Below, one piece after another: positions 1 through 64,000 of a DNA stretch of 64,000 bases. Within the stretch, counting starts at the first letter, position 1. Every line of letters begins with the position of its first letter. The notes under the pieces are model-generated. The model did not search any database and was not told where the DNA came from. It saw nothing but the letters and a program-made list of their open reading frames with translations. The position numbers were made by a program, and so were the translations under genes. Source of the stretch: Vreelandella malpeensis (GTDB lineage Bacteria; Pseudomonadota; Gammaproteobacteria; Pseudomonadales; Halomonadaceae); the NCBI RefSeq assembly GCF_020622355.1, contig NZ_WHVL01000001.1:992001-1056000 (forward strand), read 5' to 3'.

Positions 1-348
1 GTCATCGCTCCGCGCGTGATTCCACACAACTGGTTCGAGCGCGGCATCGGCGACTTTGGCCAATCCATGGGGGTGACGGTCACCGGGCTTCTGCTGATGC
101 GCATGGCCGACCCCAAGAACGAATCCGGGGCGCTGGAGAGCTTCGGCTACAAGCAGTTGATGTTCGAGCCGGTGGTCGGCGGGGGCCTGTTCACCGCGGC
201 GGCGCTGCCCTTGATTGCCGAGTTCGGCGCGCTGGCCGTTTTGATCTTCACGGCGCTGTTGACGTTTGGTTGGCTCGCTTTCGGACTTCTTTACTTCGGG
301 CGCATGGTGCCAAAGCGGGGCAAGGGACGCTGGCAGGGTAGTCAATGA
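1..348 (+). CDS. gltS: Sodium/glutamate symporter, GltS-like, C-terminal fragment
   Basis: The reading frame is open from the first base, so this is the C-terminal part of a gene starting left of the window. The residues resemble the end of long GltS-family proteins (Na+-coupled glutamate uptake across the inner membrane): an amphipathic stretch with NWFERGIGDFGQ, the motif GVTVTGLLLMRMADP, then GYKQLMFEPVVGGGLF and two hydrophobic membrane segments before a basic tail (KRGKGRWQGSQ). An internal GTG at 16 is not a real start. A terminator follows 17 bases after the stop. Family assignment is by recognition of this C-terminus only; the transport core is outside the window. Confidence 0.6.
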   Translation, partial: VIAPRVIPHNWFERGIGDFGQSMGVTVTGLLLMRMADPKNESGALESFGYKQLMFEPVVGGGLFTAAALPLIAEFGALAVLIFTALLTFGWLAFGLLYFGRMVPKRGKGRWQGSQ

Positions 349-365
349 CGCCTTCCCGAAACGAT

Positions 366-389
366 AAACGCCCGCAATGGCGGGCGTTT
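366..389 (+). terminator. Terminator after the gltS-like gene
   Basis: A perfect 10-bp inverted repeat (AAACGCCCGC / GCGGGCGTTT) with a 4-base loop lies just after the stop codon of the symporter gene. The T-tract is short, so termination strength is uncertain. Confidence 0.7.
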
Positions 390-457
390 GGAAAATCGTT
401 GATGAGAAAAGGCTTCGGGGGTTGCGCTCGCTCCCCGCAGAACGCATGATCGAGACG

Positions 458-589
458 TTACTTTAAATCGGGCGGGATATCGTCGAGGTCTTCCGGCGTC
501 GTGAAGGATGTCTTGAACATCATGTAGACGCCCACACCTGAAAAACCTAAAAACAAGATAAACATGACGAACATTAATACCATTGCCAT
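458..589 (-). CDS. 43-residue single-span membrane protein, unknown function
   Basis: An ATG at 589 opens a 43-codon frame ending in TAA at 458. An AGGGA element about 8 bases upstream can serve as ribosome binding site. The product begins with a very hydrophobic Met/Phe/Leu/Val stretch (residues 1-25, one predicted membrane helix with FLGFSGVGVYMM) and ends in an acidic tail (TPEDLDDIPPDLK), probably cytoplasmic. The gene lies downstream of the terminator of the minus-strand small RNA and has its own candidate promoter at 722-764. I do not recognise the family; its length and topology resemble small accessory subunits or regulators of membrane complexes, but nothing in the sequence names a partner. 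Confidence 0.6.
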   Translation of the reverse strand: MAMVLMFVMFILFLGFSGVGVYMMFKTSFTTPEDLDDIPPDLK

Positions 590-721
590 GACGTTAGTCC
601 CTGAGTGGGCGGCTTCTCGTTGACGTTTTATAGCCGCTGAATGTGGTGTATCCCAGAGGATAGACTAAAACCCAGGTGCCATCTGTATAAAGTTCTGCAC
701 AGCTATTCTTTCCGCGCTCTG

Positions 722-764
722 AATATACAAACTTTGTATAAATATCAATCACTTGAAACGTCAA
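722..764 (-). promoter_or_regulatory. Candidate promoter with a perfect dyad operator
   Basis: On the minus strand TTGACG (764-759) and TATACA (740-735) are separated by 18 bases and point at the 43-residue gene. The -10 lies inside a perfect palindrome, TATACAAAGTTTGTATA (740-724), a plausible regulator site. The element TTGATATTT-A/G-TACA followed by TATATT occurs both here and in the promoter of the upstream small RNA, though here with a 15-base spacing. Confidence 0.4.
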
Positions 765-773
765 TAAAAACGC

Positions 774-803
774 AAAAAAGCCACCCCGGTTTCCCGAGAT
801 GAC
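774..803 (-). terminator. Intrinsic terminator of the GGA-rich RNA
   Basis: Minus strand: a 10-bp stem (803-794 with 789-780, four G-U pairs allowed), GAAA loop, then six T residues (779-774) and a second T-run further on. The orientation shows that the transcript runs on the minus strand. Confidence 0.8.
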
Positions 804-1005
804 TTGTCTGCATCGCCGCCACTCCCTAGCCGTGATGTCGGCGCCACCTTGCGCCGTTGAGAGTGAGCAGGCTAATGTCCTTTGAAATCCATTCCCCTTT
901 GGCTTCCAGCCGTCCTGGTCTACCGCTAGCCTGCTCGAACCGACGGTTAGGTTAATAACGCGATGCGGTGGCTCTTGGTTAAACAACTGCACGATACGAA
1001 CCAAA
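774..1005 (-). ncRNA. Candidate CsrA/RsmA-sequestering small RNA (about 230 nt)
   Basis: The minus strand from about 1005 to 774 has a good sigma-70 promoter at one end and a strong intrinsic terminator at the other, with no convincing ORF. It contains seven GGA triplets, five of them between 878 and 916. Several are displayed in loops: GGCU-GGA-AGCC (911-901), GAA-UGGAU-UUC (894-884), GCUA-GGGAG-UGGC (830-818) and the terminator loop. A 10-bp stem (GAGCAGGCTA 936-927 with TAGCCTGCTC 874-865) closes the GGA-rich domain, and a further hairpin CGGCGC/GCGCCG lies at 856-839. GGA-in-loop repeats are the known recognition element of CsrA/RsmA proteins, which such RNAs titrate. I recognise no specific RsmY/RsmZ/CsrB sequence, so function is inferred from architecture. 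Confidence 0.6.
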
Positions 1006-1011
1006 AACGCT

Positions 1012-1039
1012 AATATATTAAAAAATGTACAAATATCAA
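1012..1039 (-). promoter_or_regulatory. Sigma-70 promoter of the GGA-rich RNA
   Basis: Minus strand TTGATA (1039-1034), 16-base AT-rich spacer, TATATT (1017-1012). The start is expected near 1005. I looked for the GacA-type upstream motif TGTAAG-N6-CTTACA and did not find it; only TCTT-N6-AAGA about 80 bases upstream. Confidence 0.6.
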
Positions 1040-1375
1040 ACACATAATAAAGTTGAGAAAATTTCGAATTCGGGCATTTCTTACCCTCAAGATACGAAAT
1101 GGGTGTGCAAAAATGACACATGCGACATTAGCTCTTTAACGTCATGCCATCTTGGCTCAATGCTTGGCAAAGCCTGATGGAAAGGCTTCAACCTCCTTCG
1201 ACCTTTCGGGAAAGCCCGTTGCTCTGAACTCCTGCTCGTGTGCAGGTCATGCCGGCGCTGGCACCTGCGTGACCGTCGTCAGATTTTATTTACCAAAGCG
1301 CACATTGCTGGCTAAAGTAAGGGCAAGGCCACTCGCGCCTTGCCCGTGATCAACGCTCACTACAGGTACCCACCC
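1040..1375. other. Intergenic region, no gene seen
   Basis: AT-rich to about 1140, then mixed composition. Two inverted repeats are visible: 1242-1268 (GCAGG/CCTGC with an inner TGCC/GGCA) and 1321-1345 (GGGCAAGGC/GCCTTGCCC). Neither has a T-tract on the plus strand. The frames in this stretch lack credible starts and family features. It presumably holds the promoter of the downstream entericidin gene. Confidence 0.5.
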
Positions 1376-1510
1376 ATGAAACGCTCCATCGCTTTGGGTC
1401 TTGCGCTTCTGATGACTCTTTTCCTGGCCACCGGCTGCAATACATTCCAGGGAATGGGCCGCGATATCGAACAGGGCGGCAAGGTCGTTCAGGATGCGGC
1501 AGAGGACTGA
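1376..1510 (+). CDS. Entericidin-type small lipoprotein
   Basis: A 44-residue protein with a basic N-terminus (MKR), a hydrophobic signal segment and the lipobox LATGC (Cys at about residue 21), followed by a short polar mature part, NTFQGMGRDIEQGGKVVQDA. This is the typical entericidin EcnA/EcnB pattern (small outer-envelope lipoproteins linked to stationary-phase toxin-antidote behaviour in E. coli). No paired second entericidin copy is seen here, so a toxin-antidote role is not supported. The TGA stop overlaps the ATG of the next gene (TGATG), so the two are translationally coupled. Confidence 0.85.
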   Translation: MKRSIALGLALLMTLFLATGCNTFQGMGRDIEQGGKVVQDAAED

Positions 1511-2043
1511 TGCTGACCCAGGTATACCTTTCACATGGGCTCGAGAGCGGGCCGGACGCGCTCAAGGTGCAGGCACTCAAGGGGGTAGTGGAGACTCGCG
1601 ACGACTGCGAGGCGGTGCTGATGGACTATCGCGACCAGCCACATGTTGCCGCGCGCCTCGGTCATCTGCTTGCAACGCTCGAAACACGTGGAGACGATCC
1701 CGCCCGCTGTATCATGGCGGGATCGAGCTTGGGCGGTTTCCTGAGCGCAGCGGTGAGCCAGCGTCACCCGGTACTGGGCTGCTTTCTGCTGGCGCCGGCC
1801 CTGGGCATGCCGGACTATCCGGAAACTACCGTTACCCTTCAAGCGCGGCACACCCATATCGTTCACGGTTGGGGCGATGACGTGGTGCCCTGCGGTCCGG
1901 TCATCGAACACGCCAGGCGCCAGCGGCTATCGCTGCGCCTGGTGGACGATGACCATCGCCTGCATGCCAGCCTCGAGGTGATCCTGCGCGACTTCGAGGC
2001 GTTTCTGGATCGCTGCCAGGGCGGTCATCTTCGCCGAACCTAG
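1510..2043 (+). CDS. YqiA-like alpha/beta-hydrolase (esterase)
   Basis: A 177-residue protein with an N-terminal YLSHGLESGP strand-turn and the nucleophile elbow GSSLGG (Ser about residue 73), as in the UPF0227/YqiA family of small esterases. A late GWGDDVVP (acid) and DDDHRLH (His) complete the expected triad. The start overlaps the entericidin stop codon (TGATG), which argues for an operon, and the end overlaps the convergent ntrC stop by 4 bases. The physiological substrate is unknown; the family hydrolyses short-chain esters in vitro. Confidence 0.75.
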   Translation: MLTQVYLSHGLESGPDALKVQALKGVVETRDDCEAVLMDYRDQPHVAARLGHLLATLETRGDDPARCIMAGSSLGGFLSAAVSQRHPVLGCFLLAPALGMPDYPETTVTLQARHTHIVHGWGDDVVPCGPVIEHARRQRLSLRLVDDDHRLHASLEVILRDFEAFLDRCQGGHLRRT

Positions 2044-3470
2044 GCCTCGTCCGCCAGCGCCGGCAGCAGCGTCTTGAGCTTGCGGGTGAGCGTATTGCGC
2101 CCCCACCCCAGCAGTTCGGCAGCCTCTCCCTTGCGCCCTCCAGTATGCTTGAGCGCGGTCTCGATCAGGATGCGCTCGAAATCCGGCACGGCCTCTTCCA
2201 GTAGATGCGTATGGCCTTCGGCCAGGGCGTGGTCCGCCCAGCCGCGAAAGGCGGTGCGCCAGTCGCCATGAGTGCCTTCCGGCGAAGCGCCGAGGGTGCG
2301 CAGTTCCGGCGGCAGGTCCTCGATCAGGATTTCACGCCCCGACGCCATCACCGTCAGCCAGCGGCAGATGTTCTCGAGCTGGCGCACGTTGCCGGGCCAG
2401 GGCAGCTTGGTGAGATGCGTCTCGGCGGCCTGGGTGAGCACCTTGACGTCGGTGGCGAGCTCCTTGGCCGCCTCGGCGAGAAAGTGCCGCGTCAGCCGTG
2501 GAATGTCCTCGCGGCGCTCGGCAAGCCGAGGCAGGTGCACGCGAATGACGTTCAGGCGGTGGAAGAGGTCCTCGCGAAAGCGCCCCTCCGCGACCAGCGA
2601 CTCCAGGTTCTGGTGGGTCGCGGCGATGATGCGCACGTCCACCTTCACCGAAGTGTGCCCGCCCACCCGGTAGAACTCGCCGTCGGCCAGCACGCGCAGC
2701 AGCCGTGTCTGGGTCTCCGCCGGCATGTCGCCGATCTCGTCGAGAAACAGCGTGCCGCCGTTGGCCTGCTCGAAGCGCCCCTGGCGCTGAGCACCGGCCC
2801 CGGTGAAGGCGCCCTTCTCGTGGCCGAACAGTTCGGACTCGATCAGATCGCGGGGAATCGCCGCCATGTTGAGCGCGATGAACGGCTTGCCCGCCCGTGG
2901 GCTGTGCTGGTGAAGCGCCTGGGCGACGCGCTCCTTGCCGGTCCCGGATTCGCCGTTGATCAGCACCGTGATGTGCGAGTGCGACAGCCGGCCGATGGCG
3001 CGAAACACCTCTTGCATGGCCGGCGCCTCGCCGATGATCTCGGCGTTGAGCCCTTCCGGCACGCTGACCGGTCGCTGGCGTTCGCGGGCATGGGCCACCG
3101 CACGGCGCACCAGTGCCAGCGCCTCGTCGACATCGAAGGGCTTGGGCAGGTACTCGAAGGCACCGCCCTGATAGGAGGCCACGGCGCTGTCGAGATCCGA
3201 ATGGGCGGTCATCACGATGACCGGCAGATCCGGATGCGCCTCGCGCACTCGCGACATCAGGTCGAGCCCGTCGATACCCGGCATGCGGATATCGGTCACC
3301 AGCACCTGCGGTGGGTCGCTCAGCAGACGCTCGAGGGCCGTGTCGGCACGCTCGATGCACTCGACCTCGAGATCCGGCTGGGCCAGGGCGCGCTCCAGCA
3401 CCCAGCGAATGGCGCGATCATCGTCGACGATGACCACCCGTGAAACATCGGTTCGTGTCGTCTCGGTCAT
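2040..3470 (-). CDS. ntrC: Nitrogen regulator NtrC, sigma-54 activator
   Basis: A 476-residue response regulator: receiver domain (residues 9-125) with VIVDDD, phosphoacceptor Asp60 in VTDIRMPG, Thr88 and Lys110; AAA+ domain with Walker A GESGTGKE (about 173-180) and the sigma-54 contact loop GAFTGA (220-225); C-terminal Fis-type helix-turn-helix ([22 protein letters not shown]). When phosphorylated by NtrB it drives sigma-54 transcription of nitrogen genes. The start ATG at 3470 was chosen because it forms an ATGA overlap with the ntrB stop and sits exactly at the receiver; the frame stays open upstream but that part lies inside ntrB. Convergent with the yqiA-like gene. Confidence 0.95.
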
Positions 3471-4525
3471 GTCGCTTCTCCGGCAAGAGGGATGACTAGC
3501 GGAATCAGTAAACGGAACTCGGTATGCCCCGGGCGCGAGTCGCACTCGATCAGCCCGTGGTGCTGGTGCAGAATCGATTGGGCGATGGAGAGCCCCAGGC
3601 CGCTGCCCTCGGCCCGCCCGGAGACCATGGGGTAGAACAGCGTCTCGCGCAGCGCTTCGGGGATGCCGGGGCCGTTGTCGATCAGTCCCACTTCGCTGAC
3701 CAGGCGGTGACGCTCGGCGCCGAGGGTGAACTGGCGCCGGGCGCGGGTGCGCAGCACCAGCTCCGGCACCTCGGTCGCGGCTTCGGTCATTGCCTGCACG
3801 GCGTTGCGCGCCACGTTCAATACCGCCTGGATCATCTGGGCTTCGTCGCCGGAGAGATCCGGCAGGCTGGGGTCGTAGTCGCGGTTGATGGTGATATGGG
3901 GATGCTCGGCCAGCAATAGCGCACGTACCCGCTCCAGCACCTTATGGATATTGACCGGCGCGTGCTTGACGATGCGGTTGGGGCCAAGCATGGAGTCCAC
4001 CAGGTCCTTCAGGCGGTCGACCTCCTCGACGATGATATGGGTGTACTCCTGCAGCGCCGGGTCGACCAGGTCGCGCTCGAGGAGCTGAGCGGCACCGCGA
4101 ATGCCGCCGAGCGGGTTCTTCACCTCGTGGGCCAGGCCCCGAGCCAGCACCTTGATCGTCTCCTGACGGGTGGTCAGCGCCTCTTCCCGGGAGATCTGCA
4201 TCAACCGGTCGCGTGGCTCCACCTCCAGCAGCAGCTCATCGGGCGACAGCGGCGTGACCGTATAGTCCACGGTCAACGGTTCGCCGCTGAGCGACGTGAT
4301 GCGCGCCTCGCGCTGGGTGTAGGGGTGGAAGGCGTCGCGCGCCTTGGCCAGCACCGTATCGATGCTTTCGCTGCAGCCCAGGAGCGTATCCAGGCTCGAG
4401 CCCTGCACGCGGCTGATGCTCACCGCCAGCAGCGCTTCGGCGGCCGGGTTCATCCAGCAGACCTGCAGCTCCCCATCGAGCAGCAGAACCGCCGTGGTGA
4501 GGTGTTCGATTAAACGCTGATACAT
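3467..4525 (-). CDS. ntrB: Nitrogen sensor histidine kinase NtrB
   Basis: A 352-residue cytoplasmic two-component kinase: N-terminal PAS-type domain (1-105), dimerisation/phosphoacceptor helix with LAHEVKNPLGG (His133), N-box DEAQMIQAVLNVARNAVQA, and ATP-lid motifs DNGPGIP and GSGLGLSIAQ. It phosphorylates or dephosphorylates NtrC according to PII signalling. It overlaps ntrC by 4 bases. The start region is duplicated: a 17-bp block carrying the ribosome binding site and ATG occurs twice, 20 bases apart. The ATG at 4525 is the in-frame one. Confidence 0.95.
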   Translation of the reverse strand: MYQRLIEHLTTAVLLLDGELQVCWMNPAAEALLAVSISRVQGSSLDTLLGCSESIDTVLAKARDAFHPYTQREARITSLSGEPLTVDYTVTPLSPDELLLEVEPRDRLMQISREEALTTRQETIKVLARGLAHEVKNPLGGIRGAAQLLERDLVDPALQEYTHIIVEEVDRLKDLVDSMLGPNRIVKHAPVNIHKVLERVRALLLAEHPHITINRDYDPSLPDLSGDEAQMIQAVLNVARNAVQAMTEAATEVPELVLRTRARRQFTLGAERHRLVSEVGLIDNGPGIPEALRETLFYPMVSGRAEGSGLGLSIAQSILHQHHGLIECDSRPGHTEFRLLIPLVIPLAGEAT

Positions 4526-4545
4526 GGCGTGTCCTGAAAAGACAT
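4510..4545 (-). CDS. Putative 11-codon upstream ORF overlapping the ntrB start
   Basis: The upstream copy of the duplicated start block gives an ATG at 4545 with the same AGGACACGCC leader as the true start. The frame reads MSFQDTPCISV and stops (TAA) at 4510, inside ntrB and out of its frame. Ribosomes starting here would cross and terminate just past the ntrB start, so it could dampen or re-initiate ntrB translation. This is inference; the peptide has no recognisable features. Confidence 0.35.
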   Translation of the reverse strand: MSFQDTPCISV

Positions 4546-4558
4546 GGCGTGTCCTGAA
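4522..4558. repeat. Tandem 17-bp repeat covering the ntrB start codon
   Basis: ACATGGCGTGTCCTGAA occurs at 4522-4538 and again at 4542-4558 without mismatch (20-base period). Each copy contains, on the minus strand, an AGGA element and an ATG. Confidence 0.95.
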
Positions 4559-4714
4559 GGGCCATCACCATTGGCGTGGCGCTTCGTCGCTGGAGGAGAA
4601 ATTGCAAGAAGCGCGCCAACTGTTCGCCGGGCCCGCCCTGCACGGCTTTAAGGCATGCACGGCCGCCAGCGAGCTGCGCGATGAAGCACAACAGCCAATG
4701 CCGACGCCTCATGA

Positions 4715-4731
4715 TGCACCAAAAAAGTGCA
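4715..4731 (-). promoter_or_regulatory. NtrC-binding site upstream of ntrB
   Basis: TGCACCAAAAAAGTGCA matches the NtrC dyad TGCACCA-N3-TGGTGCA except for two positions of the right arm. It lies between the DUF4124 gene and ntrB. I see no sigma-54 -24/-12 pair with correct spacing next to it, so autoregulation by repression of a sigma-70 promoter, as at E. coli glnL, is the likelier role. Confidence 0.55.
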
Positions 4732-4733
4732 AG

Positions 4734-5246
4734 TTAGCGAGCAACGACTTCGATGCTCACTGCTTCGGTGCGGTGCTGCACCCGTCCCTGACCGTCGACC
4801 AGTTCCGCCTGCAGGTGATGGCGGCCACCGGGAAGCCCGGCCAGCCAGAACGCGCTGCTGTGCAGGGCGGATTGACTGAGCTCGCCATTGACTCGCAGCT
4901 GGACGCGGTGATCGTCACGCAGCGGCGGTTCGATGCGCACCTCGACCGGCGTGGAGGCACCGGCGATCAGCGCCCCGGCGGCGGGACTTTCGATCACGAA
5001 GCGATCGTAAGGCATGAAGGGCTGGCCGGGGCGTGCACGGGATGCGGCGGTGGCCGACGGCGAGACGCTGGGCAGCGGTGCGAGCGTCACCGCCTCGCCG
5101 CCGCGCTCCGGGTCGTCGGTATAGGTCACGTTGCCTTGGGCATCGGTCAACCGGTACACCGTCTGGGCCTCGACGGCCATCGCTGCCAGCGCCACGGCCA
5201 GCCCCAGCCAGGCCCATTTCGAGATCTCCTTCACGCGTCGATTCAC
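4734..5246 (-). CDS. Periplasmic DUF4124 protein upstream of ntrBC
   Basis: A 170-residue protein with an N-terminal signal or anchor segment (WAWLGLAVALAAMAVEAQ) followed by the DUF4124 signature TVYRLTDAQGNVTYTDDPE, a Pro/Ala/Ser-rich linker and an immunoglobulin-like C-terminal part (ESPAAGALIAG...VEVRIEP). GTG at 5246 is taken as start because AGGAGG lies 5 bases upstream; an ATG at 5270 lies before that element. The gene sits between glnA and ntrB on the same strand, after the glnA terminator. A related small DUF4124 gene often sits at this position in other gammaproteobacteria, but its function is not known. Confidence 0.75.
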   Translation of the reverse strand: MNRRVKEISKWAWLGLAVALAAMAVEAQTVYRLTDAQGNVTYTDDPERGGEAVTLAPLPSVSPSATAASRARPGQPFMPYDRFVIESPAAGALIAGASTPVEVRIEPPLRDDHRVQLRVNGELSQSALHSSAFWLAGLPGGRHHLQAELVDGQGRVQHRTEAVSIEVVAR

Positions 5247-5271
5247 TTCATCCTCCTGGCGGACAGCCAAT

Positions 5272-5296
5272 AAAAAACCCCGCCGAGGCGGGGTTT
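5272..5296 (-). terminator. glnA terminator
   Basis: GC-rich stem AAACCCCGC/GCGGGGTTT with a short loop; on the minus strand a six-T run follows. It ends the glnA transcript about 40 bases after the stop codon. Confidence 0.85.
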
Positions 5297-5335
5297 AGAG
5301 CCAATTCACCTCGCAGGTGATATTAGCAGCTGTAC

Positions 5336-6742
5336 TTAGCAGCTATAGTACATGTCGAACTCGATGGGATGGGTGGCCATGCGCATGCGCGTGACTTCTT
5401 CCATCTTGAGTTCGATGTAGGCGTCGATCATGTCGTCGGTGAACACGCCACCTTCGGTCAGGAACGCGCGGTCGGCGTCGAGCGCTTCCAGCGCCTGATC
5501 GAGACTGGAGGCCACGGTGGGTACGGACTTGCCCTCTTCCGGCGGCAGGTCGTACAGGTTCTTGTCCATGGCATCGCCAGGATGGATCTTGTTCTTGATA
5601 CCGTCGATACCGGCCATCAGCATCGCCGCGAACGCCAGATACGGGTTGGCGGTCGGGTCGGGGAAGCGGGTTTCCACGCGCTTGCCTTTCGGGCTCGCGG
5701 TGTAGGGAATACGGATCGAGGCGGAGCGGTTACGCGCGCTGTAGGCGAGCATGACCGGCGCTTCGAAGCCCGGCACCAGACGCTTGTAGGAGTTGGTGGA
5801 GGCGTTGGTGAAGGCGTTCAGGGCGCGCGCGTGCTTGATCACGCCGCCGATGTAGTAGAGCGCCATTTCGGACAGGCCCGCGTACTCGTCGCCGGCGAAC
5901 TGGTTCTCGCCATCCTTCCAGAACGACTGGTGCACGTGCATGCCGGAACCGTTGTCGCCGACCAGGGGCTTGGGCATGAAGGTCGCGGTCTTGCCGTAGG
6001 CGTGGGCCACATTGTGGATCACGTACTTCATTTCCTGGACTTCGTCGGCCTTCTTCACCAGGGTGTTGAACTTGACGCCGATCTCGTTCTGGCCGGCGTT
6101 CGCCACTTCGTGGTGATGCACCTCGACGGTCTGGCCGATCGCCTCGAGGGTATTGCACATCGCGCCGCGAATGTCGTGGAAGCTGTCGACCGGCGGTACC
6201 GGGAAGTAGCCGCCCTTGACGCGCGGACGGTGACCAAGGTTGCCACCTTCCGGGGTAGAGTCGGTCGCCCAGGCGCCCTCTTCGGAGCTGATCTTGAACA
6301 TGGAGCCTTGGATATCGGTCTTCCAGTGCACCTCGTCGAAGATGAAGAACTCGGGTTCCGGGCCGAAGAAGGCGGTGTCGCCAAGGCCGGTGGACTCGAG
6401 GTAGGCTTCGGCGCGCTTGGCGATGGAGCGCGGGTCGCGATCATAGCCTTGCATGGTGGCCGGCTCGATGATGTCGCAGCGCAGGATGAGGGTGGCGTCT
6501 TCGGTGAAGGGGTCGAGGAAGGCGGTGCCATCTTCCGGACGCAGGATCATGTCGGATTCGTTGATGCCCTTCCAGCCTTCGATGGAGGAACCATCGAACA
6601 TCTGGCCGTTCTCGAAGAACTCTTCGTTCACATCCCGTGCCGGTACGGTGACGTGCTGCTCTTTACCGCGCGTGTCGGTGAAACGCAGGTCTACCCACTT
6701 GACTTCATGTTCTTCGATTAGCGCGAGCGTCTTGGCTGACAT
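5336..6742 (-). CDS. glnA: Glutamine synthetase type I
   Basis: A 468-residue dodecameric GS that condenses glutamate, ammonia and ATP to glutamine. Visible motifs: N-terminal [10 protein letters not shown] (substrate loop), [13 protein letters not shown] (metal ligands), the ATP-binding stretch around [22 protein letters not shown] (His metal ligand), RRLVPG-like [10 protein letters not shown], and the adenylylation site NLYDLPPEE with Tyr397. Length and the adenylylation Tyr mark the GSI-beta form, controlled by GlnE. Upstream lie a sigma-54 promoter and NtrC sites, and ntrBC lies 2 kb downstream, so the classic nitrogen circuit is intact. Confidence 0.98.
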
Positions 6743-6988
6743 ACTGTTCTCCGTCTCCGGTATGAGCGTGGCTTAAAGCGTGTACTGTAAGCGATCGATT
6801 AAACGTAATTGTTGAACAAGACCGTCGATGCGCAGCGAGCGCCTTTGTTGTTCTCTCCGGGCTGTTCTCTCAGGCGGCGCGGGAGGTTGCCAAAGGCCCG
6901 CCCCGGGTCACGCGATGAGTTCGAACCGGCTGTCGTTGTAGCACGCCACCAGGCGTTTGCCTACGGCACCGGCCGCTACCATATATTA

Positions 6989-7005
6989 AGCATGTAGCGT
7001 GCCAA
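6989..7005 (-). promoter_or_regulatory. Sigma-54 promoter of glnA
   Basis: Minus strand TTGGCACGCTACATGCT: GG and GC are exactly 10 bases apart, matching TGGCACG-N4-TTGCT at all but one position. A start about 12 bases downstream would leave a leader of roughly 235 nt before glnA. Confidence 0.8.
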
Positions 7006-7008
7006 CTT

Positions 7009-7025
7009 TGCACCAATATGGCATG
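7009..7025 (-). promoter_or_regulatory. NtrC site adjacent to the glnA sigma-54 promoter
   Basis: TGCACCAATATGGCATG has a perfect left arm TGCACCA and TGG at the right spacing, then diverges. It sits only a few bases upstream of the -24 element, a position suited to a weak or governing site rather than the main enhancer. Confidence 0.55.
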
Positions 7026-7134
7026 ACCCGGTCACAACACCTTGTTTTGAAAATCAATTTATCGTCGACAATACGCGCCCGAATAAAATGCACGGCGCGC
7101 AGACGGGCCTCGGTGGCCTGAAACCCTTTCGCCA

Positions 7135-7151
7135 AGCACCAATGTAGTGCA
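7135..7151 (-). promoter_or_regulatory. NtrC enhancer site for glnA
   Basis: AGCACCAATGTAGTGCA differs from TGCACCA-N3-TGGTGCA at two positions. It lies about 165 bases upstream of the predicted start, a normal enhancer distance. A further half site, TGCACCA, is at 7178-7184. Confidence 0.65.
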
Positions 7152-7252
7152 AAAAACGCATTCGCGAACCAAAGCGGTGCACCAAGTGGACTTTTATTCG
7201 CCTGGACGCACCGTAATGATCAGTTTCTCGCTTCGCGATCAAGCGGCGGTGT

Positions 7253-8278
7253 TCAGATCTTGAGGCGCTTGCCGAACAGCATGGCCCCGAGCGTGGAGAT
7301 GTTGGCGACCTTGTTCAGCAGCACCGAACCCGTTGCCCCCACCGCCACCAGCAGCGCGGCATAGAGCACCAGCGGCAGCGTGTCGACACCAACCAGGGCA
7401 TCGACGATGGCGAAGAACATCGGATGCGCCAGGTAAATACCGAAGGAGTACCGGTTGATGGTGCGCACCCACGCCGGCGCCCGGCGCCCTTTCAGGTAGC
7501 GCAGCGCACACAGCGTCGCCAGCACGAAAAACGGAATGACCCATACCTCCTTGGACGAGAAGGCGAGCCATCCCGCAAAGGTGGCCAGCACGACCAGCCC
7601 CACGAACACCGCCAGCCAGAGCGGCGAGGAGAGCGTCTTCATCCACCCCGGCGAGAGTGACCAGGGCCTTTCGGGCGAGACCGGGTAGTCGCGCACCAGC
7701 ACCAGCGCGAGAAAGAACAGATAGACCCAACCCAGCGGCGCCACCCAGAGCAGATAGCCGGGAGGCGTCACCTCCAGCCAGTAGGCGAGCCCCCAGTAGC
7801 TCATGCTGACCACACAGCTCACCCAAAGCCACGGCACCGGATCGAAGCGCCAGAGCCGCCAGCGGGTGAAGAGCCAGTAGGCCACGTAGAACTGCATGGC
7901 GATGATCAGGAAATAGCCGTGCCAGCCCGCGTAAAGGAAGTACTCCCGCGCGTTGGCCCAAAAGCTCACCGGCTCGCCGCTCGTCTCCAGGTGCACCCAC
8001 TGGGCGGTGGAATAGATGAAACCGTAGACCAGGTAGGGCAGCATCACGTACTTCACCCGCTGCCCCAGAAAACCCGGCGGTACCTGGCGGCCGTAGCGCA
8101 GGGCGAACACGAAGACCGAGATGAACAGAAAGACCGGCGTCCCCAGCACCAGGGGGATACGCGCAAGGTCGGTAGCCAGGTTGTCAAGGCGCTGGTTGAG
8201 ATGGTCCAGCCAATGGAACAGGAACACCGCCACACAGCCATAGGCGCGCAGCCAATAAATCTCCTCTACCTTCTGCAT
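7253..8278 (-). CDS. Membrane acyltransferase, acyltransferase-3 family
   Basis: A 341-residue polytopic inner-membrane protein with about ten hydrophobic segments. The N-terminus reads MQKVEEIYWLRAYGCVAVFLFHW, matching the family pattern (I..LRA.A...V...H) with its conserved Arg and His; the C-terminus has the NRYSFGIYLAHP motif typical of OafA/AlgX-associated type O-acyltransferases. Such proteins move acyl groups onto sugars of exported polysaccharide or lipid. No polysaccharide gene cluster surrounds it, so the acceptor is unknown. It lies upstream of glnA on the same strand, separated by the glnA control region, and is divergent from the secreted esterase. Confidence 0.8.
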   Translation of the reverse strand: MQKVEEIYWLRAYGCVAVFLFHWLDHLNQRLDNLATDLARIPLVLGTPVFLFISVFVFALRYGRQVPPGFLGQRVKYVMLPYLVYGFIYSTAQWVHLETSGEPVSFWANAREYFLYAGWHGYFLIIAMQFYVAYWLFTRWRLWRFDPVPWLWVSCVVSMSYWGLAYWLEVTPPGYLLWVAPLGWVYLFFLALVLVRDYPVSPERPWSLSPGWMKTLSSPLWLAVFVGLVVLATFAGWLAFSSKEVWVIPFFVLATLCALRYLKGRRAPAWVRTINRYSFGIYLAHPMFFAIVDALVGVDTLPLVLYAALLVAVGATGSVLLNKVANISTLGAMLFGKRLKI

Positions 8279-8368
8279 CGGGCCTCCTGCCCGAGAGCGG
8301 GCTGCTATGCTGACTGTCGCAGCCTGTATCTCGTACCGTTAACCATCGTCCCAACGCCTGGAGGCCGC

Positions 8369-9301
8369 GTGCGCTTCTCGTCCAACACGACCCGCCTGTT
8401 CACCAGGGCCCGCGCCCTGAGCCTCCTGATCGGCGCACTGCTGTCCTTTCAGGCCGTCGCCGGCGAGGTCAGTCACCACAGGTTCCACTCGCCGACGCTC
8501 GGCCACGACTACCCCTACACGCTCTACCTGCCCGACGGCTACCATGTGGACGCCACCTACCCGGTGGTGTACCTGCTCCACGGCTCCTTCGGCAACGAAC
8601 ACGACTGGACGAGCCGTGGTCGCCTGGCCCAGACCGCCGACCGGCTGATCAAGGCCGGACACATTCCACCGGCGGTGTTCGTCATGCCGGGCAGCCGCAG
8701 CTGGTGGGTGGACGGCTACAACGAGCCCGCCCGCCGCGCCTTCTTCGACGACCTGATGCCGCATATCGAAACCACCTACGCCGTGGGTACCACCCGCGAG
8801 CAGCGCGCCGTGGGCGGGCTCTCCGCCGGCGGCTTCGGCGCGCTCAACTTCGCCCTGGAGCGCCCGGAGCTGTTCGCCGCCGTGGCTGCGCTGAGCCCGG
8901 CAAGCTACGTACCCGTGCCGCCGTCCAACTCCTCCGCCCACCGCCACCCGGCGTTTCTCGACGCCGAGGGCCAGTTCGACCGCGCGCTGTGGGAGCGGGT
9001 CAACTACCCGGCCTACCTGGAAGCGTACCGCCTGGCCGTGACCCCGCGGGCCGACGACCGGCCCGGCGACACGCCGCCGGTGCCCGCCTACATCAGCGCC
9101 GGGCGCCGCGACGTGTACGATGCCGAATACCACGCCCGCCTGCTGCGCCAGGCGCTGGAGCGCATCCAGCCCGGCCAGGTACGGCTCGATCTTTACCCCG
9201 GCGGGCACACCTGGCGCGTATGGCGGGCGAGCCTGCCGGCGGCGCTCACCTTCCTGTTCCAGCACGTCGACGGTGACGCGCAGGCGTTGGCAGCACCGTG
9301 A
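8369..9301 (+). CDS. Secreted esterase, alpha/beta-hydrolase of the putative esterase (EsD/Fes-like) family
   Basis: A 310-residue protein. GTG at 8369 is the start: TGGAGG lies 4 bases upstream, and any longer frame would run into the divergent acyltransferase gene. Residues 1-32 form a signal peptide (ALSLLIGALLSFQAVAG). The mature part has PVVYLLHGSFGNEHDW (oxyanion region), the nucleophile elbow GLSAGG (Ser about 152) and a late YPGGHTW (catalytic His). The family includes feruloyl/acetyl-xylan esterases, S-formylglutathione hydrolase-like proteins and mycolyltransferases. The adjacent divergent acyltransferase suggests an acyl-ester context, but this is only positional. Confidence 0.75.
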   Translation: MRFSSNTTRLFTRARALSLLIGALLSFQAVAGEVSHHRFHSPTLGHDYPYTLYLPDGYHVDATYPVVYLLHGSFGNEHDWTSRGRLAQTADRLIKAGHIPPAVFVMPGSRSWWVDGYNEPARRAFFDDLMPHIETTYAVGTTREQRAVGGLSAGGFGALNFALERPELFAAVAALSPASYVPVPPSNSSAHRHPAFLDAEGQFDRALWERVNYPAYLEAYRLAVTPRADDRPGDTPPVPAYISAGRRDVYDAEYHARLLRQALERIQPGQVRLDLYPGGHTWRVWRASLPAALTFLFQHVDGDAQALAAP

Positions 9302-9376
9302 GCGGCTAAATTGGCCGAATGGCGAAGCTACAACCTACACTAAGAACACCCCTCTCTCGACAAAAGGATATTGAGG

Positions 9377-9688
9377 ATGCATCAACACATCGAATGGGAC
9401 GATCCAGGCCGCGCCAGCGTATCCGAGTACTTCAAGAACGACCCCAACCATACCGAACCCTATCCCGGCGCCATCCTCTCCGCCCGCTTCCAGCACCGCA
9501 TCGTCCGCGTGAAGGTACAGACCTACCGCGAGGACGAAGGGGTGAGCATCGGCACCGTCGCCGCCATCCTCGACGAGCACGGCCACCGCTACAAGAGCCA
9601 AGACAAGCTCCACATCGACGACATCGTCCGCCTGCCCGACGACAAGCGCGCCATGGAGCATTGGGACGAGGACGAGAAAGCTCGCTGA
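9377..9688 (+). CDS. 103-residue hypothetical protein
   Basis: A small acidic/His-rich soluble protein with no signal peptide and no family I recognise: HQHIEWDDPGRASVSEYFKND at the start, a central beta-like part with VRVKVQTYREDEGVSIG, and an acidic end (HWDEDEKAR). ATG at 9377 is preferred over the TTG six bases earlier; AAAGGA lies 10 bases upstream. High acidic content fits a salt-adapted cytoplasm. It follows the esterase gene by 75 bases and may be cotranscribed with it. Confidence 0.6.
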   Translation: MHQHIEWDDPGRASVSEYFKNDPNHTEPYPGAILSARFQHRIVRVKVQTYREDEGVSIGTVAAILDEHGHRYKSQDKLHIDDIVRLPDDKRAMEHWDEDEKAR

Positions 9689-10048
9689 ACGCCTCACGAC
9701 GCGCCGCTGCCCCGTCAGCTTCCAAGCCCGCGAATGGGGAGTTCGAGGCTCCCCATCTCCTACGAAACGCTGACTCCCCCTCTAGACCGGCTCTTCATTT
9801 ATCACGATGCCCCGCCATAGGGAGTAGCGCGGCGTAAGCGACAGCGCACCCGCGAAGCACCGCACAGCGGTGCCCCACTCACAACGTCATATTTAAGCAA
9901 CATTAGATTAAAGATCGGCTACCCATACCCTTCTGAGTTCTGTAGAGCAGCGAATGTACAAGCATCGAACAGCAACAATTGCGTCGGGCGGGTTTTCACG
10001 AGCGTGCTACGCTTAGCGTTACTTTTTTCTCCCTACAGGTTTTCGATC
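9689..10048. other. Intergenic region with two hairpins
   Basis: No convincing gene. An 8-bp hairpin ATGGGGAG/CTCCCCAT (9734-9756) with a T-poor tail may end the preceding unit, and GCACCGC/GCGGTGC lies at 9857-9873. The last 150 bases are AT-richer and probably carry the promoter of the next gene. Confidence 0.5.
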
Positions 10049-10702
10049 ATGCGGCTACGTCTCTGGCTCTGCGCGTTTGCGTGCGCGTTCACCCTTCCCG
10101 CGTTTGCGCAGTCTTCAAGCGACTGGGCGGCTTATGATGACGTGTTTGAAAACGGCGCGACCCAGGCGAACCTGTGGCAGTGGGGGTGGACGGGCATCTA
10201 CGCCACGAGCCTGGCCGTGAATGCCTACCAGGCCAGCGAAGCGAGCGACCGGGACGACCGCTATGACGCGCGGGTCGGGGCGGTGAAATCCGCCCTGGCC
10301 TTGGGCGGCATGTTCACTGATCGCCAGCCCCACCCGGCGGCGCTGGAACGTTACGAGCGCTTGAAAGCCAATGGAGAGCTGAGCGGCGTGCAGGCGTTGG
10401 GGCTGGAACTCGCCCAGGCCGAGCGCGAGCGCCGGGGGTTTGGGGCGCGGGTCGGCTCATTGGTGGTCAACGGCCTGGCGGCCGGGGTGATCGCGGCAGA
10501 CGGGCGGGGCGACGACGCGGCGATCAACTTCGCCTCGGGCATGCTGGTCAACGAGCTGCAGATCTGGACCCAGCCGAACCAGGCCTCCTCCGCCATCAAC
10601 CGTTTCCAGCCAGCGCGGGTGTCCTTGGGGCCGGTGACGCTGGAAGGCGAGTACGCGCTGACCGTGGCGCCCAACCAGCTCGGCGCCACCTGGCGCTACT
10701 GA
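10049..10702 (+). CDS. Exported protein of unknown function
   Basis: A 217-residue protein starting at ATG 10049 (CAGG about 9 bases upstream) with a clear signal peptide MRLRLWLCAFACAFTLPAFAQ. The mature part begins SSSDWAAYDDVFENGATQANLWQWGW, has a predicted helical middle and a Gly/Ala-rich hydrophobic stretch (GSLVVNGLAAGVIAADG), and ends in FQPARVSLGPVTLEGEYALTV...GATWRY, with an aromatic end like that of outer-membrane-facing proteins. I do not recognise the family. It stands alone between the hypothetical gene and the zinc locus. Confidence 0.6.
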   Translation: MRLRLWLCAFACAFTLPAFAQSSSDWAAYDDVFENGATQANLWQWGWTGIYATSLAVNAYQASEASDRDDRYDARVGAVKSALALGGMFTDRQPHPAALERYERLKANGELSGVQALGLELAQAERERRGFGARVGSLVVNGLAAGVIAADGRGDDAAINFASGMLVNELQIWTQPNQASSAINRFQPARVSLGPVTLEGEYALTVAPNQLGATWRY

Positions 10703-10849
10703 GCCCGCTCCCTCTACAATGGCGGCCTCACCAGCGCAGCTACGCCAGTGATGCCGCCAATACGCACTTCCGTATCGCGGTATCGTGTCGCATGCATTGT
10801 CAAGCGCAGCGAAGAGAGTAGAATATCCGGCAATTTTTATGCGAATATT

Positions 10850-10862
10850 GTTATGTTATAAC
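10850..10862 (+). promoter_or_regulatory. Zur-type operator upstream of the zinc uptake locus
   Basis: GTTATGTTATAAC contains the inverted repeat GTTAT/ATAAC that forms the core of gammaproteobacterial Zur boxes (TGTTAT..TATAACA). It lies 27 bases before the start of the first gene in the znu unit, in an AT-rich promoter stretch, so binding of Zn-Zur would block transcription. Confidence 0.65.
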
Positions 10863-10888
10863 CTACTTGCCAGGCAAGAGGAGTCATC

Positions 10889-11035
10889 GTGAGTCACCAA
10901 ACACATCGCCATAACCGCGAAGGGCCCTGCCACTTTTCATTGATGTCGCTGTCTGCCATCAAGCGGCTGTTGCTGGTCGCGCTGCCACTGCTGATGCTCT
11001 GGGCCCTGGTGCTGTGGGCCGGCGGTTGGCTTTGA
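10889..11035 (+). CDS. 48-residue His-bearing membrane peptide coupled to znuC
   Basis: A GTG at 10889, preceded by AAGAGGAG, opens a 48-codon frame whose TGA overlaps the ATG of znuC (TGATG). The N-terminus is polar and rich in metal-binding residues (SHQTHRHNREGPCHF: four His and one Cys in the first 15 residues), followed by one predicted membrane helix (LLLVALPLLMLWALVLWAGGWL). The Zur-like operator immediately upstream and the coupling to znuC place it in the zinc uptake operon. A role as zinc-sensing leader peptide or small transporter partner is inference; I know of no named family. Confidence 0.6.
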   Translation: MSHQTHRHNREGPCHFSLMSLSAIKRLLLVALPLLMLWALVLWAGGWL

Positions 11036-11772
11036 TGAACCATCGCGACGAGAGCCGCCTGCGACTGCACGATCTTCACCTGGCCCAGGGGCGGCGCATG
11101 GTACTCGAACACCTCCAGGGCGATTTCCTGCCCGGGGCGATCACCGCGCTGATCGGCGCCAACGGCGCGGGCAAGAGCACCTTGATCCAGTCCATCATGG
11201 GCGAGCTGCGCCCGGTGTCCGGCAAGGTGGAGTGCCTGGTCGCCCGCGAGCGCTGCGCTTGGCTGCCCCAGCAACTGGCGCTCGACCTGACCTTTCCCAT
11301 GAGCGTCGAGGAGCTGGTGATGACCGGCACCTGGCCAAGCCACGGCGCGCTCAAGGGCTACTGCGCGGCACACTACCGCAAGGGGCGCGACATCATGGGC
11401 CGGCTCGGCATTTCGCACCTGGCCCACCGCCCGCTGGGCGAGCTATCCGGCGGCCAGCGCCAGCGCGCGCTGATCGGCCGCACGCTGATGCAGGAAGCCG
11501 AACTGCTGCTGCTCGACGAGCCGTTTGCCAACGTCGACAGCCAGACGGTGGACATCCTGGTGAGCATCCTGCGTCAGATGGCCGACAACGGCATGACGAT
11601 CATCGTGGTGCTCCACGACATGGATCACCTTAAGCGCCTGGCCGACGAGGTGCTGATGCTCGCCGGCGGTCGCGGGGAGTGGATGGCGCCGCAGGCCCTC
11701 GAGCACCCCGCGCACATGCCGACCCAGCCCATGACCTTCACCTCGGGAGGTCACCATGTGGGATCTGCTTAA
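11035..11772 (+). CDS. znuC: Zinc ABC transporter ATPase ZnuC
   Basis: A 245-residue ABC ATPase with Walker A GANGAGKS (41-48), signature LSGGQRQ, Walker B LLLLDEPF and the H-loop VLHDMDH. It powers zinc import through ZnuB. ATG 11035 was chosen because it overlaps the stop of the 48-residue peptide (TGATG); no strong ribosome binding site precedes it, so translation is likely coupled. The end has extra His residues (HPAHMPTQP...GGHHVG). It overlaps znuB by 17 bases. Confidence 0.92.
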   Translation: MNHRDESRLRLHDLHLAQGRRMVLEHLQGDFLPGAITALIGANGAGKSTLIQSIMGELRPVSGKVECLVARERCAWLPQQLALDLTFPMSVEELVMTGTWPSHGALKGYCAAHYRKGRDIMGRLGISHLAHRPLGELSGGQRQRALIGRTLMQEAELLLLDEPFANVDSQTVDILVSILRQMADNGMTIIVVLHDMDHLKRLADEVLMLAGGRGEWMAPQALEHPAHMPTQPMTFTSGGHHVGSA

Positions 11773-12697
11773 CGCCTGGTTCATCGCCCCGTTCGACTAC
11801 GGTTTCATGCGCCGCGCGGCAGTGGGAGGGCTGGCGCTGTCGCTGGCCGCGCCGCCTTTGGGCGTGTTCCTGGTGCTGCGCGGCATGAGCCTGATCGGCG
11901 ACGCCATGGCCCACGCCATCCTGCCTGGCGTGGCGCTGGGTTTTCTGCTGGCCGGTTTCTCGCTGCCGATCATGAGCATCGGCGGCGTGCTGTTCGGGCT
12001 CTTGATGGCGCTGATGGCCGGGGCGGTGTCGAAGATGGGCGGCCAGCGCGAGGACGCCGCCATGGCGAGCTTCTTCATCACGTCGCTGGCGGCGGGGGTG
12101 ATGCTGATCTCGATCGGCGGCAGCAGCGTGGACCTGACCCACGTGCTGTTCGGCTCGATCCTGGCGGTCAACTCCACTGCCCTTCTCTTGATCGCCGGCA
12201 TCAGCACGCTGATCGTGCTGACCATGGCGTTGATCTTTCGCGCGCTGGTGGTCGAGTGTCTCGACCCGCTCTTTCTGCGCGGCCAGAGCCAGCGCAACGG
12301 CTGGGTACACAGCGTGTTCCTGGCGCTTTTAGTGCTCAACCTCACCGCCGGGTTCCAGACGCTGGGCACGCTGATGGCGGTAGGCCTGATGATGCTGCCC
12401 GCCACCGCGGCGCGCTTCTGGAGCCGGCGTTTGGAAGGTTTGATGGGCATTGCCGTGGTGCTGGCGATGCTGGCAAGCGTTGGTGGGCTCTTGCTCTCCT
12501 ACCATCTGGACATTCCTTCCGGGCCGAGCATCATCCTGCTGGCCGGCGGCGCGTACTTCTTCTCGGCGCTGTTCGGGCGCTACCACAGCCTGACGGCAAG
12601 GCTGCGGCGCAAGCCCCTGCCGCTGCATGCGCATCCCGACCCCTCGGTGCCCGTGGATGACACCCCACGGGATCACCTCCCTCTGGACAGGAGTTAA
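11756..12697 (+). CDS. znuB: Zinc ABC transporter permease ZnuB
   Basis: A 313-residue polytopic inner-membrane protein of the ABC-3 permease family: RRAAVGGLALSLAAPPLGVFLVLRGMSLIGDAMAHAILPGVALG contains the family's conserved first loop, and GTLMAVGLMMLPATAARFW is the EAA-like coupling region. About eight membrane spans. A longer than usual His/Pro-rich tail (PLPLHAHPDPSVPVDD) follows the last span. GGGAGGT lies just before the ATG, inside the 3' end of znuC. Partner of ZnuC and ZnuA. Confidence 0.92.
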   Translation: MWDLLNAWFIAPFDYGFMRRAAVGGLALSLAAPPLGVFLVLRGMSLIGDAMAHAILPGVALGFLLAGFSLPIMSIGGVLFGLLMALMAGAVSKMGGQREDAAMASFFITSLAAGVMLISIGGSSVDLTHVLFGSILAVNSTALLLIAGISTLIVLTMALIFRALVVECLDPLFLRGQSQRNGWVHSVFLALLVLNLTAGFQTLGTLMAVGLMMLPATAARFWSRRLEGLMGIAVVLAMLASVGGLLLSYHLDIPSGPSIILLAGGAYFFSALFGRYHSLTARLRRKPLPLHAHPDPSVPVDDTPRDHLPLDRS

Positions 12698-12699
12698 TC

Positions 12700-13788
12700 A
12701 TGTCACTGCGTTTTGCCCCACTCGTGGCGGGCATTTCCGCCCTGCTGGCCATTCCCGCCGCACTCGCCGACGATCGCGTCCAGGTCGTCACCAGCTTCTC
12801 GATTCTGGCGGACATGGTCGAGAACGTCGGCGGCGAGCACGTCGAGGTGACCTCGCTGGTCGGCCCCGACGGCGACACCCACGTCTACTCGCCTCGCCCC
12901 GGTGACGCCCGCGCCCTGGCCGAGGCGGATCTGGTCGTCTTCAACGGCCTGCTGCTCGAAGGGTGGATGGAGCGCCTGCTCGACGCCAGCGACTACCAGG
13001 GCGAGCTGGTCGTCGCCACCGACGGCATCGACAAGCTCGACTACCACCCGCACGATCACGGCCACTCTCACGAGCACGAGCACGAGCACGAGCATGAGCA
13101 TGAGCATGAGCATGAGCATGAGCACGCACATGATCACGACCACGATCACGGCCATGCCCACGATCATGAGCACGGCGAGTTCGACCCTCACGCCTGGCAG
13201 GACATGGACCAGGCGCGCACCTACATCGCCAACATCCGCGACGGCCTGATCGATGCCGACGAGGAGAACGCCGACGACTACCGCGCCAACGCCGAGCGCT
13301 ACCTGGAGGAAATGGGCGAGCTCGACGGCGAGATTCGCGCCCTGATCAGTGACATTCCGCCCTCGACCAGCGTGATCACCGGGCACGACTCCTTCGGCTA
13401 CTTCGCCAACGCCTACGGCGTGCGCTTTCTGTCGCCCACCGGGCTCTCCAGCGAAGTGGAGCCCAGCGGCGCCAGCATGGCGGCCCTGGTGGACCTGATC
13501 AACGCCGAGGGCGTGCAGGCGCTGTTCTACGAGAACATGACCAACTCGGCGGTGATCGACCAGCTCGCCGAAGAGACCGGACTTGCGGTCGCCGGCACGC
13601 TGTATGCCGACGCGCTGTCGAGCGACGGCTCGGCCAGCACTTATCTCGGCATGATGCGCCACAACGCCGAGCTCCTGCACGACGCCCTGGGCCGCCCCGG
13701 CCACGGCGAGCAGGCTCATGACCACGATCACGGCCATGACCATGCTCACGATCATGACCATAGCCACGAGCACGAGCATAGCCACTGA
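12700..13788 (+). CDS. znuA: Periplasmic zinc-binding protein ZnuA with extreme His-rich loop
   Basis: A 362-residue cluster A-I binding protein. The signal peptide ends near Ala-Asp 24. Zinc ligands expected from the family are in GDTHVY (His61), DPHAW (His164) and ITGHDSFGY. Between the first two lies a loop in which every even residue from 116 to 158 is His (22 His, mostly alternating with Glu or Asp), and the C-terminus adds a second His/Asp tail (about 340-362). His loops are common in ZnuA, but two zones of this density are unusual. AGGAG lies 6 bases before the ATG; the gene starts 3 bases after znuB. A terminator follows. Confidence 0.93.
   Translation: MSLRFAPLVAGISALLAIPAALADDRVQVVTSFSILADMVENVGGEHVEVTSLVGPDGDTHVYSPRPGDARALAEADLVVFNGLLLEGWMERLLDASDYQGELVVATDGIDKLDYHPHDHGHSHEHEHEHEHEHEHEHEHEHAHDHDHDHGHAHDHEHGEFDPHAWQDMDQARTYIANIRDGLIDADEENADDYRANAERYLEEMGELDGEIRALISDIPPSTSVITGHDSFGYFANAYGVRFLSPTGLSSEVEPSGASMAALVDLINAEGVQALFYENMTNSAVIDQLAEETGLAVAGTLYADALSSDGSASTYLGMMRHNAELLHDALGRPGHGEQAHDHDHGHDHAHDHDHSHEHEHSH
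13072..13125 (+). repeat. Nine tandem GAGCAY hexamers inside znuA
   Basis: GAGCAC x3, GAGCAT x5, GAGCAC x1 encode (Glu-His)9. A perfect short run of this type is prone to slippage in multiples of 6 bases, which would change loop length without breaking the frame. Confidence 0.95.
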
Positions 13789-13804
13789 GTAGTACACCCT
13801 TCTC

Positions 13805-13828
13805 AAGCGCCCTTCGCGGGCGCTTTTT
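13805..13828 (+). terminator. Terminator of the znu operon
   Basis: AAGCGCCC/GGGCGCTT stem, 5-base loop, TTTTT, 17 bases after the znuA stop. Confidence 0.88.
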
Positions 13829-13918
13829 CGTGGCCGCTCGCGCTGGTGGCCGCGCCGCTAACGCGCCATACTCTCGGCACCGGCCATTTGGCCCTTTTCA
13901 ATCACACGGTGCCCTTTC

Positions 13919-15073
13919 ATGTCTGCCTACCTATTCACCGCCTTCGCGCTGGGAGCGGCTGCGCTGCTGCCGGCCACGCTAGCCCATGCCGAACCGGACA
14001 ACCGCCTGGCGGCACAGGTCGACGACGTCATTCGCCCGCTGATGGCCGAACACCGGATCCCCGGCATGGCGGTGGGACTGAGCGTGGACGGCGAGCAACA
14101 TCTCTTCTACTACGGCCTGGCCGACATCGAGGCGAGCCGCGCAGTGGACGAACGCACCCTGTTCGAACTTGGATCGATCAGCAAGCTCTACACGGCGACG
14201 CTGGCCGCCTACGCCGAGACCCAGGATGTGTTCGCCCTGGACGATGCCGCAAGCCGCCACCTGGCCGCGCTTGCCGGCAGCGCCTTCGACGACATTAGCC
14301 TGCTGGAGCTCGCTACGTATACGGCAGGCGGCCTGCCGCTGCAGTTTCCCGAGACGCTCGAGGGCGAGCAGGCCATGCTCGAGTACTTTCGCGACTGGAG
14401 GCCGGATTTCGCCCCGGGCACCCACAGGCTCTACTCCAACCCGAGCCTCGGACTGCTGGGTTATATCACCGCCGAGCGCCTGGGGCAGCCGTTTGAAGAG
14501 GCGATGACCGAGCACGTGTTCGCCCCGCTGGAGATCACACACAGTTTCTTCGACGTGCCCGCCGACGAGCGCGAACACTACGCCTACGGCTATTCAGCGA
14601 GCGACGCGCCGCTTCGCGTCAACCCCGGGCTGCTGGACGCTCAGGCCTATGGGCTGAAGGCGACCGCCAGCGACGTGCTGCGCTTTCTGGAGGCGCATCG
14701 GGCTGGCGCGCCCACGGCTTCCCTGCAGGCAGCGATGAACACGACGCAGGCTGGCTACTTCACGCTCGGTGACATGGCCCAGGGGCTTGGCTGGGAGCGC
14801 TACGCCGCGCCGGCCGCCCTGGAGCAGCTGACGGCGGGCAGTGCCCTGGAGGTGGTGCTCGAGCCCAACGCGGTCGAGCGGATGACGCCGCCGCTACCGC
14901 CTTCGACGGCGGGGTGGCTACACAAGACCGGGGCCACCAACGGCTTCGGAAACTACGTCGCCATCGCCCCGGGCGAGCGTATCAGCGTGGTGCTGCTGGC
15001 CAACCGCAACTACCCCAATGCGGCGCGCATCGAAGCCGCCTACCGGCTCGTCGAGCGCTTGCGCGCCGACTGA
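13919..15073 (+). CDS. ampC: Class C (AmpC-type) beta-lactamase
   Basis: A 384-residue serine hydrolase with a signal peptide (LFTAFALGAAALLPATLAHA). All three class C signatures are present in AmpC context: S-x-x-K in LFELGSISKLYTATL (Ser86, Lys89), Y-S-N in LYSNPSLGLLGY (Tyr172), and K-T-G in HKTGATNGFGNYVAIAP (Lys336). Length equals that of chromosomal AmpC enzymes. These hydrolyse cephalosporins and penicillins in the periplasm. No divergent ampR regulator is adjacent, so induction through AmpR is not indicated locally. A weak ribosome binding site precedes ATG 13919. A D-aminopeptidase or esterase of the same fold is possible but less likely given the HKTG context. Confidence 0.85.
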   Translation: MSAYLFTAFALGAAALLPATLAHAEPDNRLAAQVDDVIRPLMAEHRIPGMAVGLSVDGEQHLFYYGLADIEASRAVDERTLFELGSISKLYTATLAAYAETQDVFALDDAASRHLAALAGSAFDDISLLELATYTAGGLPLQFPETLEGEQAMLEYFRDWRPDFAPGTHRLYSNPSLGLLGYITAERLGQPFEEAMTEHVFAPLEITHSFFDVPADEREHYAYGYSASDAPLRVNPGLLDAQAYGLKATASDVLRFLEAHRAGAPTASLQAAMNTTQAGYFTLGDMAQGLGWERYAAPAALEQLTAGSALEVVLEPNAVERMTPPLPPSTAGWLHKTGATNGFGNYVAIAPGERISVVLLANRNYPNAARIEAAYRLVERLRAD

Positions 15074-15162
15074 TGACGGGCCAGCGCCTGCGTCGTCGTT
15101 GCTTTTTGGCGCGCGGATGGTGAGACTGGCCCTCCTGCCCAGTGACGACGAGCTTGCCTCCC

Positions 15163-15828
15163 ATGCGACTGAATGCCGATTTTTCACGGTTTGCCTGCGT
15201 GACGCCCAAGGCGTACCAGTGGGTCGCCTCGCCCAGCGCCGGGGTCGAGCGCATGATGCTGGACCGGATCGGTGACGAGGTGGCGCGCGCCACGAGCCTG
15301 GTGCGCTACGCGCCGAACAGTCGCTTCGAGGCGCACACCCACGGCGGCGGCGAGGAGATTCTGGTGCTGGAGGGCGTGTTCGGCGACGAGCACGGCCGCT
15401 ACCCGGCGGGCAGCTACCTGAGAAACCCCATCGGCACGGCGCACGCGCCTTGTATCGGTGAGGAGGGGGCGCTGATTCTGGTCAAACTCCACCAGTTCGA
15501 GCATAGCGATATCCGCCACGTCGCCCTGCCCGCCCACCGGCTGCCCTGGCAGCCCGACCGCCGCCAGGGCATTCGTTACAAGGCACTGCACGCCCACGGC
15601 CAGGAACGGGTGAGTATCGAACGATGGGACACCGGAGTAACGGTCGACGACCCGTCATCGAGCAAGGGGCTGGAGCTTCTGGTGCTCGAAGGCACCCTCA
15701 TGGAAGGTGATACCGCGTATCCAGCGGGCAGCTGGTGTCGCTACCCGTTCGGGGCGCAGCCCGCCCTCGCGGCGGGTAGCGAAGGCGTCACCCTCTACCT
15801 CAAGCGCGGCCATCTCTCGGCGGCCTGA
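15163..15828 (+). CDS. Double-cupin protein, ChrR-like
   Basis: A 221-residue protein with two cupin barrels. The first has the metal-binding set FEAHTHGGGEEILVLEG followed by YPAGSYLRNP, as in the C-terminal cupin of ChrR anti-sigma factors; the second repeats LELLVLEGTLMEGDTAYPAGSW but lacks the His-x-His of the first. There is no N-terminal zinc anti-sigma domain and no ECF sigma gene nearby, so it is probably an enzyme or sensor of the family rather than a true anti-sigma factor. ATG 15163 is preferred over the GTG at 15142; neither has a strong ribosome binding site. Confidence 0.7.
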   Translation: MRLNADFSRFACVTPKAYQWVASPSAGVERMMLDRIGDEVARATSLVRYAPNSRFEAHTHGGGEEILVLEGVFGDEHGRYPAGSYLRNPIGTAHAPCIGEEGALILVKLHQFEHSDIRHVALPAHRLPWQPDRRQGIRYKALHAHGQERVSIERWDTGVTVDDPSSSKGLELLVLEGTLMEGDTAYPAGSWCRYPFGAQPALAAGSEGVTLYLKRGHLSAA

Positions 15829-15835
15829 CGGGTCG

Positions 15836-16204
15836 TCACGGCGCGTGCAGGCCGACAAACGGCGCCAGCGTCAGCAGCACGATCACCAGTACCGCCGCCA
15901 GCGTCAGCGCTACCTGCACGGGGTGGGCCATGAAACGCCGCCACAGCGTCGGGTTCTCGCCGCGCGCCCGGGCCTGCTCGAAGGCGCGACGCTGATCCGC
16001 CTGGCGCTCCTTCTGGTAGGCATCGAGGGCGCCCTCGGCAGCGTCGCGCTGGTCGTCGCGGCGCAGCCAGATCGCATCCACCCCCAGGCGGAAAAAGCCC
16101 GCCTGGGTTTCATAGACGTCGAAGCCGCGTTCGAAAAGGAGCGCGCGGACCTCCTGAGCCTCCTCATCGGTCACGTGGCGCAGCCGGAACAGCAGATGCG
16201 CCAC
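15836..16204 (-). CDS. DUF6164 family membrane-anchored protein
   Basis: A 122-residue protein: a ferredoxin-like N-terminal part (HLLFRLRHVTDEEAQEVRALLFERGFDVYET) with GFFRLGVDAIWLRRDDQ, a charged helical middle (DAYQKERQADQRRAFEQARARG), and one C-terminal membrane segment (VALTLAAVLVIVLLTLAPFVGL). GTG 16204 starts one base after the gloA stop, so the two are an operon. The family is conserved in gammaproteobacteria and has no known function. Confidence 0.75.
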   Translation of the reverse strand: MAHLLFRLRHVTDEEAQEVRALLFERGFDVYETQAGFFRLGVDAIWLRRDDQRDAAEGALDAYQKERQADQRRAFEQARARGENPTLWRRFMAHPVQVALTLAAVLVIVLLTLAPFVGLHAP

Positions 16205-16205
16205 G

Positions 16206-16739
16206 TTAGTCGCCCATCCCGGCCATCAGGTCGGCCTGGATGACCTCGATCCAGTAGCCGTCCGGGTCCTTCACGAAGATCACGTCCTTCATCTTGCCCT
16301 GCTCGGCGCGCTTGACGAAGGTGACGTTACACACGTCGAACCAGGCCTGGGCGGCAGCGAGATCCGGCACGCTGAAGCAGATATGCCCGAAGCCCTGGGG
16401 CTCGGCGTTGCCGTCGTGGTAGGCGAAATCCGCCTGCTGCTCGGTGCCCCAGTTGTGGGTCAGCTCGAGAAGCCCTTTCTGCCCGAAGGTCCAGGCGGTG
16501 CGCTCGCGGGTATCCTCGGGAATCGCCTCGCCCTGCTCGACGTTGGCGAGGAAGTAGAGCGAGAACTGCATCTCCTCGAAATCCAGCTTTCTCAGCACGC
16601 GCATGCCGAACACCCTGGAGTAGAACGCAAGGGCTACCTCGGGATCCTTTGCCCGCAGCATGGTGTGGTTCAAGCGAAATCCCTGGGTATTGCCCGGCGC
16701 GGGGACGACGCCGGGATGCTGTTCGCCGTTGAAACTCAT
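16206..16739 (-). CDS. gloA: Lactoylglutathione lyase (glyoxalase I)
   Basis: A 177-residue vicinal oxygen chelate protein of the zinc-type (eukaryote/Pseudomonas-like) glyoxalase I group, which isomerises the methylglyoxal-glutathione hemithioacetal. Motifs: FRLNHTMLRAKDPEVALAFY (metal His), LLELTHNWGTE (metal Glu and the long-form insertion), GFGHICFSVPD (metal His) and the C-terminal WIEVIQ (metal Glu). ATG 16739 follows AGGAG by 7 bases and starts 15 residues before the domain; the open frame further upstream lacks homology. Cotranscribed with the DUF6164 gene. Confidence 0.93.
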   Translation of the reverse strand: MSFNGEQHPGVVPAPGNTQGFRLNHTMLRAKDPEVALAFYSRVFGMRVLRKLDFEEMQFSLYFLANVEQGEAIPEDTRERTAWTFGQKGLLELTHNWGTEQQADFAYHDGNAEPQGFGHICFSVPDLAAAQAWFDVCNVTFVKRAEQGKMKDVIFVKDPDGYWIEVIQADLMAGMGD

Positions 16740-16900
16740 TAAATGCTCCTGATGGGCCGTGATACTTTGACGAAACCGATACCGTGTACAAGTATGTACA
16801 CTAATCGATGCAAGTGACGTGCTATTTCGCGCCACGCACATCCACTTCCATGACAATGAGGGCAGGGACTGGCTAATTCCAGTCCCGCCACGGAGGCACC

Positions 16901-17275
16901 ATGTCTCGCGACCGTAACGTTCTAGGCGAACCCCTGACGCCTTGCTGCCATAGCCCCAAGGCCGGCTTCTACCGCGACGGTTTCTGCCGCGTGGGCCCGG
17001 ACGATGTGGGCGTGCACTCGGTATGCGCCATCGTCACCGAGGAGTTTCTGGCGTTTTCCCAGGCCCAGGGCAACGACCTGACCACGCCGCGCCCGGAATT
17101 CGGCTTTCCGGGCCTTGCCCCGGGCGACCGCTGGTGCCTGTGCGCCAAGCGCTGGCTGGAGGCCGCCGAGGTGGGCCTGGCCCCGCCGGTCATCCTTTCC
17201 GGCACCAACGAGAAGACGCTGGACATCGTGCCGATGACCACGCTGCGTCAGCACGCCATGGACGCGGTGCACTGA
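16901..17275 (+). CDS. DUF2237 family protein
   Basis: A 124-residue soluble protein matching the DUF2237 pattern almost throughout: NVLGEPLTPCC, GFYRDGFC, VGVHSVCAIVTEEFLAFSQ, GNDLTTPRPEFGFPGLAPGDRWCLCAKRW. Five conserved Cys (residues about 15, 16, 29, 42 and the CLC pair) suggest metal or redox chemistry, but the function is not established. AGGCACC lies just before the ATG, and gloA is divergent. A GCGGCTT/AAGCCGC hairpin (17283-17299) follows the stop, before the TPP riboswitch. Confidence 0.85.
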   Translation: MSRDRNVLGEPLTPCCHSPKAGFYRDGFCRVGPDDVGVHSVCAIVTEEFLAFSQAQGNDLTTPRPEFGFPGLAPGDRWCLCAKRWLEAAEVGLAPPVILSGTNEKTLDIVPMTTLRQHAMDAVH

Positions 17276-17319
17276 CATTGCGGCGGCTTTACAAGCCGCG
17301 CCAGGACCCGGATAGTAGC

Positions 17320-17428
17320 ACCACGACAGGGGCGCCCCTTCGGGCTGAGACGCACCCTTGGAACCTGAACCGGATAATGCCGGCGTAGGGAGTCGTGGTA
17401 CGCCCACCACCACCTCCCCGCCGGGAGG
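17320..17428 (+). promoter_or_regulatory. TPP riboswitch with translational expression platform
   Basis: The aptamer (17320-17399) has the THI-box signatures CTGAGA (17345-17350), the ACCC and GAACCTGA segments and GGATAATGCCGGCGTAGGGA (17372-17391). Helix P1 is ACCACGAC (17320-17327) with GTCGTGGT (17392-17399). Downstream, CCTCCC (17413-17418) pairs with the thiM ribosome binding site GGGAGG (17423-17428). Competing with this, GGGAG plus GTGGT (17388-17399) can pair with ACCAC plus CTCCC (17406-17418). TPP binding therefore stabilises P1 and hides the ribosome binding site. There is no T-tract, so control is translational. Confidence 0.93.
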
Positions 17429-17433
17429 ATGCT

Positions 17434-18276
17434 ATGAACCACCCCGCCCTGGGCCGCTACCTGGACGCGCTGAGAGATCAGACTCCGCTCGTTCACTGCA
17501 TGACCAACTTCGTCGCCATGAACTCCACCGCCAACCTGATGCTCGCCATCGGCGCCTCGCCCGCCATGCTCCATGCACAGGAAGAGGCGCCGGCCTTCAC
17601 CGAGCTAGCCCAGGCACTGTCGATCAACATCGGCACGATCTCGCCACCCTGGGCCGAGGCCATGCTGGCTTGCGCCGAGGTAGCCGGTACGCAATCCACA
17701 CCTTGGGTGCTGGACCCGGTGGCTGTCGGCGCCACGCGCTACCGTCAGACGCTGTGCGAGGCGCTGCTCGCCCGCAAGCCCTGGGTGATCCGCGCCAATG
17801 CTTCGGAAGTGCTGGCGCTGGCCGGGCTCGAGAGCAAGGGGCGCGGCGTGGACACCGACCCCGCCGCGCAGAACGCCGAATACGCCGCCGTGACCCTGGC
17901 CCGAAAGCAGGGCTGCGTGGTGGCGATGACCGGCGAGCGCGACTTCGTCACCGACGGCACCCGACACGCCCGGGTCAGCGGCGGACACCCCCTGATGCCG
18001 CGCGTGACCACGCTCGGCTGCGGCTTGAGCGCCATTGTCGCCGCGTTCGTCGCGGCCTCGCCCGACGATCGATTCGAGGCGACGGTGGCGGCCCTTGCGA
18101 GCTTCGCGCTGGCGGGCCGTAACGCGGGTAAGCGCGCCCAGGGACCGGGCAGCTTCCAGGTCGAGCTGCTCGACGCGCTCTATCAATTGACGCCCGAAAC
18201 GCTGTCGAACCAGGCTCGCTGGGAAGACGTCGTGCCGTCAGGCGCTGCGAGCAGCGACGCAGGAGAGCACCCATGA
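17434..18276 (+). CDS. thiM: Hydroxyethylthiazole kinase
   Basis: A 280-residue thiazole salvage enzyme that phosphorylates 4-methyl-5-(2-hydroxyethyl)thiazole. Features: TPLVHCMTNFVAMNSTANLMLAIGASPAM at the N-terminus (substrate site), WVLDPVAVGATRYR, IRANASEVLALAG (ATP site), MTGERDFVTDG and TTLGCGLSAIVAAF, which holds the catalytic Cys. Start ATG 17434 lies 5 bases after GGGAGG, which the riboswitch hairpin can mask. Overlaps thiE by 4 bases (ATGA). Confidence 0.95.
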   Translation: MNHPALGRYLDALRDQTPLVHCMTNFVAMNSTANLMLAIGASPAMLHAQEEAPAFTELAQALSINIGTISPPWAEAMLACAEVAGTQSTPWVLDPVAVGATRYRQTLCEALLARKPWVIRANASEVLALAGLESKGRGVDTDPAAQNAEYAAVTLARKQGCVVAMTGERDFVTDGTRHARVSGGHPLMPRVTTLGCGLSAIVAAFVAASPDDRFEATVAALASFALAGRNAGKRAQGPGSFQVELLDALYQLTPETLSNQARWEDVVPSGAASSDAGEHP

Positions 18277-18884
18277 CGCTGGACCTATCGCTTTACCTGG
18301 TCACCGATGCCGGGCTGTGCCGCAACTATGGCCTCGAGAGAACCGTCGAGGACGCGGTGGCCGGCGGGGTGACCGTCGTCCAGCTGCGCGACAAGCACGC
18401 CGACGATGCCACGCTGATCCACCAGGCCCGGCGCCTGAAGGCGGTGCTCGCCGGCAGCGGCGTGCCCTTGATCATCAACGACCGCCTGGAGGTGGCGCTC
18501 GAAAGTGGCGCCGACGGCTTGCATGTAGGCCAGAGCGATGCCGCCGTGCTGCAGGCTCGCCAGGCGCTCGGTGCGCACGCGATCCTGGGGCTCTCCATCA
18601 ATACCCGCCAGGAGCTCGACACCGCCCCGATGGAGGCGCTGGACTACGTGGGGTTGGGTCCGGTGTTCGCCACGCCCAGCAAGCAGGACCACGCCGCTCC
18701 CTTAGGCTTTGCCGGCCTGGCAGCGCTGGCCGGGGCGAGCCGACTGCCAAGCGTGGCCATCGGCGGACTCAAGGCCGAGCACGTCGATCAGGTGTTCGCG
18801 GCGGGCGCCCAGGGCCTGGCGGTGATTTCCGCCATCTGCGGCACGCCGGACCCGCGCCGCGCCGCGCAGGCATTTCGGCGGTGA
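18273..18884 (+). CDS. thiE: Thiamine-phosphate synthase
   Basis: A 203-residue TIM-barrel enzyme that joins HMP-PP and thiazole phosphate. Motifs: LYLVTDAGLC, VVQLRDKHAD, INDRLEVALESGADGLHVGQSD, YVGLGPVFATPSKQDHA and VAIGGLKAEH. It is coupled to thiM by ATGA overlap and to the following LysR gene by GTGA overlap. With thiM it makes a minimal salvage unit under the TPP riboswitch; thiD is not in the window. Confidence 0.95.
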   Translation: MTLDLSLYLVTDAGLCRNYGLERTVEDAVAGGVTVVQLRDKHADDATLIHQARRLKAVLAGSGVPLIINDRLEVALESGADGLHVGQSDAAVLQARQALGAHAILGLSINTRQELDTAPMEALDYVGLGPVFATPSKQDHAAPLGFAGLAALAGASRLPSVAIGGLKAEHVDQVFAAGAQGLAVISAICGTPDPRRAAQAFRR

Positions 18885-19807
18885 AGCACCAGATCGAGCA
18901 TATCGCCGCCTTCGTCAAGGTGGCGGAGCTTGGCAGCTATACCCGCGCCGCCGAGGCGCTGGACATCTCGCGCACGCGCCTGTCGCGTCAGGTGATGGCA
19001 CTGGAGGAAACCCTCGGCGTGCGCCTTTTGCAGCGCACCACGCGGCGTATCCACCTGACCACCGAAGGCGAGCGCTACCTGGCCCACGCCCAGGCCATCC
19101 TGGCCGCCCTGGACGAGGCGGCAAGCGACGTCAGCAGCACCACCCAGCAGATTCAGGGCGACATGCGCATCAACGCGCCGATGAGCTTCGGCGTGCGCTA
19201 CCTGGCGCCGCTGGTGGCCCGCTTCATGGTCGAGCACCCGAAGCTCCAGGTGCGCCTGGATCTCAACGACCGCCGGGTGGATCTCGTCGAGGAGGGGTAC
19301 GACGTGGCGATTCGCATCGGCCAGCTGGCCGACTCCACTCTGGTGGCGCGGCGCATCACCCGCTGTCGCATGCTGTTTTGCGCCTCGCCCGATTATCTTA
19401 AGCGTTACGGCACTCCCGCCACCGCGAAGGCTTTGGCCGACCACCGCTGTCTGCGCTATCGCAGCGGCCAGACCAGCGGCGAATGGATGCTGGGCGACGG
19501 TACCAGCGTGATACCCCGGGGGCCGCTGGAGAGCAACAACGGCGACGTGCTGACCCACATGGCGGAGGCGGGGCTGGGCATCGCTCAGCAGCCGAGCTTT
19601 CTGGTTACCGAGAGCATCCTGGCGGGCCGGCTGGTGCCAATCCTTCTCGACCAGCCGCCGACGATGCTGGATATCAACGCGCTCTATATCGCCCGGCGCT
19701 ACCTGCCGGCGAAGGTAGAGGGGTTCATCGAGCTGCTGCGCGCGACCTGGGGCGAGCCGCCATGCTGGGAGGAGGCCATGGGATTGTCGCGTATGGCGCA
19801 ACAGTGA
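18881..19807 (+). CDS. LysR-family transcriptional regulator
   Basis: A 308-residue LTTR: winged helix-turn-helix (residues 1-60, FVKVAELGSYTRAAEALDIS...RLSRQVMALEETLGVRLLQRTTR) and an effector domain starting GDMRINAPMSFGVRYLAP. The sequence type is that of the large group with RTTRRIHLTTEG. GTG 18881 overlaps the thiE stop (GTGA), so its translation is coupled to the thiamine operon. Its natural target is more likely the region just downstream, where a doxX-like remnant and a YgiD dioxygenase follow, since LysR-DoxX-dioxygenase neighbourhoods are common. Confidence 0.88.
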   Translation: MKHQIEHIAAFVKVAELGSYTRAAEALDISRTRLSRQVMALEETLGVRLLQRTTRRIHLTTEGERYLAHAQAILAALDEAASDVSSTTQQIQGDMRINAPMSFGVRYLAPLVARFMVEHPKLQVRLDLNDRRVDLVEEGYDVAIRIGQLADSTLVARRITRCRMLFCASPDYLKRYGTPATAKALADHRCLRYRSGQTSGEWMLGDGTSVIPRGPLESNNGDVLTHMAEAGLGIAQQPSFLVTESILAGRLVPILLDQPPTMLDINALYIARRYLPAKVEGFIELLRATWGEPPCWEEAMGLSRMAQQ

Positions 19808-19893
19808 AGTGACGAAATCGCAGATTATCTTCATTTCTCGCTGACATAAAGTATCTCCATCGGCCACCCCTGACCGCCCACTGGAGAAACCTG

Positions 19894-20027
19894 ATGAACA
19901 GCACTCACACCCCGTGTTCTCCAACCAGGGCGGCGACTGGGAGTTCCCGGTGTTCTGGGCCATGGCACTGCTGGTACAGGCTGGCCTCGGTGGCGGCAGC
20001 TTCCGCCTGACCGGCCGCACTCACTGA
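19894..20027 (+). pseudogene. Remnant of a DoxX-like membrane protein gene
   Basis: ATG 19894 has a good leader (CTGGAG) and reads MNSTHT, but then runs into a wrong frame. The sequence from about 19911 to 20027 in another frame reads HPVFSNQGGDWEFPVFWAMALLVQ... ending GGGSFRLTGRTH, which looks like the last 38 residues of a DoxX family protein. The four-helix core is missing. The simplest reading is an internal deletion of most of the gene that also shifted the frame. Identification rests on recognising a short C-terminus. Confidence 0.55.
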
Positions 20028-20074
20028 TACCATTACGCCCCCGGTACGCCGGGGGCCGCACGAGAAGATCGACC

Positions 20075-20812
20075 ATGCTACCCAGTCTGTTTATTTCCCA
20101 CGGCTCCCCCATGCTCGCCTTGAACCCGACGTCCGCTCACCGCTTTCTGCGCGAGCTCGGCCAGACCCTCACCCCGAAGGCAGTGGTGGTCGTTTCCGCC
20201 CACTGGGAAAGCGTGAAGCTCAAGGTCAGTAGTGACGCCTGGCCGGACACCATCCACGACTTCGGCAACTTCCCGCGTGAACTCTTCGAGTGCCGCTACC
20301 CGGCCCCGGGGGAGCCTGCGCTTGCCAAGCGGCTTTCGTCGCTGCTGGATGCCGATCTGGTCGAGCGCGGCTTCGACCACGGCGCCTGGGTGCCGCTGTC
20401 GCTGATGTTCCCCAAGGCGGACGTTCCGGTCGTGTCGGTATCGCTGCCTATTCGCTGGTCCAACGAAGAACTGGTGGCCTTCGGCGAGAAGCTCGCGCCG
20501 CTGCGTGACGAAGGCATTCTGATCGTGGGCTCGGGCAGCCTGACCCACAACCTCTACGAGACGATGCCGATGGGCAGCCGCATGCCCGGCTGGGTCGGCG
20601 AGTTCGCCGACTGGGTCAGCGATCGAGTCGAACAGGATGACCGTCAGGCGCTGATCGAGTGGGAAAAAGCGCCTCAAGCGAGTCGCAATCACCCCACGCC
20701 AGAACATTTCCAGCCGCTGCTGGTGGCTATGGGCGCCGGAGGGGAGGGCCACAAGCTTCATCACAGCTGCGAACATGGCGTGCTGGCAATGGATGTCTAC
20801 GCGTTCGCCTAA
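20075..20812 (+). CDS. ygiD: YgiD-type extradiol dioxygenase (DODA family)
   Basis: A 245-residue class III ring-cleavage dioxygenase-like protein. Metal and active-site residues seen: LFISHGSP (His9), SAHWES (His43), FDHGAWVPL (His102), GSGSLTHNL (His158), and a late HHSCEHG. The family cleaves catechol-type rings, including 4,5-DOPA in E. coli YgiD and plants. It follows a LysR gene and a doxX remnant. Physiological substrate not indicated. Confidence 0.85.
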   Translation: MLPSLFISHGSPMLALNPTSAHRFLRELGQTLTPKAVVVVSAHWESVKLKVSSDAWPDTIHDFGNFPRELFECRYPAPGEPALAKRLSSLLDADLVERGFDHGAWVPLSLMFPKADVPVVSVSLPIRWSNEELVAFGEKLAPLRDEGILIVGSGSLTHNLYETMPMGSRMPGWVGEFADWVSDRVEQDDRQALIEWEKAPQASRNHPTPEHFQPLLVAMGAGGEGHKLHHSCEHGVLAMDVYAFA

Positions 20813-20839
20813 CGAGAGCGCTGAGGTTTGAGTGGCATG

Positions 20840-20885
20840 AAAAACGCCGGAGCCTCGCTGATAGCGTATCAGTGAGGCTCCGGCG
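20840..20885 (-). terminator. Terminator of the carboxypeptidase gene
   Basis: A 19-bp near-perfect stem (20845-20863 with 20867-20885) and a 3-base loop; on the minus strand it is followed by TTTTT, so it serves the minus-strand gene, though it may also stop readthrough from ygiD. Confidence 0.88.
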
Positions 20886-20904
20886 CTGAGGGCTTCGCGC
20901 GAGA

Positions 20905-22293
20905 CTAGAGGCTTGCGTTGACCACCATGCAATCCATGCCTTGGGCGTGCAGAGTCTGGCAGGCCTGGATGGCACGCGCTTCGTCGAGGGCCACCACGCG
21001 GGCGCGGAACACCGGCGTCTGGCCGCCGAGCTGGTCCACCGTGACGCGTCCCCCCACCCCATTGGGCAGCCGGTTGGCCGCCTGACGGGCGAGCTGCTCG
21101 GCATGGCTTGCCTGGCTGAAGGCGCCCACCTGGATGCCCCAGTCGCCGCCGGTATAGGTAGAGGGCGCGATGGGAGTCGGGGCCTGGGTAGCCTGGGTCT
21201 GTTGATTGATCAGTTCTTGAAGCGGATCGTGCGCTGCCGTAGCGGATGAAGATGCAGCCGTGGACGCCACCGCCTGGGCCACGCTCGGGGTCGCGGGCCG
21301 GGTGGCCGCCGGAGAGAGCGTGGAGGTGTCGACATTGGCGAGAATCGGTGACAGCGGCGTGCTGGGCGGCGGCGAGGTCAGCGGCCGCGACGGGCCGTCG
21401 AAGGCCATGAACTCACGGGAAAAGTTGGTATCGGCCATCCAGCTGGTGTTGTCGCGCAGACGCGCCCGAGCGAAGCTGCGATCAAGCAGGTCTGCCATGT
21501 GAGCATCGCGGGAGGAGGAGCTGAAGCCCCCCATCACCACGGCCATCATCCGCCGGCCATCGTGGACCGCGGTAGTCGCCACGTTGAACCCGGAGGCGCG
21601 AATGAAGCCGGTCTTGAGGCCATCGGCGCCGGGATAGTCACGCACCAGGCGGTTGTGGCTGGTGTGGCGGGTACCGTTGTAGCTGAACTCCTGCAGGCCG
21701 AAATAGTGGTAGTACTGCGGGAAGTCCTGCATGACCCGGGTGGCGAGGATCAGCATGTCGCGGGCGGTGGTCGTCTGGCCATCGTCCGGAAGGCCGGAGG
21801 CGTTGCGAAAGGTGGTGCTGTTCATGCCGAGCTCGCGGGCCTTGGCGGTCATCATGCTGGCAAAGCGCGACTCGCTGCCGCCGAGCGCCTCGGCCACCAC
21901 CACGGCGACATCGTTGGCCGAGCGCACAACCAGCGCGCGGATGGCGGTGTCCAGCGGGATCGTGCTACCGGCGGAGAGCCACAGCTTGGTGGCCGGCATG
22001 GCAGAGGCCTGGGCGGAGACGGCCAGCGGCTGGTTGAGGCTCAGCTGGCCCTGGCCGAGCGCCTCGAAGGCCAGGTACAGCGTCATCATCTTGGTGAGCG
22101 ATGCGGGGTAGCGCTGTAGATCGGCGTTCTCCGAATAGAGCACCTCGCCATTCTCGAGATCCACCACGATCCCCGCGTAGCGGGGGTTGTTCGCCTGCGC
22201 CGTAGTGGCGAACACCAGGCACGCCAGCACCAGCGTCCACACGAGCCACCACCGCGCGGCGGTGACTGCCCCTACTCCCCTCGTTGCCATCAT
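20905..22293 (-). CDS. D-alanyl-D-alanine carboxypeptidase with SPOR domain
   Basis: A 462-residue class A-type low-molecular-weight penicillin-binding protein. Signal peptide (LVWTLVLACLVFATTAQA), then S-x-x-K in PASLTKMM (Ser65, Lys68), S-x-N in VRSANDVA (Ser125) and K-T-G in DGLKTGF (Lys227). A long Ser/Thr/Pro/Ala linker (about 310-375) leads to a C-terminal SPOR domain (WGIQVGAFSQASHAEQLARQA...FRARV), which binds denuded glycan at the division site. It trims peptidoglycan pentapeptides. It is the next gene after rplQ but separated by the rplQ terminator. Confidence 0.9.
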   Translation of the reverse strand: MMATRGVGAVTAARWWLVWTLVLACLVFATTAQANNPRYAGIVVDLENGEVLYSENADLQRYPASLTKMMTLYLAFEALGQGQLSLNQPLAVSAQASAMPATKLWLSAGSTIPLDTAIRALVVRSANDVAVVVAEALGGSESRFASMMTAKARELGMNSTTFRNASGLPDDGQTTTARDMLILATRVMQDFPQYYHYFGLQEFSYNGTRHTSHNRLVRDYPGADGLKTGFIRASGFNVATTAVHDGRRMMAVVMGGFSSSSRDAHMADLLDRSFARARLRDNTSWMADTNFSREFMAFDGPSRPLTSPPPSTPLSPILANVDTSTLSPAATRPATPSVAQAVASTAASSSATAAHDPLQELINQQTQATQAPTPIAPSTYTGGDWGIQVGAFSQASHAEQLARQAANRLPNGVGGRVTVDQLGGQTPVFRARVVALDEARAIQACQTLHAQGMDCMVVNASL

Positions 22294-22426
22294 TCGCCCC
22301 TTGCTTGACTCGATTGATCCTGCGGCCTTGACGCCCGCCCTCGCCCCAAACGCTCAGGTTAGCACGTCGACGTGCCTCGACCACGTATTCTACGAGGCAA
22401 TGCCGCAGCGATAGAAGTGGGGGCAT

Positions 22427-22454
22427 AAAAAAACCGACCCCGGAGGGTCGGTTT
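22427..22454 (-). terminator. rplQ / alpha operon terminator
   Basis: AAACCGACCC/GGGTCGGTTT stem with a 4-base loop, followed on the minus strand by seven T residues. Confidence 0.92.
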
Positions 22455-22474
22455 TCATTGTGCTGCGAAGCCGC

Positions 22475-22861
22475 TTACTCGTCGGAGGCCGCTTGATCGG
22501 CAACCGGACGGTCGACCAGCTCGACGTACGCCATGGGGGCGTTGTCGCCGGGACGGAAACCGCACTTGAGAATACGGATGTAGCCACCCGGACGCTCGGA
22601 GTAACGCGGGCCCAGCTCGTTGAAGAGCTTGCCAACAGCTTCCTTGGAGCGCGTGCGCGCAAACGCCAGACGGCGGTTGGCGACGCTATCCTGCTTGGCC
22701 AGGGTGATCAGCGGCTCGATGACGCGACGCAGTTCCTTGGCCTTGGGCAGGGTTGTCTTGATGACTTCGTGCTCGACCAGCGAGACAGACATGTTCTTGA
22801 ACATCGCCTGACGGTGCGAGCTGGTACGATTCAGATGACGACCACTCTTACGATGACGCAT
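22475..22861 (-). CDS. rplQ: 50S ribosomal protein L17
   Basis: 128 residues, matching gammaproteobacterial L17 from [21 protein letters not shown] through [36 protein letters not shown]. It binds near the polypeptide exit tunnel of the large subunit. Last gene of the alpha operon (rpsM-rpsK-rpsD-rpoA-rplQ), 39 bases after rpoA, followed by a strong terminator. Confidence 0.98.
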
Positions 22862-22900
22862 GGTTGTGATTCCTTACCAAACTGGGACTCGAGACGACGC

Positions 22901-23896
22901 TTACGCGGAGGCCTTGTCGTCCTTCAGGCTCGCGGGTGGCCAATTTTCCAGCCGCATGCCGAGGGAAAGACCGCGCGCTGCCAGAACGTCCTTGATTTCG
23001 TTCAGGGACTTCTTGCCGAGGTTCGGGGTTTTGAGCAGCTCCACTTCCGTGCGCTGGATCAAATCACCGATGTAATAGATATTCTCGGCTTTCAGGCAGT
23101 TCGCGCTGCGTACGGTCAACTCGAGATCGTCTACGGGGCGCAACAGGATCGGATCGATGTGATCCTCTTCCTCTTCGACTTCCTGCTCTTTATCAGCTTC
23201 CAGGTCGACGAAGGCGGCCAGCTGCTCTTGCAGGATGGTCGCACTGCGGCGGATAGCCTCTTCCGGATCCAGAGTACCGTCGGTTTCCAGGTCGATGATC
23301 AGCTTGTCGAGGTCGGTACGCTGCTCGACACGCGCGGCTTCGACCGAGTAGGAAACACGGCGAACAGGGCTGAAGGTGGCATCCAGCTGCAGGCGACCGA
23401 TCGCGCGGGTCTCTTCGTCAGAGCCACGAGCGTCAGCCGGTTCGTAACCACGACCCAGCGCCACTTTCAGCTGAATCTTCAGCTCGGCCCCTTCATTGAC
23501 GTGTGCAATGACGTGGTCCGGGTTGACGATTTCGACGCTATGATCAAGCGCAATGTCACCAGCGGTGACAACGGCCGGGCCCTGCTTGTTCAGCGAGAGC
23601 ACCGCCTCATCGCGGCTGTGCATCTTGATCGCGACATCTTTCAAGTTCAGGAGGATCTCGATGACATCTTCCTGCACCCCTTCGAGGGCACTGTACTCGT
23701 GCTCGACTCCGCTGATTTCGGCCTCGACCACGGCGGCGCCGGGCATGGACGAAAGCAGAATGCGACGCAGAGCATTCCCCAGGGTGTGACCAAAACCGCG
23801 CTCGAACGGTTCGAGGACGATCTTGGCATGATGTGCGCTGATTTCTTCGACCTTGATATCGCGCGGGCGAAGAAACTCTGTCACTGAACGCTGCAT
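22901..23896 (-). CDS. rpoA: RNA polymerase alpha subunit
   Basis: 331 residues. The N-terminal assembly domain includes [26 protein letters not shown] and the dimer/beta-contact region; an acidic linker ([16 protein letters not shown]) is more negative than in E. coli and consistent with salt adaptation; the C-terminal domain ([16 protein letters not shown]...[16 protein letters not shown]) binds UP elements and activators. Within the alpha operon, between rpsD and rplQ. Confidence 0.98.
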
Positions 23897-24019
23897 ATGA
23901 ACACCTTTCAGGCTGCCAAACGGATACTGAGTACTCTAGAGCGTGTACTCATGAGCACCCGGGCGAGGCGCGAAACGCCCCGCCCAGGCTTCAAGAAGCA
24001 GAGTTGCCAGGCAACTCGC

Positions 24020-24640
24020 TTACTTGGAGTACAGCTCGACGATCAGGTTTTCGTTGATGTCGGCAGTCAGGTCACCGCGTTCAGGCAGAGCCTTGAAAGT
24101 GCCTTCCATCTTCTTGGCGTCGATGTCGATCCAAGCAACGTCACCACGGTTGGCCGAGATGGTCAACGCGTTCTGGATACGTGCCTGATTCTTCGCCTTT
24201 TCACGAACGGCAATCACGTCGCCCGGACGAACCTTGAAGGAAGGTACGTTGACGGTTTTACCGTTGACGGAGATCGCCTTGTGGCTGACCAGCTGACGCG
24301 CTTCGGAGCGCGTCGAGCCGAAGCCCATCCGGTAGACGACGTTGTCCAGTCGGGATTCGAGCAACTGCAGAAGGACTTCACCGGTCGCGCCTTTCAGGCG
24401 AGCGGCTTCCTTGTAGTAGTTGCGGAACTGCTTTTCGAGTACGCCGTAGATGCGACGTACCTTTTGCTTCTCGCGAAGCTGCAAGCCGTAGTCGGAAAGA
24501 CGCTGACGACGCTGGCCGTGTACACCCGGGATCTGCTCGGATTTACACTTTTTCTCGAAGGGGGTCACACCGCTCTTCAAAAAGAGGTCGGTACCCTCGC
24601 GACGAGACAGTTTGCACTTCGGTCCAATATAACGAGCCAT
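24020..24640 (-). CDS. rpsD: 30S ribosomal protein S4
   Basis: 206 residues, the usual length: [39 protein letters not shown] and the S4 RNA-binding module [14 protein letters not shown]...[13 protein letters not shown]. Nucleates 16S 5'-domain folding and in related bacteria represses its own alpha operon by binding the leader upstream of rpsM. Zinc-binding N-terminal Cys cluster is absent, as usual in this group. Confidence 0.98.
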
Positions 24641-24652
24641 GAATCTGTCTCC

Positions 24653-25039
24653 TTAAACGCGGCGTTTCTTAGGCGGACGGCAGCCATTATGGGGAATGGG
24701 CGTCGCGTCTACGATGCTTTGCACGCGGAAGCCGGCGGCGTTGAGTGCACGCACGGCGGATTCACGGCCGGGACCGGGGCCCTTGACCAGCACGTCTACG
24801 TTTTTCACACCATATTCGGCTGCAGCAGTCGCTGCACGTTCACTCGCCACTTGAGCTGCGAACGGGGTGCTCTTGCGAGAACCACGAAAACCCGAACCAC
24901 CGGCAGTCGCCCAAGAAAGCGCGTTGCCCTGGCGGTCTGTGATCGTCACGATCGTGTTGTTAAAAGAGGCATGGATGTGCGCAACGGCGTCCACTACCTG
25001 CTTTTTAACCTTTTTACGGTTACTACGCGGGTTAGCCAT
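24653..25039 (-). CDS. rpsK: 30S ribosomal protein S11
   Basis: 128 residues with the family core [40 protein letters not shown] and the C-terminal [18 protein letters not shown]. Forms the platform of the small subunit with S6/S18/S21 and touches mRNA near the E site. Alpha operon, between rpsM and rpsD. Confidence 0.98.
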
Positions 25040-25091
25040 GTTGATGTCTATTCCTGTCTTAACGCCAGCTCTCTATACGAGAGCCTGCGTG

Positions 25092-25448
25092 TTATTTGCG
25101 GATCGGCTTACGCGGGCCCTTACGGGTACGCGCATTAGTCTTGGTCCGCTGACCACGCAGCGGAAGACTACGACGATGACGCAGACCACGGTAGCAGCCC
25201 AGGTCCATGAGACGCTTGATGTTAAGCGTGACATCACGACGAAGGTCGCCTTCTACGGTGTACTTGCCAACTTCAGAACGCAGGGTGTCGACTTCTTCAG
25301 CAGACAGGTCCTGGATCTTGGCAGTCGGCTCGACGCCGGCGGCGGCACAGATGTGCGCAGCGCGGGTACGGCCGATCCCGAAGATATAGGTCAGCGAGAT
25401 CGCCGCATGCTTGTTGTCCGGGATATTGACGCCTGCAATACGGGCCAT
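25092..25448 (-). CDS. rpsM: 30S ribosomal protein S13
   Basis: 118 residues: [26 protein letters not shown] (helix-two-turn-helix), [27 protein letters not shown] at the basic C-terminal tail, which contacts the P-site tRNA and forms intersubunit bridges. First gene of the alpha operon; a structured 120-base leader precedes it. Confidence 0.98.
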
Positions 25449-25571
25449 CAGCTTACTCCGAAATTTGAGCGGCTTGCTCGTTTGTTCATCTTTAAAAGGC
25501 GCAACAGCATACCCCTTTGGCTGCCCGAAGGCAAGGGGTATGCCGGCGCCCGCTTGATTGCAGCGAGGTGC
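25449..25571 (-). promoter_or_regulatory. Alpha-operon leader with long hairpin
   Basis: The 123-base gap between rpmJ and rpsM contains an 11-bp perfect stem GCATACCCCTT/AAGGGGTATGC (25507-25517 with 25533-25543) with a small TGCC-CGAA-GGCA hairpin inside the loop. In E. coli the leader here folds into the pseudoknot bound by S4. A role as S4 target is inference by position; no T-tract follows. Confidence 0.6.
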
Positions 25572-25685
25572 TTAGCCCTGACGCTGCTTGTGCCGCGGCT
25601 CGACGCAGATGACGCGAACGGCGCCGTTGCGACGAATGATCTTGCAGTTACGGCACATCTTCTTCACGGAAGCTCGAACTTTCAT
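25572..25685 (-). CDS. rpmJ: 50S ribosomal protein L36, zinc-binding form
   Basis: A 37-codon gene. [15 protein letters not shown]...[17 protein letters not shown] keeps all four zinc ligands (Cys11, Cys14, Cys27, His32), so this is the zinc-containing C+ form. Zinc-free paralogues replace it under zinc starvation in some bacteria; none is in this window. It is the last gene of the spc operon after secY. Confidence 0.97.
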
Positions 25686-25746
25686 CGTTCTTTCTCCAAA
25701 AACGGCTCTCGGCACGTCCGGGGGCCGAGACCCCCGGAGGCAGCGC

Positions 25747-27078
25747 TTAGCGCATAATGCCGCCGCTACCGTAGCCTTTCAGGTTGGACTTCTTCATCAC
25801 CGAGTCATATTGATGCGACATGAGATGCGACTGCACCTGAGCCATGAAGTCCATGATGACCACTACCACGATCAGAAGCGACGTACCGCCAAAGAAGAAC
25901 GGCACGTTCCAGGCAACGATGAGGAACTGGGGCATCAGGGAAACCGCAGTGATATACAAGGCACCGAACAAGGTCAGACGAGTCATCACCTTGTCGATAT
26001 AGCGAGCGGTCTGCTCGCCGGGGCGAATGCCCGGCAGGAAGGCGCCTGACTTTTTCAGATTGTCAGCCACATCCTTGGGATTGAAGACCAGCGCTGTGTA
26101 AAAGAAGCAGAAGAATACCACTGCCGCCGCGAAAAGCAAGATGTAGAGCGGCTGGCCGGGGCCAAGCGCTTGCGATGCACGCTGCAGCCACTCCATCCCT
26201 TCACCGGCACCCACCCACTGACCGATCGACGCCGGAAAGAGCAGGATGCTGGAGGCGAAGATCGCCGGAATGACACCGGCCATGTTCACCTTCAAGGGGA
26301 GATAGCTGCTCTGGCCTGCATACATCTTGTTGCCGACCTGGCGACGCGGATAGTTCACCTTGAGGCGGCGCTGGCCGCGCTCGATGAACACCACGAACGC
26401 CACGGTGGCGATGCCGAGTACCGACAGCGCTAACAGCGGAAGAACATTCCAGGCCCCTTCGTTGCGGGCAAGCTCGAAAGCCTGACCCACGGCGCTGGGT
26501 AGCCCGGCGACGATACCGGCAAAGATCAGCAGCGAAATACCGTTGCCGATGCCTTTCTCGGTGATCTGCTCACCTAGCCACATCATAAACACCGCGCCGG
26601 AAACGAACGTCACCACGGCGGTGAAGTAGAAGCTGAAGTCAGCGCTGTAAGCGATGCCTTGGCTCGCCAGACCCACGGACATGCCGGTGGCCTGGACAAG
26701 CGCCAGTATCACCGTGCCGTAGCGGGTGTACTGGCTGATCTTTCGGCGGCCGGCCTCGCCCTCTTTCTTGAGCTGTTCAAGATGAGGAGAGACCGCAGTC
26801 ATGAGCTGCATGATGATCGACGCCGAGATATAGGGCATGATCCCCAGGGCGAGAACACTCATGCGCTCCAGCGCACCACCCGAGAACATGTTGAACATGC
26901 CCAGGATGGTGCCCTGCTGCTCCCGAAACAAGGCAGCAAGCTGGTCAGGATTGATACCGGGTACGGGAATGTGGGCACCGATTCGGTACACCACGATGGC
27001 GAGGAGCACGAAGCGCAGACGCGCCCACAGTTCACTCAGACCGCTGCCCGTCGCCGGCATGTTTCCTGACTTCGCCAT
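25747..27078 (-). CDS. secY: Protein translocase subunit SecY
   Basis: A 443-residue ten-span channel of the Sec translocon. Recognisable parts: the plug region ([49 protein letters not shown]), cytoplasmic loop YPRRQVG, and the C5 loop region [26 protein letters not shown]. Acts with SecE (encoded at 52777-53160) and SecG. Spc operon position between rplO and rpmJ is standard. Confidence 0.98.
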
Positions 27079-27513
27079 TTAGTCCTCTACCTTGCCGCCA
27101 GCGGCTGCGATCGCGTCACGGGCACCTTTGGTGACCTTGAGACCGCGAACGGTAACCGCCTTGTTCAGTTCGCCGGACAGGATGATCTTCGCGAATTGCG
27201 TAGAGTCCTTCAGCACGTTGGCTTGCTTCAGGGTCTCGAGGGTGACTTCGTCACCGGCGACCTTGGCAAGCTCGGCCAGGCGTACTTCTTCAGAGACCAG
27301 TGACTTGGCCGACGTGAAGCCGAATTTCGGCAGACGACGCTGCAGCGGCATCTGACCGCCTTCGAAACCAGGCTTGACGCTGCCGCCACTGCGAGACTTC
27401 TGACCCTTGTGGCCACGGCCACCGGTCTTGCCCAGACCGGAACCGATACCACGACCCACACGCTTCTCGGCGTGTTTTGCACCCGGAGCCGGGCTTAAGG
27501 TATTGAGTTTCAT
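27079..27513 (-). CDS. rplO: 50S ribosomal protein L15
   Basis: 144 residues: [44 protein letters not shown] is the Gly/Lys-rich rRNA-binding extension; a globular C-terminus follows. Late-assembly large subunit protein. Its stop abuts the secY start without a gap. Confidence 0.98.
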
Positions 27514-27516
27514 GGA

Positions 27517-27699
27517 TTACTCTCCCTCAACGCGCACAAGGTAGGTTACCTTGTGGATCATGCCGCGTACGGCCGGGGTGTCTTCCAGTTCAACCGTGTG
27601 ACCGATGCGACGCAGGCCCAGACCTTTCATGGTGGCCTTGTGCTTGGGCAAAACGCCGATGGTGCTGCGGATCTGGGTAACCTTGATCATAGCTGCCAT
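27517..27699 (-). CDS. rpmD: 50S ribosomal protein L30
   Basis: 60 residues, core [47 protein letters not shown]. Bacterial L30 is a small alpha-beta protein of the large subunit. A start three residues later (MIKVTQ) is also possible. Confidence 0.96.
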
Positions 27700-27705
27700 G
27701 GTGTC

Positions 27706-28206
27706 TTACCCCGTAATCGCTTCGACAGACAGACCGCGCTTGGCGGCCACGTCGTCCGGTGACTGCATGGAGGAGAGACCCTTGACGGTCGCTCGCACCA
27801 CGTTTACCGGGTTGGTGGAACCGTAGCATTTGGCCAGTACGTCGTGGACACCGGCGAGCTCCAGTACGGAGCGCATGGCGCCACCGGCGATGATGCCGGT
27901 ACCTTCGGAAGCCGGCTGCATGTACACCTTGGAGGCGCCGTGACGGGCCTTGACCGGGTACTGCAGCGTCTGGCCGGCGAGGTTTACCTTGACCATGTTG
28001 CGACGCGCCTGGTCCATCGCCTTCTGGATCGCGACCGGCACTTCACGCGCCTTGCCACGACCGAAACCGACACGACCTTTACCATCGCCCACGACGGTCA
28101 GCGCGGTGAAGCCGAAAATACGACCACCCTTGACCACCTTGGCGACGCGGTTGACCTGCACGAGCTTCTCTTGCAGATCACCGTTTTGCTGTTCGTTCTT
28201 CGCCAT
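27706..28206 (-). CDS. rpsE: 30S ribosomal protein S5
   Basis: 166 residues: N-terminal dsRNA-binding-like domain ([47 protein letters not shown]) and C-terminal domain with [18 protein letters not shown]. Important for decoding accuracy and mRNA entry; the spectinomycin loop (VKGGRIF) is wild type. Confidence 0.98.
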
Positions 28207-28217
28207 CGTAAAACCCT

Positions 28218-28568
28218 TTAGAATTCCAGGCCGCCTTCACGAGCGGCGTCGGCCAGAGCCTTGACGCGACCGTGATATTTAAAGCCAGCACGATCGAAGG
28301 CCACCTGGGTAATGCCTGCTTCTTTAGCGCGTTCGGCAATCAGGGCGCCGACCTTGGAGGCCGCATCCGAGTTACCGGTCGCACCCTCGCGCAGTGCCTT
28401 GTCCAGCGTAGAAGCGCTGGCCAGCACCTTGCCACCATCCGGCGAGATAATCTGCGCGTAGATGTGACGCGGGGTACGGTTGACGCACAGGCGATACACG
28501 CCCAGCTCGCGGATCTTGGCGCGAGCGCGGCGGGCACGACGGAGACGAGATTCTTTCTTCGCGTTCAT
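28218..28568 (-). CDS. rplR: 50S ribosomal protein L18
   Basis: 116 residues, [19 protein letters not shown] basic start, then [26 protein letters not shown] and [26 protein letters not shown]. Binds 5S rRNA with L5 and L25 in the central protuberance. Confidence 0.98.
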
Positions 28569-28577
28569 AACCCTGCC

Positions 28578-29108
28578 TTACTTCTTCTTGGCTTCTTTGC
28601 GACGCACCTGCTCGTCGGCGTACCGGACACCCTTGCCTTTGTACGGCTCAGGCGGACGGAAGGCGCGGATTTCCGCGGCGCACTGGCCGAGCATCTGCTT
28701 GTCCGCGCTCTTCAGCACGATCACGGTGTTCTTCGGCGTTTCCGCCGTCACACCCTTGGGCAGTTCATAGTCGACCGGGTGCGAGAAGCCCAGTGAAAGG
28801 TTGAGCGTCTGGCCTTTCGCTTGCGCGCGGTAGCCGACGCCGACAATTTCGAGAGTCTTCGTGAAACCCTCGGAGACGCCCGTCACCAGGTTCTGAACCA
28901 GGGCGCGGGTCGTACCGGCCATGGCCCAGCTCTTGGCGTTTTCGCTCGGGGCGAAGGTCAGCTGGCCGTCTTCCTGTCCAATCACCACGTCCTGGTGAAT
29001 GGGCATCGACAGTGTGCCCTGGCCGCCTTTGGCGGTCAGCTGGTCGCCGTTGATCTTGATGTCAACGCCGGCAGGCACTTTAACCGGATATTTCGCTATG
29101 CGGGACAT
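28578..29108 (-). CDS. rplF: 50S ribosomal protein L6
   Basis: 176 residues: [38 protein letters not shown] and the C-terminal [26 protein letters not shown]. Sits near the factor-binding base of the L7/L12 stalk. Confidence 0.98.
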
Positions 29109-29117
29109 TCCAGCCTC

Positions 29118-29510
29118 CTAGAATACGGTGCAGATGACTTCGCCACCGACGCCAGCCTGGCGCGCGGCACGGTCGGTCATGACACCATTGGAGGTGGTGA
29201 CAATCGCGATGCCCAGACCGTCGGCTACCTTGGGCAGGTTGTCCTTGCCCTTGTACTGACGCAGAGACGGCTTGGAAACCCGCTGAATGTGCTCGATGAC
29301 CGGCTTGCCCTCGAAGTACTTGAGGGTCACGGTCAACTCGGGCTTCACGCCTTCGGCAACCGAGAAGTCGGTGATGTAACCTTCTTCCTTCAGCACGCGG
29401 GCCACTTCCACTTTCAGCTTGGAAGACGGCATGGTTGCCGTCTCTTTAGTGGCCATCTGCGCATTGCGGAGACGAGTGAACATATCCGCCAGAGTATCTT
29501 GCATGCTCAT
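29118..29510 (-). CDS. rpsH: 30S ribosomal protein S8
   Basis: 130 residues: [19 protein letters not shown] at the start and [21 protein letters not shown]...GGEVICTVF at the end (RNA-binding tip). Central-domain organiser of 16S rRNA; in E. coli S8 also represses the spc operon by binding near the rplE start. Confidence 0.98.
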
Positions 29511-29542
29511 TTAATGTGCGCTCCTGATGATTCTACGTGACG

Positions 29543-29848
29543 TTACCAGCTGGACTTCTTCAGACCAGGGACGTCGCCACGCATGGCGGCTTCACGCAGC
29601 TTGTTACGGCCGAGACCGAACTTGTTGTAAAAACCGTGCGGACGGCCAGTGATGCGGCAGCGGTTACGCTGACGAACCGGGCTGGAGTCGCGCGGCAGTT
29701 GCTGCAGCTTCAGCGTCGCCTCGAAGCGCTCTTCCTCGGACGAGTTCACGTCCGAGATGATCTTCTTGAGCTCAGCGCGCTTGGCCGCGTACTTCTCGAC
29801 CAGCTGTGCACGCTTTTGCTCACGTTCTACCATGCTTTTCTTAGCCAT
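29543..29848 (-). CDS. rpsN: 30S ribosomal protein S14
   Basis: 101 residues: [24 protein letters not shown]...[49 protein letters not shown]. The long form without the CxxC zinc motif, so zinc-independent. Confidence 0.98.
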
Positions 29849-29858
29849 GATCCCACCC

Positions 29859-30398
29859 TTATTTCTTGAACGGGAAGTTCAGTGCCGTCAGCAGCGCACG
29901 ACCTTCCTCGTCGGTGTTGGCGGTAGTGGTGATGGTGACGTCAAGTCCCCGAACGCGATCGATCTTATCATACTCGATCTCCGGGAAGATGATCTGCTCA
30001 CGCACACCCATGGAGTAGTTGCCACGACCGTCGAAGGACTTCGGGTTGAGACCACGGAAGTCACGCACGCGAGGAATCGCGATGTTCACCAGACGGTCCA
30101 GGAAGTCCCACATGCGCTCGGCACGCAGAGTCACCTTGATACCGATCGGCCAGCCTTCGCGCACCTTGAAGCCCGCGATGGACTTGCGTGCCTTGGTCAC
30201 CAGCGGTTTCTGACCGGAGAGTTTCTCCAGGTCGCCGATGGCATTGTCGATCAGCTTCTTGTCGCTGACCGCTTCACCGATACCCATGTTGAGCGTCACT
30301 TTCGTGATGCGGGGCACCTGCATTACGTTGGCGTAGCTGAACTGCTCTTTGAGCTGAGCCACCACCTCGTTTTGATAACGTTCTTTCAAGTTCGCCAT
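29859..30398 (-). CDS. rplE: 50S ribosomal protein L5
   Basis: 179 residues: [55 protein letters not shown] and [18 protein letters not shown]. Binds 5S rRNA and bridges to S13 in the small subunit. Confidence 0.98.
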
Positions 30399-30416
30399 TT
30401 TGCTACCCGACTCGCG

Positions 30417-30731
30417 TTAGGCGTCGATCTGCGTCTGCGTCGACTTGTAGATACGTACCTTGGTACCGTCTTCCTTCATCTGGAAGCCGACGCGATCCGC
30501 CTTACCGGTCTCCGAATTGAAGATGGCTACGTTGGACGCGTGAATCGGAGCCTCACGCTCGACGATACCGCCCTGATTTCCCGCCATGGGATTAGGCTTG
30601 GTGTGACGCTTGATCATGTTCACACCGGACACCACGAAGCGGTTTTCGAGAACCCGCTTGACGGTGCCGCGCTTGCCCTTGTCCTTCCCGGCGATGACGA
30701 TGACTTCATCGTCACGTTTGATCTTTTGCAT
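30417..30731 (-). CDS. rplX: 50S ribosomal protein L24
   Basis: 104 residues with the N-terminal KOW motif [27 protein letters not shown] and [15 protein letters not shown]. Early-assembly protein near the exit tunnel. Confidence 0.98.
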
Positions 30732-30745
30732 ATCCGCCTCGCTCC

Positions 30746-31117
30746 TTACAGCACTTCAGGCGCTAAGGAAATGATCTTCATGAACCGCTCGTTACGCAGT
30801 TCACGAGTGACCGGTCCGAAAATACGGGTGCCGATCGGCTGCTCGTTGGTGTTGTTCAACAAGACCGCCGCATTTCCATCGAAACGGATGAGTGACCCGT
30901 CGCTGCGACGGACACCGCTACGGGTGCGAACGACCACCGCCTTGAGGACCTGGCCTTTCTTGACCTTGCCCCGCGGAATGGCTTCTTTCACCGTTACCTT
31001 GATGACGTCACCCACGCGAGCGTAGCGGCGGTGTGAACCGCCCAGCACCTTGATGCACTGCACCCGGCGCGCTCCGCTGTTGTCGGCGACATCCAGCATT
31101 GTCTGAGTCTGAATCAT
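30746..31117 (-). CDS. rplN: 50S ribosomal protein L14
   Basis: 123 residues, the standard length: [33 protein letters not shown]...[17 protein letters not shown]...[13 protein letters not shown]. Bridges to 16S rRNA helix 14. First gene of the spc unit; 49 bases separate it from rpsQ, with no clear terminator between. Confidence 0.98.
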
Positions 31118-31166
31118 CGGTTTTCTCCAAACCTAACCTGACTGCACTGGTTGAAAGACCGCAGGG

Positions 31167-31427
31167 TTAACCCTTGGCCTGCTCGACCACCTCGACCAGC
31201 GTCCAAGCTTTCTTCTTGGAAAGCGGACGGCACTCCTGAATGGAAACCGTATCGCCTGCCTTTGCCTGGTTCGCCTCATCATGGGCGTGCAGCTTGGTGG
31301 AGCGCTTAACGTATTTTCCGTAGATCGGGTGACGTTCACGACGCTCGATCATGACAACGATGGATTTCTCCATCTTGTCGCTCACTACCTTGCCAGTGAG
31401 GGTACGTGTCTTTTTCTCTTCGGCCAT
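31167..31427 (-). CDS. rpsQ: 30S ribosomal protein S17
   Basis: 86 residues starting at ATG 31427 (AGG about 8 bases upstream in the rpmC end); a GTG three codons earlier overlaps the rpmC stop and is not preferred. OB-fold with [28 protein letters not shown] and [22 protein letters not shown]. Primary 16S 5'-domain binder; last gene of the S10 operon. Confidence 0.97.
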
Positions 31428-31428
31428 C

Positions 31429-31620
31429 TCAATCACCTGCCTTCTCGTTGAGCACAGTCTTTACGCGGGCGATATCCCGGCGGACCTGCTTGAGCAGATG
31501 AGTCTGGCTCAGTTGGCCAGAGGCCTTCTGCATGCGCAGGTTAAACTGCTCGCGGAGGAGCTCGAGGAGCTGCTCTTGGAGCTCTCCTGCGGACTTTTCA
31601 CGAATTTCTTGCGCTTTCAT
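31429..31620 (-). CDS. rpmC: 50S ribosomal protein L29
   Basis: 63 residues, [55 protein letters not shown], close to the E. coli protein. ATG 31620 overlaps the rplP stop (TGATG) and is preferred over the GTG one codon earlier. Sits by the tunnel exit next to L23. Confidence 0.97.
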
Positions 31621-32033
31621 CACATCACCGTCCGTTTCGCAAAGGTGGTGGACAAGGGCATCTTCTGGGCCGCCAGCTCGAATGCTTCGCGAGCGAGCTC
31701 TTCGGATACGCCTTCGATCTCGTACAGGACCCGACCCGGCTGGATCTGGGCTACCCAGTACTCAACGGAACCCTTACCTTTACCCATACGAACTTCGAGT
31801 GGCTTCTTGGAGATCGGCTTGTCCGGGAATACGCGGATCCAGATCTTGCCGCCACGCTTGACGTGACGCGTGATCGCACGACGGCCGGCTTCGATCTGGC
31901 GCGCAGTGATGCGGCCGCGACCGGTAGCTTTCAGGCCATACTCACCGAAGCTGATCTTGCTTCCGCGATGCGCCAGGCCACGGTTGCGGCCTTTCTGCAT
32001 CTTGCGGAATTTCATACGCTTGGGCTGTAACAT
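31620..32033 (-). CDS. rplP: 50S ribosomal protein L16
   Basis: 137 residues: [44 protein letters not shown] and [23 protein letters not shown]. Located by the A-site tRNA elbow; contains the Arg hydroxylated by YcfD in E. coli ([16 protein letters not shown] region). Confidence 0.98.
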
Positions 32034-32048
32034 CGACTCGCTCTCCCC

Positions 32049-32753
32049 TTACCTGGAACCTTTTTTCTTGGGCGCGTTGCCGGCAGGCTGCTGTTGCTTA
32101 GCCTTGGCACGCACTTCCTCGATACCGCCGAGGATTTCGCCCTTGAAGATCCACACTTTGATGCCGATGACACCGTAGGTGGTGTGAGCTTCGAAGGTGG
32201 CATAGTCGATATCAGCACGCAGGGTGTGAAGCGGTACGCGACCTTCACGGTACCATTCGGTACGCGCGATTTCGGCGCCACCCAGACGACCTGAGAGCTG
32301 AATCTTGATGCCGCCAGCGCCAAGACGCATGGCGTTCTGTACCGCGCGCTTCATCGCACGACGGAACATCACGCGACGTTCAAGCTGACCGGCCACGTTG
32401 GCGGCGACCAGCTTGGCGTCCAGCTCGGGCTTGCGAACTTCTTCGATGTTCACATGAACCGGAACGCCCATCATGTCGGAGAGATCGCGACGCAGACGGT
32501 CGACATCTTCCCCTTTCTTGCCAATCACGATGCCCGGACGAGCAGTGTGAATGGTGATGCGGGCGTTGTTCGCCGGACGCTCGATGTGGATGCGGCTCAC
32601 GGAGGCGTTCTTCAAACGCTCGTCCAGGAAGCTGCGCACTTCGAGATCGTTGTTGAGCTTGTCGGCGTAAGCGCCGCGCTCGGCATACCAGACAGAAGCA
32701 TGGTCTTTGACGATGCCCAGTCGAATGCCTGTTGGATTGACTTTCTGACCCAT
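32049..32753 (-). CDS. rpsC: 30S ribosomal protein S3
   Basis: 234 residues: [20 protein letters not shown], the KH domain with [15 protein letters not shown], and C-terminal [21 protein letters not shown]. Forms part of the mRNA entry channel. Confidence 0.98.
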
Positions 32754-32764
32754 CTGGTCGACTC

Positions 32765-33097
32765 CTACTTCTCGGCTACCTTGACGGTGATGTGGCAGGT
32801 GCGCTTCAAGATACGATCCGCACGGCCCTTGGCGCGCGGCTTGATACGCTTGAGCGTCATGCCCTCATCGACACAGATGGTCGAGACACGCAGCTCGTCG
32901 ATGTCCATGCCGTTATTTTCTTCCGCATTCGCAATGGCGGACTGAAGCACTTTCTTGACCAGCTTGGCAGCCTTCTTCGGTGAGAAGGTCAGCAGATCAA
33001 TAGCTTCGGCGACCGGTTTACCGCGCACCTGGTCAGCCACCAAACGGGCCTTCTGTGCGGATAAAGCAGCGCCACGCAGCTTAGCTGTGACTTCCAT
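32765..33097 (-). CDS. rplV: 50S ribosomal protein L22
   Basis: 110 residues: [34 protein letters not shown] and the tunnel-lining hairpin [32 protein letters not shown]. Macrolide-relevant hairpin looks wild type. Confidence 0.98.
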
Positions 33098-33114
33098 CTC
33101 TAATCCTCTCTGGC

Positions 33115-33390
33115 TTACCGTTTGGCTTTCTTGTCCGCCGCATGCCCGCGATAGGTGCGAGTAGCAGCGAATTCGCCCAGTTTATGACCCACCATTTCCT
33201 CGGAGACGTGCACCGGGACATGCTGGCGTCCGTTATGGACTGCGATGGTGAGACCTACCATGTTGGGCAGAATCATTGAACGACGCGACCAGGTCTTGAT
33301 CGGTTTACGGTCGTTCTTCTCCACTGCAGCCTCAACCTTCTTCAAAAGATGAAGGTCAATGAAGGGACCTTTCTTAAGTGAACGTGGCAC
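33115..33390 (-). CDS. rpsS: 30S ribosomal protein S19
   Basis: 91 residues: [50 protein letters not shown] and [22 protein letters not shown]. Head protein, partner of S13. Confidence 0.98.
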
Positions 33391-33423
33391 AGCCGTTACC
33401 TCTTAATGTCTTGGCAATTTAGA

Positions 33424-34254
<831 letters not shown>

Positions 34255-34271
34255 TATCCGTACTCCTGCCC

Positions 34272-34568
34272 TTATTCGGCGCCAGAGAAGTCTTCGAGCG
34301 TTTCACCCGCAGCCAGGGTCACATACGCCTTGCGGTAACCCTTGCGCAGACCAACGCCATGAGCAGTACGCTTGGTCTTGCCCTTGACGTTCAGTGTCTG
34401 AACGCTGCCGACCTTCTTGCCGAACAGTGCTTCGACGGCTTTCTTGATCTCGGGCTTGGTAGCGTCACTTGCCACCTTGAAGACGTACTGGTTGCGCTCG
34501 GCGGCTGACGCTGCCTTTTCGGTCACGTGCGGTCCAAGCAGAACCTTGAATACGCGTTCCTGGTTCAT
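34272..34568 (-). CDS. rplW: 50S ribosomal protein L23
   Basis: 98 residues: [53 protein letters not shown]. Docking site for trigger factor and SRP at the tunnel exit. Overlaps rplD by 4 bases. Confidence 0.98.
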
Positions 34569-35170
34569 GCCAGCTTCTCCTCGAATTTACGCAGGGCGGA
34601 GACGGTGACCAGGACCTTGTCGTAGGCAACCAGGCTCACCGGATCAGCTGCCGCGACGTCCACCACGTTGACGTGGGGGAGGTTGCGTGCGGCCAGATAG
34701 AGCGTCTCGTCGACTTCTTCGGTGACGATCAACACTTTCTCAAGGTTGAGCTCTTTCAGCTTGGCAGCGACCTGCTTGGTCTTCGGCGCGTCAACGCTGA
34801 ACTCCTCGACCGCCACCAGACGTTCCTGGCGAACGAGCTCGGACAGGATGGAACGCATCGCCGCGCGGTACATCTTGCGGTTGACCTTCTGGGAATGATC
34901 CTGCGGACGAGCCGCGAAGGTCACGCCGCCGCTGCGCCACAGCGGAGAGCGGATGGTGCCGGCACGTGCGCGGCCGGTACCCTTCTGACGCCACGGCTTC
35001 TTGCCACCGCCACGTACGTCCGAACGGTTCTTCTGAGCACGAGTTCCCTGACGGGCACCTGCCAGATAGGCGGTGACCACCTGGTGAACCAGTGCTTCGT
35101 TGAATTCTTTGCCAAAAGTGGCGTCGGCTACTTCAACGGTACCCGTGCCTGCAGCAAGATTCAGATTCAT
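34565..35170 (-). CDS. rplD: 50S ribosomal protein L4
   Basis: 201 residues: [59 protein letters not shown] is the tunnel extension. In E. coli L4 is also the autogenous regulator of the S10 operon; here the leader is short and unlike that of E. coli, so that control is uncertain. Confidence 0.98.
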
Positions 35171-35185
35171 TGGTAATTATCCCCT

Positions 35186-35824
35186 TCAGCCAGCTTTCAC
35201 GGCGCTGCGAACGATGACGTCGCTACCGGTTGCACCCGGAACAGCACCTTTGATCAGCAGCAGGTTACGCTCGGCATCGACACGGACGATCTCGAGGCTC
35301 TGAACGGTGCAGCGGACGTTGCCCATCTGACCGGCCATTTTCTTGCCTTTGAATACGCGACCCGGGGTCTGACACATGCCGATAGAACCCGGCGCACGAT
35401 GCGACAGGGAGTTACCATGGCTGTTATCTTGGGTACGGAAGTTCCAGCGCTTAACTGCGCCCTGGAAGCCTTTACCCTTGGAGGTACCGGTCACGTCGAT
35501 CATCTGACCAGCTTCGAAGAGGGATACGGTGAGTTCGCCACCCACTTCCGGAGCTTCCTCGCCTTCTGCAAGACGGAATTCCATCAGTGAACGACCGGCC
35601 TCGACACCCGCCTTGGCAAACTGACCCGCTTGCGCTTTGGTGAGGTGCTTGGCCTTGCGAGAGCCAGTGGTGACCTGAACCGCCGCGTAGCCGTCGGACT
35701 CGACGGTTTTTACGCGCGTTACACGGTTAGGATCCACTTCAATAACGGTCACGGGCACGGATGCGCCATCTTCGGTAAAGACACGGGTCATCCCGGCCTT
35801 TTTACCGACTAAACCGATAGTCAT
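35186..35824 (-). CDS. rplC: 50S ribosomal protein L3
   Basis: 212 residues: [59 protein letters not shown], which includes the Gln methylated by PrmB in E. coli (RTQDNSHGN). Initiator of 50S assembly. Preceded by an unusually long 150-base gap after rpsJ. Confidence 0.98.
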
Positions 35825-35974
35825 ACTCAGTCTCCTATAGTGTACGGGGCTATCACCCGCTATGGCTGCCCTTTCCAGAGCATTCCACTAGCACATTGTG
35901 TGGCGTCTCACGACGCGGCGGCTGCTGTTCACATGCAAAAGTGATGAACGCTGGGCCGCAAGTGTCTAGTGTGG
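35825..35974 (-). other. Long structured rpsJ-rplC intergenic segment
   Basis: 150 bases separate rpsJ from rplC. Short inverted repeats are visible on the transcript: GCGTC-GTGA-GACGC, GGG-TGATA-GCCC close to the ribosome binding site AGGAG of rplC, and a weaker GTTCA/TGAAC arm. No gene and no T-tract. It could be a leader-type control element inside the S10 operon. Confidence 0.5.
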
Positions 35975-36286
35975 TTAGTCGAGCTTGATTTGCACGTCGA
36001 CGCCGGCGGCGAGATCGAGCTTCATCAGTGCATCGACCGTTTTCTCGGTCGGCTCGACGATGTCGAGCACGCGCTTGTGCGTACGAATCTCATACTGATC
36101 GCGCGCGTCCTTGTTGACGTGCGGAGAAATCAGAATGGTGTAGCGCTCGCGGTTGGTCGGCAGCGGAATCGGCCCACGAACCTGAGCACCAGTACGCTTA
36201 GCGGTTTCAACGATTTCCGCTGTGGACTGATCGATCAGGCGATGGTCGAACGCTTTCAACCGAATGCGAATCTTCTGGTTCTGCAT
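35975..36286 (-). CDS. rpsJ: 30S ribosomal protein S10 (NusE)
   Basis: 103 residues, [52 protein letters not shown]. Head protein of the small subunit and NusB/NusG partner in antitermination. First gene of the S10 operon, directly downstream of a consensus promoter with a leader of only about 58 bases. Confidence 0.98.
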
Positions 36287-36350
36287 TTGCCCTAAACTCC
36301 AATGGATGTCGACGGCGCGAGCCGTCTACCCACGCATTCAAAGGATGCGC

Positions 36351-36379
36351 ATTATAGGCACGCCAATAGCGCGTGTCAA
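36351..36379 (-). promoter_or_regulatory. Consensus sigma-70 promoter of the S10 operon
   Basis: Minus strand TTGACA (36379-36374), exactly 17 bases, TATAAT (36356-36351): both hexamers perfect. It lies between the tuf terminator and rpsJ; the start is expected near 36344. A GACGGC-TCGC-GCCGTC hairpin (36326-36311) lies in the short leader. Confidence 0.92.
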
Positions 36380-36400
36380 ACAATTGCTATTGGTGCGCAG

Positions 36401-36428
36401 AAAAGGGGGCTCTTGCGAGCCCCCCTTT
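36401..36428 (-). terminator. Terminator of the str operon after tuf
   Basis: GAGCCCCC/GGGGGCTC stem with a 4-base loop (36405-36424), followed on the minus strand by TTTT. It separates tuf from the S10 promoter. Confidence 0.85.
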
Positions 36429-36447
36429 CATCGATCAAGTAATTCGA

Positions 36448-37641
36448 TTACTCGACGATCTTGGCTACGACGCCAGCACCAACGGTACGGCCGCCTTCGC
36501 GAATCGCGAAGCGCAGACCGTCGTCCATGGCGATCGGGGCGATCAGGGTGACAACCATCTTGATGTTGTCGCCCGGCATAACCATTTCAACGCCTTCCGG
36601 CAGTTCACAGGTACCGGTCACGTCGGTGGTACGGAAGTAGAACTGCGGACGGTAGCCCTTGAAGAACGGAGTGTGACGACCGCCTTCTTCTTTGGACAGT
36701 ACGTAGACTTCGGCTTCGAAGGTGGTGTGCGGCTTGATGGTGCCCGGCTTGGCCAGAACCTGGCCACGCTCGACGTCATCACGCTTGGTACCACGCAGCA
36801 GCGCGCCGACGTTCTCGCCTGCACGACCTTCGTCGAGCAGTTTACGGAACATTTCGACACCGGTGACGATGGTCTTGGTGGTGTCGCGGATGCCCACGAT
36901 TTCGACTTCTTCACCAGACTTGACGATACCGCGCTCTACACGACCGGTAACAACGGTACCACGGCCGGAGATGGAGAATACGTCTTCGATCGGCATCAGG
37001 AACGGCTGGTCGATAGCGCGCTCCGGCTCCGGGATGTACTCGTCCAGCGCCTTGATCAGGTTGGCAACGGCGGTGGTGCCCATGCCGTTCTCGTCTTCGC
37101 CGTTCAGCGCCATCAGGGCAGAACCGGTGATGATCGGAGTGTCGTCACCCGGGAAGTCGTACTCGGACAGAAGCTCACGAACTTCCATCTCGACCAGCTC
37201 GAGCAGCTCTTCGTCGTCGACCATGTCGGCCTTGTTCAGGAACACGACGATGAACGGAACGCCAACCTGGCGAGACAGCAGGATGTGCTCGCGAGTCTGC
37301 GGCATGGGGCCGTCAGCGGCAGAACATACCAGGATCGCGCCGTCCATCTGGGCAGCACCGGTGATCATGTTCTTGACGTAGTCAGCGTGTCCCGGGCAGT
37401 CGACGTGCGCGTAGTGACGCTCTTCGGACTGGTACTCGACGTGGGACGTCGCGATGGTGATACCACGCTCGCGCTCTTCCGGAGCGTTGTCGATGGTATC
37501 GAATTCACGCCAGTCGCCGCCGAAAACTTCAGCAGACACGCGGGTCAGGGCCGCAGTCAGAGTCGTTTTACCGTGGTCGACGTGACCGATGGTGCCGACG
37601 TTGACGTGCGGTTTGGAACGTTCGAATTTTTCCTTAGCCAC
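36448..37641 (-). CDS. tuf: Elongation factor Tu
   Basis: 397-residue GTPase that delivers aminoacyl-tRNA. G motifs: [22 protein letters not shown] and the EF-Tu-specific effector region [12 protein letters not shown]; domain 2 begins near [22 protein letters not shown], domain 3 ends [14 protein letters not shown]. Fourth gene of the rpsL-rpsG-fusA-tuf unit. It is the only tuf in the window; the place by tRNA-Trp where many relatives keep a second copy is empty. Confidence 0.98.
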
Positions 37642-37670
37642 TGCTATAACCTCTTTACGTTAGCTAACGG

Positions 37671-39794
37671 TTAACCGTTTTGGTTGATGACGGCTTCAAC
37701 GACGCTGTTGGGCGCCTCATCGTACTTCGCGAACTCCATGGAGTAGCTCGCACGGCCCTGGGTCTGAGAGCGCAGATCGGTTGCGTAACCGAACATCTCA
37801 CCCAGCGGCACCGTTGCACGGATGACTTTACCAGCAGAGGAGTCATCCATGCCCTGCACCAAGCCGCGACGACGGTTCAGGTCGCCCATGACGTCACCCA
37901 TGAATTCCTCGGGAGTCACGACCTCGACCTTCATCACCGGCTCCAGCAGCACGGCCTTGGCCTTCCGGGCACCTTCCTTCACTGCCATGGAAGAAGCGAT
38001 CTTGAACGCGGTCTCGTTGGAGTCCACGTCGTGGTAGGAGCCATCGTACAGCGTCACTTTGACGTCGATCATCGGGAAACCCGCGATGACACCGTTTTTC
38101 AGCTGCTCGAAAGCACCCTTCTCGACCGCCGGCACGTATTCCTTCGGAACCACGCCGCCCACGATTTCGGAGTTGAACTTGAAGAAGATCTCTTCTTCGC
38201 CTTCACCCTTCTCTTCGGCGGTCAACGGCTCGATACGCAGCCATACGTGACCGAACTGACCACGACCACCGGACTGGCGTACGAACTTGCCTTCCTGCTC
38301 GACGCTGCCGCGAATGGTTTCGCGGTAGGCGACCTGGGGCTTGCCGATGTTGGCCTCGACCTTGAACTCGCGACGCATGCGGTCGACGATGATGTCCAGG
38401 TGAAGCTCGCCCATGCCGGAGATGATGGTCTGGCCGGTCTCTTCGTCGGTCTTGACCTGGAAGGAGGGGTCTTCCTGGGCCAGCTTGCCCAGAGCAACGC
38501 CCATCTTCTCCTGGTCGGCCTTGGATTTCGGCTCGACGGCAACGGAGATGACCGGATCCGGGAATTCCATGCGCTCGAGAACGATCTTGTTGTCGATGTC
38601 GCACAGGGTATCACCGGTGGTGACGTCCTTCAGGCCGATACAGGCGGCGATGTCGCCGGCCAGAACTTCCTTGATCTCTTCGCGGGAGTTGGCGTGCATC
38701 TGAACGATACGGCCAACGCGCTCTTTCTTCTGCTTGACGGAGTTGTACACGCCGTCGCCAGATTTCAGAACGCCCGAGTAGACGCGGATGAACGTCAGGG
38801 TGCCGACGAAGGGGTCGGTCGCGATCTTGAACGCAAGCGCGGCGAAGGGAGCACTGTCGTCCGCTTCACGGGTCGCGATGGTGCCGTCCCGGTCGTCCAG
38901 CTCACCTTCGATCGCCTTGACTTCGGTCGGAGACGGCATGTACTCGATGACACCGTCCAGAACCGCCTGTACGCCCTTGTTCTTGAACGCGGAACCACAG
39001 GTGACCAGCACGACGTCGTTGGCGAGTGTACGCGCACGCAGACCGGCCTTGATCTCTTCGATAGACAGATCGCCCTCTTCGAGGTACTTGTCCATCAGCT
39101 CTTCAGAGGCTTCAGCCGCGCACTCGACCATCTCTTCGCGGTACTTCTCGGCCGTCTCCTGCAGCTCGGCCGGAATGTCGACGAGCTCGAAGTTCATGCC
39201 CAGGCTCTCTTCGTCCCACAAGATCGCTTTCATCTCGATCAGGTCGATGACGCCCTTGAAGTCCTCTTCCGTACCCCAGTTGATCTGGATCGGCACGGCG
39301 TTGGCGCCCAGGCGATCCTTCAGCTGGTCGACGACCATGAAGAAGTCGGCACCGGTACGGTCCATCTTGTTGACGAAGACCATGCGCGGCACTTCGTACT
39401 TGTTGGCCTGACGCCATACGGTCTCGGTCTGCGGCTGAACGCCGGAGGAGCCGCACAGCACGACGACCGCGCCGTCGAGTACGCGCAGCGAGCGCTCGAC
39501 TTCGATGGTGAAGTCGACGTGCCCGGGGGTGTCGATGATGTTGATGCGGTGCTCGTCGAACTGCTTGGCCATGCCCTGCCAGAAACAGGTGGTCGCAGCG
39601 GACGTGATGGTGATACCACGCTCCTGCTCCTGCTCCATCCAGTCCATGGTCGCCGCGCCGTCGTGCACTTCGCCTACCTTGTGGGACAGGCCGGTGTAGA
39701 ACAGAACGCGTTCGGTCGTCGTGGTTTTACCCGCGTCGACGTGGGCGACGATACCGATGTTGCGATAACGCTTTAGTGGAGTCTTGCGTGCCAC
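37671..39794 (-). CDS. fusA: Elongation factor G
   Basis: 707-residue translocase GTPase: [15 protein letters not shown] (G1), DTPGHVDFT (G3), [10 protein letters not shown] (G4), then domains II-V, with domain IV around [15 protein letters not shown] and domain V with [10 protein letters not shown]. Acidic surface patches ([10 protein letters not shown]) fit salt adaptation. Str operon between rpsG and tuf. Confidence 0.98.
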
Positions 39795-39945
39795 GGTGAA
39801 ACTCCCGTTAGTTGGCGATGCTTTCCATTCCCGCGACTTTCTTCATGCCGCCGCCGCCATCACGAAGATAGCGGCGGCGGGCTGCGTCAAGCGCCCTGGG
39901 CGCGCGCAGCGGGCTGAAGAAAGCCCACACTCAGCAGCGCCGAGT

Positions 39946-40416
39946 TTAGAAACGATAGTGAGAGAAGGCCTTGTTGGCTTCCGCCATACGGTGCACGTCT
40001 TCACGCTTCTTCACTGCAGAGCCTTTGCCTTCGGCGGCGTCCAGCATTTCGCCAGCCAGGCGTTGAACCATCGTTTTTTCACCGCGACGACGCGCAGCGT
40101 CCACCAGCCAGCGCATGGCGAGCGCCTGACGGCGAGACGGACGAACTTCAACCGGCACCTGATAGGTCGCACCACCGACGCGGCGCGACTTCACTTCGAC
40201 CATCGGCTGGATGGTTTCCAGCGCCTTGTCGAAGATTTCCAGCGGCTCTTCTTTACTACGCTCGGCAACCTTGTCCAACGCACCGTACACGATGCGCTCA
40301 GCTACGGACTTCTTGCCGCTGACCATCAGGTGGTTCATGAACTTCGCCAGGCGCTCACTTCCGAACTTCGGATCCGGCAGGATTTCGCGTTTGGCTACAA
40401 CTCTTCTTCTAGGCAT
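39946..40416 (-). CDS. rpsG: 30S ribosomal protein S7
   Basis: 156 residues: [47 protein letters not shown]...[25 protein letters not shown]. Organises the head and contacts the E-site tRNA; in E. coli it represses the str operon. A GC-rich 10-bp inverted repeat (39848-39857 with 39871-39880) lies in the following gap to fusA. Confidence 0.98.
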
Positions 40417-40533
40417 GATAAGCCCTCGATTAAGGATCCTTCAGGTAAACCCGGGGCTTATCAGCGCCTTGCGGCGTTGCCCGACCTTACTCTTATCAGA
40501 CCAGCAAATTTCGTGTGAAAGAGAGCGGAAGTC

Positions 40534-40908
40534 TTAGGACTTCGGCTTCTTGGTACCGTACTTGGAACGACCCTGCTTACGGTTCTGGACACCGGAGGTG
40601 TCGAGCGCGCCGCGAACGGTGTGATAACGCACACCGGGCAAGTCCTTTACGCGACCGCCGCGGATCAGAACAACGGAGTGCTCCTGCAGGTTGTGACCTT
40701 CACCACCGATGTAGGAAGAGACTTCGAACCCGTTGGTCAGGCGCACACGGCAAACCTTACGCAGGGCCGAGTTCGGCTTCTTCGGGGTGGTGGTGTAGAC
40801 GCGGGTGCAAACGCCGCGTTTTTGCGGGCAAGCTTGCAGCGCGGGCACGTCACTCTTGGTGACGGGGCGCTTGCGCGGCTTGCGCACTAGCTGATTGATC
40901 GTTGCCAT
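40534..40908 (-). CDS. rpsL: 30S ribosomal protein S12
   Basis: 124 residues from ATG 40908 ([15 protein letters not shown]), the standard length. Decoding-centre protein. The streptomycin positions are wild type: Lys43 in [11 protein letters not shown] and Lys88 in [11 protein letters not shown], so ribosomal streptomycin resistance is not predicted. Confidence 0.98.
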
Positions 40909-40986
40909 GGTGTTTAGCTGACTCCAATGGTTGCCTTGGCCTTCTCGTGGTTGCGGGCGCACCCACCCCACTGTTAAAGGCTGCGC

Positions 40987-41016
40987 ATTCTAATGGCTGG
41001 TCCCGGGCGACGTCAA
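40987..41016 (-). promoter_or_regulatory. Promoter of the str operon
   Basis: Minus strand TTGACG (41016-41011), 18-base spacer, TAGAAT (40992-40987). The start is expected near 40980, about 70 bases before rpsL. Confidence 0.7.
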
Positions 41017-41044
41017 GTCTTGCCGGCGTTTTCGCCGGCAAGAC
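41017..41044 (-). terminator. Hairpin after rpoC, abutting the str promoter
   Basis: A perfect 12-bp stem GTCTTGCCGGCG/CGCCGGCAAGAC with a 4-base loop. No T-tract follows on the minus strand, and the -35 of the str promoter starts at the next base, so it may be a weak terminator or an RNA end-protecting structure. Confidence 0.5.
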
Positions 41045-41093
41045 CGTGCCCGAAGCCAGACGGTGGGGCGCCTGCCCCGCCCAGACCCGACGC

Positions 41094-45308
<4,215 letters not shown>

Positions 45309-45318
45309 TGGACGGCTC

Positions 45319-48300
45319 CTAGCTCTCTAACTCGATATCGATGCCCAGCGAGCGGATTTCCTTCACGAGCACGTTGAAGGATTCCGGCATGCCTGCCTGC
45401 ATGGTGTGGTCGCCATCCACGATGTTCTTGTACATCTTGGTGCGGCCTTCGACGTCGTCCGACTTGACGGTGAGCATCTCTTGTAGCGTGTACGCCGCGC
45501 CATAAGCCTCCAGCGCCCACACTTCCATTTCACCGAAGCGCTGACCACCGAACTGCGCCTTGCCGCCCAGCGGTTGCTGGGTGACCAGCGAGTACGAGCC
45601 GGTGGAACGTGCGTGCATCTTGTCATCGACCAGGTGGTTGAGCTTCAGCATGTACATGTAGCCCACGGTCACCGGACGATCGAAGGCGTCACCGGTACGG
45701 CCATCGTAGAGCTTCATCTGGCCGGACTCGGGGATGTCCGCAAGCTTCAACAGGTGCTTGATCTCGTGCTCCTTGGCACCGTCGAACACCGGCGTTGCCA
45801 TCGGCACACCACCCTTGAGGTTCTTCGCCAGCGCAATGACTTCCTCGTCACTGAGCGAGTCGATGTCCTCGAGGCGCGTGCCCGGGGTGTTGTACACCTG
45901 GCCCAGGAAGTCGCGAATCTCGGCCACCTGCTGATCGCGAGCATCGCGCAGCATGGCGTCGATCTTCACGCCCAGACCGCGAGCCGCCATGCCTAAGTGG
46001 GTTTCCAGGATCTGGCCCACGTTCATGCGCGACGGTACGCCCAGCGGGTTCAGCACCACGTCGACCGGTTCGCCCTTCTCGTCGAACGGCATGTCCTCGA
46101 TCGGCATGATCGCCGAGATGACACCCTTGTTACCGTGACGACCGGCCATCTTGTCACCCGGCTGGATGCGACGCTTGACCGCCATGTAGACCTTGACGAT
46201 CTTGAGCACGCCCGGTGCGAGGTCGTCGCCCTGGGTGAGCTTGCGCTTCTTGTCCTCGAAACGCTCGTCCATCTCCTTGCGACGGTTCTCGAGCTGTTCG
46301 TCGGCCTGGGCAAGCAGTTCGTTGAACGACTCGTCCTGCATGCGCAGCTTGAACCACTGCTGACGCGGCAGTTCCTCCAGGTAGGACTCGCTCAGCACGT
46401 CGCCCTTCTTGAGCTGCGGACCACCGTTGACGGCCTGACCGTCCAGGGTACGCTTGAGACGCTCGAAGGTCGCGTCTTCGGCGATGCGGTAGGTCTCCTG
46501 GAGATCCTTGCGCACTTCGTCGAGCTGCATCTGCTCGATGGAAAGCGCACGGGAGTCCTTCTCGACGCCGTCACGGGTGAAGACCTGAACGTCGATGACG
46601 GTGCCCTTCATGCCGGTCGGGGCACGCAGGGAGGTGTCCTTCACGTCACTGGCCTTCTCACCGAAGATCGCACGCAAGAGCTTCTCTTCCGGCGTCAGCT
46701 GGGTTTCGCCCTTCGGCGTGACCTTGCCGACCAGGATGTCGCCGGGGCCGACTTCGGCACCGATGTAGACGACACCCGCCTCGTCCAGCTTGCCCAGCGC
46801 CGACTCGCCGACGTTGGGGATGTCCGAGGTGATCTCTTCCGGGCCGAGCTTGGTGTCGCGAGACACGCAGGTCAGCTCCTGGATGTGGATCGTGGTGAAA
46901 CGGTCTTCCTGGACCACACGCTCGGAGAGCAGGATGGAGTCCTCGAAGTTGTAGCCGTTCCAGGGCATGAACGCGATGCGCATGTTCTGGCCGAGTGCCA
47001 GATCACCCATGTCGACGGACGGGCCGTCGGCGAGGATGTCGCCACGCGCGACGTTGTCGCCGGGGCGCACGATCGGGCGCTGGTTCATGCAGGTGTTCTG
47101 GTTCGAACGGGTGTACTTGGTCAGGTTGTAGATGTCGACCCCGGCTTCACCGCCGATGATCTCGTCTTCGTTGACCCGTACCACCACGCGCCGCGCGTCG
47201 ACGGAGTCGATCACGCCGCCGCGGCGCGCCACGGCGCACACGCCGGAGTCGCGCGCCACGAAGCGCTCCATGCCGGTACCCACGAGCGGCTTGTCAGCGC
47301 GCAGGGTCGGCACCGCCTGACGCTGCATGTTCGCCCCCATCAGGGCGCGGTTGGCGTCATCGTGCTCGAGGAACGGGATCAGCGCTGCGGCCACGGAGAC
47401 GACCTGGCGCGGAGACACGTCCATCAGCGTCACCTGCTCGGGGCGCATGAAGGTGGTCTCGCCACGGTGGCGTACCTGGACCAGGTCATCGGTAAGCTGG
47501 TTGGCTTCGTTGACCGCCGCCGAGGCCTGGGCGATGACGAAGTCGCCCTCCTCGATCGCCGAGAGATGGACGATGTCGTCGGTCACCTGGCCTGCGTTCA
47601 CCTTGCGGTACGGCGTCTCGAGGAAACCGTAGCTGTTGGTGTGGCTGTAGGTCGCTAGCGAGTTGATCAGACCGATGTTCGGACCTTCCGGCGTCTCGAT
47701 CGGGCACAGGCGGCCGTAGTGCGTGGCGTGAACGTCGCGCACCTCGAAGCCGGCGCGTTCGCGGGTCAGACCACCCGGGCCGAGCGCGGAGACACGACGC
47801 TTGTGCGTGACTTCCGACAGCGGGTTGTTCTGGTCCATGAACTGGGAGAGCTGGCTCGAGCCGAAGAACTCCTTCACCGCCGCCGCGACCGGCTTGGCAT
47901 TGATCAGATCCTGCGGCATCAGGCCTTCGCTCTCGGCCATGGAGAGACGCTCTTTCACCGCGCGCTCGACGCGCACGAGACCCACGCGGAACTGGTTTTC
48001 CGCCATCTCGCCGACGCAGCGGATGCGGCGGTTGCCCAGGTGGTCGATGTCGTCGACGTCGCCGAAGCCGTTACGGATGTTGATCAGCTCGCGCAGTACA
48101 TCGAGGATGTCCTTGCGGTCGAGTACGCCGGAGCCGGTGTCGGATTCACGACGCAGGCGGCGGTTGAACTTCATCCGACCGACACCGGAGAGATCGTAGC
48201 GATCCTCGGTGAAGAACAGGTTGTGGAACAGCGTCTCGGCGGCTTCCTTGGTGGGCGGCTCGCCGGGGCGCATCATGCGGTAGATCTCGACGAGCGCCTC

Positions 48301-49395
48301 GAGCTGCGACCCGGTGGTGTCGAGCCTCAAGGTGTCGGAGATGAACGAACCGCAGTCGAGATCGTTGGTATAGAGCGTCTCGATGCGCGTGATGCCGCCT
48401 TCGGCCATGCGCTCGAGCACTTCCGGAGTGATCTCGGTGTTGCAGGCAACGATCAGTTCGCCGGTCTTGGCGTCGATCTGATCCTTGGCCAGGGTCTTAC
48501 CAAACAGATACTCCATCGGCACTTCCAGACGCTCAAGGCCGGCTTTCTCGAGCTGACGGATGTGCTTCTGGGTGATCCGGCGGCCTTCCTCGACGATGAT
48601 CTCGCCGCTGCCATCCTTGATGTCGAAGGTGGCGGTGTCACCGCGCAGGCGCGACGGCACGAGCTCCACGGAGAAGCCGGACTTCTCGATGTGGAAGACG
48701 CTGGTGTCGAAGAACTCATCGAGGATCTCCTCGGCGCTCATGCCGAGCGCGCGCATCAGCACGGACGCCGGAAGCTTCCGGCGACGGTCGATACGCACGA
48801 ACACGTTGTCCTTCGGGTCGAACTCGAAATCGAGCCAGGAGCCACGGTAAGGAATCACGCGAGCAGAGTACAAGAGCTTGCCCGAGGAGTGGCTCTTGCC
48901 CTTGTCATGATCGAAGAACACACCGGGTGAGCGGTGGAGCTGGGAGACGATTACCCGCTCGGTACCGTTGATCACGAAGGTACCGTTCTCGGTCATCAGG
49001 GGGATTTCCCCCATGTAGACTTCCTGCTCCTTGATATCCTTGATGGCCTTGTTCGACGAGTCGCGATCGTAGATGATCAAGCGAACCTTCACGCGCAGCG
49101 GCGCCGAGTAGGTCACGCCACGCAGCTGGCACTCCTTCACGTCGAACGCCGGCGTGCCGAAGCGGTAGCTCACGTACTCGAGGGCGGCGTTGCCGGAAAA
49201 GCTCTCGATCGGGAACACCGACTTGAAAGCCGCGTGCAGGCCGACTTCGTGACGCTCGTCGGGCGAACGGTCCTGCTGGAGAAAGTCGTAGTAGGAATCA
49301 AGCTGGATAGCCAGCAGGTAAGGCACATCCATTACTTGGGGCAGTTTGCCGAAATCCTTGCGGATGCGTTTTTTCTCAGTATATGAGTAAGCCAT
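45319..49395 (-). CDS. rpoB: RNA polymerase beta subunit
   Basis: 1358 residues. The rifampicin region [21 protein letters not shown] and [21 protein letters not shown] is wild type, so rifampicin sensitivity is expected at this target. C-terminal part with [12 protein letters not shown] and [24 protein letters not shown]. Follows rplL after a 327-base attenuator region. Confidence 0.98.
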
Positions 49396-49722
49396 CTGTA
49401 TTCCCCAGCTTGTTCACCATGGGTGGCCGATGCGTGGTCATCTGCCCCGCGGGCGTCTCAGACGCAGACAGCAAGCTCCAGAACTGGTAGCTCGCCGTCA
49501 AAAATCTCGATAGATAACAGTGCTATCGCTGTGCTATCAATGGTCGGTGACCACTGTGCGATACCAAACACCGGTCTTACTGTGTCGCTGCCTTGTGGGC
49601 AGCCTTTCTGCATAGCACGTCTCGCCTGGCGATACCAGCTACAACAGAAAAAGGCCGGCAGCGGGAAAGCCCGCCGCCAGCCGTGGAAGCTTACGCTGCG
49701 CGTAAAGCCACCGGCACAAGGA
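49396..49722 (-). promoter_or_regulatory. rplL-rpoB intergenic region with attenuator
   Basis: A 13-bp stem with G-U pairs (49653-49665 with 49670-49682) followed by TTTTT (49652-49648) lies about 40 bases after rplL and looks like an intrinsic terminator. As rpoB has no obvious consensus promoter behind it, partial termination, as known at the E. coli rplL-rpoB attenuator, is the likely role. Further on lie a TGGTC/GACCA hairpin and repeated GCTATC units near 49520-49560 that could form a processing stem. Confidence 0.65.
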
Positions 49723-50094
49723 TTACTTGAGCTCGACGGTTGCGCCTGCTTCTTCCAGCTTCTTCTTGGCCGCTTCGGCGTCGTCCTTGGACATCGCTTC
49801 TTTGATGGTGGCCGGTGCGCCGTCGACGGCACCCTTGGCTTCTTTCAGGCCAAGACCAGTGATCTCGCGAACGGCCTTGATGACGTTGACTTTCTTGTCA
49901 CCGGCAGAGGCCAGAACCAGGTCGAATTCGGTCTGCTCTTCAGCAGCGGCTTCGCCACCACCCGCCGGGCCAGCCATGACGGCTGCCGCTGCAGATACGC
50001 CGAACTTCTCTTCCATTGCTTCGATCAGCTCGACAACTTCCATTACGGACATGTCGGCTACAGCATTGATGATATCGTCTTTGGACAGTGCCAT
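49723..50094 (-). CDS. rplL: 50S ribosomal protein L7/L12
   Basis: 123 residues: N-terminal dimerisation part ([31 protein letters not shown]), Ala/Gly hinge, and the factor-binding C-terminal domain ([42 protein letters not shown]). Stalk protein recruiting translation GTPases. Confidence 0.98.
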
Positions 50095-50178
50095 TGTTTC
50101 ATTCCTAACTTTGCGGGAGTCGTAACGACTCAGGATTCATTGCTCGGTTCGTTTGCCTAGGCGGCGTGCAAGAAGGCC

Positions 50179-50682
50179 TTAAGCGGCTTCTTCCTGCTTT
50201 TGGTCGCGCAGGGCGGCCAGGGTACGAACCAGCTTGCCAGCGGAGGCTTCTTTCATGACCGACATCAACTTGGCGATTGCCTCGTCGTAAGTCGGCAGAC
50301 TTGCCAGACGGTCGATGTCTGCAGCCGGAATCAGCTCGCCTTCGTAGGCCAGTGCCTTCACTTCGAAGTTCTGCTCGGTCTTGGCGAAATCCTTGAACAG
50401 ACGAGCGGCAGCGCCCGGATGCTCAGAAGAGAAAGCCAACAGAGTCGGACCAACGAAGCTCTCGTTCAGGCACTCCCATTGAGTGCCCTCGAGGGCGCGG
50501 CGTGCCAGGGTGTTGCGAACAACACGCAGCTGGACGCCATTCTCGCGCGCTTGCTTGCGCAGGTCGGTCATTTTACCGACCGTGACACCGCGAGAATCGG
50601 CAACTACGACGGAGAGTGCGCCCTTGGCCGCTTCACTCACCTCGGCAACAATCGCTTTCTTGCCTTCAAGTGCTAGTGGCAC
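50179..50682 (-). CDS. rplJ: 50S ribosomal protein L10
   Basis: 167 residues from GTG 50682 (AAGGAG 8 bases upstream), beginning [35 protein letters not shown]. The frame is open for 72 codons more, but that part is the structured leader. Anchors L7/L12 and, with it, represses the operon by binding the leader. Confidence 0.97.
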
Positions 50683-50980
50683 AGTGATCACTCCTTCGTG
50701 CCGGACCCGAAGGGCCCGGTGGTTACCATCTCTTTCGAGGCTGACTGCTCCCCGAAAGCCTTGGGGATGGTGCTCACCAGACAAGCCCTGCTTGAAAAGC
50801 ATCAACCAACTGGCGGCCACACCATCTGCGCAGGCGCTTTCGCGATTAAGCCGCTTTCGTGACGAAGGCGGCACCTGCGGTCTTTGACGGCGCTCCACGC
50901 GTACGTGGAGGACCGCAAAGTTCTTGCTCTTGAATCTACCCTACTGCCTGTGGCGCCATGCGCCAACCGACGATTCCGAC
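50683..50980 (-). promoter_or_regulatory. L10 leader region upstream of rplJ
   Basis: About 300 bases with several hairpins: CCACG/CGTGG, a three-way element with GCAGGTGCCGC, GCGGCTTAA and GCGCCTGC, and CCGGGCCC-TTCG-GGTCCGG just before the rplJ ribosome binding site. Position and shape fit the L10(L12)4 autoregulatory leader known in Proteobacteria. Confidence 0.7.
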
Positions 50981-51673
50981 TTAGACGTAAGCGGAATGGT
51001 CGATGGTCAGACCCGGGCCCATGGTGGTGGACAGAGTCATCTTCTTGAAGTAGATGCCTTTTGAAGAGCTCGGCTTGAGCTTCTTCAGGTCGGCGACCAG
51101 CGCTTCCAGGTTACCGGCAACGGCAGAAGCGTCGAAATCGACCTTGCCGAGGGTAGTGTGGATGATACCGTTCTTGTCGGTACGGAAACGTACCTGGCCG
51201 GCCTTGGCGTTCTTGACCGCGGTGGCGACGTCCGGCGTCACGGTGCCGACTTTCGGGTTCGGCATCAGGCCGCGCGGGCCGAGGATCTGACCCAGCTGGC
51301 CGACCACGCGCATCGCGTCCGGAGAGGCGATGACCACGTCGAAGTCCATCTGGCCTTTCTTGACCTGCTCGGCCAGATCATCCATGCCCACGATGTCGGC
51401 GCCGGCTTCTTTGGCGGCATCGGCATTGGCACCCTGGGTGAAGACGGCAACGCGCACGTCTTTACCGGTACCGTTGGGCATCACGGTGGCGCCACGCACG
51501 ACCTGGTCGGATTTACGCGGATCGACGCCCAGGTTGATGGCGATGTCGACGGACTCCTTGAACTTCACGGTGGAAAGCTCGGAGAGCAGTGCCACCGCTT
51601 CTTCCAGGGAGTACGCCTTGTTGGAATCTACCTTTTCGCGAATGTTCTTCGCGCGCTTGGTCAGCTTAGCCAT
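50981..51673 (-). CDS. rplA: 50S ribosomal protein L1
   Basis: 230 residues: [42 protein letters not shown]-like [38 protein letters not shown]-site stalk protein; in E. coli it represses rplK-rplA translation. Confidence 0.98.
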
Positions 51674-51675
51674 GA

Positions 51676-52107
51676 TCAGAGACCCTCCACGTTTAGGCCC
51701 ATGCTACGAGCGCTACCAGCGATCGTGCGTACCGCAGCGTCGAGATCCGCCGCCGTCATGTCCGGCTCTTTGGTCTTGGCGATCTCTTCGAGCTGCTCGC
51801 GGGTCACGGTGCCGACCTTCTTCTTGTTCGGCTCACCGGAACCGGACTTGATGCCAGCGGCTTTCTTCAGCAGCACGGCAGCAGGCGGCGTCTTGGTGAC
51901 GAACGTGAAGCTGCGGTCGGAGTAGACGGTGATCACGACCGGCGTCGGCAGGCCCGGCTCGATGTCCTGGGTCTCTGCGTTGAACGCCTTGCAGAATTCC
52001 ATGATGTTCACGCCGTGCTGACCCAGCGCGGGGCCCACGGGCGGACTCGGGTTGGCTTTACCTGCAGCGACCTGCAGTTTGATGTAAGCCTGTACTTTCT
52101 TGGCCAT
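51676..52107 (-). CDS. rplK: 50S ribosomal protein L11
   Basis: 143 residues: [44 protein letters not shown] and the C-terminal rRNA-binding domain. Part of the GTPase-associated centre and needed for RelA activation. Confidence 0.98.
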
Positions 52108-52155
52108 GCTGTTTACTCCAATTGGGTGATAACGCCTTGCGGCTCCCCGGTGTAC

Positions 52156-52178
52156 GTGAAGCGGCAGCGCCGCTTCAC
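52156..52178 (-). terminator. Hairpin between nusG and rplK
   Basis: A perfect 10-bp stem GTGAAGCGGC/GCCGCTTCAC with a 3-base loop. No T-tract follows, so it may be a leader element or weak terminator rather than a full stop. Confidence 0.45.
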
Positions 52179-52219
52179 ATGAAAATCGATGTCAGGCGCC
52201 GAGGGCGCGAACCTGCTCG

Positions 52220-52249
52220 TTACTCTTTCTCGACTTACTCTTTCTCGAC
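52220..52249. repeat. Exact 15-bp tandem duplication at the nusG stop
   Basis: TTACTCTTTCTCGAC occurs twice head to tail. On the coding strand this is GTC GAG AAA GAG TAA repeated: the last four codons and the stop of nusG, once in the gene and once in the trailer. Confidence 0.97.
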
Positions 52250-52768
52250 CTGAGAGAACTCGAGCTCCACCGGGGTGGCGCGACCGAAGATCAGCACGCT
52301 CACCTGCAGGCGGCTCTTCTCGTAGTTCACCTCTTCGACCACGCCGTTGAAGTCGGCGAACGGCCCGTCGATGACACGCACCGACTGGCCCGGTTCGAAC
52401 ATGGTCTTGGGGCGTGGCTTGTCGGTGCCGTCCTTGACGCGATGCAGGATGGCTTCGGCCTCGCGGGTGGTGATCGGCGCCGGCTTCTCCTTGGTGCCCC
52501 CGATGAAGCCCATCACGCGAGGCGTCTCGTTGACCAGGTGCCAGGTCTCGTCGACCATCTCCATCTCGACCAATACGTAGCCGGGGTAGAACTTGCGCTC
52601 ACTCTTGCGGCGCTTGCCGTCGCGCATTTCGACCACTTCTTCCGTTGGCACCAGAATCTCGCCGAAGCGGTCTTCCATGCCGTGCATTTTCACCCGCTCG
52701 ATCAGCGAGCGCATCACGTGCTTTTCGAAGCCGGAATAGGCGTGGACGACATACCAACGTTTGGACAT
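52235..52768 (-). CDS. nusG: Transcription termination/antitermination factor NusG
   Basis: 177 residues from ATG 52768: [36 protein letters not shown], and the KOW domain [33 protein letters not shown]. Couples RNA polymerase to Rho or the ribosome (through S10). It starts 8 bases after secE. Confidence 0.98.
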
Positions 52769-52776
52769 GAAAACTC

Positions 52777-53160
52777 CTAACCGATTACGCCGGACATTGC
52801 CCAGCCAAGAAGAGTGTCGATCAACCACAGCATCAGCCCGACCACGAGCACGGCCACCAGCACGATGGCGGTGGTCTGGATGGTCTCGGGGCGTGTCGGC
52901 CAGACGACGCGCTGGATCTCTTTCTTGGCGCTCACCGCAAGCTCCATCAGCGCACGACCCTTGGTGGTGGTCAGCGCGATCAGACCGGCGCCGGCGCACA
53001 GCACCACGACACCCAGCACGCGGTAGAGAAGCGCGATATCGACGAAATAAGTATTACCGACAACGGCAACGGCAAGCAGCGCCACGACTGCCGCCCACTT
53101 GAGCCCGTCATGACCCGACTGCTGCACCTCGGCGCCATGTTTTACGGAACTAGGCTTCAT
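52777..53160 (-). CDS. secE: Preprotein translocase subunit SecE
   Basis: 127 residues from ATG 53160 with three membrane segments ([58 protein letters not shown]) and the conserved cytoplasmic helix [24 protein letters not shown]. The three-span form is typical of gammaproteobacteria. Clamps SecY. Confidence 0.97.
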
Positions 53161-53233
53161 AAAAACGAGACTCCTCAGGGTGCAACGAGCGACTTGGAAT
53201 TCTGGAAAAAAGACATGCCAACCTGGGGAAGGT

Positions 53234-53309
<76 letters not shown>

Positions 53310-53352
53310 GTATCGTCGTGTGCGCAAAGACACCTACGCTACAGCGGGCGCC

Positions 53353-53381
53353 ATGGTAGCGGAGAAAGCTCCGCCTGACAA
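53353..53381 (-). promoter_or_regulatory. Promoter of tRNA-Trp/secE/nusG
   Basis: Minus strand TTGTCA (53381-53376), 17 bases, TACCAT (53358-53353), about 40 bases before tRNA-Trp and after the tRNA-Thr terminator. Confidence 0.65.
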
Positions 53382-53423
53382 CCCTGTCACTCTTGCCACC
53401 ACTCGGGCGTGGCGGCAAAGACG

Positions 53424-53449
53424 AAAAAAGCGAGCAAAGCCCGCTTTTT
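53424..53449 (-). terminator. Terminator after tRNA-Thr
   Basis: Minus strand AAAGCGGGC/GCTCGCTTT (one G-U pair), 3-base loop, followed by TTTTTT. It ends the Tyr-Gly-Thr tRNA transcript. Confidence 0.8.
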
Positions 53450-53457
53450 CCTGAATA

Positions 53458-53532
53458 TGGAGCTCATGGACGGAATTGAACCGTCGACCTCACCCTTACC
53501 AAGGGTGTGCTCTACCCCTGAGCTACATGAGC
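53458..53532 (-). tRNA. tRNA-Thr (GGT)
   Basis: 75 nt with encoded CCA. Acceptor GCTCATG/CATGAGC, discriminator T, anticodon stem ACCCT/AGGGT with loop TGGTAA region (GGT). Confidence 0.95.
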
Positions 53533-53553
53533 TAAACACAACAACCGTTCGAC

Positions 53554-53627
<74 letters not shown>

Positions 53628-53734
53628 TTGATCTATCGAGAATCAAAAACCGGCAAGCTCAACTGAAAACGCGCCTTGCGGCTTTCAACTCCGAACAGCA
53701 CTATCGCATTACTGCCATCGCACTGTCGTCGAAC

Positions 53735-53818
<84 letters not shown>

Positions 53819-53832
53819 ATCTGTGGCGGCAC

Positions 53833-53860
53833 ATTATGCCAGCCTCCAATTCGGTGTCAA
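53833..53860 (-). promoter_or_regulatory. Promoter of the tRNA-Tyr-Gly-Thr operon
   Basis: Minus strand TTGACA (53860-53855), 16 bases, CATAAT (53838-53833), then a GC-rich discriminator (GTGCCGCC) typical of stringently controlled stable-RNA promoters. Confidence 0.75.
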
Positions 53861-53936
53861 GCTCGATAGTTACTTGATTTATCGTAGCTTGCAGCGCCCG
53901 AGCGCCACCCACCGCCTTGGAACGCGCTGCATTCTG

Positions 53937-54776
53937 TCAAAGCAGCGCCGAGAATGCAAGCGCTGCACGAATTTTTTCCAGCGACACCGGTTCGGGCACA
54001 CGCGGAGCGCCAGCCAGCCGGCCCGCGCGTTCGGCAAAGGTGAGCGGGCAGATGGCCTCGAGCCCGCCGTAGACCATGTCCGGCCATACCGCGTGGGGCA
54101 CGCGCACCCCGCGCGAGACCACCCGCGCATCGCCGCCGGTCAAGAGCATCGGCAGCGCCACGCCCTGCTGGTCGCACACCTCGCTGTAGATGCGGTTGAT
54201 CGCGCTCACCGCCGCCATGTAGATGCCGTGATTCACCGCGTCCACGGTGCGCCGGCCAGGCTCAAGCAACGCATCGGCTTCGCTGTCCGGGTCGATGGCG
54301 ACGTTGCGGGTGCCGAGCTTGAGACTCTCCTTCATCAAGCGCAGTCCGGGGATGATGAATCCCCCCAGGTGGGTGCCGCCGGGCAGCACGAAGTCGATGG
54401 TGATGGCGCTGCCACAGTCCACCGCGCAGCAGCCGCCGGCCAGCTGGTAGCCGGCCAGCACACCCATCCAGCGATCGACACCCAGCCGACCCGGCTCGTC
54501 GTAACCGTTGATCACCCCGAGCGACTCCGGCAGCGACCGGGCCACGAACACATGACGCACCTGACGACGCAAGAGCGCCACCGTGTCGTCGAGCACCGCC
54601 GCGCGGGCCACGCTCGAAATGCGCACCGCCTCGACCACGTCGAGATCCGGGATGTCCGCGCCGGGGCGCCACTCCTCGCGAGTCCACACGGCTCCGCGCG
54701 AGCGTATCTCGCTGCTCACCGAGTCCTTGAGGCGCCACTTGGAGAGCGTGTTGCCGATATCCAGATCTAGAATCAT
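53937..54776 (-). CDS. coaX: Pantothenate kinase type III
   Basis: 279 residues of the acetate-kinase fold: MILDLDIGNTLSKWRL (phosphate-1 motif DIGNT), GVDRWMGVLAG, VDCGSAITIDFVLPGGTHLGGFIIPG and LLTGGDA. First committed step of CoA synthesis; the type III enzyme is feedback-insensitive. Overlaps birA by 4 bases (ATGA), a common pairing in gammaproteobacteria. Confidence 0.95.
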   Translation of the reverse strand: MILDLDIGNTLSKWRLKDSVSSEIRSRGAVWTREEWRPGADIPDLDVVEAVRISSVARAAVLDDTVALLRRQVRHVFVARSLPESLGVINGYDEPGRLGVDRWMGVLAGYQLAGGCCAVDCGSAITIDFVLPGGTHLGGFIIPGLRLMKESLKLGTRNVAIDPDSEADALLEPGRRTVDAVNHGIYMAAVSAINRIYSEVCDQQGVALPMLLTGGDARVVSRGVRVPHAVWPDMVYGGLEAICPLTFAERAGRLAGAPRVPEPVSLEKIRAALAFSALL

Positions 54777-55756
54777 GTCCGCCTGCGCACGCTGATCTCA
54801 CCGCCGGACAGGCGCCGTGCCTGGCCGCCCTCGCTGACCCACAGGTTGCCGCTGTCATCGACGTCGCCAGCGACCGCCTCGCTCTCCTTCGCGCCCTGGA
54901 GAATGCGCACGTCGCTGCCGGCGAAGGCGTGGCGGGCGTTCCATTCATCGCGCCAGGCGGCGAAGCCGCTCGCCTCGAAGTCCGCCAGCATCGTCAAGAG
55001 CCCGGCGACCGCGTCGGCGGCGAGCTGGTTGCGCGAAAGCCCGGGGCAGGTATCGAAAAGCGCCGCCACAGGCTGGTCGATCGCCCGGCGAAGCTCCTCG
55101 GGAAGCGTCAGGTTCATGCCCAGGCCGATCACCACCTCGCAGGGGCCGGCGGCGTCACCGGTCACTTCGATCAGGATACCGGCGAGCTTGCCGAGCTCGC
55201 CGCCCTCCAGCGGCAGCAGGATATCGTTGGGCCACTTGAGCTTTGGTGCCACGCCGTGGCGCTCGAGCACCTGGGCCACCACCACGCCGACCGCGAGGCT
55301 CAAGCCCTCGAGGGAGGCGACGCCGGCATCGAAGCGCCAGCCAAGCGAAAGCAGAAGTCCCTGCCCCCAGGCGGTACTCCACGCCCGGCCGCGCCGCCCG
55401 CGCCCGGCACTCTGGCGCTCGACCAGGCACGCCTCGCCGTGGCCGGCCCCCTGGGTGAAACGTGCGCGCAGGAATTCGTTGCTCGAATCGAGCTGATCCT
55501 CGACGAATAGACGGGCAAGCAGATGGCGCGCTTCGGCGGGGAGCCCCGCGACCACGCGCTGCCCGCTCAGGGGCTCGAGCGGATGCGCCAGCCGGTAGCC
55601 GCGCCCTTTCACGGCGATCAGCGCAACGCCCATGGCGTCGAGCTTCTTCAGCTGTTTCCATACCGCGGCGCGGGAGACGCCCAGCGCCTCGCCCAGCGCC
55701 TCGCCGGAATGGACCTCGCCATCGCTCAACAAACGCATCAGGTTACCGATGGTCAT
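54773..55756 (-). CDS. birA: Bifunctional biotin ligase/biotin operon repressor
   Basis: 327 residues. N-terminal winged helix (residues 1-60: GEVHSGEALGEALGVSRAAVWKQLKKL, GRGYRL), catalytic domain with the biotinyl-AMP loop GRGRRGRAW (118-126) and KWPND (174-178), C-terminal SH3-like part. It biotinylates acetyl-CoA carboxylase and can repress bio genes, none of which are in the window. Divergent from typA. Confidence 0.95.
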   Translation of the reverse strand: MTIGNLMRLLSDGEVHSGEALGEALGVSRAAVWKQLKKLDAMGVALIAVKGRGYRLAHPLEPLSGQRVVAGLPAEARHLLARLFVEDQLDSSNEFLRARFTQGAGHGEACLVERQSAGRGRRGRAWSTAWGQGLLLSLGWRFDAGVASLEGLSLAVGVVVAQVLERHGVAPKLKWPNDILLPLEGGELGKLAGILIEVTGDAAGPCEVVIGLGMNLTLPEELRRAIDQPVAALFDTCPGLSRNQLAADAVAGLLTMLADFEASGFAAWRDEWNARHAFAGSDVRILQGAKESEAVAGDVDDSGNLWVSEGGQARRLSGGEISVRRRT

Positions 55757-55883
55757 GTCCTTGCCCCAGTTGGGAAAACGCCTATCTTACCGGATGCGTC
55801 ATCACGGCGAAAACTGCCGCCTTCGGGTTATTGACTTGATCCTTTGTTTAAGACAGCGCTGGTAGTCGGCCCACCCCAGACCC

Positions 55884-55889
55884 TATAAT
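55884..55889 (+). promoter_or_regulatory. -10 element of the typA promoter
   Basis: A perfect TATAAT, 31 bases before the typA start. The -35 at the expected spacing (GGTAGT) is poor, so an activator or extended contacts may be involved. Confidence 0.5.
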
Positions 55890-55919
55890 GCCGCCCTATT
55901 TTTCCAGCAGGATCGCGTC

Positions 55920-57746
<1,827 letters not shown>

Positions 57747-57767
57747 GCGCTCGCCGCCATGCCCCCG

Positions 57768-57792
57768 AAAGCCCGCCTCGTGCGGGCTTTTT
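57768..57792 (+). terminator. typA terminator
   Basis: AAAGCCCGC/GCGGGCTTT stem, 5-base loop, T-run to 57792. Confidence 0.9.
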
Positions 57793-58033
57793 CGTGTCCG
57801 GCGCGTATACGGCCTGCGGTAAAGCCTTTCGTCGGGCCGGGATTAACGCAGCCTAAACGCTAGGGGGCTGGAAAGCGCGCGCGTTCTGGCGCACAGTGAA
57901 AAGCAGATCGCGCCGCGACGTACGACTCGCCAAGAATTCATACAAACGTTTGGCTCGTGCCACTTGGCGCCACGCGATCAACAATAATAGCCAACCCCGG
58001 GTCGGGCGCCTGCCCTGCTCCTACGAGGAATGC

Positions 58034-58804
<771 letters not shown>

Positions 58805-58856
58805 CGCGGCAGCATCACCCATAACAACACCGATCATTTCACGAGACACCGATACC

Positions 58857-59603
58857 ATGACGAGTAATACGTCACCCAAGGCCGGCCCCCCCGGCGCCAC
58901 GCCGCTTTTGTGCGCGCGGGACGTGCACGGCGGCTACGGCGGCATGAACATATTGAACGGGGTCGAGATGACGCTTCACGCCGATGAAGTCGGCGTCATC
59001 GTCGGCCCCAACGGCGCCGGCAAGTCCACCATGCTGAAGGCCGTGTTCGGCCTTCTGAACGTGAACCAGGGCGAGATCCTGCTGAAGGGCGAGCCGATCC
59101 ACAATCTGGCGCCGAACCAGCTGGTCAAGCGCGGCATGGGCTTCGTCCCCCAAGAGAAGAACGTCTTCCCGAGCCTCTCGGTGAAGGAGAACTTGGAGAT
59201 GGGGGCGTACCTGAAGCCGCACAACGTCAAGCGCATGCTCGAGCAGGTGTATGAATTCTTCCCGCCGCTCAAGGAGAAGCGCCACCAGAGCGCCGGCGAG
59301 CTCTCCGGCGGCCAGCGCCAGATGGTGGCCATGGGCCGCGCGCTGATGGCCGAACCGACACTTCTGCTGCTCGACGAGCCCACCGCCGGGCTTTCGCCGC
59401 TCTACATGAACGAGATCTTCGACCGGGTGAAGAAGATCAACGCCGCCGGCGTCGGCATCCTGATGGTCGAGCAGAACGCAAAGCAAGCGCTCGCCATCGC
59501 CGACAAGGGCTTCGTGCTGGCCGCCGGCCAGAACCGTTTCACCGATACGGGCGCGGCACTGCTCGCCGACCCGGACGTCGCCAGAAGCTTTTTGGGCGGC
59601 TAG
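58857..59603 (+). CDS. livF: Branched-chain amino acid ABC transporter ATPase (LivF type)
   Basis: 248 residues: GGYGGMNILNGVEM, Walker A GPNGAGKS, Q-loop FVPQEKNVFPSLSVKENLEMG, signature LSGGQRQM, Walker B LLLLDEPTAGLSP, H-loop VEQNAKQAL. Partner of the preceding ATPase. An N-terminal extension (TSNTSPKAGPPGATP) is longer than usual. Confidence 0.9.
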   Translation: MTSNTSPKAGPPGATPLLCARDVHGGYGGMNILNGVEMTLHADEVGVIVGPNGAGKSTMLKAVFGLLNVNQGEILLKGEPIHNLAPNQLVKRGMGFVPQEKNVFPSLSVKENLEMGAYLKPHNVKRMLEQVYEFFPPLKEKRHQSAGELSGGQRQMVAMGRALMAEPTLLLLDEPTAGLSPLYMNEIFDRVKKINAAGVGILMVEQNAKQALAIADKGFVLAAGQNRFTDTGAALLADPDVARSFLGG

Positions 59604-59619
59604 CCCGGGGGAGGAATTC

Positions 59620-60624
59620 GTGAACGAACTGGTCTTTTTCATCAACAACGTCGTGATCGCCGGCAGCGTCACCGGCTCGATCTACGCCATCGGCGCGATC
59701 GGCGTGACGCTGATCTTCAGCATCATGCGCTTTGCCCACTTCGCCCACGCCGACATGATGACCTTCGGCGCCTTCATGGTGCTGTTGCTCACCACGGCGT
59801 TCCCCGCCGCCGGCACGGCGATCGGCGTGCCGACCGCGCTGATCATGCTGCCCCTGGCGATGGTGCTGACCGCGCTTCTGGCCGTCGGCATCGACAAGGC
59901 GTTCTACAAGCCGCTGCGCGCCTTCGGCGTCAAGCCGATCGTCATGGTGATCGGCTCTCTCGGCGTCACCTTGATGCTCCAGGGGCTGATTCGCCTGTTC
60001 GCCGGCACCGGCGGTCAGAGCCTCTACGTGGGTGATCGCAAGGAGATCTTTCGCCTCGGTCTGCCCTTCGAAGGCGCGCGTGCGCCGATCGTGGTCACCG
60101 AACCGCAGCTCTACCTGTTCGTGATCACGATCGCCTGCGTGGTGGCGCTGGCGCTGTTTCTCAACCGCTCGCGCCTGGGCAAGGCGATGCGCGCCATGTC
60201 CGACAATCCGGAGCTCGCCCAGGCCTCGGGTATCAACACCAACACTATCGTGGCGGTGACCTGGGTGATCGCCGGGGGGCTTGCCGCCATTGCGGGCACG
60301 CTACTTTCGCTGGACGTGACCTTCAAGCCGGATTTGAGCTTCTTTCTGCTGCTGCCGATCTTCGCCGCCGCCATCGTCGGCGGCGTGGGCCACCCCTACG
60401 GGGCGATCGCCGGCGGCTTCGTGGTGGGCTTTGCCGAGACGCTCGCGGTATTCAACTGGAACGTGCTGCTGCGCCCGTTCCAGGAGAGCTTCCCTGCGTG
60501 GCTGGAGCTTCCCTCGAATCTGGCCTTCGTGGGCACCGAGTACAAGATCGTGGTGCCGTTTTTCATCCTGGTCGCCATTCTGGTCTGGCGCCCCACGGGC
60601 CTGTTCAAGGGCAAGGTGATCTGA
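59620..60624 (+). CDS. livH: Branched-chain amino acid ABC permease (LivH type)
   Basis: 334 residues from GTG 59620 (GGGGGAGG upstream). About eight membrane spans; family motif near the start SIYAIGAIGVTLIFSIMRFAHFAHADMM and the cytoplasmic EAA-like loop LGKAMRAMSDNPELAQASGINT. Its TGA overlaps the ATG of the next permease gene (TGATG). Confidence 0.9.
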   Translation: MNELVFFINNVVIAGSVTGSIYAIGAIGVTLIFSIMRFAHFAHADMMTFGAFMVLLLTTAFPAAGTAIGVPTALIMLPLAMVLTALLAVGIDKAFYKPLRAFGVKPIVMVIGSLGVTLMLQGLIRLFAGTGGQSLYVGDRKEIFRLGLPFEGARAPIVVTEPQLYLFVITIACVVALALFLNRSRLGKAMRAMSDNPELAQASGINTNTIVAVTWVIAGGLAAIAGTLLSLDVTFKPDLSFFLLLPIFAAAIVGGVGHPYGAIAGGFVVGFAETLAVFNWNVLLRPFQESFPAWLELPSNLAFVGTEYKIVVPFFILVAILVWRPTGLFKGKVI

Positions 60625-61934
60625 TGAACGATAAAACCGCTTCCTACACGCCCCGCGATACCACCGTGGCCCGGCGCTTTCCGCTGCGCGAGGTGGTACT
60701 GTTCGCCGCCCTTCTGGTGGCGGTGCTCGGCGTCTACGCGCTGATGGGCGCGGCCTACAGCACGCGCATGCTGGTCGAGGCCGCCTGCTACGCCATTCTG
60801 GCCCTGGGCCTCACCATCCAGTGGGGCTACGCCGGGCAGTTCAACGCCGGCGTCATGGGGTTCGTCGCGCTCGGCGGCTTTAGCGCCATGCTGTTCAGCG
60901 TGCCGGTCAACGACGCCTTCTGGGGCACGGAGCTGCCCGGCGAGCTCGGCCGGGTGCTGCTCTATGGCCTTGCCGCCATCGTGGTGGTCATCGGCGCCAC
61001 CCGGCTCGACCGCTTCGGCGTGCCCAAGCTTCTACGCACCCTTATCGCCGTAATACTGGCCGTCGTGCTGTATCTGATCGTGATCAGCATGCTGCGCGAG
61101 GTGACCGGGGAGATCCAGAGCCGTGCGGGCTTCGTCGGCGGCTTCGGCCTGCCGCCCTGGGTCGGCTGGATCGTCGGCGGAGCGCTTGCCGGTGGCGTGG
61201 GCTACTTCATCGGCCATATCTGCCTGGGGCTTAGAAGCGACTACCTGGCGATCGCCACTCTCGGTATCGCCGAGATCATCAAGGCGTTTCTGAAGAACTC
61301 CGACTGGCTGACCCGTGGCACCGCCACGGTCTCGCCGCTGCCCTGGCCGACGCCAGGACCCTCCGAGCTCGGTTTCACGCTTTCGCGGGCGATCTATCTC
61401 TCGCTGACCGCAGTGATCATCGCGGTGATCTTCTTTCTGCTCCACCGCGCCTACCACGCGCCCTGGGGGCGGATGATCCGCGCCATTCGCGACAACGAGG
61501 TGTCGGCGGCGGCCATGGGCAAGGACATCAACAAGCGCCGCCTCGAGATTTTCGTGCTCGGTTGCATTTTGATGGGCCTGGGCGGTGGGGTGCTCGGCAC
61601 CTTCAACAGCCTGTTCGACCCCCAGGGGTATCTGCCGTTGAATCACACCTTCCTGGTGCTGGTGATGGTGATCCTCGGCGGGCCGGGCAACAACCTGGGC
61701 ACGATCTTCGGCGCCGTGGCGGTCTACATCATCTGGATCATGTCGGAGCCTTTGGCGCTTTACGTCATGCAGCTGGTGGCGACCCTGGGCGAGAGCGCCG
61801 GATGGACGCTTCCGAGCAACCTGGACAGCCGCGCGCTGCAGGCCCGGGTGCTGGTGATCGGCATGCTGATCACCGTCGTGCTGCGCTTCGCGCCCAAGGG
61901 GCTCTTGCCGGAGAACATCAAGGCCCACGGCTAA
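60624..61934 (+). CDS. livM: Branched-chain amino acid ABC permease (LivM type)
   Basis: 436 residues from ATG 60624. About ten membrane spans; LivM motifs YAILALGLTIQWGYAGQFNAGVMGFVALGG and the coupling loop WGRMIRAIRDNEVSAAAMGKDINKRRLEIF. Length exceeds short LivM proteins because of an inserted hydrophobic stretch around residues 100-200. Ends at a bidirectional terminator facing the binding-protein gene. Confidence 0.9.
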   Translation: MNDKTASYTPRDTTVARRFPLREVVLFAALLVAVLGVYALMGAAYSTRMLVEAACYAILALGLTIQWGYAGQFNAGVMGFVALGGFSAMLFSVPVNDAFWGTELPGELGRVLLYGLAAIVVVIGATRLDRFGVPKLLRTLIAVILAVVLYLIVISMLREVTGEIQSRAGFVGGFGLPPWVGWIVGGALAGGVGYFIGHICLGLRSDYLAIATLGIAEIIKAFLKNSDWLTRGTATVSPLPWPTPGPSELGFTLSRAIYLSLTAVIIAVIFFLLHRAYHAPWGRMIRAIRDNEVSAAAMGKDINKRRLEIFVLGCILMGLGGGVLGTFNSLFDPQGYLPLNHTFLVLVMVILGGPGNNLGTIFGAVAVYIIWIMSEPLALYVMQLVATLGESAGWTLPSNLDSRALQARVLVIGMLITVVLRFAPKGLLPENIKAHG

Positions 61935-61948
61935 GCAAAGGCACCACG

Positions 61949-61981
61949 AAAAACGCCCCGAGTCGACTCGGGGCGTTTTTT
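61949..61981. terminator. Bidirectional terminator between livM and the binding-protein gene
   Basis: A near-perfect palindrome centred at 61964/61965 (AAAAACGCCCCGA/TCGGGGCGTTTTT), with T-tracts on both strands, placed between two convergent genes. Confidence 0.92.
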
Positions 61982-62005
61982 TGTCCAGGCGCTACGCCTC
62001 GTGGC

Positions 62006-63223
62006 TTACAGGTCGAGCTGTCCTTTAGTGACGAAGCGGCCCTCTTCTACTGCCATTTCGACCACCACGCCGGGCACGTCGCCGTTCTCGTCGAACTCGT
62101 GAGAGCCGGAGGCGCCTTCGTAGTTGATCTCGGTGCCCGCGGCGATCAGCTCCACGGCCTTCTCCCACTCGCCGGGCAGGATCACCTCGCCCGGGGCGCT
62201 GGCGACGCTTCGAAGCGCCTCAGACAGCCCTTCACGCTCGGCGCTGCCGTTTTGCTGGATGGCCAGCGCCAGCAGGAAGGCGGCATCATAGGCTTGAGCG
62301 GCAAACACCGCGCTTGGGTCGAAGCCGGCATCATTAGCGGCACTCTCGAAGATCTCGGTACCGGGCAGCTCGGGGCTGCCCGGGCGGGTGGCGATCATGC
62401 CGTCGAGCACGTCGGCGCCGATCGCCTCGACCAGGCTATCGCCGACCATGCCGTCGGCGCCCACGTACTGGGTGAACATGCCACTCTCATAGGCCTGGCG
62501 CAGCACGGTCTGGCCGGAGGTGTCGGCGTAGGCGAGCACCACCAGGGTGTCGGCGCCGCCGGCGGAGAGCGAACCAAGCTCCGAGCGGTAGTCGGCGCGG
62601 TTGTCTTCGTGGGCGAGATTCGCCACCACCTCGCCGCCGCCGGTTTCAAACGCAGTGGCGAAGGCGTCCGACAGCCCCTGACCGTAGTCGTTGTTGACGT
62701 AGGTGACCGCCACGACGTCGATGCCCTTGTCGAGCAGGAGCTTGGCGAGCATATCGCCCTGGAAGGCGTCCGACGGCACGGTACGAAACACCAGGTCGTT
62801 GTCATCGAGCTCGGTCACCGCGGGTGCGGTGGAGGCCGGCGAGACCATCACCACGCCCCCGGGCACGGCAGCGTTGTTGGCCGCGGCGATGGTCGCGCCG
62901 GTGCAAAGCGCGCCGACGATCGCGGTGACGTTTTCGGAGTTGACCATGCGGTCGGCGGCATTCGAGGCCGCCGAGGCGTCGGAGCAGGTGGTGTCGCCGG
63001 AGGGCATCGACAGCGTCTGGCCATCGAGGATGCCGCCCTGCTCGTTGACCTGGGCCACGGCGAGCTTGGCACCTTCGAAGATCGGCGGCGTCAGGCTCTC
63101 GATGCCGCCGGTGAAGCCCCCCAGAAAACCGATCTTGACCTCGGCCTGGGCGCTTGCCGCCAGGGCCAGGGAAGACGCCGCCACGGCGGTCACTAATGCG
63201 CGTTTATTTATCATGTTGTTCAT
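62006..63223 (-). CDS. livK: Periplasmic amino acid-binding protein (LivK/Peripla_BP_6 type)
   Basis: 405 residues from ATG 63223. Signal peptide ALVTAVAASSLALAASAQA, mature start EVKIGFLGGFTGGIESLTPPIFEGAKLAVAQVN. Two Cys (in DTTCSDAS and GALCTG) probably form the family's disulfide. A start three residues later (MINKRAL) is equally possible because GGGAG lies only 2 bases before the first ATG. It is convergent with the four transporter genes rather than heading their operon. Confidence 0.88.
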   Translation of the reverse strand: MNNMINKRALVTAVAASSLALAASAQAEVKIGFLGGFTGGIESLTPPIFEGAKLAVAQVNEQGGILDGQTLSMPSGDTTCSDASAASNAADRMVNSENVTAIVGALCTGATIAAANNAAVPGGVVMVSPASTAPAVTELDDNDLVFRTVPSDAFQGDMLAKLLLDKGIDVVAVTYVNNDYGQGLSDAFATAFETGGGEVVANLAHEDNRADYRSELGSLSAGGADTLVVLAYADTSGQTVLRQAYESGMFTQYVGADGMVGDSLVEAIGADVLDGMIATRPGSPELPGTEIFESAANDAGFDPSAVFAAQAYDAAFLLALAIQQNGSAEREGLSEALRSVASAPGEVILPGEWEKAVELIAAGTEINYEGASGSHEFDENGDVPGVVVEMAVEEGRFVTKGQLDL

Positions 63224-63320
63224 CGCTCCCAATGTGAGGTGCGCGCGGGCCTTCGCCGACGCTGCCTCTAATCTGGAACCGCCGCGTGAAAAACACAAGC
63301 GCGGGCTGTTAACGCTTGCG

Positions 63321-64000
63321 CTAGAGCCAGCGCTCCAAGCGGAAGGTGTGGCTCGCCCACGCATTCAGGTGGCGCCAAGCGTTACCGGGCTCCTTCTCGG
63401 CGGCCAGCGGCTCGCCACGATGCTCGTAGTGCCAGACGAGCTCCTCGTCGTCATCGAGCAGCACCTGGTAGCTGATGGTCGGCTCCTGGCCCACCTCCAC
63501 CAGCTCGTCGAAGGCTGTCTGGAGCCCTTCGCTGCGTACCAGCACGCCGATCTCGCTGTTCCACAGAATCGAGCGTGGATCAACGTTGAAGGAGCCGATG
63601 AACACCTGGTCGTCCATGCGCAGCGCCTTGATGTGCAGCGCCGAGGCGGAGGCGCCGGGCACGCGCATCTCCTCCTCGCCATTGCCGTCGCCGGGCTCCT
63701 GCTCCGGGCGCAGCTCGAACAGGCGGATGCCGTGCGCGAGCAGCGTCTTGCGCCAGGGCGCGTAGGCGCCATGCACCACGGCGGCGTCGGTGGACTCCAG
63801 CGAGTTGGTGATGACGTCAACCTCGACGCCGTCGCCGGCCAGCGCCACCAGCCGCTCGACCCCGGCCTCGGTGGGCACGAAGTAGGCCGAGACCAGCACC
63901 AGCCGCTCGCGGGTGGTAGTGCGCGCCATCAAATCTCCCAGCAGCGTCTCCTGCCAGGGGGGGGCGGTGGCGTGGGTGAGCTTGTCCGGCGAATCGTAAA
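63321..64000 (-). CDS. Phospholipase D family protein, C-terminal part
   Basis: Open to the right edge: upstream of the internal ATG at 63929 the frame continues as YDSPDKLTHATAPPWQETLLGDL. The second HKD motif is visible: ALHIKALRMDDQVFIGSFNVDPRS (His-x-Lys-x4-Asp, then the GSFN loop); the first HKD lies beyond the window. RLVLVSAYFVPTEAGVERL is the typical strand before the second repeat. This is cardiolipin-synthase-like architecture, in the lipoprotein or cytoplasmic PLD-like group; substrate cannot be told from this half. Ends in HTFRLERWL, 98 bases from the livK start. Confidence 0.85.
   Translation of the reverse strand, partial: YDSPDKLTHATAPPWQETLLGDLMARTTTRERLVLVSAYFVPTEAGVERLVALAGDGVEVDVITNSLESTDAAVVHGAYAPWRKTLLAHGIRLFELRPEQEPGDGNGEEEMRVPGASASALHIKALRMDDQVFIGSFNVDPRSILWNSEIGVLVRSEGLQTAFDELVEVGQEPTISYQVLLDDDEELVWHYEHRGEPLAAEKEPGNAWRHLNAWASHTFRLERWL

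Follow-up and report, generated by a model that had tools for sequence, protein, structure and literature searches.

Csr/Rsm RNAs are typically, but not universally, preceded by a GacA (UvrY/LetA) box. GlmY is described, in the accessible part of its report, as a protein-sequestering small RNA with sigma-54, a two-component activator, IHF and a lipoprotein gene located by the kinase and regulator genes (PMC6075780). According to review excerpts, CrcZ antagonizes Hfq-Crc (PMC8657755), and the Pseudomonas RNA NrsZ acts on rhlA. For Erwinia amylovora, the RpoN row of a review table, as excerpted, places rsmB beside hrpL and ihfA (PMC8657755), which counts against the novelty of a sigma-54-linked Csr RNA, and csrB of this organism is described in part of another paper as GacA- and IHF-dependent (PMC5109040). 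For Halomonas, the excerpted table of a 2020 review lists H. anticariensis with GacS-GacA, with CsrA in brackets and the antagonist RNA given as "Unknown" (PMC7366521); the accessible text of a preprint models CsrA targets in H. hydrothermalis and defers sponge RNAs to future work (PMC12889724); and that of a 2026 review names Halomonas for engineered RNAs only (PMC13414033). A literature search whose coverage left out most subscription journals, and whose sources were partly excerpts, returned neither a sigma-54-dependent Csr sponge nor a Halomonas Csr RNA.

The locus described here lies on the minus strand of a 64,000-nt stretch of Vreelandella malpeensis DNA, hereafter the window. It resembles CsrB, CsrC, RsmX, RsmY and RsmZ in being non-coding and intergenic, in ending with an intrinsic terminator, in carrying many GGA triplets in loops and in belonging to a genome with csrA, and the RNA would act by the same mechanism as the CsrB/RsmZ-type sponges. 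Unlike these RNAs, it has no Rfam match, and a predicted sigma-54 promoter with an enhancer replaces the GacA-controlled promoter. With the GlmY/QseE-QseG-QseF system, as partly accessible, it shares a sigma-54 small RNA predicted to sequester a protein, a putative two-component activator, an IHF-like site and a lipoprotein gene. However, GlmY sequesters RapZ and not CsrA, the QseF sites are TGTN12ACA whereas the enhancer here has TGT-N11-ACA, and the two-component genes lie away from the RNA. It is also like CrcZ under CbrAB, an antagonist RNA driven by sigma-54, IHF and an enhancer according to the excerpted report (PMC6296734), and like NrsZ, a sigma-54 RNA near ntrC, with which it is compared by description and not by sequence. 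Overall, we consider it likely that a response regulator, acting through sigma-54, directs the synthesis of an RNA of about 207 nt that sequesters CsrA/RsmA. The features are as follows.

771–977, minus strand: predicted sponge RNA, about 207 nt, with the start at about 977 (12 nt after the GC of the -12 element) and the end just past the terminator.
771–944, minus strand: conserved core (covariance model R1), with a homologous core in 44 loci.
927–936, minus strand: 5′ arm of the long closing helix, GAGCAGGCTA (helix 1, covarying).
865–874, minus strand: 3′ arm of the same helix, TAGCCTGCTC.
901–911, minus strand: hairpin GGCT-GGA-AGCC with GGA in the loop (43 of 44 loci).
839–856, minus strand: hairpin 3, with the loop CAAGGT in the window and GGA in most relatives (38 of 44 loci); two-sided changes in 7 of 8 pairs.
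818–830, minus strand: hairpin GCTA-GGGAG-TGGC with GGA in the loop (44 of 44 loci).
778–805, minus strand: intrinsic terminator stem-loop (12 pairs; helix 6, conserved), followed by a T run.
987–1004, minus strand: putative sigma-54 -24/-12 promoter TTGGTTCGTATCGTGCAG (GG-N10-GC in 44 of 44 loci).
1034–1046, minus strand: IHF-like site TATGTGTTTGATA, read from the sequence, which has one mismatch to the IHF consensus and includes the TTGATA of the earlier note.
1104–1127, minus strand: candidate enhancer (UAS) TGTCGCATGTGTCATTTTTGCACA, 124 bp upstream of the -24 TGG (43 of 44 loci at up to 2 mismatches).
1510–2043, plus strand: UPF0227 esterase-like gene (Pfam PF05728), used as a syntenic marker.
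2040–3470, minus strand: ntrC, a context gene (NCBIfam TIGR01818, 743 bits, over the cut-off).

The earlier note on this DNA had proposed a GGA-rich minus-strand RNA at 774–1005, framed by its own promoter and terminator, as a likely Csr/Rsm sponge. The seven GGA triplets that it counted are present (792–794, 823–825, 878–880, 888–890, 893–895, 905–907 and 913–915), with five of them clustered inside 878–915, and so are the 10-bp stem GAGCAGGCTA/TAGCCTGCTC and the hairpins GGCT-GGA-AGCC and GCTA-GGGAG-TGGC. The terminator with its T6 tail is also where it was placed, although its stem comprises 12 pairs instead of the 10 reported. The minus-strand RNA is retained but its 5′ end is moved: because the conserved sigma-54 box occupies 987–1004, the start is most likely near 977 and not 1005, and 978–1005 belongs to the promoter. 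The fold of 770–1005 is better than all of 200 shuffles (z -3.0). A coding reading of the region (ORF 594–1121, minus strand) was rejected, since no frame is conserved and this one begins ahead of the sigma-54 promoter. With the terminator left out, 27 of the 44 cores are closed by stops in every sense frame, and each of the remaining 17, the window's included, has an open frame that differs among loci. At 469–591 on the minus strand, beside the RNA, an open frame of hydrophobic character (about 43 residues, MAMVLMFVMFILFLGF...) was noted, and a short lipoprotein-like gene at 1376–1510 on the plus strand, which we would liken to entericidin, is divergent from it.

A DNA search of 201 family genomes gave matches in 19. 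Sixteen loci from this search and that of G026 constitute the training set of R1 (alignment A1, n = 17); the matches L018–L020 resembled coding sequence and were excluded before alignment. The covariance search with R1 matched 48 of the 201 genomes, including 43 of the 50 genomes of the window's genus, at 83–193 bits. The core of the window, whose sequence is one of the 17 used for training, scores 148.7 bits (E 2.6e-35) in its own genome. In all 43 R1-positive genomes of the genus, the esterase gene and the RNA share a contig and are no more than 2 kb apart, as determined by comparing the R1 and esterase search coordinates by eye across the 201 genomes. Among the seven genus genomes unmatched by R1, G002 gives a diverged, 35.7-bit match at the syntenic position (L109), and the RNA was not found in the other six. 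L109, with its diverged core and a promoter about 0.8 kb upstream, is outside the 44-locus counts. The element is not universal in the genus, as the enhancer has two or more mismatches or the RNA is absent in at least 5 of the 50 genomes.

The RNA also accompanies the esterase in 30 of 35 esterase-encoding loci named Halomonas, Vreelandella or, in one case, Halovibrio (L160–L194), and in none of the 23 other loci; the named esterase closest to that of the window is from Halomonas sp. S3-1-1 (86%). Outside the genus, weak R1 matches of 23–31 bits occur in 5 of the 151 other family genomes. Four of these were fetched and rescored: L097–L099 fit mainly through the terminator and L100 shows a gapped, partial fit, and none is counted as a homologue. 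The fifth, in G158, covers model positions 140–179 only. A class-wide search of 274 genomes gave weak matches in two besides the window genome (G000).

The earlier note had named compensatory changes in homologues as a check, and they are present. In the training set (n = 17), two-sided changes are seen at 19 of 46 pairs, and 97.4% of the cells pair. When the 44 sequences are aligned to the model, the values are 33 of 46 pairs and 96.0%; this alignment is fitted to the R1 structure. The covariation in the 44 sequences (201 cells) is matched by none of 500 shuffles and lies above every slid control, and each of the 13 modeled pairs of helix 1 shows a two-sided change somewhere among these sequences. 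In a free alignment of 27 held-out sequences, RNAalifold found helices 3 to 6 again, and 13 of the 28 pairs show two-sided changes. It did not recover helices 1 and 2 in these 27 sequences, where the alignment is shifted in one subgroup; when folded singly, every one of the 27 makes 8 or more pairs of helix 1.

The cores of the 44 loci contain 5–9 GGA triplets each, with a mean of 6.7 versus 4.3 in shuffles. In the window alone the count is just moderately high, and that GGA exceeds chance is concluded from its conservation and not from the window's count. Four places in the core hold GGA in 44, 38, 38 and 44 of the 44 sequences, and at a fifth, the loop of the GGC/GCC hairpin, it is kept in 43 of 44 despite a register shift (GGCAGGAAGCC / GGCATGGAGCC). 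A column-based comparison gave 97% for GGA columns against 65% for other unpaired columns, but it is partly circular, as the columns were picked where GGA is common. Therefore, a definition taking one reference sequence at a time was used in its place, with unpaired triplets lacking GG or GA as the comparison. By this definition, an unpaired GGA is kept in 80% of the other 43 sequences and other unpaired triplets in 17%, with GGA ahead for all 44 references (74% versus 19% with the window as reference). The mean unpaired probability is 0.77 for the G residues of GGA and 0.29 for other G residues when the last 42 nt (terminator) are left out, and it is higher for GGA in 44 of 44 sequences. The window's own RNA, in which hairpin 3 lacks GGA, has a smaller advantage (0.57 versus 0.39). 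The commonest contexts are AAGGA, AGGGA and CAGGA, and leader and core together hold 5 to 17 GGA. The leaders of L090, L091 and L095 (231–267 nt) were seen to carry 6–10 extra GGA, making a larger sponge in that subgroup.

Against Rfam, the RNA region is unmatched at the gathering score, and the CsrB, CsrC, RsmX, RsmY and RsmZ models give no match at E up to 10 either; at that limit the best match in 600–1300 is sX12 (21.1 bits against a cut-off of 106). A base-pairing (Hfq-type) or other regulatory RNA, in which the GGA triplets serve another protein or antisense seeds, would be compatible with the modest number of seven GGA in the window and with the conservation of core parts besides GGA. 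We regard this as improbable, as the loop GGA is kept through the register shift while the linkers between GGA loops drift among relatives, and both the L090 group and G002, whose syntenic position holds a stretch even richer in GGA, have many more of them. From these sequence comparisons, the RNA is very probably a CsrA/RsmA sponge. The sponge proposed in the earlier note is supported by synteny, covariation, retention of loop GGA, the terminator, the csrA gene of the window genome and G002, but its promoter has to be replaced.

That promoter, TTGATA-16-TATATT of the sigma-70 type, is a single match where 1.1 ± 1.3 are expected by chance, and it was rejected as a chance-level match within the A/T-rich stretch upstream of the conserved sigma-54 box. 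In contrast, all 44 loci carry a GG-N10-GC element, which begins between 29 and 294 nt upstream of the core. The strict sigma-54 pattern occurs in 39 of 45 rows versus 1.8 expected in shuffles; TGGCG stands in the same context in five further rows, and L109 is the 45th. The RNA is almost certainly driven by a sigma-54 promoter, judging from this conservation.

A GacA-driven sigma-70 Csr RNA of the CsrB/RsmZ kind would follow the precedent of the Csr/Rsm RNAs listed under Gac-type systems in the excerpted review table (PMC7366521). Here it is very hard to sustain. GacA was rejected as activator because no box with up to 3 mismatches lies near the RNA, and the eight such boxes in the 64-kb window compare with 7.1 by chance; the sigma-70 match is at chance level as well. 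In the whole genome, such boxes are not enriched (262 versus 345 in the control, per strand). Moreover, the tandem GacA-like boxes of this genome precede another GGA-rich stretch.

GacA sites with no or one mismatch number six, at five places in the genome: the tandem pair before the GGA-rich stretch, one before GGA hairpins, one in a T6SS region and two that are unremarkable. At the first (L238; G000:C11, 465403–465442, minus strand), the tandem boxes have one mismatch each and are followed by 9 GGA in 218 nt and a strong terminator; this stretch is likely the classical Gac-driven Csr RNA of the window genome. At L241 (G000:C14:135271, minus strand), a box with one mismatch precedes short GGA hairpins, possibly a further small Csr RNA. 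At L237 (G000:C16:55942), a perfect palindromic box lies between hcp-like and tssB-like T6SS genes, the names being read from sequence. Rfam gave nothing over the gathering score at these five loci. Within the window, a GacA-like box with 2 mismatches was noted upstream of glnA at 6786–6803, where such sites are at chance level.

Upstream of the predicted sigma-54 promoter, the enhancer motif TGTCGCATGTGYCA-N6-YACA recurs with no more than 2 mismatches at 43 of the 44 loci, L096 being the exception with 4, and the CA of YACA is found in 43 of 43. The distance from the enhancer start to the -24 TGG is either 112–115 bp (32 loci) or 123–125 bp (12 loci), with none between; these distances are one helical turn apart, and the upstream enhancer is helically phased across the 44 loci. 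All 30 named loci, partly from the same species, fall at 112–115 or 124–125 bp. The exact motif occurs once each in 15 of 34 genomes and lies at the RNA in 14 of these (10 by R1 coordinates, 4 by model search of fetched loci); the RNA was not found in the remaining one, G046, which belongs to another genus. In the window genome, a search at 2 mismatches gave 16 places versus 19 in the control, so that no regulon can be read from it. The stretch between enhancer and promoter is A/T-rich and contains an IHF-like TTAAGTNATTGTTTTTAA in many loci.

The RNA lies downstream of ntrBC on the same strand with a sigma-54 promoter, an arrangement that would also suit an NrsZ-type nitrogen-regulated RNA driven by the neighboring NtrC. 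We consider this very improbable. Near-consensus NtrC sites are found upstream of glnA at 7135 and 7165 (1 and 2 mismatches), whereas NtrC was rejected here because the best site within 1000–1400 has 4 mismatches to TGCACYN5RGTGCA; NtrC is also present in 4 of 6 RNA-negative genomes. Unlike NrsZ, the RNA has no NtrC sites, and two divergent genes separate it from ntrC. Elsewhere in the window, a perfect NtrC-consensus palindrome, TGCACCAAAAAAGTGCA, was observed at 4715–4731 upstream of ntrB.

CbrB was likewise rejected. Its subsites TGTTAC/GTAACA, unlike at CrcZ, are absent from the conserved enhancer and present at a separate CrcZ-like locus of the same genome. This locus (L231 2615–9684, on G000:C12) contains a cbrA-cbrB-like pair, a CrcZ-like stretch, pcnB and folK, and the order cbrA-cbrB, CrcZ, pcnB, folK is the Pseudomonas arrangement. 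The CrcZ-like stretch has a sigma-54 box, AACAAC motifs, TGGCACGCGCAGTGCA and TGTTAC/GTAACA. The assignment to CbrAB-CrcZ is one of likeness, because Pfam detects no named transporter domain in the cbrA-like protein, although kinase and PAS domains are there, and the stretch scores 14.0 bits with Rfam CrcZ, under the cut-off of 95. The accessible text of one report calls CbrAB exclusive to pseudomonads (PMC6296734).

The window genome has 13 matches to PF00158, of which 7 are full enhancer-binding proteins. We clustered 66 enhancer-binding proteins from six of the 43 RNA-positive genomes and the six RNA-negative ones, leaving out G002. One cluster, L221, an NtrC-family two-component regulator, occurs in all six RNA-positive genomes and in none of the six RNA-negative ones, and CbrB-like and DctD-like clusters are present in all 12. 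The six RNA-negative genomes form one group in an unrooted single-gene esterase tree (support 92/84), so that the co-occurrence of L221 and the RNA probably reflects about one evolutionary event and not six. The L221 regulator has Response_reg, Sigma54_activat and HTH_8 domains and is preceded by a HAMP/HisKA kinase; in the window genome, it is located at G000:C11:320569 (kinase and regulator, L233 3191–6053). Unlike QseF/GlrR, it falls under the GlrR cut-off (372 bits against 763).

In all six genomes, the gene next to the L221 kinase and regulator codes for a protein whose start is lipobox-like (LAGC) and is followed by 26–31% Asp+Glu; the acidic lipoprotein of the window genome has no Pfam match. 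CATGTGYCA and a TGG-type box lie upstream of this gene in each of the six, compared with 0.013 of 6 in shuffles. The distance between them, measured as at the RNA, is 113–115 in five genomes but 104, about one helical turn less, in G033. Just this last genome has TGCA as the -12 part, and the other five have TGTA or TGAA. The L233 two-component system is named as activator mainly because the enhancer core recurs at this adjoining gene, which the same system probably also drives. On this sequence evidence, an L221-type response regulator is somewhat favored as the activator of the RNA.

The sponge and its sigma-54 promoter would be unchanged if another enhancer-binding protein, such as L223 or an unrecognized one, were the activator. 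L223, a T6SS-linked regulator, is distributed almost identically, being found in 5 of the 6 RNA-positive genomes and in none of the 6 RNA-negative ones. However, L223 is missing from the RNA-positive G015, and the enhancer core recurs beside the favored two-component system in 6 of 6 genomes; we find a different activator rather unlikely, yet worth keeping in mind.

With the L221-type regulator as the preferred activator, the proposed circuit would run as follows. The kinase would signal to the NtrC-family response regulator, most likely of the L233 system, which would act at the enhancer (1104–1127). DNA bending, probably by IHF, would bring the enhancer to the -24/-12 promoter at 987–1004, and sigma-54 RNA polymerase would synthesize the RNA of about 207 nt, ending at the terminator (778–805). 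The GGA triplets in the hairpin loops and in the open part of the helix-closed domain would bind CsrA dimers, and CsrA-repressed mRNAs would be freed by this sequestration. On a broader reading, for which we see an even chance, the kinase, the regulator and the envelope lipoprotein, together with a dedicated sigma-54 enhancer and the sponge, may form a second, Gac-independent input into Csr, similar to QseEGF-GlmY, and in G002 the sponge may be the 3′ part of a unit encoding a secreted-looking repeat protein.

With this RNA, the Vreelandella part of the group, in which Halomonas bluephagenesis is placed, has a concrete candidate family of Csr RNAs. This species is presented as a production host in an excerpted review (PMC13414033). 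If the circuit is true, CsrA is coupled to sigma-54 and a new two-component system. A Csr sponge under an enhancer-binding protein instead of Gac is now testable, and the covariance model and the candidate binding site are supplied for such tests.

The diverged locus in G002 (L109, reverse strand 850–2060) has a similar promoter architecture before a unit with the small secreted-looking repeat protein. There, a TGGCCTGGTTGATGCT box has a UAS-like sequence with 3 mismatches 126 bp upstream of it, and an IHF-like stretch lies in the interval. Downstream of the promoter come an open frame whose start resembles a signal peptide and, after it, a stretch with up to 12 GGA in 180 nt.
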